Positions 1 to 35,494 of a stretch of DNA of 35,494 nucleotides are shown here, in pieces. The notes below the pieces were generated by a model, which was given only the letters and a program-made list of their open reading frames with translations, was not told where the DNA came from and did no database searches. Where the stretch lies: the NCBI GenBank assembly GCA_012035135.1, contig JAAUPI010000028.1, forward strand, positions 1-35,494, given 5' to 3'. The position numbers and the translations under genes were made by a program. The DNA is from Microcoleus sp. CSU_2_2. Lineage in GTDB: Bacteria > Cyanobacteriota > Cyanobacteriia > Cyanobacteriales > Microcoleaceae. The number at the start of each line of letters is the position of its first letter. The stretch's first letter is position 1.

Positions 1-102
1 TTGGGTGGAAGATGAGCAATAGTTATAATTAGGGGCGAGCGATACAGAAAAACTTATCTTTAAACCCTCTTTCAGATTATCGATCGCCCTTGTTTTTGGC
101 TT

Positions 103-127
103 GCGATCGATTATTCAGCAAGCCCTA
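103..127. repeat. Dispersed repeat, copy 1 (GCGATCG + TTATTCAGCAAGCCCTA)
   Basis: The 17-mer TTATTCAGCAAGCCCTA follows a GCGATCG core here and again at 31671-31695. The roughly 45 bases before each copy are also alike (ATCGATCGC, then TGTT and TTGG, then GCGATCG). It lies between genes and is probably one of the dispersed non-coding repeats of this genome. Confidence 0.5.
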
Positions 128-134
128 AATACAG

Positions 135-818
135 TTACGATCGCCCTGCCAATTCCTGAATAAACGCCTGATGCGCATCCTCAGCAATCCCTAGTTGCAG
201 CACATTCAGCACTTCTATCATATTGCCCTCCAACAACGCAGGCACTGCTAGCCACAACCCTGGAAAAGTGTTGCTGCGGATAATGCCATCGGCATCGGGT
301 TCAATTAACACAAATTCTTCGGCTTGCAATCTGAACCAACTGAAGCGATTCTCAAAAGTTTGCCAAACCAAATATTCCTGCACTCCATTGCGGCGGTAGG
401 CGTTTTTCTTTGCCCCTAAATCAATTGTGGCGCTGCTAGTAGCAATTTCCGCTACAAGTTCTGGTACTCCTTCAATGTAGCCATCATCACTGATGGTAGA
501 GGTACCACCAATTTGAATCCGCAGCAGTGCATCTGGTTGGGGTTCATTGTCCAAATCCAGCCTCGTAGTCGTATTATCGGCAGCACTTACGCCTGGTGTG
601 GCAGTCCAATAAACTCCCAGCCAAGTGATTAAGGCTGCATGAGGAACACCATGAAAAACTCTGACAGGGGATGCCACGTAAACTACTCCTTCAATTAGTT
701 CTGCTTTAAATTTCTCCGGTGTCGCTTCATAGCGACGTTCAAACTCAGCACGAGTCAGGCGATCGCCACTTTCCAAAGCTGGAACTGGTATGGAACGGGC
801 AGGCTGCTGCAACACCAT
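135..818 (-). CDS. Uma2 family (DUF820) restriction-endonuclease-like protein
   Basis: A 227-residue member of the Uma2/DUF820 group, which has a PD-(D/E)XK nuclease fold and is greatly expanded in filamentous cyanobacteria. The nuclease core is visible: an acidic/PD pair at D96 (motif PQPDALL), E124 in PELVAEIA, and the lysine pair K137/K138 in LGAKKNAYRRNGVQEYLVW, a near-standard family ending. The ATG at 818 has an AGAGGT ribosome site a few bases upstream, supporting this start. It stands alone, 136 bp downstream of the end of cbiO on the same strand. The cellular role of these proteins is not settled (proposed nuclease or mobile-element related), so only the family call is firm. Confidence 0.85.
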   Translation of the reverse strand: MVLQQPARSIPVPALESGDRLTRAEFERRYEATPEKFKAELIEGVVYVASPVRVFHGVPHAALITWLGVYWTATPGVSAADNTTTRLDLDNEPQPDALLRIQIGGTSTISDDGYIEGVPELVAEIATSSATIDLGAKKNAYRRNGVQEYLVWQTFENRFSWFRLQAEEFVLIEPDADGIIRSNTFPGLWLAVPALLEGNMIEVLNVLQLGIAEDAHQAFIQELAGRS

Positions 819-953
819 AATCTACCTCTAGAACGTGAAATAAATAGCTTAATTATAGCCTTTCTCAGTAACAGGATGTATGACAGTGGGTAGGGGCGGT
901 GCCAAGAGTGCCCGCCCTTCTTATTTGATAGTTGACAGTTGACAACTGATTCA

Positions 954-1673
954 TTACCAATCGGGTGGTAAATTATAATATTCAAGAGTCGATCGATCTT
1001 TTAGCAATTCTTGAGTTTTCTCATCTACCCGAATTTGACCATCGGCCAATATTAACGCCCTTTCAGTCGTTTTCCCAATCCAATTCAAGTTGTGGGAAGC
1101 GATCAAAATTACCTCGATCGGCAATTGCGACAAAACCTTAGCCAAATGCCTCCGCCACGAAGGATCGAGTCCATTTGTCGGCTCATCCAAAATTAAAATT
1201 GCCGGCTCTAATGCTAAAATTGCAGCTAATGCTGCTAACCTTCTTTGACCCCCAGAAAGCTCGTGAGCCGAACGGTTGGCAAATTCTATTAAACCAAATT
1301 CTGCTAATAGAGACAAAGCTCGATCGCGCGCAACTCCCAGCGGCACCCCATAATTGCGCGGCCCGAACATTACATCCTCTAGAATAGTTGGCATAAATAA
1401 CTGATCGTTAGCATCTTGAAAGCAAAATCCAATCTGCCTTCGTACTTCCGATAAGTTCGCCTGTTCCAGCTTTTTTCCCTGGACTCTGATCTGCCCAGAT
1501 AAAGGCATTTTTAAGCCAATTAAGTTTTCTAGCAAAGTGCTTTTTCCCGCGCCTGTTAAGCCGAGTAAAGCAACTCGTTCTCCTGGTTGTAGGGTCAAGG
1601 AAATTCCCTGTAATACTGGTTTTTGTTGCGGATAGCCGAATACCAAGTCCTGGACTTCGATGGTTGGCGTCAT
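954..1673 (-). CDS. cbiO: Energy-coupling factor ABC transporter ATPase (cobalt/nickel), CbiO
   Basis: This 239-residue ATPase energises the ECF importer encoded by the two genes upstream. Walker A is GLTGAGKST (residues 38-46), the Q-loop is FCFQDANDQLF, the ABC signature LSGGQ is at 139-143, and Walker B ILILDEP is at 159-165, followed by the His of IASHNL. FQDANDQLF is typical of ECF A-subunits. The frame allows a start at 1688, but the ATG at 1673 (MTPTIEV) matches where family members begin. It lies about 190 bp after cbiQ instead of abutting it; that gap holds a palindromic element (1761-1854), so it may be transcribed through or have a promoter of its own. Metal specificity (nickel or cobalt) cannot be read from the ATPase. 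Confidence 0.9.
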   Translation of the reverse strand: MTPTIEVQDLVFGYPQQKPVLQGISLTLQPGERVALLGLTGAGKSTLLENLIGLKMPLSGQIRVQGKKLEQANLSEVRRQIGFCFQDANDQLFMPTILEDVMFGPRNYGVPLGVARDRALSLLAEFGLIEFANRSAHELSGGQRRLAALAAILALEPAILILDEPTNGLDPSWRRHLAKVLSQLPIEVILIASHNLNWIGKTTERALILADGQIRVDEKTQELLKDRSTLEYYNLPPDW

Positions 1674-1760
1674 TTTGAGATTAATCAATTTTTGTTTGCC
1701 TCGATTTTCGGATTAGGAGTTTTTAACCGCAGAGGGCGCAGAGAGGGGAGGGGAAGGAAT

Positions 1761-1854
1761 TACAGCAGATTGCAGGTTTATGAAGTACGCTCCTCCCCTT
1801 ACTAAGGGGTTGGGGGGGTCAAAAATGTACCTCACTCATGTGCAATCCGCTGTA
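1761..1854. repeat. Palindromic MITE-like element between cbiQ and cbiO
   Basis: Terminal inverted repeats TACAGCAGATTGCA (1761-1774) and TGCAATCCGCTGTA (1841-1854) match at 13 of 14 positions. A second hairpin, CCCCTT-ACT-AAGGGG, sits inside at about 1795-1809. There is no ORF. The size (94 bp) and form fit a non-autonomous mobile element or an RNA hairpin splitting the cbi operon. Confidence 0.55.
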
Positions 1855-1863
1855 TGTAAAAAA

Positions 1864-2520
1864 TTACCAATTACTGTAAGATGCTATTGTTAATCCGGCT
1901 GCGGTTAAAATTGTTACTGTCAGCCATAAGCGCTCTTTTGGTGTTGAGTTTGACTCGGCAGGTAAAGTGCCTTGATAGCCGCGAATTAGCATGGCTGCGT
2001 GTACTCTTTCAGCGCGATCGAGACTTCGCAAATAAAGAGATCCAATCATCGAAGCACTGGCATAGCGCAGCCATCCTCCCGTACCCGATAAGCCTCGCAG
2101 CCCGGCCGATCTTTTCATGTGGTTGACTTCAGCAAGCAAGATTTCTAAGTATTGTCCCGCTAAAAGTACAATCTCTTTTAATGCTGCTGGCAAGGGCAAT
2201 CCTTTGAGGGCAATTCCAAAACTATGCGGCGGCAAAGTGAGCAGAAAACTGTTCATAATTAGCAGGGAAATTAGGGAACGGATCAAGATAAAACTGGCAC
2301 GTTCCCAACCTTGTGGCAGCACTAACAATGACAGGAAAATTAATTCTGCTCCTAATAGTTGTACAAGGGTTCGCAGAGGTGCTCTTAGCCAAAATGACCA
2401 AAAAAGTGCGATCGCCCCATAAATTCCCAGCCACAGCCAAGCGCCTGTCTTCATAAAACCAATCCCAATCACAATTGTGAGAGACAGTCGCAGTCGAAAA
2501 GGTATGGAAAATTTAAGCAT
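1864..2520 (-). CDS. cbiQ: ECF transporter transmembrane T component, CbiQ
   Basis: Integral-membrane coupling subunit of the nickel/cobalt ECF importer; it links the CbiM substrate-binding membrane protein to the CbiO ATPase. The N-terminal half has several hydrophobic segments. The C-terminal part carries the cytoplasmic coupling-helix region, including LRSLDRAERVHAAMLIRGYQG, where the Ala-x-x-x-Arg-Gly pattern is the hallmark of ECF-T proteins. The ORF is open from 2559, but the ATG at 2520 (MLKFSIPF) overlaps the cbiM stop by 8 bases (ATGCTTAA), the classic translational-coupling arrangement, and is preferred. The protein is then 218 residues, normal for the family. Confidence 0.88.
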   Translation of the reverse strand: MLKFSIPFRLRLSLTIVIGIGFMKTGAWLWLGIYGAIALFWSFWLRAPLRTLVQLLGAELIFLSLLVLPQGWERASFILIRSLISLLIMNSFLLTLPPHSFGIALKGLPLPAALKEIVLLAGQYLEILLAEVNHMKRSAGLRGLSGTGGWLRYASASMIGSLYLRSLDRAERVHAAMLIRGYQGTLPAESNSTPKERLWLTVTILTAAGLTIASYSNW

Positions 2521-3439
2521 CTTTAGGTTTAACCAACTGAGCAATTCCAAAAGCTGCACCGAAACAGACAGCAGAGCCTAAAACCCCAGCAATGCTAGTA
2601 CCGATCGGCTGTTCTTCTAATCCTTTTACACTATAATCAGCAAGAGGAGTTGGATTTTCGATCGCCACAGCTTCTTTATCTTTAAAGCCGTATTTTTCGG
2701 CTACCGCTTCTAACCCGTCGGGCCAACTTGAAGCAAACAGCGACAGCACGCCAGAAATTAATAATACCCCAATTACTGGCACTAACCATTTCTGTAATTG
2801 TGGCTGTTCTCCTGGTAGTAAATCCGGCCGCACTTTCACCAGATAAGTTAAAACGCCACCTGTAATTAGCCCTTCGCCAATGCCAATTAAAATATGCACA
2901 CCTACCATTGCTGGAAGTGCGATATTCAGCGCTACTGTTCCAGAAATTGCTAGGGCGATCGTACAACAAATCGAAGCGGCAACGACACTGAGGGCGGCTG
3001 CAATCCCGGCAGCTAGTGGCAAACGATTTCTTGAACCTCCCAACAACCGCTGCAATGGCTGCAACAGCAACCAGCCAGCCCAAATTCCGACTAGCCCCAT
3101 ATTAAAAATATTCGCTCCCAGGGCGGTGATCCCCCCATCGGCAAATAAAACGCTCTGAATAATGAAAACCGTGCTCATCGCCAGAGTTGCCGCCCAAGGG
3201 TTCCCCAAAACCACCGAAGCTAGTGCGCCTCCCAGCAAGTGCCCGCTGGTGCCACCTGCTACGGGAAAGTTAATCATCTGGGCTGCAAACACGAAAGCTG
3301 TAGTTAAACCCATGATTGGGGCTTGTCGCAGCCCAAGACTGGCGCGGGTTCGATTCAGGGCAACCGCTATTGCTGCTGCACTTGCTATGCCGGTGGCAAT
3401 GGCTACGGTTGGTGAAAGAAAACCATCAGGTATGTGCAT
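2513..3439 (-). CDS. cbiM: Cobalt/nickel ECF transporter S component CbiM with fused PDGLE (CbiN/NikN-like) domain
   Basis: The 308-residue metal-binding membrane subunit. It opens with the invariant MHIPDGFLSP; in the NikM/CbiM family the N-terminal Met1-His2 and a later His (here H67 in SGHLLGG) coordinate the metal, and all are present. Residues 1-215 form the multi-helix CbiM part. The rest (VIGVLLISGVLSLFASSWPDGLE... and a final TM segment) is a PDGLE domain, the NikN/CbiN-like partner that is often a separate gene and is fused here. The order cbiM-cbiQ-cbiO is complete for an importer. I looked for a cobalamin riboswitch upstream and saw none. A Fur-box-like palindrome lies 266 bp upstream but may serve the divergent operon. 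Nickel or cobalt cannot be told apart by eye. Confidence 0.9.
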   Translation of the reverse strand: MHIPDGFLSPTVAIATGIASAAAIAVALNRTRASLGLRQAPIMGLTTAFVFAAQMINFPVAGGTSGHLLGGALASVVLGNPWAATLAMSTVFIIQSVLFADGGITALGANIFNMGLVGIWAGWLLLQPLQRLLGGSRNRLPLAAGIAAALSVVAASICCTIALAISGTVALNIALPAMVGVHILIGIGEGLITGGVLTYLVKVRPDLLPGEQPQLQKWLVPVIGVLLISGVLSLFASSWPDGLEAVAEKYGFKDKEAVAIENPTPLADYSVKGLEEQPIGTSIAGVLGSAVCFGAAFGIAQLVKPKDA

Positions 3440-3572
3440 CGATTTATCCCAAACGAGAGAACTCTCAACCTTTTAGTCAACTATTTTTTACAAAAATTAA
3501 CAATCCCCTCTGGGGGGATTGACTTTCCGAAGGCTGAGTTCATAAGTAGGGCTCACTTGAGACTTGTGAGAC

Positions 3573-3670
3573 TTACGCATGGGTGATCAGAAACCGGGTT
3601 TTTCACGGAATATCGTGCTTCCAACGCAGGATTTTCGTAAAAACCCGGTTTCTTTGATAGGAGTGCGTAA
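3573..3670. repeat. MITE-like palindromic repeat, AGAAACCGGGTTTTT family copy 1
   Basis: A nested palindrome. Outer arms are TTACGCA (3573-3579) and TGCGTAA (3664-3670). Inner arms AGAAACCGGGTTTTT (3589-3603) and AAAAACCCGGTTTCT (3639-3653) are a perfect 15-bp inverted repeat. The same inner arms recur at 13084-13147 and, in variant form, at 23002-23065. It is non-coding, between cbiM and the iron operon. Confidence 0.7.
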
Positions 3671-3703
3671 TTCCCTACAAAAAAAATCAGCACATGGCAA
3701 GTT

Positions 3704-3720
3704 TTGATAATTTTTATCAA
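3704..3720. promoter_or_regulatory. Candidate Fur box upstream of the FTR1 operon / cbiM divergent region
   Basis: TTGATAA-TTT-TTATCAA is a perfect inverted repeat. Read as a 7-1-7 site (3705-3719), it matches the Fur consensus TGATAAT-N-ATTATCA at 13 of 14 defined positions. It contains a GATAAT that could be a -10 element. It sits 384 bp before the plus-strand iron operon and 265 bp before cbiM. The match is seen in the sequence; Fur binding is inferred. Confidence 0.6.
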
Positions 3721-4103
3721 TAACTTTTAGCGGAGTCAACATCATGAGCCAACTAATGTAATGATTCTGTGAAAAGATTAAAAAAATATAAAGAATTAAT
3801 TGAAAGTCAATAATTGGTTTTATTCTGAACTGTTGAGAATCTATTGCATTACTTGCTCTCTGGAAAACAGCAGCTAGATCGCCAGCAATCCAGTAAAGCT
3901 AAAAGTTTTGAGTTTTAGAGCTACTAATGAGCCAGGTATATTACTAATAAGCTTGGTAGATTGCTATTTTATGTTTTTTAGATCGCGCGTCAGTTCGATC
4001 GGCTATTTTCCGCACAGGTGCATTCTCAACAACTTCAAAAAATTAATGCAACCATTCTCAAATACCTTCCTAAAATATCTACACTTAAGGAGAACCCCCA
4101 GCA
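3721..4103. other. Intergenic leader region before the iron operon
   Basis: About 380 bp, AT-rich, with no convincing ORF. AAGGAG at 4086-4091 precedes the GTG start at 4104. If transcription begins near the Fur-box-like site at 3704-3720, this would be an unusually long 5' leader; I could not identify a riboswitch class in it. Confidence 0.4.
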
Positions 4104-4736
4104 GTGCAACAATCAACCCAAGATTCCAATATCGATTTAGTTCCCTCAGAATTTCCCAAACAGTTAGATATCGCTCAAGTTTCTATCTACGGATTGAGCT
4201 TTTTATCTGCTGGGATGTTTCTGTTTTTACCTTTAGTTAACCTACTGCATCCGAGTCATTGGCAGCGGTTGATGGGAACCATTCACGGCATGGGTGCAAT
4301 GTTGGCAATGGTAGTGATGGTTTACACGGGGCATTTGGCTTTTCCCTTGCTGCGGGGATCTGGAAAAATCCTACCGCAAATGCGCACATTAGCTTTTTGG
4401 TCAAGCCTTTTGAGCTTTTTAGCTATCGCTACCGGCAACTGGGCTTATATGCGGTATCGGGCGGGCCTAGAATTCGGCGGAGCTCGCGCTTTGTTGAAAG
4501 AAAACTCGCCTTTAGTGCAGTACGTTTTGATGGAATATCACGAATTTAGCGTGCTGTTTACCTTGCCTTTAGCAGTAGCTTGTACTTGGATTTTGTGGAA
4601 TTACGGCGACAAAATTTTAGAAAAGCAAAATCGCCCGGTTTTAACCGCAACCTGCGTAGCTTTGATGGCAATCATGTTTTTTTCAATGGGCGGCATGGTA
4701 AGTGGCCTTGGCGTTGCTAAAATTCAGTCTCTGTAG
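4104..4736 (+). CDS. Multi-pass membrane protein with conserved-looking histidines, first gene of putative iron-uptake operon
   Basis: A 210-residue polytopic membrane protein, not assigned to a named family. Hydrophobic segments lie roughly at residues 28-48, 58-80, 95-115, 145-166 and 178-203. Histidines occur near segment ends at 49, 52, 61, 77 and 146 (for example LLHPSHWQRLMGTIHG and MEYHEF). This pattern could bind heme or metal in a cytochrome b561-like way, but that is speculation. The start is GTG at 4104 behind AAGGAG. It is the first gene after a Fur-box-like palindrome, and the downstream genes on the same strand include a ferritin-like protein and an FTR1 permease, which suggests a part in iron acquisition or ferric/ferrous redox handling at a membrane. 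Confidence 0.6.
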   Translation: MQQSTQDSNIDLVPSEFPKQLDIAQVSIYGLSFLSAGMFLFLPLVNLLHPSHWQRLMGTIHGMGAMLAMVVMVYTGHLAFPLLRGSGKILPQMRTLAFWSSLLSFLAIATGNWAYMRYRAGLEFGGARALLKENSPLVQYVLMEYHEFSVLFTLPLAVACTWILWNYGDKILEKQNRPVLTATCVALMAIMFFSMGGMVSGLGVAKIQSL

Positions 4737-4826
4737 TCAGTAGTCAGTAGTTATTCAACTATCAACTGTCAACTGTCCCAGGTCAACTATTTGCTGTCAA
4801 CTATCAACTGTCAACTATTAACTGTC
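4737..4826. repeat. Short tandem repeats (CAACTGT / AGTAGTC types)
   Basis: Intergenic array of AGTCAGT followed by several CAACTATCAACTGT units. Degenerate heptamer-like tandem repeats of this kind are common between genes in filamentous cyanobacteria. The gene before it and the reading frame after it point the same way. Confidence 0.65.
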
Positions 4827-4842
4827 TTAGGAGATTTGCGAA

Positions 4843-5315
4843 ATGACTCGACAATTATCCCGCCAAAATTTTGCGGGTGAAGAACCATTTTACGGAAAAC
4901 TTTGGAGCAAATTAAAACACTTTCCCAAGGGTTTATCTGAAGGTTCGGAAAATGCGCCTAGCGTTTCTGGCCCGGCAGCAGCAGCAATAATTAGCGCTGC
5001 AATTGGTTGTTTTACGATGATGGTGAGTCACCATTAGGGGACACATCCAAAGAAACAAACGAATGGCTTTGGAATCTCGGTAGTTGGATTCCGGGAAGCA
5101 AGACTAATGATGAATTGTGGGGCAACATCGGCAGCTACACGGGTAAAGAAACAATGTTGCTTATCGGTTGGCTTGTCAGTTGGCCGATACTTCATGCGAT
5201 TTGGAAAAATAAGAGCGTGAAAAGCCGCACCATATTTTTCTGGATGTTTGCTTTGTTAGTTGCTGCGACAGCTATGTCTTGGCATCCTTTATTCCCCTAT
5301 TTGCCGTTAACTTAA
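4843..5315 (+). pseudogene. Small membrane protein gene interrupted by a one-base frameshift
   Basis: Two adjoining frames look like one protein of about 157 residues. The first (4843-5037) gives 64 residues ending in CFTMMVSHH at a TAG stop. The second continues in the -1 frame with LGDTSKETNEWLWNLGS and runs to 5315 with two more membrane segments. Adding one T near 5032-5034 (CATTAG to CATTTAG) restores ...SHHLGDTS... without a gap. The ATG at 5007 that opens the second frame lies inside the first frame and has no good ribosome site, so separate translation is unlikely. No slippery heptamer is visible. Either this is a real inactivating mutation or a sequencing error. The family is not recognised; the product would have three hydrophobic segments, and its place in the operon suggests it belongs with the FTR1 system. 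Confidence 0.6.
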
Positions 5316-5334
5316 GTAATTGCGAGGTTTGATG

Positions 5335-6072
5335 ATGGAAACAAAAAATAAGCCACTCCCAGCCAGGGAGATGCACAAAATAGTTTGGATTAGTATGGGA
5401 GTTTTGGTTCTTTTCTTTGTAACTTTTCCCATCTCCATGTGGCGCGTTAGCCAAAAAGAAAAGTTTCGCGGTTTTCACGTCAAGTCTTTGACTATTGAAG
5501 GGAAAAATCCAGCTAAAGCAGCAGATGCTGTTGCTAATAAACCGGCGGAACCTTCTATTGCCAGTAGCGCTGCACTGCCGGCGGCAAGTAATGCCAATTT
5601 AGCTGTTAGCGGTCAAAAAAATCTGCCCGAAAAGTCTCCTAATGCTGTACCTTTCACCAATCAGTCTGCTGCGACGGCTATTGCGAGTAGCCCTACAGAT
5701 AAGACTGTCCAAGCTGTGCCCGTGTCAGCAGGCAAGCAGGAAATTCAGGCAGCCGAAGGAACTAATCGAGCAGCAGAAATTACCGATCGCACTCAGCTAG
5801 AGGAGTTAACTCTGAAAGTGTACGATCGAATTAACGAAAGTTGGCAAACTAGCCCTACCTTCAATCAAAATCTAGTCTATCGAGTCAGTGCAAGTCAAGA
5901 TGGGGCGATCGGTCATTTCGAGCCCCTCAATCAACCAGCCAAGGATTACAGCCAAGAAACTCCTTTGCCAAATCTGCTCAAATCTTCCGAAAGTAGCAGC
6001 AGTAGTGCAGCATCAGTAGCTAAGTTGACAGTAGTATTTGCTCCTACTGGAACCTTAGAAGTTAACCCGTAA
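5335..6072 (+). CDS. Membrane-anchored protein of TonB-like layout (N-terminal TM, Ala/Ser/Pro-rich linker, C-terminal domain)
   Basis: About 245 residues from the ATG at 5335, with GAGG seven bases upstream; ATG 5332 and a TTG at 5320 are alternatives. A single N-terminal membrane helix (IVWISMGVLVLFFVTFPISM) is followed by roughly 100 residues of Ala/Ser/Asn/Pro-rich linker. A compact C-terminal domain begins LEELTLKVYDRINESW and continues NLVYRVSASQDGAIGHFEPL, ending LTVVFAPTGTLEVNP. Anchor, extended linker and a small domain with an amphipathic helix followed by a V-x-V...DG strand is the layout of TonB/TolA proteins. I see this only at the level of architecture, not as a clear TonB signature. 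Between a membrane protein and a ferritin/FTR1 pair, a periplasmic accessory role in iron uptake is plausible. Confidence 0.55.
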   Translation: METKNKPLPAREMHKIVWISMGVLVLFFVTFPISMWRVSQKEKFRGFHVKSLTIEGKNPAKAADAVANKPAEPSIASSAALPAASNANLAVSGQKNLPEKSPNAVPFTNQSAATAIASSPTDKTVQAVPVSAGKQEIQAAEGTNRAAEITDRTQLEELTLKVYDRINESWQTSPTFNQNLVYRVSASQDGAIGHFEPLNQPAKDYSQETPLPNLLKSSESSSSSAASVAKLTVVFAPTGTLEVNP

Positions 6073-6188
6073 CTCACCTACAATATCTATCCTGTAAGGT
6101 GCACAGTGTGCACCTTACTTTTACTTGTTAACTTAAATATGATATTATAACCAATGCCCTTTAAGGCATTCTACATCTAAAACAACAA

Positions 6189-6623
6189 ATGAAAGAACTT
6201 GACGACAAAAAAACCCAAGAACTGCTATGCACCATCATGGAATGGGAACTAGCAGGTGTCGTGCGCTACACCCACTATGCACTCATGGTAACAGGACCAA
6301 ACCGGATTCCCATCGTGCAGTTTTTTCAAGCACAAGCAACAGAATCCCTACTCCACGCCCAACAAGCCGGAGAAATTTTAACAGGTTTAGATGGGCATCC
6401 CAGCCAAAAAATTGCTCCCATCGAAGAAACCTACAAACACTCCATCAAAGACTTGTTGGAAGAAAGCTTAAATCACGAGAAAAAAGCGCTCAAAAAGTAT
6501 AAATCCCTACTTGAAGTCGTCACAGACTCCAGCATTTACTTGGAAGAATATGCCCGCACTCTGATTGGACAAGAAGAATTGCACCAAGTAGAACTCAAAA
6601 AAATGCTGCGGGACTATAGTTGA
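6189..6623 (+). CDS. Ferritin-like (bacterioferritin-type) protein
   Basis: A 144-residue four-helix-bundle protein of the ferritin-like superfamily in the form common in cyanobacteria (EWELAGVVRYTHYALMV near the N-terminus). Candidate di-iron ligands are E18/E20 in helix 1, E52 with H56 in TESLLHAQQ, E92 region in SLNHEKKALKKY, and the E-x-x-H of GQEELHQVE in the last helix. Such proteins oxidise and store Fe(II) or protect against it. It lies 116 bp after the TonB-like gene and 141 bp before FTR1 on the same strand, so it could buffer iron entering through the permease. Whether it is a storage cage or a small ferritin-like oxidase cannot be told from sequence alone. Confidence 0.8.
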   Translation: MKELDDKKTQELLCTIMEWELAGVVRYTHYALMVTGPNRIPIVQFFQAQATESLLHAQQAGEILTGLDGHPSQKIAPIEETYKHSIKDLLEESLNHEKKALKKYKSLLEVVTDSSIYLEEYARTLIGQEELHQVELKKMLRDYS

Positions 6624-6625
6624 GT

Positions 6626-6720
6626 TAGTCTCTTGGTAATTGGTAATCGGTAATTGGTAATTGGTAATTGGTGATTGGTAATGCCCGATGCGCAATTACG
6701 AATTACCAATGCTTTTCTGC
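6626..6720. repeat. Short tandem repeats (GGTAATT type) with inverted copies
   Basis: Several TTGGTAATTGG(T) units in a row, followed by inverse ATTACCAATGC/CCCAAT units, giving hairpin potential between the ferritin-like gene and FTR1. Typical intergenic repeat of filamentous cyanobacteria. Confidence 0.6.
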
Positions 6721-6764
6721 CCAATATCCAATGCCCAATTCCCAATTTCTAAGAATTATAAAAA

Positions 6765-7727
6765 ATGAATTTTACTGAAGCCATCCCAACTTTTGTAATA
6801 ACCCTCCGCGAAGGCGTAGAAGCAGCCTTAGTGGTCGGAATTGTCCTAGCTTGCTTAAAAAAAGCCGAGCAAAGTTACCTCAATTCTTGGGTTTATGCAG
6901 GTGTGGGAGCCGGAATTGCTGCTAGCGCTTTTGTGGGAGTATTGTTTAATGGATTGCTCGCAGCACTATCGACATCTAATCAGCCTTACGCACCGGTAAT
7001 GAAACAGCTATTAGAGGGCGTTTTGGGCATTGTGGCGATCGCCATGCTAAGCTGGATGCTAATTTGGATGACTCAGCAAGCCCGTTTTCTCAAAGCTGAA
7101 GTGGAAGGGGCAGTTACAGCAGCTTTGCAAGAAAATAATCAAGTCGGCTGGGGCATATTCGGCTTAATTTTTATCGCCGTACTTCGCGAAGGTTTTGAAA
7201 CAGTTATATTTGTCAGCGCTCAATTTCAACAAGGTTTAACTCCTGCTTTAGGTGCTTTGGGCGGTTTGATTGGAGCGGCAATCGTTGGTTCCCTAATTTT
7301 TAAGTGGGGTGTCAAAATTGATATTCGCCAGTTTTTCAAGTTCATGGGGATTTTGTTGCTGCTAATCGTAGCCGGTTTAGCAGTATCTGCACTCAAACAT
7401 TTTGACCAAGCGGCGGCTATTTTGTCGCAGACGGATAGCAAGTATGCAGCTATTTGTGTTTATTTCGATCGCACGGCACAAATCCATTCCTGTATTTTAG
7501 GCCCGCTGGTGTGGAATGCAGAGGCAATTTTGCCCGATCGGCAATTTCCGGGAGTGCTTCTGAAGACACTATTTGGATACAGAGATCGACTTTATCTCAT
7601 CCAAGCTGCGGTTTACATAACATTTTTAGCCACCATCGGCAATCTTTATTTCCAAAAACTAGCCGGTAAGGCAACCGTTTCGGACAACAATACTCAGCCT
7701 ACTCAAGAGACAACAATCGTTCCGTAG
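6765..7727 (+). CDS. FTR1 family high-affinity iron permease
   Basis: A 320-residue multi-pass membrane permease. The two defining REGxE iron-binding motifs are present in hydrophobic contexts: R15-E16-G17-V18-E19 (TLREGVEAALVVGIV) and R141-E142-G143-F144-E145 (VLREGFETVIF). The length and roughly seven TM segments fit bacterial FTR1/EfeU proteins, which import iron, usually with an oxidase or periplasmic partner. No EfeO/EfeB or multicopper oxidase is encoded here. The upstream genes (two membrane proteins, a TonB-like anchor protein, a ferritin-like protein) are candidate partners. The nearest regulatory signal is the Fur-box-like palindrome at 3704-3720 at the head of the gene group. Confidence 0.92.
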   Translation: MNFTEAIPTFVITLREGVEAALVVGIVLACLKKAEQSYLNSWVYAGVGAGIAASAFVGVLFNGLLAALSTSNQPYAPVMKQLLEGVLGIVAIAMLSWMLIWMTQQARFLKAEVEGAVTAALQENNQVGWGIFGLIFIAVLREGFETVIFVSAQFQQGLTPALGALGGLIGAAIVGSLIFKWGVKIDIRQFFKFMGILLLLIVAGLAVSALKHFDQAAAILSQTDSKYAAICVYFDRTAQIHSCILGPLVWNAEAILPDRQFPGVLLKTLFGYRDRLYLIQAAVYITFLATIGNLYFQKLAGKATVSDNNTQPTQETTIVP

Positions 7728-8039
7728 TTGTCAACCCTTTGCTTGCCTACCCACCCAGAATTTTCTCTAATCCCTCAAATCAACGGAAAAACCTCTCTTC
7801 CGAAGTCTTGCCCGCAGGTAGATGTTCCACTCCAGGCAGGATTTTTGGCGATCGCCCTTTCTAATAGACACCCTTAGCACTTATAATTAGTACAACAATT
7901 TTTACATAGCTCAAAAAGTTCTTAATAAACCTTATAATCCTTAATGAAGCTTAAAATTAGTAAATTGTTAGTTAAAGTTACCTGGAACCCCCAGAAGGCT
8001 GTACCCTCCCCCATCTGGTTAGTAATGAGATAAATAATG
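7728..8039. other. Intergenic region upstream of rpaA
   Basis: About 310 bp with no credible ORF. It is AT-rich from about 7880 to 7980, as expected for a promoter region, but I cannot assign a -35/-10 pair with confidence. One TTTTACAT occurs, but not the paired direct repeat expected of an RpaB (HLR1) site. Confidence 0.35.
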
Positions 8040-8777
8040 ATGCCTCGGATACTTGTTATTGATGATGACGCGGCGATTGCCGAACTCGTAGCCGTCAACC
8101 TAGAAATGGCTGGCTACGAAGTCACCCAGGCTGAAGACGGCATCAAAGGTCAGGCACTAGCCATACAACTGCTGCCTGACCTGATCATGCTAGACCTGAT
8201 GCTGCCTAGAGTAGATGGATTCACCGTATGTCAGCGTTTGCGACGGGACGATCGTACCGCCGACATTCCCGTCTTGATGTTGACCGCCTTAAGTCAAACT
8301 CAAGATAAAGTAGAAGGCTTCAACTCCGGCGCCGACGATTACCTGACCAAACCCTTTGAACTAGAAGAGATGCTGGCACGAGTGCGAGCTCTACTGAGGC
8401 GCACAGACCGCATCCCCCAAGCAGCCAAACACTCCGAAATCCTCAATTACGGCCCGCTGACCCTTGTCCCCGAAAGGTTTGAAGCTGTTTGGTACGTTAA
8501 GACAGTCAAACTGACCCACCTAGAGTTCGAGTTGCTCCACTGCTTACTCCAGCGTCACGGTCAAACAGTCTCTCCCAGCGAAATTCTCAAAGAAGTCTGG
8601 GGTTACGATCCCGACGACGACATCGAAACAATTCGCGTACACATCAGACACCTGAGAACCAAGATGGAACCCGATCCCCGCCATCCTCGGTACATCAAAA
8701 CTGTATACGGGGCGGGTTATTGCTTGGAGTTGCCGAGCAACGAGCAAGTAGCCGAGGAAAGCAAATCATCTGCTTGA
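8040..8777 (+). CDS. rpaA: OmpR-family response regulator RpaA
   Basis: A two-domain response regulator: receiver domain at residues 1-120 (acidic triad in VIDDD, phospho-acceptor Asp in [11 protein letters not shown], Lys of YLTKPFE) and a C-terminal winged-helix DNA-binding domain ([21 protein letters not shown] to YGAGYCLEL). The near-complete stretches [20 protein letters not shown] and [20 protein letters not shown] identify RpaA, not RpaB. In cyanobacteria RpaA is phosphorylated by SasA and is the main output regulator of the circadian clock, and was first linked to phycobilisome coupling to photosystem I. Two ATGs (8037, 8040) are in frame; 8040 ([10 protein letters not shown]) matches known RpaA starts. 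A strong terminator follows. Confidence 0.92.
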
Positions 8778-8821
8778 GCTAGGGTGCCAGATGCAAGAAG
8801 CAATTACAAATCTAGCGAAAA

Positions 8822-8856
8822 AAAGCCTGAGAGCAACTGCTCTCAGGCTTTAGTGT
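8822..8856 (+). terminator. Intrinsic-type terminator after rpaA
   Basis: AAGCCTGAGAGC (8823-8834), loop AACT, then GCTCTCAGGCTT (8839-8850): a perfect 12-bp stem with a 4-base loop, extendable by one A-T pair, 45 bp past the rpaA stop. The T tract is short (TTTAGTGTTT). The flanking A run means it could also act on the other strand. Confidence 0.8.
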
Positions 8857-9216
8857 TTGGAGTTTGAGATGAGAATATGTCACTAAGTAGGCATTTGCTC
8901 TGTGGAATTATGAAAAAAATAATCCTGCACCGCTTCTAGGCCCACTTTTTTAGAAGCCGATCGAGAAGAAAGTACCGGATTGCTGTTCCACTGTATTTTT
9001 TTTGAGAGGAGGCATGACTACTTAAACAATATATTAACTCTACTAAGAGTTCTTGTCAATAAGATCTTAAATATTCCTCTAGTTATTATTTGCCAAGAAG
9101 GCAAGCAACGTTTCTGCCAAGCCTCAAAAGCATTCATAGGATTGATTATCCGATATTTATTCATCCTTCATTTACATATGTTTACCAAACTTAATGATAT
9201 TTTTTAGCAAAAAGCC
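8857..9216. other. Intergenic region between rpaA and the antenna cluster
   Basis: About 360 bp, AT-rich, with no believable gene. The only frame (8980-9207) opens with TTG, has no ribosome site and gives a composition (Ile/Leu/Phe-rich with no family features) expected from AT-rich non-coding DNA. Confidence 0.45.
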
Positions 9217-9253
9217 TTGACGAAGCTAGCAAAATTGTTGATTATCTATATCA
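9217..9253 (+). promoter_or_regulatory. Candidate Fur-controlled promoter of the IsiA/Pcb cluster
   Basis: The Fur-box-like site TGATTAT-C-TATATCA (9239-9253) matches the 7-1-7 consensus TGATAAT-N-ATTATCA at 11 of 14 defined positions. TTGACG (9217-9222) and GATTAT (9240-9245) are 17 bases apart and could be -35/-10 elements, with the operator covering the -10. It ends 55 bp before the first antenna gene. Iron-Fur repression of isiA is known in cyanobacteria; this particular site is a prediction. Confidence 0.5.
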
Positions 9254-9308
9254 ATAAGCAGCACAAGCTTAAAACTCAATTGACATTCTTCTCAAGAGGT
9301 AACTCGCC

Positions 9309-10388
9309 GTGACAAACATGGCAAAAACATCCTTCCCAGCCGAAGGAGAAACCTTTCCCTGGTGGGCCGGGAACGCCCGCTTGATCAACCTTTCCGGTCG
9401 TCTGCTAGGCGCCCACGTCGCCCAGGCCGGCCTCATCGTCCTCTGGGCGGGAGCTTATACCCTATTTGAGCTTTCCCGTTTCAACCCAGAATTGCCGATG
9501 TACGAACAAGGCTTAATTCTGCTCCCCAACCTAGCCAGACTAGGCTTGGGAGTCGGTGCCGGAGGCAAAATAGTTGATACTTATCCATATTTTCAGATTG
9601 GTGTGATACACCTAATCAGTTCAGCCTTTCTCGGCTTCGGCGGCATCTTCCACTCCCTCATAGGAGAAGCCACCCTCGAAGAAAGAACTCCTTTCTTCGG
9701 CTACAAATGGGAAGACAAAGACAAAATGACCACCATCTTGGGCATCCACCTAGTTTTGCTAGGTATCGGTGCCTTCTTGTTGGTGGCCAAAGCTATGTAT
9801 TTCGGTGGTTTGTATGATACCACGATCGGGCAAGTGCGGGTAATTTCCGATCCCACTTTCAACCCGGCTGTGATTTTCGGCTATCTGTTCGGTGCAGGTG
9901 GCAAACACTGGCTCGCCTCTGTTGACAACCTCGAAGATGTTGTCGGCGGACATATGTGGGTAGGAATTCTCTGCGTAGTCGGCGGGTTGTGGCACATTCG
10001 CACTCAACCTTTTGCTTGGACAAAACGGCTCTTCATCTGGTCAGGGGAAGCTTACCTCTCCTACAGTCTCGGCGCTTTAGCTTTAATGGGCTTCATCGCC
10101 ACCTACTTTGTCTCAGTCAACACCCTGGTTTACCCAGAGGAATTCTACGGCCCGGCCCTAAAAATTGGCTTCGAGCAGTTTCCCTACTTTCACAACGAAG
10201 GAATGCTGACCTCCCGCGTCTGGTTGGCTAACACCCACTTCTGGCTCGCTTTCTTCTTTTTGCAAGGACATTTCTGGCACGCTTTGCGAGCAGCAGGATT
10301 TGACTTCCGCCAAGGCAAAGTCGTGCAACCAATGCGCGAAGACATCCAGCCGGGGGGCGAAGGAATCGCAGCCAGTCCAGCCAGTTAA
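9309..10388 (+). CDS. CP43-like chlorophyll-binding antenna protein (IsiA/Pcb family), cluster gene 1
   Basis: A 359-residue six-helix chlorophyll a-binding protein related to CP43 but lacking its large lumenal loop, as in all IsiA/Pcb proteins. Family hallmarks include [64 protein letters not shown] and [19 protein letters not shown], with many His residues in hydrophobic helices as chlorophyll ligands. The start is GTG at 9309 with AGAGGT eight bases upstream; ATG 9318 is spaced too far. It is the first of four such genes and 22 bp from the next, so co-transcribed. It is closer to Pcb-type paralogs than to IsiA itself. Codons are more C-ending than in the last gene of the cluster. It presumably serves under iron limitation with photosystem I or II. 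Confidence 0.9.
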
Positions 10389-10410
10389 CCACACCAGGAG
10401 GAAAGCAAAA

Positions 10411-11886
10411 ATGCAAGCAATCGCAGATCCGAATTTAATCCCAGAGCCGGACAAGCCAGAAAGCGAGTACGGCTGGTGGGCCGGCAACGCCCGCTTCATC
10501 GACCTTTCAGGACGAATTTTAGGAGCTCACGTAGCTCACGCGGGTTTGATTGTACTCTGGGCCGGGGCGATGACCCTGTTTGAACTGTCGAATTTCAACC
10601 CAGAGTTGCCGATGTACGACCAAGGTTTAATCCTGTTGCCACACTTGGCAAGTTTGGGTTTGGGAGTAGGACATGGTGGTCAAATTGTTGATACCTATCC
10701 CTATTTTGCGATCGGAGTTGTGCATTTAATTAGTTCTACCGTTCTCGGTGCCGGTGGACTTTACCATTCCTTGCTCGGCCCGAAAGTATTGCCGCAAAAC
10801 AAAACATTCTTTGGTTCCTTCGGCTACGACTGGGAAGACAAAGACAAAATGACAACCATCATCGGCATTCACCTATTACTGTTAGGTGCAGGTGCTTGGT
10901 TGTTGGTGGCAAAAGCTGTATTTTGGGGCGGTCTTTACGATCCCCACGTTGCTGGCGTGCGGGTAATTAGCGAACCGACGCTCAATCCCGCCCGCATTTT
11001 CAGCTATCTTTTGCCAGTGCACGGCCCTGAAGGAATGGCAGCAGTTGACAACTTAGAAGATGTTGTCGGCGGTCACATTTATGTTGGCTTGCTCTGCATT
11101 CTTGGCGGTTTCTGGCATATTTTCACCAAGCCTTTTGCTTGGGCCGAGCGAGTTTTGTTTTGGTCTGGAGAAGCTTACCTTTCTTACAGTTTGGGCGCTC
11201 TGGCTTATATGGGCTTTTTGGCGGCCTACTTTGTGACTGTAAATGACACTGTTTATCCAGAGGTTTTTTACGGCCCGGTGGGTTTGAGTGGCCCAGATGT
11301 AGTGGTTGTTTCTTCGCGGACTTGGCTAGCAACAAGCCACTTTGTGTTAGCGATTTTGGCGCTTTCCGGTCACATTTGGCACGCCTTGCGCGTTCGGACA
11401 AAAGCAGCGGGATTTGACTTTCGATCGGGAGATTTTGTAACAGCAACTCCTGCCGTGGTTCAAGTTGCAAGTGCAGCAACAGCCGTGAGTTTTTCCGATG
11501 TGACTGTAACTTTTTTGCGGAATTTGCCGATTTACCGCAAAGGATTGTCTCCCATAGTCAGGGGATTAGAAGTTAGCTTGGCTCACGGCTATTTCCTGGT
11601 AGGAGCTTTTGCAGTATTGCTGCCTTTACAAGAAAAAGGTTTAGCACCGCTGGCCGGATTGCTGGCAACTCTGGTACTGGTGTTGATTTTGGCAATGGGA
11701 CTCTCGGTTTACGAGAGTCATAACGTCGAAGCAGGTAAAGTTTTGTACTGGCATAAAACGCCGGAAGATTGGAGTTTGTTCCGGGGCGGTTTGGTGATGG
11801 GCGGTACGAGTGGAGCTTTCCTCGCTTATTTACTGCTAGACAACTTTGCTGGCATTGATGCAATTTTCCGAGGTGTTGTGAACTGA
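10411..11886 (+). CDS. Chlorophyll-binding IsiA/Pcb-PsaL fusion protein
   Basis: From the ATG at 10411 (strong AGGAGG at 10396-10401) the protein has 491 residues. Residues 1 to about 345 are a CP43-like antenna ([47 protein letters not shown]). From about 365 to the end it resembles photosystem I subunit Psa[34 protein letters not shown], two hydrophobic helices, and [20 protein letters not shown]. PsaL forms the contact between PSI monomers, so the fusion probably docks an antenna at the PsaL position of PSI. Such fusions are known from multi-gene isiA clusters of other cyanobacteria (the CBP-V type, also called IsiX). The frame is open upstream to 10300 but that overlaps gene 1 and lacks a ribosome site. 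Confidence 0.9.
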
Positions 11887-11901
11887 TCGGCAATGCCAAA
11901 T

Positions 11902-11958
11902 AACCTGGTTTCGGCTTGCTACCTGCGTCCTAATACCTTCAATAAACCCGGTTTCTCT
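11902..11958. repeat. Degenerate copy of the AACCCGGTTTCT repeat family
   Basis: TAACCTGGTTTCGG and TAAACCCGGTTTCT occur 30 bases apart in direct, not inverted, orientation in the gap before isiA. They resemble the right arm of the palindromic family found at 3573-3670, 13084-13147 and 23002-23065, and look like an eroded copy. Confidence 0.4.
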
Positions 11959-12016
11959 TCCGCTCATAGTTCAATCGAGTTCACACCAAACAAGTACAAC
12001 AAGGAAACAAAAAACG

Positions 12017-13051
12017 ATGCAAACCTACGATAATCCCAACGTTAAATATGACTGGTGGGCCGGCAATGCCAGGTTCGCCAATCTTTCGGGATATTTCATT
12101 TCCGCTCACGTCGGTCAAGCAGCTTTAATTACTTTCTGGGCAGGAGCATTTACTCTGTTTGAAATCTCTCGCTACAACCCAGCAATCCCTATGGGTGAAC
12201 AGGGTTTAATTTTGCTTCCCCACCTAGCAACTCTTGGTTTAGGTGTAGGATCTGGCGGCAAGATAGTCGATACTTATCCGTATTTTGTAGTCGGAATGGT
12301 ACACCTCATTTCATCTGCTGTTTTAGGTGCTGGTGCTTTATTTCACACTTTTAAAGGGCCTAAAAGCTTGAAAGATGCTAAAGGTCGTGCTGGGAAGTTT
12401 CACTTTGAATGGGAAGACCCGAAAAAGTTGGGCTTCATCCTAGGACATCACCTGATTTTCCTAGGTGCAGGGGCGCTGCTATTGGTAGCAAAAGCGATGT
12501 TTTTCGGCGGTTTGTATGACTCGACAATTCACGAAGTCCGGACTGTTGTCAGCCCTACTCTCGATCCGTTAGTTATCTACGGCTATCAAACTCATTTTGC
12601 CAGCGTTGACAATTTGGAAGATTTAGTTGGCGGTCACATTTATGTCGGGATTATGCTCATTCTTGGTGGAGTTTGGCACATTGTCAAAGAGCCATTTCCT
12701 TGGGCGAAGAAAGTATTGAGTTTCTCTGGGGAAGCTATTCTTTCCTACTCTCTCGGCGGTATTGCTTTGGCAGGGTTTACAGCGGCTTATTTCTGTGCAG
12801 TGAATACTTTAGCTTATCCCGTTGAATTCTACGGGCCTGTGCTGGATATCAAGCTTGGTGTTAGCCCTTATTTTGCAGATACGGTTCAATTACCACTCGG
12901 CGCTCATACTCCTCGCTGCTGGTTGGCAAATGCTCATTTCTTCTTAGCTTTCTTCTGCTTGCAAGGTCATTTATGGCACGCTCTACGGGCGATCGGCTTC
13001 AATTTCAAGCAAGTTGAAACTTCCTTGAATGCGGTAGGAACTGAGTCGTAA
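12017..13051 (+). CDS. isiA: Iron-stress-induced chlorophyll-binding protein IsiA (CP43')
   Basis: A 344-residue protein that begins [20 protein letters not shown], the standard IsiA start, and keeps IsiA-specific stretches such as [56 protein letters not shown] and [16 protein letters not shown]. IsiA forms multi-subunit chlorophyll rings around trimeric photosystem I and free aggregates that dissipate energy when iron is scarce. It has six TM helices with His ligands. AAGGA precedes the ATG by about 11 bases. It is the third gene of the antenna cluster, 130 bp after the PsaL fusion. No separate Fur-box-like site was found directly upstream, so the site at 9239-9253 may drive the whole group. 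No isiB (flavodoxin) follows. Confidence 0.95.
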
Positions 13052-13083
13052 GACTTAAACACTCCTGGACGCACTTCCACCAA

Positions 13084-13147
13084 AGAAACCGGGTTTTTAC
13101 CGAATCTACGGGTGACAACACGTCTTTTCATAAAAAACCCGGTTTCT
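13084..13147. repeat. AGAAACCGGGTTTTT palindromic family, copy 2
   Basis: AGAAACCGGGTTTTT (13084-13098) and AAAAACCCGGTTTCT (13133-13147) form a perfect 15-bp inverted repeat around 34 bases, with the same arms as 3589-3653. It lies between isiA and the next antenna gene and could fold as a transcript hairpin there. Confidence 0.7.
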
Positions 13148-13226
13148 GACCCAAGGAATGCGGCGGGCAACAACACTTAAGTTAGAAATTGCCCGCCCTA
13201 ACTATAATTTTACGAGGTAAAGAACT

Positions 13227-14192
13227 GTGACAATTGCTAACATTAATGACTTTGGACGGGATGGAAATAATGTTAAGTGGTGGCTTGGTAATGCCCGCTT
13301 AACTGATTTGTCGGGTAGATTGTTGGGGGCTCATGTTGCTCATGCGGGTTTGATTATGTTTTGGGCGGGAGCAACTACTATTTCGGAGGTTTCTCGTTTT
13401 GTACCAAACACGCCGATGTACGAGCAAAATCTGACCTTACTTCCGCATTTAGCAACTTTGGGTTGGGGTGTTGGTGCTGGAGGTGCGGTAATTGATACTT
13501 ATCCTTATTTTGCGATCGGCATATTGCATTTAGTTGCATCGGCTGTGTTGGGTGCTGGAGGTCTTTTTCATGTTTTTCGTGGTCCGGCAATTTTGCACAA
13601 TGGAGGCGAACTTGGTGCTCTGTTTCACTATGAATGGAATGACGCTAAGAAACTGGGTTTCATTTTGGGAAGTCACTTAATTGTTTTAGGATTGGGTGCT
13701 TTTCTGCTAGTTCTCAAAGCGATGAAGTTTGGGGGGATTTATGACATTGCCATTGATGATATACGCCTGATTACTAATCCTAATCTGAATCCAGCAACAA
13801 TTTTTGGCTATCTGTTTGGATTTGCTAATGGTGGCTGGACAATCTTAGGAATGGCTGCTGTTAATAATTTGGAGGATGTGATTGGGGGTCATATTTGGAT
13901 TGGTGCAATGTTAATTGCAGGTGGTGTATGGCACACTCGCGTTGAGCCTTTCCCTTGGGCTAAGCGACTTTTAATTATTAATGCCGATGCTCTTCTTGCT
14001 TACAGTTTGGGGGGTTTAGCTTTCATGGCTTTTGTTTCCTGTGCTTTCGCAGGATATAACACGACTGTTTATCCTGTGGAATTCTACGGGATCGATCGCC
14101 TCGGCTTGACAAATGCACAATTTTTCTTAGGTATAACAGCGCTTGCGGGTCACATCTGGCACGCTTCTCGCGCCCGTCTTAATAGAAACTAA
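13227..14192 (+). CDS. CP43-like chlorophyll-binding antenna protein (IsiA/Pcb family), cluster gene 4
   Basis: A 321-residue member, shorter than its three neighbours because the C-terminus stops soon after the last helix ([16 protein letters not shown]). Core motifs are kept: [74 protein letters not shown]. Notable changes from IsiA are [11 protein letters not shown] replaced by [11 protein letters not shown] and the loop before the last helix cut down to [16 protein letters not shown]. The start is GTG 13227 behind GAGGT. Codons are strongly T/A-ending, unlike gene 1. It probably corresponds to the fourth paralog class (CBP-VI) seen in similar clusters of other cyanobacteria; this assignment is from memory of the family. 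Confidence 0.85.
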
Positions 14193-14211
14193 ATGCGATT
14201 GTCCTTCTGAC

Positions 14212-14257
14212 TAACATCCGTTACATTCGTTACACACTCCGTTGCCGAACTTCCTTC
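14212..14257 (+). repeat. Direct repeat flanking small Cys-rich gene, copy 1
   Basis: TAACATCCGTTACATTCGTT followed by ACAC, then ACTCCGTTGCCGAACTTCCTTC (46 bp). A very similar 46-bp copy starts at 14616, on the other side of the gene at 14283-14618. A shorter copy lies at 31763-31792. Confidence 0.65.
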
Positions 14258-14282
14258 GAGTATACCTTGAGTAAATCATCCT

Positions 14283-14618
14283 ATGACTGTTTTTATTTGC
14301 TGTTCCTGTATCGTGACTGCGATCGTTCTGTTTTTGTGGAGTATTTCGGTAGCATTGCGAGAAGGAGTCTATCAAATTCGGCGACTGCATCAAATTCCGT
14401 GTTCGGATTGCGAGTTTTTTACCAATGACTATCGCCTTAAGTGTACTGTACGGCCGTGCGTTGCTTGTACTGAAGATGCGATCGGCTGTACAGACTTTGA
14501 ACCGAAAACTTGTTTTGCAAATTCTTGTCAGCAACATTACTCTAAGTTTCACAAAGCTTATGCAGAAATACCGACAACCAATCCTCCAATTACATCTGCC
14601 GAACTTTCTTCTTCCTAA
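14283..14618 (+). CDS. Small cysteine-rich membrane-anchored protein
   Basis: 111 residues: an N-terminal membrane helix (residues 1-25, containing C6, C7, C9), then a short soluble domain with eight cysteines (40, 43, 54, 59, 62, 69, 77, 82), including a C-x-x-C at 40-43 and CVAC at 59-62. Similar proteins exist in other cyanobacteria as hypothetical proteins; no function is known to me. The cysteine spacing could bind a metal (zinc or an Fe-S cluster). It sits between the antenna cluster and a fur gene, pointing to iron or redox. The last residues (SAELSSS) are encoded by sequence resembling the flanking repeat (GCCGAACTT...), so the C-terminus may be repeat-derived. The ribosome site is weak. 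Confidence 0.65.
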   Translation: MTVFICCSCIVTAIVLFLWSISVALREGVYQIRRLHQIPCSDCEFFTNDYRLKCTVRPCVACTEDAIGCTDFEPKTCFANSCQQHYSKFHKAYAEIPTTNPPITSAELSSS

Positions 14619-14661
14619 CATCCGTTAAATCTGTTACATAATCCGTTGCCGAACTTCCTTC
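14616..14661 (+). repeat. Direct repeat flanking small Cys-rich gene, copy 2
   Basis: Starts TAACATCCGTTAAATCTGTT and ends CCGTTGCCGAACTTCCTTC, closely matching 14212-14257. It overlaps the stop codon of the Cys-rich gene and ends 13 bp before the fur start. Confidence 0.65.
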
Positions 14662-14674
14662 TTCCTTCACGAAT

Positions 14675-15193
14675 ATGAATTTATACAGTGCTAACTCACT
14701 CAAAGTGGAACTCAACCAAAGAGGTTGTCGTCTGACTCCCCAGCGAGAAACTATTTTGAGTGTCTTTCAAAATCTGCGACAAGGAAATCATTTGAGTGCG
14801 GAAGAATTATATAATATTTTGCATAATCAACGAGAAAAAATAGGCTTGTCTACTGTATACCGAACGCTGCACTTATTAGCAAGAATTGGGATTTTACGAG
14901 AGCTAGAATTGGCAGAGGGACACAAACATTACGAACTAAACTTGCCCGATATGCACCACCACCACCACCACCTGGTTTGCATTCAGTGTCACAAGACTTT
15001 TGAATTTAGCGATGAATCGATTTTAAAAATCGGCAAAAAGCAAGTTGAAAAAGCTGGTGTAGAATTGCTTGACTGTCAGTTAACGGTGCGGGCTGTTTGT
15101 TTGGAAGCGCTGCGGGAGGGATGGCCTTCTATGGTGCCGAGCAATTGGTCGTGTCCGAGATCTCATTCAGAAATGGAGGATGAGATTAGTTAA
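14675..15193 (+). CDS. Fur family transcriptional regulator (FurA-like)
   Basis: 172 residues. The N-terminal winged helix (LKVELNQRGCRLTPQRETIL, LSTVYRTLHLLARIGILREL) and dimerisation domain match cyanobacterial FurA. Metal/heme-relevant residues are seen: H83/H85 in EGHKHYE, a natural six-His run at 94-99, and the first structural C-x-x-C at C102/C105 (VCIQC). The usual second C-x-x-C near the end of FurA (VCPKC) is altered: only C142 remains (VCLEA), followed by an unusual 30-residue tail with one more Cys (C160). FurA represses isiA and iron-uptake genes when iron is ample; this copy lies beside its expected targets. Whether it is the main Fur or a paralog with changed sensing is open. 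No obvious Fur box precedes it. Confidence 0.88.
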   Translation: MNLYSANSLKVELNQRGCRLTPQRETILSVFQNLRQGNHLSAEELYNILHNQREKIGLSTVYRTLHLLARIGILRELELAEGHKHYELNLPDMHHHHHHLVCIQCHKTFEFSDESILKIGKKQVEKAGVELLDCQLTVRAVCLEALREGWPSMVPSNWSCPRSHSEMEDEIS

Positions 15194-15326
15194 GTTGAAT
15201 GAGATAAACTACGGAAATTGATAATGGGTAATGGGTAAGGGGATCTAGACTTAGGAAAAAACCAGATTTATCAAGGATTTCAGGCTTAAGTTGACACCAA
15301 TGGGCACTGTCAACTGTCAACTGCAC

Positions 15327-16178
15327 TCAAGCAACTTCTGAATCGTAAGGTTGATGTTCCATCCGAAATACATTGGCGTACAAACTCGCAACAATCTGTT
15401 TTCCTTCCTGCGTCAACTGTAAGTAGCCGAGAGATTCACTGATGTGCGGATAAATGTCACTCCAGTAAAACTTCGAGTAGCTTTGCAGCAAGTCGCCCGG
15501 ATGTCGGTAGCCTAAAACTTTAGTAGCACCGCTTTCTTCTAACTCGTAAAACAGCGCGCCAATTTTTTGTAAATACTGCGGATTGCTGAGTTGGCCTATC
15601 AAGTCAGCACCGCGAACTAAACTTGAATAATTAATTGCATCTTCATGAGTGTTGCTGTCAAGCACAAAAAAGCGAGTCTGCTCTATATTATGCTTAATTG
15701 CTTCAGCATTAATTAGCTTGTGGTTCCCAAAGCGTTCGTCAATGAACAGTTTCGCTCGATCGACTCGGTAAGGAGCTAGACTTGCGGCTGTTGCACCGGG
15801 AGCAAGCGCAATTCTCATGCCATCTTTTCCAGTAGCATATAATCCTTTTGCTGCTAGATCTTGCCTGCAAACCCCTTTGACGTATCCGATATCTTGGCAC
15901 AGTAAAGAAATGATGAAGTGCAGCCAATTTTCGCAGGATACTCCGCCCTTGCGAATATGTTTTCCTCGCAAGATTTCTTGACCGACTAAGGTAATACAAA
16001 TGGCGTGTTCTACATTATGATATAGAGCATCGCTGCTGGCGATGTTTTCTAACGCCATTGCACCCACCCAGGCAATAATGTCAGCGTAATCTGATTTGTA
16101 GCCTCCGTAGGTGCGGCTGTAACCGTTCTCAAGTTGTTGAATGAAAGCCTCGATCAGCAATTCAGTAGAATTAAACAT
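15327..16178 (-). CDS. HD/PDEase-like metal-dependent phosphohydrolase with altered HD motif
   Basis: A 283-residue protein whose central motif Y53-HNVEH-58 with H87...CQD96 resembles class I cyclic-nucleotide phosphodiesterases and HD hydrolases (YHNxxH ... HD). Here the His of the HD pair is Gln95 (LLCQDIGYVKG), so either another residue completes the metal site or activity is changed. Similar proteins are found in other cyanobacteria and are usually annotated as metal-dependent phosphohydrolases; the substrate is unknown. The ATG at 16178 has AGGACAGGGT upstream. It faces the iron region tail to tail with fur. CQD could be lineage-wide, which would argue for a family-specific site. Confidence 0.65.
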   Translation of the reverse strand: MFNSTELLIEAFIQQLENGYSRTYGGYKSDYADIIAWVGAMALENIASSDALYHNVEHAICITLVGQEILRGKHIRKGGVSCENWLHFIISLLCQDIGYVKGVCRQDLAAKGLYATGKDGMRIALAPGATAASLAPYRVDRAKLFIDERFGNHKLINAEAIKHNIEQTRFFVLDSNTHEDAINYSSLVRGADLIGQLSNPQYLQKIGALFYELEESGATKVLGYRHPGDLLQSYSKFYWSDIYPHISESLGYLQLTQEGKQIVASLYANVFRMEHQPYDSEVA

Positions 16179-16294
16179 ACCCTGTCCTTTTACCTTGCTA
16201 ACACGTTTAAAGAGTTGTAATTTTATTTTAAATCCCTCTATCTTTATTGATGGGATTTTTACTTAAAACGCCAAACTTAAAACTCTCTAGGGGG

Positions 16295-16510
16295 TCAGTC
16301 CATTACGGACAGCCATCCCCGGCGTACTGCATACAGCAGCCTGCTGACTATTTTTCGCTCGTCTGAATTTCGGAAACTTTGAGAATTAATTGCGTATTGA
16401 ATTTGGTGGAACTGAGTTCGATCGATCGTGCCGGATTTCCAAATATTGAAGTATAATTCGGAAATTGTGTATTCAGGAATCAAAGCTTGGGTTCTCATTT
16501 CTGCGGTCAA
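16295..16510 (-). CDS. Small conserved-looking hypothetical protein
   Basis: 71 residues (67 if the ATG at 16498 is used). The sequence is well-mixed, charged and globular-looking (ISELYFNIWKSGTIDRTQFH, FRNSDERKIVSRLLYAVRRG), unlike translations of AT-rich spacer, and I believe near-identical short proteins occur in other filamentous cyanobacteria. It is mostly helical with no TM segment or recognised domain. It lies upstream of the PDE-like gene on the same strand, about 120 bp away. Function unknown. Confidence 0.5.
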   Translation of the reverse strand: MTAEMRTQALIPEYTISELYFNIWKSGTIDRTQFHQIQYAINSQSFRNSDERKIVSRLLYAVRRGWLSVMD

Positions 16511-16957
16511 CTCAATGTATATTTCTTATGTTGCGGCAATTTTAAATTATTTTATGTGATGCCGATCGACCCCTGGCTGTGATGCAACCCCCTGCTACCA
16601 TTGACGGACATCTGCCTAAAATTGTGATTCGATCGACATCTGGGTATTGATAGCGATGACTTGCTCTCAATCCTGTGGCTACTTTGACACCGATCTCGAT
16701 CTCTTAAATTATGCGATTGGCGACAAAACTCGTTGCGATTAATCTTTGAATCTAAAATCCAAAATCTAAAATAGTATCGATCGCCCGCTACCGAAATTTC
16801 TTGCCAAAGAAAACCGAGTCGTGTACAATATAGAGTCTGGTATCCTGATCTATCCATAAGTTTTACCAAAATCCCGTCTCCGTAAAGGGGAAGGGACTTT
16901 CAGTGCGGATACCGCAAAATCACTTGATTCAGCAAAAAGCTAGAAATGCCGTAACTC
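16511..16957. other. Intergenic region between divergent small ORF and rpsL
   Basis: About 450 bp. An open frame on the minus strand (16552-16869) has no family features and overlaps the probable rpsL promoter, so it is not called. Contains TCTAAAATCCAAAATCTAAA-type repeats near 16745-16775. Confidence 0.5.
16801..16829 (+). promoter_or_regulatory. Probable promoter of the rpsL operon
   Basis: TTGCCA (16801-16806) and TACAAT (16824-16829) are separated by exactly 17 bases and match the -35/-10 consensus well. This would give a leader of about 120 bases before the rpsL ATG at 16958. Confidence 0.55.
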
Positions 16958-17338
16958 ATGCCCACTATTCAGCAACTCATTCGTTCAGCACGGGAACAAA
17001 CGCAGAAAAAAACCAAATCGCCAGCTCTCAAGAGTTGCCCCCAGCGCCGCGGGGTTTGCACCAGAGTGTATACGACCACCCCGAAAAAACCCAACTCAGC
17101 GCTGCGGAAGGTGGCGCGGGTGCGGCTTACCTCTGGTTTTGAAGTGACCGCCTACATCCCCGGCATCGGTCACAACTTACAAGAACACTCGGTAGTAATG
17201 ATTCGAGGCGGCCGGGTAAAAGATTTACCTGGAGTTAGATACCACATTATTCGCGGTACATTAGACACGGCTGGGGTGAAAGACCGCAAGCAGGGTCGTT
17301 CCAAATACGGGGCCAAGCGTCCTAAAGAGAAAAAATAA
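16958..17338 (+). CDS. rpsL: 30S ribosomal protein S12
   Basis: 126 residues, full length. Contains the universally conserved decoding-site loop [15 protein letters not shown] and [33 protein letters not shown]; the Lys of KKPNSALRK and the one in the second loop (VKDLPG) are those linked to streptomycin response in other bacteria and both are the wild-type residue. It is the first gene of the translation operon rpsL-rpsG-fusA-tuf-rpsJ. S12 sits at the A-site of the small subunit and monitors codon-anticodon pairing. Confidence 0.98.
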
Positions 17339-17488
17339 AGCTGCGATCGCTTGTTAGGGGTTTAAGAAGCACAAATAAATCTGCGAGCGTCGATTAGTAG
17401 CTAATTGATAGCAAACTAATAGTCGATCGATAGCTGAGCAAATAAACCCAAATTCAATCATTCAAAATCAAAAATCCCAGATAGAACT

Positions 17489-17959
17489 ATGTCTCGCCGC
17501 ACAGTTATTCAAAAACGTCCAGTTCCTCCAGATCCAACCTACAACAGTCGGTTGGTGAGCATGATGGTGAGACGGATCATGCAGCACGGCAAAAAATCCG
17601 TTGCTTCTAGCATCGTCTACGACGCCCTCAAAACCATCCAAGAACGGACAGGAGCCGAACCGTTAGACTTGTTTGAAAAAGCAGTCAAAAACGCTACACC
17701 CCTAGTAGAAGTGAAAGCCCGCCGGGTGGGTGGTGCCACCTACCAAGTGCCAATGGAAGTGCGTTCCGATCGCGGAACCACACTAGCCCTCCGCTGGTTG
17801 ATCCGCTTTGCCAGAGCTAGAACTGGTCGATCGATGGCTGCCAAATTGGCCAACGAATTGATGGATGCAGCCAACGAAACAGGCAGTGCCATTCGCAAGC
17901 GCGAAGAAACTCACCGGATGGCCGAAGCCAACAAAGCCTTCGCTCACTATCGGTATTAA
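17489..17959 (+). CDS. rpsG: 30S ribosomal protein S7
   Basis: 156 residues, normal length. Signature stretches are [57 protein letters not shown] and [18 protein letters not shown]7 binds the 3' major domain of 16S rRNA and nucleates assembly of the small-subunit head. It is preceded by a 150-bp spacer from rpsL with AT-rich repeats, the usual gap in filamentous cyanobacteria. Confidence 0.98.
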
Positions 17960-18265
17960 TTGCCAACTCAGGCAGGTTCCATTGGCGGAGCTTGTGGTAT
18001 GAAAGCACAGGCGAGGATTGGAAATTGGAAGTTTTGAGTATGGAACACGTTGCATTAGGCACAAAACTGCCCAACTCAAAACTCAAAACTTTTTCAATCC
18101 CCCATCCCACATCCTTAATATTTTTGTGAACAAATCTTGCAAAAAATATTAAAATGTAACAACAGGCTCCATACACTTTATGTTGTAAGCCGCTAGTATA
18201 CTACAAAACCAGAATTATGTAGTATAATAGTATTATAACAGCAACACAAACTCAAGGAGGTAGCT
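17960..18265. other. rpsG-fusA intergenic region
   Basis: About 306 bp with no gene on either strand that I can support; minus-strand frames here are continuations over rpsG. It contains the AT-rich candidate promoter and hairpin at 18197-18228 and a strong AAGGAGG (18254-18260) for fusA. Confidence 0.5.
18197..18228 (+). promoter_or_regulatory. Candidate fusA promoter -10 within an inverted repeat
   Basis: TATACTAC (18197-18204) and GTAGTATA (18219-18226) are a perfect 8-bp inverted repeat; a consensus -10, TATAAT (18223-18228), overlaps the right arm. No good -35 is seen at 17 bases. It could be an internal promoter with an operator, or simply a hairpin in the operon transcript. Confidence 0.35.
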
Positions 18266-20338
18266 GTGGCACGTACTGTCCCGCTAGAAAAAACTCGCAA
18301 CATCGGCATTGCCGCTCATATTGACGCGGGCAAAACAACGACAACTGAAAGAATTCTGTTCTATTCCGGCATAATTCACAAACTAGGTGATGTGCACCAT
18401 GGAACGGCAGTTATGGATTGGATGGAGCAAGAGCGGGAGCGGGGAATTACGATTACTGCTGCCGCTATCACCACCACTTGGAAAGATTACAAAATCAACA
18501 TCATCGACACTCCCGGACACGTAGACTTCACGATCGAAGTAGAACGCTCCATGCGAGTGCTCGACGGAGTGATCGCAGTATTCTGCTCGGTAGGCGGAGT
18601 ACAGCCACAATCTGAAACAGTTTGGCGTCAAGCCGATAGGTACAAAGTACCTAGAATCGTGTTTGTCAACAAAATGGATCGGATGGGCGCGAATTTCTAC
18701 AAAGTCTACGGTCAAATTCGCGATCGGATGAGAGCGAATGTCGTACCCATCCAAATTCCGATCGGCAGTGAAGAAAACTTCCGGGGAATTGTAGACCTAG
18801 TGCAAATGAAAGCCTATATCTACAAGAACAACATCGGCACCGATATCGACGAAATAGAAATCCCCGATGAATTAAAGGATCTAGCCGTTGAATACCGCAC
18901 CAAACTGATCGAGTCCGTAGCAGAAACCAGCGACGCCCTCACAGCGAAATACCTTGAAGGCGTAGAACTAACGGAAGCAGAAATCCGCTTGGCCCTGCGC
19001 GACGGTACTATCACAGGTACGATCGTCCCCATGCTATGCGGTTCGGCCTTCAAAAACAAAGGCGTTCAGTTGTTGTTAGATGCAGTAATTGACTATCTGC
19101 CATCACCCTTGGAAGTTCCCGCAATTCAAGGAATTCTACCTAGCGGTGACACAGCAGAGCGCTTTGCCGACGACAACGCGCCCTTGTCAGCCCTGGCATT
19201 CAAAATCATGGCAGACCCCTTCGGCCGCTTGACCTTCGTTCGCGTCTACTCCGGCGTCCTTAGAAAAGGTACTTACGTCCTCAACTCCACCAAAGACAAA
19301 AAAGAGCGAGTTTCTCGCCTAATTGTACTCAAAGCGGACGAGCGGATAGATGTAGAAGAACTCCGCGCCGGAGACTTGGGAGCAGCCTTGGGTCTGAAAG
19401 ACACCTTCACAGGCGATACCATCTGTGAAGAAGGCTCGGAAGTGATTCTGGAGTCCCTGTTCATTCCCGAACCGGTCATCTCCGTCGCTGTAGAACCCAA
19501 AACCAAACAAGACATGGAGAAGCTCTCCAAAGCCCTCCAGTCTCTCTCGGAAGAAGACCCGACTTTTCGAGTCAACGTTGACCCGGAAACCAACCAGACA
19601 GTGATTGCTGGCATGGGCGAACTTCACCTAGAAATCCTTGTAGATAGAATGCTGCGAGAATTCAAAGTAGAAGCCAACGTCGGTCAGCCACAGGTAGCCT
19701 ACCGGGAAACTATTCGCAAAGCCGTCCGCGCCGAAGGTAAATTTATCCGCCAAAGTGGCGGTAAAGGTCAGTACGGTCACGTAGTGATCCAACTCGAACC
19801 CGGAGAGGTAGGAACTGGTTTTCAATTTGTCTCTAAAATTGTCGGTGGCACTGTACCCAAAGAATACATCGGCCCCGCCGAACAAGGGATGAAAGAAGCC
19901 TGCGAATCGGGTATTGTAGCAGGATATCCAGTGATCGACCTCAAAGCTACTATGGTAGACGGGTCTTTTCACGACGTAGACTCTAATGAAATGGCATTTA
20001 AGATCGCAGGTTCGATCGCGATCAAAGAAGCTGTAATGAAGGCTTCGCCAGTGCTGCTAGAGCCTATGATGAAAGTAGAGGTGGAAGTTCCCGAAGATTA
20101 TATCGGGAACGTCATCGGCGACCTCAACTCCCGTCGGGGTCATATTGAGGGTCAAGAGACTGATCAGGGAATTGCCAAAGTTTCTGTAAAAGTTCCACTA
20201 GCAGAAATGTTTGGTTATGCCACTGACATCCGCTCAAAAACCCAGGGTAGGGGCATCTTCACAATGGAATTCAGCCATTACGAAGAAGTGCCGCGAAATG
20301 TGGCTGAAGCCATCATCGCTAAGAACAAAGGTAACTAA
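18266..20338 (+). CDS. fusA: Translation elongation factor G
   Basis: 690 residues, full length. GTP-binding motifs are G1 [10 protein letters not shown]2 [10 protein letters not shown]3 DTPGHVDF and G4 NKMD; domains II-V follow, including the [14 protein letters not shown] and [21 protein letters not shown] regions. The start is GTG at 18266 with AAGGAGG six bases upstream. EF-G drives translocation of tRNA-mRNA on the ribosome and, with RRF, recycling. It is one of possibly several EF-G genes in such genomes, but its operon position marks it as the main one. Confidence 0.97.
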
Positions 20339-20340
20339 CG

Positions 20341-20412
20341 ATTTTAAATTTTAGATTTTGGATTTTGGATTAAATCCAAAGTCTAAAATCTAAAATGTTA
20401 AAGTCTAAAATC
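20341..20412. repeat. Inverted TTTTAGATTTTGGATT repeat between fusA and tuf
   Basis: TTTTAGATTTTGGATT is followed by AATCCAAAGTCTAAAA (15 of 16 paired), with further TCTAAAAT units. This would fold as an AT-rich hairpin in the fusA-tuf transcript. The same word type occurs near 16745-16775. Confidence 0.5.
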
Positions 20413-20440
20413 GCTAAAAGAAACAAGGAACAGATCGAGA

Positions 20441-21670
<1,230 letters not shown>

Positions 21671-21692
21671 GACGGCGCTAACAGCCTTGCAT

Positions 21693-21730
21693 AGCAGAAA
21701 AGCCACCAAATTTAATCAGGCTTTTCTGCT
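21693..21730 (+). terminator. Strong hairpin between tuf and rpsJ (attenuator or partial terminator)
   Basis: AGCAGAAAAGCC (21693-21704) and GGCTTTTCTGCT (21719-21730) form a perfect 12-bp stem with a 14-base loop, 22 bp after the tuf stop. There is no U-run right after it, so it is more likely to protect the 3' end or lower read-through than to end transcription outright. Confidence 0.5.
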
Positions 21731-21732
21731 AT

Positions 21733-21815
21733 TTAGTGAATAGTTATTGTTTAGTGGTTAGTGATTAAATATTCACTAACTAATAACTAATGACTAATGA
21801 CTAATGACTAAAAAT
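21733..21815. repeat. Short tandem repeats (CTAATGA type) between tuf and rpsJ
   Basis: A run of TAATGACTAATGACTAATGAC heptamers after ATAGTTATTG/TTAGTGGTTAGTG units. This is a heptameric intergenic tandem repeat typical of filamentous cyanobacteria, and partly self-complementary (TAGTGAATA and TATTCACTA). Confidence 0.65.
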
Positions 21816-21844
21816 AAACTGAACCTCGAAAATTCAACAAAAAA

Positions 21845-22162
21845 ATGGCAACCATTCAACAGCAAAAAATTCGCATTCGCCTCAAAGCTTTCGATCGGCG
21901 CATTCTAGACGCATCTTGCGAAAAGATTGTAGATACAGCCAATCGAACAGCAGCCACTGCGATCGGCCCGATTCCCTTACCCACTAAACGGCGGATTTAC
22001 TGCTTGTTGCGATCGCCCCACGTAGACAAAGATTCTCGCGAACACTTTGAAACCCGCACGCACCGCCGCATTATCGACATTCACCAGCCTTCGGCCAAAA
22101 CAATTGACGCTTTGATGAAACTGGATTTGCCAGCCGGCGTGGACATCGAAGTCAAGCTGTAA
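21845..22162 (+). CDS. rpsJ: 30S ribosomal protein S10
   Basis: 105 residues, full length. Recognised by [40 protein letters not shown] and [18 protein letters not shown]10 is a small-subunit head protein and also the NusE transcription antitermination factor. It is the last gene of the translation operon and is followed by an intrinsic terminator. Confidence 0.97.
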
Positions 22163-22190
22163 ATTGACCGTTTTGAACATAACTAAAGAG

Positions 22191-22221
22191 GGAACAAGGG
22201 AAAAACTTTGTTCCTTTTTTT
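22191..22221 (+). terminator. Intrinsic terminator of the rpsL-rpsJ operon
   Basis: GGAACAA (22191-22197), a 10-base loop, TTGTTCC (22208-22214), then TTTTTTT (22214-22221 region). A canonical Rho-independent terminator 28 bp after the rpsJ stop. It marks the end of the conserved translation operon and the left edge of the accessory insert. Confidence 0.85.
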
Positions 22222-22255
22222 ATTAAATTGTTTCTCATCAAAACGATGAAGCAGT

Positions 22256-22603
22256 TTAAGAAAACCAGTTTTCGATCTGCAAATCTTGAAAGTTTGCATA
22301 ATCAGCGACATTTCGCGTCACCAGAATCAGATTATTGACTTTAGCGATCGCTGCAATTTGTCCATCAGCATAAGACGGTGTAAGACTGATGGGAATGAGT
22401 CTTGCTCGTTCTTTAGCGAACCACTCAGCAGCTTCTTGGTGTAGGGCAAAATCGGTAATTTTCCTTTCACTGAGGGCGATCGCAGGTAGAACAAGCTGAC
22501 TGGTCACATTCGAGAGAATTGCTTGGGCTTGAGTCCCCAATCTTTGATTTCCTTCCAGAAACCAGATTAGCGCGTGGGTATCGATGACATATTTCATCGG
22601 CAT
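22256..22603 (-). CDS. VapC-like PIN-domain toxin, possibly chimeric
   Basis: 115 residues, shorter than the usual 130-140. The acidic PIN residues are present: D8 (VIDTHALIWFLEGN), E46 (ALSERK), D80 (YADGQIAAIA) and D101 (VTRNVADY). The N-terminal part resembles the DTHALIWFL type of PIN proteins, whereas from about residue 48 on (ALHQEAAEWFAKERARLIPI, NLILVTRNVADYANF) it resembles the FitB-like type, so it may be a recombinant or internally deleted copy. PIN toxins are Mg-dependent RNases. Its ATG directly follows the stop of the upstream gene (TAGATG), as in a toxin-antitoxin pair; a second ATG (MKYVIDTH, 22597) is the family-like start. Activity after the rearrangement is uncertain. Confidence 0.75.
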   Translation of the reverse strand: MPMKYVIDTHALIWFLEGNQRLGTQAQAILSNVTSQLVLPAIALSERKITDFALHQEAAEWFAKERARLIPISLTPSYADGQIAAIAKVNNLILVTRNVADYANFQDLQIENWFS

Positions 22604-22837
22604 CTACGACCAATCTAATCCATCGTCAGTATCCCCTTGAAACTCGGCAATCTCGAAATCGGCTTCGGCGGATTGCCCAGTTCCTGCAAACATTCCAAAC
22701 TGGATAAATGCAGGCGATCGAGGAATGGATGGCGCATTTAGAAAAGTAATCAGTACGCGGCTTTCAGAAATATTTTCAGGAAATTCTAACAGTTCGATAA
22801 CTCCATTTCTGTAAATTCCTTCAAATGCTTGGAGCAT
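22604..22837 (-). CDS. Antitoxin-like protein partner of VapC
   Basis: 77 residues. The N-terminal part (FEGIYRNGVIELLEFPENIS) resembles short beta-rich cyanobacterial antitoxins placed upstream of PIN toxins (EGIYKNGKIEL-type), and the acidic C-terminal tail (AEADFEIAEFQGDTDDGLDW) is a typical toxin-binding region. It is translationally coupled to the PIN gene: its stop abuts the toxin ATG. Function is inferred from layout and sequence style. Confidence 0.7.
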   Translation of the reverse strand: MLQAFEGIYRNGVIELLEFPENISESRVLITFLNAPSIPRSPAFIQFGMFAGTGQSAEADFEIAEFQGDTDDGLDWS

Positions 22838-23001
22838 AATGATTCACCTCGCCTACAAAGTACGGTCGATCGACTCGCTAGCTAATAATGCCAGTTTAAC
22901 AAATCTTTCCCCAAAAACACAAATTTTTGATATGAATAGTTTCAGCGATCGCCAGCATTAATGATTAAAAGTAGGATTTATCGCCTCAATTCGTAAATCT
23001 C

Positions 23002-23065
23002 AGAAACCGGGTTTCTCTCGATATTTCTCGTTACTCAACCAAAAACTCGTAGAAACCCGGTTTCT
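23002..23065. repeat. AGAAACCGGGTTTCT palindromic family, copy 3
   Basis: AGAAACCGGGTTTCT (23002-23016) and AGAAACCCGGTTTCT (23051-23065) are a perfect 15-bp inverted repeat; each arm is itself almost palindromic. It shares the AGAAACCGGGTTT core with copies at 3589-3653 and 13084-13147. Confidence 0.65.
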
Positions 23066-23127
23066 CGCCTCAATGCGAAAAATTCCTGTCACAATAACAT
23101 GAAAACAATCAAATAAACGAGCCAGAT

Positions 23128-23324
23128 GTAGGGGTGAAGCATTTGGGCGACTGTATCTGTTTCCCATCTGATAATTTCATGTCCAAATGCTTCACCCACC
23201 CCCCGCGACAGGTTAACAAAAGTTCGATCGCACTTGGAAACCTCTCATGGGGCAGGATGAAGCATTTGGATATTAAGATATCGCGTTTTCAACATGAATT
23301 GTCGCCCAAATGCTTCATCCCTAC
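23128..23324. repeat. Nested palindromic element (GGATGAAGCATTTGG)
   Basis: Four arms of one motif. Outer arms 23128-23151 and 23301-23324 are a 24-bp inverted repeat with one mismatch (GTAGGGRTGAAGCATTTGGG...). Internal arms at 23183-23196 (CCAAATGCTTCACC) and 23255-23269 (GGATGAAGCATTTGG) make two smaller hairpins side by side. It looks like two insertions of a palindromic repeat, or a MITE with internal symmetry, 65 bp before the Roco gene. Confidence 0.6.
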
Positions 23325-23389
23325 GTCTCTCCCCCATCAAGCAAAAAATTCTGTCACAATAAAACGAAGACTACCGAGAGACAAAGGGC

Positions 23390-25675
23390 ATGACGCGAGA
23401 GGAAGCACTGCGGCGAATTCACCGGGCAGCCGAGGAAAAATTGACCGAACTGGATTTGTCGGGGTTGGAGTTGGAGGAATTGCCACCGGAGATTGGCAAG
23501 TGCACGCAGCTTGAGACGTTGGTGTTGGGGAAGGTGGAAAAATGGGAATGGGTTGATGATAAACCGATTCCGAAACTAATCACTAATCAATTAAGAAAAC
23601 TGCCAGAGGAATTGCGCTCGCTCTTAAATTTGCGATCGATCCACCTCAGTGGCAATCCCTTCGGAAAAATGCCAGAATTGCTACTGAAAATCAAGCAATT
23701 AGAGAGTTTAAATTTAGTCAGTATTGGTTTAACAGAAATTCCAGAAGTCATCGGCCAACTGTCGAATCTGACAAGGCTTTACCTCAGTAACAATCAGATT
23801 ACATCCATCCCAGAAGTCATCGGCCAACTGTCGAATCTGACAAGGCTTGTCCTCAGTAACAATCAGATTGAAAAAATTCCAGAATGCTTAGAAACACTGC
23901 CAAAACTTGAAAAACTCGACCTCCGCGGCAATCCCCTGCCCATTTCTCCAGAAGTTCTAGGCCCGGTAAACTTGAGCGAGGATCCTGGTACTCCCACCGC
24001 CATCTTCAACTATCTCCGCAAACTCCGCAGCGGCGAAGTTCGCCCCCTCAACGAAGCCAAAGTCCTCCTCGTCGGCCAAGCCAGCGTCGGCAAAACCTCC
24101 CTCATCAACCGCCTCATTAACAACAAATACAACCCCAACGAACCCCAAACCGACGGACTAAACATCACAAACTGGCAAATTACTGTCAACACCAAAAACG
24201 TCAAACTCAACGTCTGGGACTTCGGCGGACAAGAAATCTACCACGCCACCCACCAATTTTTCCTCACCAAACGCAGCCTCTACCTGCTAGTGTGCAACTG
24301 CCGCACCAGCGAAGACGAAAACCGCCTCGAATACTGGCTGAAACTGATCGAAAGCTTCGGCGACGCATCCCCCGTCATCATCATCGGCAACAAGTGCGAC
24401 GAACAACCCCTGGATCTCAACCGCAAAGCCTTGCGCGACAAATATCCCAACATCAAAGCCATCCTCGAAACCTCCTGCCAAAGCGGAACGGGAATCGACG
24501 AACTCCGCAGCGCCATCCACACCGAAATCTCCCAACTCAAAGAAGTCTACGATCTTTTGCCGCTAAGCTGGTTTCAAGTCAAGCAGAGTCTAGAAACCCT
24601 GAACAAAGACTTCATCAATATGAGTGAATACGCAAGTATCTGCGGCAAACAAAACATCTGGGAAGAAACCGACAAAACCCAATTGCTGGAACTGCTGCAC
24701 AACCTGGGCATTGTCCTCAACTTCCGCGAACACCCCATCCTGCAATCCACCAACATCCTCAACCCTCACTGGGTGACAGAAGGAATCTATGCCCTCCTCA
24801 GCGACGAACATCTCAAAGTCAAAACTAAAGGCATTCTCACCTACGCCGAACTCAGCCGCATTCTCGACTCAAATAAATATCCCCGCCACCGTTACAACTG
24901 CCTCACCGAGTTGATGGGCGAATTTCAACTCTGCTTCCCTGTCAGGGATTGCGCCGCGCCGACTTTCCTCATCCCTGGCATCTTGCCCAAAGAAGAACCG
25001 GAAAATACCAAACTCGAAGGGGAAACTCTGGAATTTCAATACCACTACGACATCCTCCCCGACAGCATCGTCTCGCGCTTCATTGTCCTGATGCACGACA
25101 AAATCCACGACAAAATCCACTGGCGGACTGGCGTAATGCTTGCGTACTGCGAAGGCGCTGAGGCGTGCAACATCGCCCGCATCAAATCTGACCCGAAAGA
25201 TCGAAAAATCTTTATTGCCGTTAGCGGGCGGGAATCGACGCGGCGTTCTTTTCTCACCATAATTCGCGATACATTTAGCAAAATTCACAACTCTTTTGCG
25301 AACCTGAAATTTGGGCAATGGGTTCCTGTTCCCGGTTATCCCGATGCCGATCCGCTGGATTATGAGGAATTGCTGGGACACGAGGGTGAGGGCCTGAACA
25401 AATATTTTGTCGGCAAAAAACTTAAGCTGTGGCTGGATTTGCGGCAGTTGCTGGATGGGTATGATGCGATCGAACTTCGGCGCATGAGGCAAAGGGGCGA
25501 TCGAGATTTTGACTGTGAAGACGGCTATCCTGGAATTAATATTCACGTTCATCAAAAAAATGTCGATCGGCGTTCTGCAACAACTCACCAACACGGGCGT
25601 GGCGATAATTTTGGGGGCGATCGAATTCAAGGAGACAAGATAATGGGCAATGCCGATGAAACTCCCCAACGCTGA
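23390..25675 (+). CDS. LRR-Roc-COR GTPase (Roco protein) with C-terminal GDxxx repeats
   Basis: 761 residues. Domains: leucine-rich repeats at about 15-200 (two copies of PEVIGQLSNLTRLxLSNNQI are nearly identical in DNA); Roc GTPase at about 215-380 with P-loop GQASVGKT (229-236), WDFGGQE (276-282) and NKCD (334-337); COR at about 395-700 (HWVTEGIYALL, then VPVPGYPDADPLDYEELLGH). The tail has a GDNFG-GDRIQ-GDKIM run at 738-752. Roco GTPases dimerise through COR and act as signalling switches; bacterial roles are poorly known. HDKIHDKIH (about 570) looks like a micro-duplication. The last 20-26 bases overlap the next gene in another frame, so translation is coupled. From about 23990 codons become markedly C-ending compared with the LRR part. 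Confidence 0.9.
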   Translation: MTREEALRRIHRAAEEKLTELDLSGLELEELPPEIGKCTQLETLVLGKVEKWEWVDDKPIPKLITNQLRKLPEELRSLLNLRSIHLSGNPFGKMPELLLKIKQLESLNLVSIGLTEIPEVIGQLSNLTRLYLSNNQITSIPEVIGQLSNLTRLVLSNNQIEKIPECLETLPKLEKLDLRGNPLPISPEVLGPVNLSEDPGTPTAIFNYLRKLRSGEVRPLNEAKVLLVGQASVGKTSLINRLINNKYNPNEPQTDGLNITNWQITVNTKNVKLNVWDFGGQEIYHATHQFFLTKRSLYLLVCNCRTSEDENRLEYWLKLIESFGDASPVIIIGNKCDEQPLDLNRKALRDKYPNIKAILETSCQSGTGIDELRSAIHTEISQLKEVYDLLPLSWFQVKQSLETLNKDFINMSEYASICGKQNIWEETDKTQLLELLHNLGIVLNFREHPILQSTNILNPHWVTEGIYALLSDEHLKVKTKGILTYAELSRILDSNKYPRHRYNCLTELMGEFQLCFPVRDCAAPTFLIPGILPKEEPENTKLEGETLEFQYHYDILPDSIVSRFIVLMHDKIHDKIHWRTGVMLAYCEGAEACNIARIKSDPKDRKIFIAVSGRESTRRSFLTIIRDTFSKIHNSFANLKFGQWVPVPGYPDADPLDYEELLGHEGEGLNKYFVGKKLKLWLDLRQLLDGYDAIELRRMRQRGDRDFDCEDGYPGINIHVHQKNVDRRSATTHQHGRGDNFGGDRIQGDKIMGNADETPQR
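23741..23869 (+). repeat. Tandem duplication of one LRR unit
   Basis: 23741-23800 and 23810-23869 are identical at 58 of 60 positions, with a 69-bp period (one 23-residue LRR). This is a recent in-frame expansion of the sensor-like domain of the Roco protein. Confidence 0.8.
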
Positions 25676-25991
25676 AGCTGCATTTATCGATATTCACAAA
25701 TTGCGTGACTACAGCTTAAACACCGAACACGATCGGGGAAAACACAAAGCTAGATTATTTCTTGCTATCCTAGGGTTAAGTGTTGAAGATGCCGAAGAAC
25801 TCCAATCTATCCTGTTAGAAGTAATTCAAATCTATGATGCCATCTCCACCAGCCAAGATGAATACGGTCAACGCTATGTTGTGGATTTTCCTCTAACTCG
25901 CAATGAAAACACCGCAACAATTCGCAGCACTTGGATTGTCCGTCCTACAGAAACTTTTCCGCGACTCACTAGCTGTTATATTCGGAGATAA
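25656..25991 (+). CDS. DUF6883-type protein (putative toxin/effector)
   Basis: 111 residues from ATG 25656 (MKLPNAEAAFIDIHKLRDYS); an in-frame ATG at 25650 is an alternative. It fits the small family I know as DUF6883: a PNAE/KLRDYxLNxEHxxGKHKARLF start and a DEYGQRYVVDFPLT...IRSTWIVR...FPRLTSCY ending. Charged, His-rich spots (H, R, K in EHDRGKHKAR) look like possible catalytic or nucleic-acid-binding residues. Relatives occur as stand-alone ORFs beside DUF4926 ORFs and at the ends of bacterial secreted toxins, which suggests a toxin with DUF4926 as its partner. It starts inside the 3' end of the Roco gene and ends 3 bases before the next gene. Confidence 0.75.
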   Translation: MKLPNAEAAFIDIHKLRDYSLNTEHDRGKHKARLFLAILGLSVEDAEELQSILLEVIQIYDAISTSQDEYGQRYVVDFPLTRNENTATIRSTWIVRPTETFPRLTSCYIRR

Positions 25992-25994
25992 ATT

Positions 25995-26624
25995 ATGCTA
26001 AAGACAATTTCAAAATTACAATTACTCGATGTTGTTGCCCTCACAGAAGATTTACCCGACCATCATTTATTGGCAGGTCAAGTAGGGACGATCGTTGAGT
26101 TTTTAGCTGCTGAAGTTTATGAAGTCGAATTCAGCGATGACGACGGACAAACTTATGCAATGTTGCCATTACACAGCAGCCAACTGTTACAATTAAAATA
26201 TAATCCTACACCAGAAAATACCCAAATGTCGAACAATATCTATCAATACGGTCAAGGCGATAAAGTTGCCGGCGATAAAGTTGCCGGCGATAAAGTTGCA
26301 GGTGATAAAATTGGGCGAGATAAAATTATTAATAATGCCAACATGGCAGAAATTTTCAAATTAATTTTATCGATGCGCGAAACCGCCTTGCAGTTTCCTG
26401 AAGATATTCGCGAGGGCGTAATTATCGATATTGAAGATGTGGAAACTGAAATCAAGAAACCGGAAAGCCAATGGAATAAAGCTCGATTAAAAAAGAGTCT
26501 GACTGCGTTGATTGCTGCGGGTACTGCGATCGCGATTCCGATCGCAGGGATGACTGATTTTGCTAATACTGCGATCGATGTGGCTAATAAGGTTGGTATC
26601 GAAATTCAGCTACCAACACGCTAA
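25995..26624 (+). CDS. DUF4926 protein fused to GDKVA pentad repeats and a C-terminal helical/hydrophobic module
   Basis: 209 residues in three parts. Residues 1-70 (LLDVVALTEDLPDHHLLAGQ, EVEFSDDDGQTYAMLPL) match DUF4926, a small beta-rich domain usually encoded alone next to DUF6883. Residues 88-111 are a pentad array GDKVA-GDKVA-GDKVA-GDKIG-RDKI. Residues 116-209 are helical (EIFKLILSMRETALQFPEDI, VEDVETEIKKPESQWNK-like) and end in a hydrophobic stretch (LTALIAAGTAIAIPIAGM). The internal Met78 (MSNNIYQYGQGDKV) looks like a former start, so two proteins may have fused. The C-terminal part resembles modules seen in cyanobacterial conflict proteins, possibly of the bacterial TRADD-N/death-like type; this is a guess. 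The role could be antitoxin plus adaptor to the Roco protein. Confidence 0.7.
   Translation: MLKTISKLQLLDVVALTEDLPDHHLLAGQVGTIVEFLAAEVYEVEFSDDDGQTYAMLPLHSSQLLQLKYNPTPENTQMSNNIYQYGQGDKVAGDKVAGDKVAGDKIGRDKIINNANMAEIFKLILSMRETALQFPEDIREGVIIDIEDVETEIKKPESQWNKARLKKSLTALIAAGTAIAIPIAGMTDFANTAIDVANKVGIEIQLPTR
26256..26327 (+). repeat. In-frame 15-bp tandem repeat coding for GDKVA pentads
   Basis: GGCGATAAAGTTGCC is repeated three times and followed by two diverged units, coding for GDKVA x3, GDKIG, RDKI. Near-identity of units points to recent expansion by slippage or unequal exchange. Compare the GDxxx run at the end of the Roco gene (about 25601-25645). Confidence 0.85.
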
Positions 26625-27206
26625 ATTATCAAAAATATCCCCAAATCCTGTAGGGGCGGGTTCGCCAACCATCTACAAATTTCACAAACAATCTCAAAAA
26701 CCCGCCCTATCCCCGTGATTGTTTAGATGAACATCTTACCCATAAAATCGCGGTACATTTATATTGTTGGTGTAGTGGGGGCGGGTTTTTGAGATGATTC
26801 ATTTTTATTGTGAATTGTTGGCGAACCCGCCCCTACAAATATGGTTGATAATAATCTAATGCCAAAAATATTACCCATAAATTAATGGTACATTGGTATT
26901 GTTGGTGTGGTGGGGGCGGGTTTTTGAGATGATTCATTTTTATTGTGAATTGTTGGCGAACCCGCCCCTACAGATTATTGACAGCAGATAAGCGAGGAAG
27001 AGCCTCGATCGTCCCCATACAGCAAATTCCTGATATAAAAGATCGCGTCCGGTGAACTGAGAGCTTGCAGGCCTTTCAATAATGCTGTTAAGTCTCAAGT
27101 CCCGATCGCCCTCCCCGCTGTTTCCCTCGATCGCTCCTGCCCGGAATTGCCTCAAATCAGTTAAAGTAAGAAAAATAAGCGCAAGTACCGTCACTTTTGA
27201 GGGACA
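26625..27206. other. Intergenic region at the right edge of the accessory insert
   Basis: About 580 bp, dominated by GGGGCGGGTT-type inverted repeats (26649-26972). The frame at 26940-27194 on the minus strand spans repeat DNA and lacks features of a gene. Confidence 0.55.
26649..26972. repeat. Cluster of GGGGCGGGTT palindromic repeats with a 102-bp direct duplication
   Basis: 26736-26837 and 26871-26972 are 102-bp direct repeats differing at about 7 positions, all in the first 40 bases; the last 60 are identical. Each contains inverted arms GGGGCGGGTT and AACCCGCCCC. A third, inverted and shorter copy lies at 26649-26709 (TGTAGGGGCGGGTTCGCC ... AAAACCCGCCC). These look like MITE-type elements that inserted or duplicated recently. 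Confidence 0.7.
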
Positions 27207-27848
27207 ATGGCATCCTCTTCCTCTGTAGCAGTTCGCGAACTCCCCCTATTTCCGTTGCCGGAAGTGGTTCTATTTCCTGGTAGACCGCTGCCGCTGCAAA
27301 TTTTTGAGTTTCGCTACCGAATCATGATGAATACGATTTTGGAGAGCGATCGCCGTTTTGGCGTCCTCATGTGGGACCCCAACGAAAATAAAGTCTCTGC
27401 CGTCGGCTGCTGCGCCGAAGTCATTCACTGTCAGCGCCTCCCGGACGATCGCATGAAAATTATGACTCTCGGACAGCAGCGGTTCCGAGTGCTCGACGCC
27501 GTTCGGGAAAAACCCTATTTAGTCGGTCTAGTAGAATGGATTGAAGACGCACCGCCGCAACAAGACCTCAGACCTTTGGGAAAAGATGTCGAACAACTAC
27601 TTCGAGATGTAGTTCGCCTCTCCAGTAAATTGATGGATCAGTCGATCGACTTGCCGGAAGATATTCCCAGTTTGCCTACAGAACTATCCTATTGGGTCGC
27701 CAGCTACCTTTACGGCGCAGCGACAGAACAGCAAACTCTTCTAGAACTGCAAGATACTGCTGCTAGATTGGAACGCGAAACAGAAATTTTGACTTCGACT
27801 CGCAATCACTTGGCAGCTAGGACTGTACTCAAAGATACGCTCAGATAG
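27207..27848 (+). CDS. LON substrate-binding domain protein
   Basis: 213 residues consisting of a Lon N-terminal (LON/PUA-like) domain with no ATPase or protease part: RELPLFPLPEVVLFPGRPLP, LQIFEFRYRIMMNTILESDR, FGVLMW and GQQRFRVLD are the domain hallmarks. Similar stand-alone LON proteins are common in cyanobacteria and are often found just downstream of the rpsL-rpsG-fusA-tuf-rpsJ operon; here about 5 kb of accessory DNA separates them. The exact function is unknown (possibly substrate binding in protein quality control). Confidence 0.9.
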   Translation: MASSSSVAVRELPLFPLPEVVLFPGRPLPLQIFEFRYRIMMNTILESDRRFGVLMWDPNENKVSAVGCCAEVIHCQRLPDDRMKIMTLGQQRFRVLDAVREKPYLVGLVEWIEDAPPQQDLRPLGKDVEQLLRDVVRLSSKLMDQSIDLPEDIPSLPTELSYWVASYLYGAATEQQTLLELQDTAARLERETEILTSTRNHLAARTVLKDTLR

Positions 27849-28167
27849 TCAATTTTTACAGAATTGAACATCCTCAGTTCTGCCTCGGACCACAACTCCT
27901 TTCCAGGTGGCCGTCCCAAACAGCGATCGATCGAAACATCGAAAACACGCCGATTTTAAACTTTTTGTTCCGAAAAGCTAAGGGAAGGGGAAGGAGAAAC
28001 CCACACTTAAAAGCGTGGAATTGCGATCGAGGCATTTTGTCAAAATTCGCTGCCCGTCTTCATACAATTCTGGTTTTTGCATGGGCTTTCAACTCACAAA
28101 GGCAAGTTTTTTTCTTCATCCTTACCTTCCCCTAACCCTTCCTTTTCCTCTTCTTTAATAACTGCTT
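27849..28167. other. Intergenic region between LON gene and HEAT/PspA-like gene
   Basis: About 320 bp with no credible ORF. CT-rich stretches (CTTCATCCTTACCTTCCCC) occur near the right end. No clear promoter or terminator could be fixed by eye. Confidence 0.4.
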
Positions 28168-29109
28168 GTGTTAGAAAATTTCGACCAACCGAAACCATAC
28201 GATGCTGTCAGAGGCGGTCAGTTATCGCCACCTGTAGGCGGTCTTGTCCTCGGCGGACTAGCAGGAATTAAGCACCGACTGTCTAGTTCTGTTAACGAAC
28301 ATCGAATCGCCGCCCTGAATGAGACTTTGAATTACGGGGATGCAGGCTTAAAAATTGCGATCGCAATTTGTCAAAGCGAAACAGGACCAGTGCAACAAGC
28401 CGCCTGCGATTTACTCCGACAAAGACTGAGTGCGATCGCCAGAGAAAAGTTACTGGCATTTGTATCTTCAAGTTCAAAAACTGAAGCAGACAAAGGTGTC
28501 AAAAAATTAGGAAAATCGGTCGGTGCGATCGGACAAAATAATGTCCCAGAAAAAAACAACGATCGACACTTGTCTGAAGCACAACTAATATTTGAAACAA
28601 TTGCCCAACAGATTGCACCAAATTTGTTGCTTTTAGAAGCATTAGTAGCGTCTGTAAGTCTTGAAGAATTTACTAGCGAACTGATGAAGCTGTGGGAATT
28701 ATTAATTTTAGAAATTCAGGAACCCCTCAAAGAATTGCGTCAAGCTGTGGCTAGTGCTATCTCTTCTCAACTGCGGATTCAGTGGCAATACAACCAAGCT
28801 GAATCTCAAGCAAATCAGTGGAAGCAGAGGGCTCTGATAGCTCTTCAGAGAGGCGATGAAAATTTGGTTCGCCATGCCTGGGTTCGCAAGCAGATTCAAG
28901 CCGATACGGCAGCCGAACTCAAAATTGATTTGGACGAGGAAACCGTGCGAGTAGAAACTCTTAACCGCAATTTACTAGCTTTGGAAAGTAAGATTACTGA
29001 AGCTAATTCTAAGAAAGAAACACTCAAGATGCAGCTTCATTTTGCCAAAGTACAAGAGCAAATTAATTGCACTTTCAGCCAAATCAACAACATCTTTTTT
29101 AGTCCTTAG
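28168..29109 (+). CDS. HEAT-like repeat / PspA (IM30-like) fusion protein
   Basis: 313 residues from a GTG at 28168 (no obvious ribosome site). The N-terminal 90 residues (AVRGGQLSPPVGGLVLGGLA, then ALNETLNYGDAGLKIAIAI and VQQAACDLLRQRL) are of the HEAT-like type seen in many cyanobacterial scaffold proteins. The C-terminal half (about 175-305) resembles the long helices of PspA/Vipp1: LKELRQAVASAISSQLRIQW, YNQAESQANQWKQRALIALQ, RGDENLVRHAW, and TLNRNLLALESKITEANSKK. PspA/IM30 proteins are ESCRT-III-like and remodel or protect membranes. The usual PspA N-terminal membrane helix is replaced by the HEAT-like part, so membrane binding may differ. A membrane-stress role is inferred. Confidence 0.7.
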   Translation: MLENFDQPKPYDAVRGGQLSPPVGGLVLGGLAGIKHRLSSSVNEHRIAALNETLNYGDAGLKIAIAICQSETGPVQQAACDLLRQRLSAIAREKLLAFVSSSSKTEADKGVKKLGKSVGAIGQNNVPEKNNDRHLSEAQLIFETIAQQIAPNLLLLEALVASVSLEEFTSELMKLWELLILEIQEPLKELRQAVASAISSQLRIQWQYNQAESQANQWKQRALIALQRGDENLVRHAWVRKQIQADTAAELKIDLDEETVRVETLNRNLLALESKITEANSKKETLKMQLHFAKVQEQINCTFSQINNIFFSP

Positions 29110-29151
29110 CTCCCACATTCTGAGAAGGCAAATTGTTTGATTTCAGACTTG

Positions 29152-29784
29152 TTAGAAACAAAACTTTATTGAATCAATTAAATTTGCGCGATCCAACTTA
29201 GCCCCTTCCAGATTAGCACCCCAAAGAAATGCTCCGCTCAAGTTAGCATCGCGCAAATCTGCTCCTCTCAAATCAGCCCCGTGAAGATTGGCTTGACATA
29301 AACAAGCTCCTCTCAAATCGGCTTCTTTCAGAGAAGCTCCCCGTAACTTTGCCTCAGATAAATTCGCTTTTCTCAGGTTTGTTGCATCCAAGCAAGCATC
29401 TATGAGGTTCGCCTCTATGAGGTTTGCCTCCTCCAAGGATGCTCCGCTTAAATTGACACCCAGCATTTTACTGTCGTTCAAACAGGCATTTTCTAGGTTC
29501 GCTTCAATCAAGTCAGCTCCTGTTAATCTTGCGAAAGTCAGATCTGCTTCCGTTAAGTTTGCCCAATTTAATTGACTCATAACTAAGCAAGCATTTCTGA
29601 GGTTTGCACCTATTAAGTTTGCCCAACTTAGGTCTGCCAAAGCTAAATTGACCTCTTTTAAATTGGCACAGGCGAGATTAATATGACTCAGGAAAGCTTC
29701 TGACAAAGAAGCTTCTTTTAAGTTGGTTTCATGAAAATTCCTCTCTCCGGCTGCATATCTTTTCAGAAGTTCATCGGAATTCAT
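29152..29784 (-). CDS. Pentapeptide-repeat protein
   Basis: About 210 residues from ATG 29784 with AGAGGG eight bases upstream (the frame is open to 29850 but that overlaps pheA). From about residue 20 it is a continuous run of A(D/N)Lxx pentads (for example LSEANLRG, ADLRGANLHGADLRGADLRD), giving roughly 36 units and a right-handed beta-helix. A short N-terminal segment (MNSDELLKRYAAGERNFHET) is the standard cap of cyanobacterial members. Function unknown; some relatives mimic DNA or bind proteins. It lies 32 bp after pheA on the same strand and is probably co-transcribed. Confidence 0.9.
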   Translation of the reverse strand: MNSDELLKRYAAGERNFHETNLKEASLSEAFLSHINLACANLKEVNLALADLSWANLIGANLRNACLVMSQLNWANLTEADLTFARLTGADLIEANLENACLNDSKMLGVNLSGASLEEANLIEANLIDACLDATNLRKANLSEAKLRGASLKEADLRGACLCQANLHGADLRGADLRDANLSGAFLWGANLEGAKLDRANLIDSIKFCF

Positions 29785-29816
29785 GTTGTTACCCTCTAAG
29801 GTATAAGGTATCTCAT

Positions 29817-30749
29817 TTAACATTCTACTACCGAAATAACACTGTAACAACCAAAGATTTTTAAAGTTTCTGTGTGGGTTTTTAGCTCCTCTAGTGCCGA
29901 TCGCACTAATAATTCACAAACATCTGCTTCAATGTCCATAAAGAAAAGATATTCTCCGAGCGATCGCTTAGTCGGACGAGATTCAATCCGACTTAAATTA
30001 ATACCCCGACTAGCAAATACTTGCAAAGGTTTTACCAGCGCTCCCGGCATATTTGCAGGCACGCTAAAAGCTAACGACGTATGGGTACAATTAGATGGTT
30101 CCGCATCAGGGATCGAGCGATCGACAGATTTGGTGACAGATTTAATTAATGGGCGATCGGCTTTTCCGGCGTTTCTAAATTCATCAACACTTTTGCCGAG
30201 GGCCCAAAATCGAGTGTAATTGTCGGGATAATCGTTAATCGGGTGAGCGAGCATCGGCAAATTGTAAAGTTGGGCTGCTCTTGGGGCAGAGATTACCCCT
30301 ATACTTCTATCTTCCAGGTATTGCAATGCTTCAGTAGTTGAATTTGCCGGAATTAACTCAGCCGATGGGATAAACTGCCCCAACCACAACTGACACTGAG
30401 CTAGCGCTTGCGGGTGAGAGTAAACTTTTTGAATCTCCTGAAAACTTGTAGCATTTGACAGTAGGGCGTGGGAAATTGGCAAAACTAATGCGTGTTGAAT
30501 GCGGAGTCGATCGAGTCGCCACAGCGTATCTAAGGTTACTGTCACGCTACCTTCGATAGAATTTTCCACCGGTACAACTGCATAGTCAACCTGACCTGTG
30601 GCAGATGCCTCTAGCGCTTGGGAAATGGTTGAATAAGGACAAAGGGTGCATTCGGAATTAGTTTCTTGGCTCAACCACTTGAGATAAATCAGAGCGGCTG
30701 TTTCTGCATTAGTGCCTACGGGGCCGAGATGTGCGATCAAAATTTTCAT
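29817..30749 (-). CDS. pheA: Prephenate dehydratase
   Basis: 310 residues catalysing prephenate to phenylpyruvate (EC 4.2.1.51) in phenylalanine synthesis. The N-terminal catalytic domain has HLGPVGTNAETAAL, VPVENSIEGSVTVTLD, and NYTRFWALG, with the Thr-Arg-Phe of the active site. The C-terminal ACT domain (SLAFSVPANMPGALVKPLQV, then LSRIESRPTKRSLGEYLFF, with the ESRP motif) senses phenylalanine. A 35-residue linker (SVTKSVDRSIPDAEPSNCTH) between TRFWALG and ACT is longer than usual. It has no chorismate mutase part, as usual in cyanobacteria. Confidence 0.95.
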   Translation of the reverse strand: MKILIAHLGPVGTNAETAALIYLKWLSQETNSECTLCPYSTISQALEASATGQVDYAVVPVENSIEGSVTVTLDTLWRLDRLRIQHALVLPISHALLSNATSFQEIQKVYSHPQALAQCQLWLGQFIPSAELIPANSTTEALQYLEDRSIGVISAPRAAQLYNLPMLAHPINDYPDNYTRFWALGKSVDEFRNAGKADRPLIKSVTKSVDRSIPDAEPSNCTHTSLAFSVPANMPGALVKPLQVFASRGINLSRIESRPTKRSLGEYLFFMDIEADVCELLVRSALEELKTHTETLKIFGCYSVISVVEC

Positions 30750-30945
30750 AATCTGACAAGTTATGTTACAAATCTTTGCTTAACTCTCATCAAGGAGTAA
30801 CTATGATGAGGAAATTACTGACTTTCTAGAAGCTTTTTTCAGTTATTTCTCGGATGACATTGCTCGCTGCGTGACCTATGTCACCTGAAAAAGAGTTATG
30901 GTTTATTAAGATATGCTTACGAATCCTATATTGTGACATCCTCTC

Positions 30946-31524
30946 ATGTATATCCGGTTTAATGCTTCCCAATCAGTTGAAATAGCCGTACCAGAGGAAC
31001 GGGTTCCCATTCAACATTATCTGCGTCAGCCCCGGCGACTTGTAAACGCCCTAGTCGATGGAAGTCGTACTGAGCAGCTAAGCGATGAGTGTTTCCGGCT
31101 AAAAATGCGGCCGTTAGAATTTATGATGCTGAGGATTCAACCCACAGTAGACATGAGGGTGTGGGCGCAGTCGGACGGCACAATCAATTTGGAGTCTGTC
31201 GCCTGTGAAATTCGCGGGGTTGGCTATATCAACGATCGCTTCGCTCTGAATCTCAAGGGACGACTTTCTCCGCATCAAAGCTGCGGGACAACGTATCTGA
31301 AGGGAAAAGCAGATTTAGAAGTACGAGTAGAGCTACCACCGCCTTTGTGGCTGACACCAAAACCGATTTTAGAAGCTACGGGGAACAGTCTGCTCAAGAG
31401 CGTACTTGTGAGTGTCAAACAGCGATTGATGTACCAGTTACTGTTAGATTACCGTCGGTGGGCTGGCAACGAAACTGACTTACTTTTGAGCGATCGCCCT
31501 CAAATATTATCTTTAGAAGGGTAA
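30946..31524 (+). CDS. DUF1997 family protein
   Basis: 192 residues, matching DUF1997, found in cyanobacteria and plastid-bearing plants. Visible stretches are YLRQPRRLVNALVDGSRTEQ, FRLKMRPLEFMMLRIQPTVD and YLKGKADLEVRVELPPPLWL. A helix-grip/lipid-binding-type beta-sheet with a C-terminal helix is likely; no catalytic motif or TM segment. The start ATG 30946 lies in a divergent arrangement to pheA (about 200 bp apart). Function unknown. Confidence 0.85.
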   Translation: MYIRFNASQSVEIAVPEERVPIQHYLRQPRRLVNALVDGSRTEQLSDECFRLKMRPLEFMMLRIQPTVDMRVWAQSDGTINLESVACEIRGVGYINDRFALNLKGRLSPHQSCGTTYLKGKADLEVRVELPPPLWLTPKPILEATGNSLLKSVLVSVKQRLMYQLLLDYRRWAGNETDLLLSDRPQILSLEG

Positions 31525-31670
31525 GTCGAATAGTTAATTTATGTATTTGTAGGGACAAGTTTAGCCAATCGACTTTCTGGATGTAGATAAAATTGGTAAA
31601 AAACTGCCCCGATCGAATTAGAAGTTATATCATGTCCGGATGAATATCGATCGCTCCTGTTCTTGGGAAA

Positions 31671-31695
31671 GCGATCGCTTATTCAGCAAGCCCTA
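31671..31695. repeat. Dispersed repeat, copy 2 (GCGATCG + TTATTCAGCAAGCCCTA)
   Basis: GCGATCGCTTATTCAGCAAG followed by CCCTA matches 103-127 except at one position after the octamer. It lies between the DUF1997 and HTH genes. Confidence 0.5.
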
Positions 31696-31762
31696 CTTAA
31701 TGGCTGAAACCATTGGTTTTATTAATTTTCCTTCTTCCTTCTTCTTTCCATCTTCTTCTTTC

Positions 31763-31792
31763 CATCCGTTACATCCGTTGCCGAACTTCTTT
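31763..31792 (+). repeat. CCGTTACATCCGTTGCCGAACTTC repeat, short copy
   Basis: CATCCGTTACATCCGTTGCC followed by GAACTTCTTTC matches the right half of the repeats at 14212-14257 and 14616-14661. It is adjacent to the 3' end of the HTH gene. Confidence 0.5.
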
Positions 31793-31795
31793 CTG

Positions 31796-32764
31796 CTATA
31801 AAGAGTAGACCTGACCGTCAATCAACAGCCTAGTAATTCCCTTAGCTTGCAAATACGGTGCTGCCTTTTGCAGCATCTTGCCGTCAGGAACCTGAAAAAC
31901 TCTTTGATTGCGAGTAGAAAATCGGCGAGCTATTCGGTGGTTGTCAAAAACTGGCAGAGTTTTCTCCCGAATTTCGTCAGCCGGAATTTGACCGAGTTCG
32001 CCAAAAGCTTTCAGAGGTCTAGTAATTAACTCCGCCGCCCGATCGACCACCAAATAGCAAATTTTGGGAAGAGACGCTTCACTTAAAGGTAAAACTTGAA
32101 TTAGTGTTTTAGCCTGAAGCTGAATCGATGCACCGGACGATCGCAAACCCAGCAAACTCCCTTCAAACAGAGAGTCTTCATCCTCTAAATCCTCTCCGTC
32201 GAAGTCATCTAAATCTGCATCATCCTCATCCTCATCCTCATCCTCGTCGAAATCGCCAAAATCTTCACCTACCAGCAGCCCTTCTTCTGGCAACCTTGCC
32301 TGTAAGTCGCCACTCACAGCCACGCGATCGCTGTTGCGAGTAATATTGGCTACCTCAGCTTCTGACTTGTCAGAAACATCCAAATCAGACCCTAGAGTGG
32401 CTTCCACTTCCATTTCAGCAACTGGTTCAGCAGCCGATAAAGAACGCTTTCGGATCGTCGGTCTCAAATTTGGGACTGACTGGGGGGAAGGGGCATATAC
32501 CACAGAGTCAGGATCGCTGGCAACGGTAGAGGAGTCAACTGTGACATCGATCGGTTCCGAAACACTGCGATCGGGCAAACGCTTTTGTTTTTTCTGGACT
32601 AGAGATTCATATTCGGGCTCTGACAAAGCACTCTGAAGGAGGCGCCTCACTGTCGAACTACTCACTCCATAGCGCTTTGCCAGAGTGATCGTGTTCTCGT
32701 CTGACTGTCGGTACAGCCTGAGGATTTCGCGTTTGTCTGAATCGGAGAGTTTTGTAGGCGTCAT
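31796..32764 (-). CDS. Helix-turn-helix protein with long acidic tract
   Basis: 322 residues. The N-terminus (LSDSDKREILRLYRQSDENT, LAKRYGVSSSTVRRLLQ) is a transposase/resolvase-like HTH, so such proteins are often mis-annotated as transposases. A low-complexity linker follows (residues 65-170), then an acidic run around 172-200 (FGDFDEDEDEDEDDADLDDF). The C-terminal domain (about 215-322: KICYLVVDRAAELITRPLKA, DNHRIARRF) is conserved-looking and not catalytic by eye. There are no DDE residues or transposon ends. Probably a DNA-binding cyanobacterial protein of unknown function. The acidic run is coded by a CATCCT microsatellite (about 32220-32250). Confidence 0.75.
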   Translation of the reverse strand: MTPTKLSDSDKREILRLYRQSDENTITLAKRYGVSSSTVRRLLQSALSEPEYESLVQKKQKRLPDRSVSEPIDVTVDSSTVASDPDSVVYAPSPQSVPNLRPTIRKRSLSAAEPVAEMEVEATLGSDLDVSDKSEAEVANITRNSDRVAVSGDLQARLPEEGLLVGEDFGDFDEDEDEDEDDADLDDFDGEDLEDEDSLFEGSLLGLRSSGASIQLQAKTLIQVLPLSEASLPKICYLVVDRAAELITRPLKAFGELGQIPADEIREKTLPVFDNHRIARRFSTRNQRVFQVPDGKMLQKAAPYLQAKGITRLLIDGQVYSL

Positions 32765-32935
32765 GCCAAGTTTTCCAGCAAAAAGACGTGTCCATCGGTC
32801 GCCAGGGGCTTGCGCCTCGTTTTTCGGTCAGCGAACAGTAATTTTTGATTTTCGATTTGAAGTTAAAAGATTTTGGCAATGACCAAAAAGCTGGTGCGTC
32901 CCCATGGCTTGCCCATAATCCCCAATCTCAAATTG

Positions 32936-33994
32936 CTACGCCCCACGCCGACCGCGCCTGCTCTGGCGAGAACGGGTTGAGATGTCATGTTCCAAAATAG
33001 CTCCTATTCCGAACAGGACGGCACTGAAAACAAAAAATACCTCCAGCAAACTGCCACTTTGATAAGAACCCTCCGCTTGAGTATCGCGCCATTTAAAGTA
33101 CATATCTGCGACGTAAAGCGAAAAAGTTGCAGCCGCAATCATTCGCCAAGATTGGGAAAAACGTCCTCCCCAAAAAGCCAACAGCAGTGCAGTAGCAATA
33201 ATCAGCAGAAAAACGTCCCCCACAATGTAAAACAGATTGATGGCATAGCCATAGGGCGATAGTTGCTTATCCAGCGCCGCCACCCATTCTGGAGCTTGAG
33301 TTTCTTCTGCTTCTTCTGCGGGTGCGGACTTTGCAGCAGAGGAGTCCTGTGCTTTTGCCTTTGACTTGGACGAATTGTCCAAAGCAGGCGCAGTGGGAAT
33401 TGATTTGGTTGCTGGTGCAGTTTCGGTCACTACTTCCTGAGTAGCTGCTGGAGCCAGACCTAGTTGTACCCTCCAGGAGTCAGGTGCAGCAACCCAGATC
33501 GCTACAACTATCCCAAAGGCAGCAATTCCCGATAACAGCCCCCACTGCCAAATTTCTAGATTCAGTCGCTTGGATGTTACAGCTATAACCATGCCTCCGA
33601 TCAGCACCACATAGCTGCCCAGATAGAAGGCATCGGCTGGGGACACGTCCGGGTCAATTCCGAAATAGAGTTCCCAAATGCCGAACAGTACGCCAGCGAT
33701 AAAATAGAACAGCATCCCCAGACCAATGCCCAGCCAAACGTTGCGCCCGCTGACCATGTGAGGGCTTTTCCAGTTTCTAAAACAGACTAAAGCCGCTCCA
33801 AGGTATGCCCCGCATTCAAAAACATAAGTGCCGAGCGAGTACCAAAGCGGTAAACCCTCTTCTTTTGAGAGGGGGACGCTGAACAGCAAAAAAAACAGCA
33901 GCGCCATTACAGCCCAGACAATGCCCACAATGACGAGATTCTGAGCTGAAAGTAAAGATGAAGACGTAGATGACTTTTCAGAAGTGCTACTCAT
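32936..33994 (-). CDS. Multi-pass membrane protein of unknown function
   Basis: 352 residues from the ATG at 33994 (MSSTSEKSSTSSSLLSAQNL). The frame opens further up (34102) but that part has a different composition and no ribosome site. About eight hydrophobic segments flank a 70-residue Ala/Pro/Ser/Lys-rich linker (about residues 200-260). The segments include ILYFIAGVLFGIWELYFGID-like and LFYIVGDVFLLIIATALLLA. It ends in a basic Arg-rich tail (RQSRRGRRGA), suggesting a cytoplasmic C-terminus. The overall plan has some likeness to large sensor-like membrane domains, but I recognise no family. Confidence 0.6.
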   Translation of the reverse strand: MSSTSEKSSTSSSLLSAQNLVIVGIVWAVMALLFFLLFSVPLSKEEGLPLWYSLGTYVFECGAYLGAALVCFRNWKSPHMVSGRNVWLGIGLGMLFYFIAGVLFGIWELYFGIDPDVSPADAFYLGSYVVLIGGMVIAVTSKRLNLEIWQWGLLSGIAAFGIVVAIWVAAPDSWRVQLGLAPAATQEVVTETAPATKSIPTAPALDNSSKSKAKAQDSSAAKSAPAEEAEETQAPEWVAALDKQLSPYGYAINLFYIVGDVFLLIIATALLLAFWGGRFSQSWRMIAAATFSLYVADMYFKWRDTQAEGSYQSGSLLEVFFVFSAVLFGIGAILEHDISTRSRQSRRGRRGA

Positions 33995-34139
33995 AGGGAT
34001 TCCAAGAGGCAAAACTAGCAATTTAATTGCCAGACGGTAGGTAGCATCTACACCGACTTTACAATCGGGTCGCTGAATACAAGTTTGCAATCTTACTTGC
34101 ATTTTGCGTGCCGCCTACCGTGCAATTGTCAAAGATTTC

Positions 34140-34817
34140 TTATGTTGCGATCCATAATTTGTTGAGGGCTGATTGTTTGAGCCAATCTAGAAACTGATTG
34201 CGCTCCGGTGCTGGCATATCTTGCAGCACGTCGCTCACTCCCTCCGCGAAGCCTGTATCGCCAAAATATGATTTGCCCAAACGGTGCAGTTCTTGTAACA
34301 AGGTTTTGAGATGCTGCTCTTGCCAAGGGGGCACCTTGTGACCTTGCAAGGGATTAACGGTTAGCCAATTTTTGATCGCATCAGGGGAGTCTGCCTGGGG
34401 GAAGTTTCCCTGCTGAAATACCTTGGCGATATCTTTCTGAAACGATGCGGCTTGCCTTGAGCCTAAAAGGTCTTCTACATCGAAGTAAACTGCTTGGAGC
34501 AGCAACAGACAAGCCTGTGCGAACAGCGGTGGTTTGGCTGATGCATCAGTCCCCGCCGGCTCTTCGCCGATAAGCTGGTCTAAACGAACTTTGCCCCAGA
34601 CGCTATATCGATCCGGCTCTTCTAACAGAACGCAGGCTTTGCCTCGATTGTCGGTTAAATCCCGCCACAAGGCTCTGGCGTCTTCTGCTTGCTTGCCGTT
34701 GAAGGCGCTGATTAGGCGGAACGTCTGCCCCTGGTAATTGAGAATTGGGATTTGCTGATCCCGTTTTGGGTGTTGAAAATTGGTGATTTCAACATCCTGC
34801 CGTTTCAGAATAAACAT
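34140..34817 (-). CDS. Conserved cyanobacterial hypothetical protein (Npun_F0813-like)
   Basis: 225 residues, beginning MFILKRQDVEITNFQHPKRD. I associate this start and the segment LNYQGQTFRLISAFNGKQAE with a cyanobacteria-only family of hypothetical proteins (Npun_F0813-type). It is soluble, mixed alpha/beta, without catalytic motifs. No function is known. The ATG is at 34817. It is 145 bp upstream of the membrane protein gene on the same strand. Confidence 0.7.
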   Translation of the reverse strand: MFILKRQDVEITNFQHPKRDQQIPILNYQGQTFRLISAFNGKQAEDARALWRDLTDNRGKACVLLEEPDRYSVWGKVRLDQLIGEEPAGTDASAKPPLFAQACLLLLQAVYFDVEDLLGSRQAASFQKDIAKVFQQGNFPQADSPDAIKNWLTVNPLQGHKVPPWQEQHLKTLLQELHRLGKSYFGDTGFAEGVSDVLQDMPAPERNQFLDWLKQSALNKLWIAT

Positions 34818-35223
34818 GACACTGCGATTTGACTCCTGTCATGGCCGAGGTGCTGTGCTTTTGACGTTCTCTCCGACTATCAAGGTACGGAGATTCTTAG
34901 AATTACTTCTAAGGTTTCCTCTTTCAGCGACTAACCTTAAAATCGACTATCCATTGCTGGCAATGCTTAAACCAATTAACCGTTCAAGAGAACCAATCAA
35001 TGAGCTTAAGTTAGTAGAACCCAGAGGGCTAGATCTCCAGAAGCTTACTAGGATATCAAACCTAGTGTTATCGTGCGCCCCACGATACATCAAAAGACAA
35101 GAGAAATATGTGGTTTTCTGGTTTTTGCGATGCGAGTTATTTTCGCCGGCTTTGATTAGACTCGTTTTCGCCACCGAGTTGTTTTTATTTTTTCCCAGCC
35201 TCAGAGTGTTTCACTGATTTGAG
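34818..35223. other. Intergenic region right of the Npun_F0813-like gene
   Basis: About 400 bp. Open frames (34780-35217 plus, 34947-35174 minus) overlap the upstream gene or each other, lack good ribosome sites and have no family features. No gene is supported. Confidence 0.4.
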
Positions 35224-35456
35224 TCGTCCTGTACTGGCGGATATGCTACCTGAGACATCCTCTGTTATACCACAAAGTCGCCCGGTCAGGACGAGGCTTT
35301 CAACCCAATTTCTGGGTAAATTTATAAAACAAGGACGGAAAGCGGAAAACTCATCAGCTTTAGCTATGAGATGTAAGCGACACGAGCGGTTTTAACCGCC
35401 GTCAATCTTTCTTGAATCTTAACATTTTTAGCGGTGTAAAAAGGGCTTTCGCCCTT
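35224..35456. other. Chain of hairpins: possible mobile-element end or structured RNA
   Basis: Several paired segments in 230 bp: TCGTCCTG (35224-35231) with CAGGACGA (35287-35294); ACCCA/TGGGT (35303-35317); CTCAT-C-AGCT/AGCT-ATGAG (35350-35370); GCGGTT/AACCGC (35386-35399); AAGGGC/GCCCTT (35441-35456). Subterminal hairpins of this style are found at ends of IS200/IS605-type elements, but no transposase or TnpB reading frame is visible before the window ends, so the identity is open. Confidence 0.35.
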
Positions 35457-35494
35457 ATACTTAAGATGATAATGAATACACAGGCTGGAAAGTC

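Follow-up and report, generated by a model that had tools for sequence, protein, structure and literature searches.

The window analysed here, a stretch of 35,494 nucleotides from Microcoleus sp. CSU_2_2, carries five genes in succession on the plus strand: M (4104–4736), encoding a 210-amino-acid membrane protein; S (4843–5315), a small membrane protein; T (5335–6072), a one-helix anchor; FER (6189–6623), a ferritin-like protein (PF00210, E = 4.6e-16); and FTR1 (6765–7727), an iron permease (PF03239, E = 7e-52). Order, strand and positions are as in a preliminary description of this DNA, which had recognised FER and FTR1 and left M, S and T unassigned; indeed, none of these three reached the cut-off of any Pfam or NCBIfam model. 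Further downstream on the same strand follow an OmpR-family response regulator (8037–8777; best NCBIfam match RpaB, under the RpaB cut-off), four IsiA/Pcb-type chlorophyll proteins (9309–14192), of which the second has a C-terminus resembling PsaL, and a Fur-family regulator (14675–15193) that matches Fur models best, under their cut-offs. Judged by these IsiA-type and Fur-family genes, the whole locus, from Fur box to FTR1, lies within an iron-stress island. Two REXXE motifs define the FTR1/EfeU permeases, and the window's translation contains both (REGVE and REGFE); its PF03239 score of 176.9 bits clears the cut-off of 25.3, while the NCBIfam TIGR00145 and EfeU cut-offs were not reached. Motifs of the form R/K-E-X-X-E are described for fungal Ftr1 in PMC7676907, and up-regulation of Synechocystis ftr1 under iron deficiency is reported in PMC11221513.

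Upstream of M, a Fur-type 7-1-7 palindrome, TTGATAATTTTTATCAA (3704–3720), differs from TGATAATNATTATCA at one position and is the sole site in the window with fewer than three mismatches, in agreement with the Fur site proposed earlier. Across the 5.4 Mb genome, only two sites match the 17-mer consensus with at most one mismatch, this being one of them; at up to three mismatches, 107 sites were found versus 81 for the reversed control. Among 16 Microcoleus-type upstream regions (L003, a copy of L011, was left out), the palindrome is kept with at most two mismatches in nine, has three mismatches in two and is absent from five (Markov-1 control 0.07, kinship ignored). Three blocks closer to M contain the FurA-core octamer, as TTGAGAAT at the start of TTGAGAATNNNTTGCATTA (3833–3840) and as ATTCTCAA at 4022–4029 and 4054–4061, the FurA consensus given in PMC4005646 being AAATAAATTCTCAATAAAT; two or more such octamers occur in all 16 regions (control 0.018, kinship again ignored). 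From these motifs we predict a Fur-type operator upstream of M, as in members of a Fur regulon. Zur was considered and rejected as the regulator, because the cyanobacterial Zur motif, reported as NTNANAATGATNATCATTNTNAN in PMC9337993, needs a TGATNATCA core that the window site lacks. Elsewhere in the genome, ATGATAATCATTATCAT-type sites fit the Zur motif when read by eye. Only one of the eight other genomic sites with at most two mismatches (L049, before a porin-like gene) is clearly promoter-positioned, which was too little to assemble a Fur regulon from. Searching the genome with TTGAGAATNATTCTCAA returned 87 sites versus 25 in the reversed control, and the best of them showed no tie to iron genes.

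The five genes had been described as an operon. They do share a strand, but an intrinsic-terminator-like hairpin 3' of T (6094–6118, plus strand; 11 pairs and a T-run) parts M, S and T from FER and FTR1 in the window, which makes a single transcript doubtful. Of 16 related spacers or spacer starts, 5 also have a hairpin with a T-run. A promoter-like match follows at 6120–6148, such matches being no commoner there than in shuffles, and Rfam gave no match across 3300–8100.

The M model shows five long helices and three near-invariant histidines: H61 in 50 of 50, H77 in 49 of 50 and H146 in 48 of 48 rows bearing a letter (53 rows, 49 distinct). Here, as in the S counts and CcsA-profile ranks below, the rows contain duplicate loci, e.g. 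L011/L074, L030/L084, L032/L086 and L034/L089. A distant set from genome G199 retains H61 and H146 and has lost H77. In the model, H61 and H146 lie at one membrane face and H77 at the opposite one. Membrane proteins among the fold matches (Z 10 to 12) include cytochrome bd, b561, Dcytb and CcmF. M resembles b561, Dcytb and cytochrome bd subunit I in being a helical membrane bundle with conserved histidines in its helices; it differs in that the sequences share 8 to 11% identity when aligned by structure, and Z is equally high for designed helical bundles. Weak Pfam matches to Mpo1-like and PilS, found in 6 of 21 rows with E = 0.0017 at best, were dismissed as chance hits of the kind a membrane protein attracts, and M as half of a split CcsA was rejected, hhalign of M against CcsA yielding nothing.

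The frameshift previously noted in S is real in the contig, which is net one base short near position 5034. Since the frame is open in 21 copies aligned from other loci (157 amino acids in the nearest relatives), the frameshift stems either from faulty assembly or from a mutation private to this genome. H64 and H148 occur in 45 of 45 rows (39 distinct); the distant G199 S lies outside those rows, and that set, read by eye, has lost H148. S bears a weak, specific resemblance to the WWD segment of CcsA. PF01578 matches 10 of 21 S members under its curated cut-off (best E = 4.2e-05), and the C-terminal half of the window's S scores 15 bits against the 29.9 required for family membership. When a CcsA profile was run over the 1,067 ORFs of L009–L118, the top 31 ranks all went to S members, counting duplicate loci. 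Ungapped identity to CcsA is 15 of 45 positions, with a maximum of 13 among 2,000 shuffles, and hhalign gave a probability of 21% (11.5% with one CcsA). S has in common with the CcsA/CcmC/CcmF proteins an alignment to the WWD segment and the next helix, the segment being flanked by H64 and H148, both putatively periplasmic on a charge reading by eye. It is unlike them in having about three membrane helices, a WGNIGSYTGKET-type segment without the WWXD signature that marks a WWD domain, a sub-cut-off score and no cytochrome c maturation context seen. Fold searches with the S model (mean pLDDT 70.7) gave no convincing match.

The first ~60 amino acids of T are conserved, and its C-terminal domain is clade-specific. 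A TonB-like architecture had been proposed for T; this proved confined to the C-terminal end in the Microcoleus group and is short, missing or replaced elsewhere (by WD40 in L026), so the TonB-like part is not a conserved function. Six of 10 C-terminal ends show weak TonB_2 similarity (E = 0.014 at best, under cut-off), the window's T scoring 13.9 bits against the 22 expected of a TonB. Our search turned up no second copy of this domain in the genome, nor any noteworthy relative among solved structures. The histidine T-H14, which may pair with M-H77, gives way to Q in 4 of 46 rows.

M, S and T form a real unit. The trio was found in 28 GTDB loci, and 25 of 338 Cyanobacteriia genomes carry M; S stands behind M in 26 of the 28 loci (it is missing from the decayed L035 and L036), as does T (no match in L032 and L034). 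Linkage to FTR1, as proposed in the preliminary description, holds in part. In 7 of the 25 M genomes, spread over four families, FTR1 and M are 1.1 to 3.1 kb apart, with FTR1 upstream in G307, unlike the other linked loci. The examined flanks lack FTR1 in the remaining 18 (G097 and G317 each have one very short flank), and just 4 of the 22 M genomes from genera other than the window's have it there; the 87%-complete G265 yielded no FTR1 match anywhere. FTR1 itself is present in 258 of the 338 genomes, mostly without M, and in several genera an RTX/HAF-repeat protein takes its place as the neighbour of the trio.

The preliminary description had noted that FTR1 lacks an oxidase or periplasmic partner here, which is true of the window; its genome (84% complete) likewise gave no match to the multicopper oxidase MCO at E = 1e-60 or to the lipoprotein LIP at E = 0.001. 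These are the partners seen in relatives: on one strand, MCO, M, S, T, LIP, FER and FTR1 follow one another in L075, L076 and L028. In L075 and L076 additional ORFs separate MCO from M, and in L028 a gene on the opposite strand stands between T and LIP; L094 and L095 retain MCO and LIP around M remnants. The window's locus thus shares FER and FTR1 with a cyanobacterial MCO-LIP-(FER)-FTR1 cluster, into which the intact trio is set between MCO and LIP in three loci, and differs from it in lacking MCO and LIP. The MCO of the relatives has two Cu-oxidase domains; LIP, which occurs in two forms, has nothing in Pfam beyond a short HHH motif, and an identity with EfeO was rejected, since neither an M75 family in Pfam nor an imelysin in the PDB matched it. 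The order MCO-LIP-(FER)-FTR1 held in 20 of 20 places examined, most of them picked since FTR1 was nearby; four came from M genomes (G347, G199, G172 and G335), distant from M. On the same strand within 4 kb, LIP accompanies MCO in at least 102 of 114 cases and FTR1 in at least 46 of 77, FER accompanies FTR1 in at least 23 of 46 and MCO accompanies FTR1 in at least 37 of 74, counted over 150 rows for FTR1, 77 of 110 for FER and 116 for LIP among the matches listed (N-terminal LIP fragments left out).

Because this cluster is also widespread without the trio, and the window genome has the trio without MCO or LIP, M-S-T is an add-on and not a general FTR1 partner. The suggestion that the three proteins are the missing partners of FTR1 therefore survives only as linkage: the general partners are MCO and LIP, which the trio accompanies and does not replace. 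Replacement of MCO as a rule was rejected, MCO being found in 16 of 25 M genomes versus 98 of 313 others (kinship uncorrected; eight genomes with only weaker MCO rows left out of the latter count). When the 350 bases ahead of 20 MCO clusters were examined, FurA-type octamers occurred in 4, and the five MCO-headed trio loci have no good Fur-type box upstream (the L028 start is approximate); the predicted Fur link is accordingly limited to the Microcoleus group.

Since the trio recurs next to FTR1, and in a few relatives next to MCO and LIP too, it may belong to an iron uptake system. The uncharacterised iron importer suggested earlier gains from the joint travel of the three genes, the iron-stress island and the conserved FurA-type elements, and loses from the many M genomes without a nearby FTR1. 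Our leading, still tentative, reading is that the trio is a transmembrane redox complex that carries heme and probably works as a ferric reductase supplying FTR1. M, S and T would form a single inner-membrane complex for iron acquisition, with heme at the near-invariant histidines of M and S: an external heme in S between H64 and H148, beside the WWD-like segment, and a second in M held by H61 and H146, H77 lying at the opposite membrane face. The complex would move electrons across the membrane and reduce periplasmic Fe(III), as yeast Fre reductases do; Fe(II) would be re-oxidised by the neighbouring MCO where present and by oxygen where absent, as in the window; FTR1 would then import Fe(III), FER would take up iron inside the cell and T would anchor variable extracytoplasmic modules.

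With the yeast Fre-Fet3-Ftr1 system, whose Fre proteins are described as flavohemoproteins in PMC7676907, the locus shares FTR1, an MCO in the cluster of three relatives and a candidate heme membrane protein; it differs in that neither M nor S matched a ferric-reductase family, so that reductase activity of the trio is conjectural. A more specific version, which we regard as rather unlikely, makes S a cut-down CcsA-like heme module acting with the five-helix M, and the trio the ferric reductase of a bacterial Fre-Fet3-Ftr1 counterpart, whose full form, MCO-M-S-T-LIP-FER-FTR1, would occur in a few cyanobacteria and be reduced, without MCO and LIP, in the IsiA/Fur island of the window's Microcoleus-type genome. 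EfeUOB and EfeU-type systems likewise pair an FTR1/EfeU-family permease with extracytoplasmic partners; unlike them, the window neighbours scanned include no EfeO/EfeM (M75/imelysin) or EfeB (DyP), and the relatives have MCO and LIP.

The strongest competitor, unlikely yet still to be taken seriously, is that the trio serves another metal or surface proteins and sits in the iron island by chance or shared regulation. This would explain the 18 M genomes without FTR1 in the examined flanks, the RTX/HAF-repeat protein adjoining the trio in several genera and the neighbours in G172, which by eye resemble a metal ABC transporter, a porin, a Fur-family regulator and KatG; against it, FTR1 linkage in four families and two arrangements is far above the ~0.5% per genome expected by position, a rough estimate from genome size and copy number. 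We consider it improbable that the trio is instead a membrane Fe(II) oxidase, whose external heme would oxidise periplasmic Fe(II) and pass electrons inward to the quinone pool, replacing MCO or EfeB for FTR1. The window genome and G039 would suit such a role, having FTR1 and the trio without MCO or LIP at the thresholds above, and MCO and LIP are found in all four sampled genomes with decayed or fragmentary M (G335, G207, G323 and G112); yet 12 of the 21 remaining M genomes have MCO as well, two with it in the trio's own cluster, so trio and MCO do not substitute for each other, and FER-FTR1 stands without M in genomes such as G019, G062 and G005, with no MCO or LIP among the matches listed.

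A role in handling heme as cargo, by CcsBA-like transmembrane transfer for an exported heme protein or in heme-iron salvage, seems quite improbable to us. The similarity of S to CcsA and the two histidines flanking a W/G-rich loop fit the precedent of CcsBA, for which PMC6299221 describes export through a transmembrane heme site and an external WWD/P-His site; S, however, lacks WWXD, no recurring apocytochrome or heme-enzyme neighbour was recognised in the loci read (part of the flanking ORFs were scanned), and the neighbours that do recur are MCO, LIP, FER, FTR1 and RTX/HAF proteins. Finally, that T energises outer-membrane iron receptors like TonB, the trio being a TonB/ExbBD analogue, is very improbable: the weak TonB_2 similarity that favours it lies in the very domain that is not conserved, and no TonB-dependent receptor was recognised when the loci were read.

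The way in which inorganic iron is reduced and then imported at the cyanobacterial inner membrane is not settled: the proposals put forward in PMC7676907 include ARTO, a respiratory terminal oxidase, and a cyanobacterial FTR1. Among the open-licence papers listed for FTR1 with cyanobacteria, multicopper oxidase, EfeUOB and Microcoleus, no title or abstract opening describes the trio or the MCO-LIP-FTR1 cluster. The widespread cluster is useful alone, because it names a likely ferroxidase and a lipoprotein partner for cyanobacterial FTR1. The trio, conserved, with probable heme ligands and linked to FTR1 and in places to MCO, gives named genes to test, and its proposed role, if true, would tie cyanobacterial FTR1 uptake to copper and heme.

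Checked against the sequence, five genes and a palindrome lie in the window where the preliminary description had put them. Two of the genes are securely assigned with Pfam: FER, a ferritin-like protein (6189-6623), and the iron permease FTR1 (6765-7727). The trio of membrane-protein genes M (4104-4736), S (4843-5315) and T (5335-6072) reaches no Pfam or NCBIfam family at cut-off, and the weak Pfam names it attracts all fall below that level. S is split in the window by a net one-base shift near 5034, as reported earlier, and is open in all 21 aligned copies from other loci. The M-S (4737-4835) and FER-FTR1 (6633-6700) spacers are short degenerate tandem repeats of the GTCAACTATCAACT and TTGGTAATTGG types. 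The window is contig C175 of a genome that is 84% complete, in 357 contigs, and its closest named relatives in our GTDB genome scan with M are Microcoleaceae/Oscillatoriales. Upstream of the trio lie CbiM, CbiQ and an ECF ATPase in divergent orientation, and 3' of FTR1 an OmpR-family regulator is followed by four IsiA/Pcb-type chlorophyll proteins and a Fur-family gene; on its predicted gene content, the stretch therefore reads as an iron-stress island. The four IsiA/Pcb-type genes stand in tandem, of which the second carries a fused PsaL-like domain, with the Fur-family gene behind them (9309-15193), and the same order was found 3' of FTR1 in L074, the G039 locus.

The scan of GTDB genomes yielded 28 M-bearing loci. 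S follows 3' of M in 26 of them (absent in L035 and L036), as does T (no match in L032 and L034). M occurs in 25 of 338 Cyanobacteriia genomes, and in a first even sample of the phylum in 7 of 98, all from the window's order. FTR1 is present in 258 of the 338 genomes, and most FTR1 genomes therefore lack the trio. All 25 M genomes were inspected, with the DNA around M fetched for 24. FTR1 lies near M in seven, window included (families f1, f6, f18 and f16), at 2.0 kb in the window and at 1.1 to 3.1 kb in G039, G335, G022, G087, G207 and G307; in G307 it is upstream of M, with an RTX/HAF protein between. No FTR1 lies in the flanks examined of the other 18, which in most cases span 7 kb ahead of M and 10 kb behind it but on one side are very short in G097 and G317; G265 gave no FTR1 match in the 338-genome survey. 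Of the 28 loci, 18 have FER and 16 have FTR1, and most of these belong to a single clade; in the remaining 10 both are absent from the DNA examined, which for L026 and L033 comprises only short pieces. FER is likewise found next to FTR1 where M is absent (G019, G062 and G005 among others). The proposed tie of the trio to FTR1 thus holds as a repeated linkage in four families but not as a general neighbourhood. The trio genes are real, as is their repeated association with FTR1, and some cyanobacterial FTR1 loci carry the trio as an accessory; a limited search of open-licence papers found no description of it.

It had also been suggested that the usual partners of FTR1 are missing and that the trio proteins are candidates for them. 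At the cut-offs used, a multicopper oxidase of the cluster type (MCO; E 1e-60) and a lipoprotein (LIP; E 0.001) were indeed not found in the window's genome (84% complete) or in G039, but both are visible beside the trio in relatives. L075 (G022), L076 (G087) and L028 share the one-strand order MCO, M, S, T, LIP, FER, FTR1, with an extra ORF between MCO and M in the first two; in L028 a TENA-like gene on the opposite strand separates T from LIP. L094 (G207) carries MCO, an M fragment, LIP, FER and FTR1, and L095 (G323) MCO, remnants of M and T, and LIP. MCO combines a Cu-oxidase_2 with a Cu-oxidase_3 domain, and the solved structures that match it best are those of multicopper oxidases (3gdc, 7rab). 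Since LIP occurs in 123 and MCO in 122 of the 338 genomes, and the order MCO, LIP, (FER in 7), FTR1 was found in 20 of 20 MCO places fetched, most of them picked because FTR1 was listed nearby, the MCO-LIP-(FER)-FTR1 cluster is widespread in cyanobacteria; it is seen in L075, L076, L028, L094 and L099-L118. MCO and LIP are likely the ferroxidase and lipoprotein partners of cyanobacterial FTR1.

M is decayed or partial in L035, L036, G335, G207, G323 and G112. At this locus the trio has decayed in Microcoleus vaginatus (L036) and in G335 (L093), where another FTR1 lies together with MCO and LIP at a separate place (L118). M was also found on contigs labelled Candidatus Gracilibacteria (L024, 78% identity) and Richelia (L012, 91%); by eye both look Oscillatoriales-type cyanobacterial, and labelling or binning errors are probable. 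An RTX/HAF-repeat protein recurs by the trio (L010, L015, L016, L021, L022, L025, L027 with the HAF part only, L080-L082, L091); it is DUF3466-like (L016:3642-5540 and homologues) and adjoins the trio in several genera. Vanadium-haloperoxidase-like genes or fragments lie near the trio at L024:1296-2594 (the one call checked with Pfam), L025:13672-14322 and L010 near 9946.

Transcription as a single operon, as first described, is not accepted as shown, since a terminator-like hairpin (6094-6118) stands between T and FER, and a similar hairpin with T-run follows T in L018, L019, L023 and L035 (5 of 16, window included). The palindrome and three octamers of the FurA core, as given by the Anabaena consensus AAATAAATTCTCAATAAAT (PMC4005646), form conserved blocks inside a poorly conserved 400-base leader, judged by controls that ignore shared descent. 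The palindrome is missing in 5 of 16 related upstream regions, and its looser matches show a modest genome-wide excess (107 versus 81 in the control). A conserved inverted element, TTGAGAATNNNTTGCATTA and its near reverse complement, lies at 3833-3851 and 4044-4061, about 190 bases apart.

Conservation of T is limited to its first ~60 residues, made up of a single membrane helix plus a short stretch that contains KS. At the C-terminal end the Microcoleus group carries a clade-specific domain and L026 has WD40, whereas in the other aligned copies this end is short; at L026:2299-2892 the anchor is fused to WD40 repeats, so that one-helix anchors bear different outer domains by clade. The TonB-like label given to T has some basis yet misses its conserved part, because the TonB_2 match is weak (6 of 10, best E 0.014) and confined to the Microcoleus-group end.

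Of 21 S members, 10 match Cytochrom_C_asm (CcsA, CcmC, CcmF), with a best E of 4.2e-05 that does not reach the curated cut-off. A profile built from the CcsA proteins of eight of these genomes and run against 1,067 ORFs from loci L009-L118 returned S members as its top 31 matches, duplicates included (best E 2e-4). Aligned to the WGSYWSWDPKETW segment of CcsA, S shows 38% identity over 39 columns at only 21% probability (hhalign), and 15 of 45 identities versus a maximum of 13 in 2,000 shuffles. In CcsBA, heme is described as bound at a transmembrane His pair and at a WWD domain with two periplasmic His flanking it (PMC6299221); the invariant S-H64 and S-H148 likewise surround the CcsA-like segment, whereas WWXD is absent from S. 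In M, H61, H77 and H146 are nearly invariant. A structure model of M (mean pLDDT 74.8) places H61 and H146 close to where the second and fourth long helices begin, and thus at one predicted face, with H77 toward the opposite one; its membrane matches include cytochrome bd, b561, Dcytb and CcmF, and designed bundles score equally high. G199 holds a very distant LIP-M-S set (L096:7582-9486; M ~31% identical), with a solute-binding protein further on and no FTR1 in the flanks examined; equivalents of M-H61, M-H146 and S-H64 are kept there, and M-H77 and S-H148 are lost (S judged by eye).

That M and S bind heme is a reasoned guess, because the CcsA likeness is weak, WWXD is lacking and designed bundles match the M model equally well; the direction of electron flow through the trio is a further guess. 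As a hypothesis for the mechanism, the trio would act as a reductase, which would be compatible with both MCO-containing and MCO-free forms. A trio acting as an oxidase would suit the MCO-free forms well but the MCO-containing forms less well.
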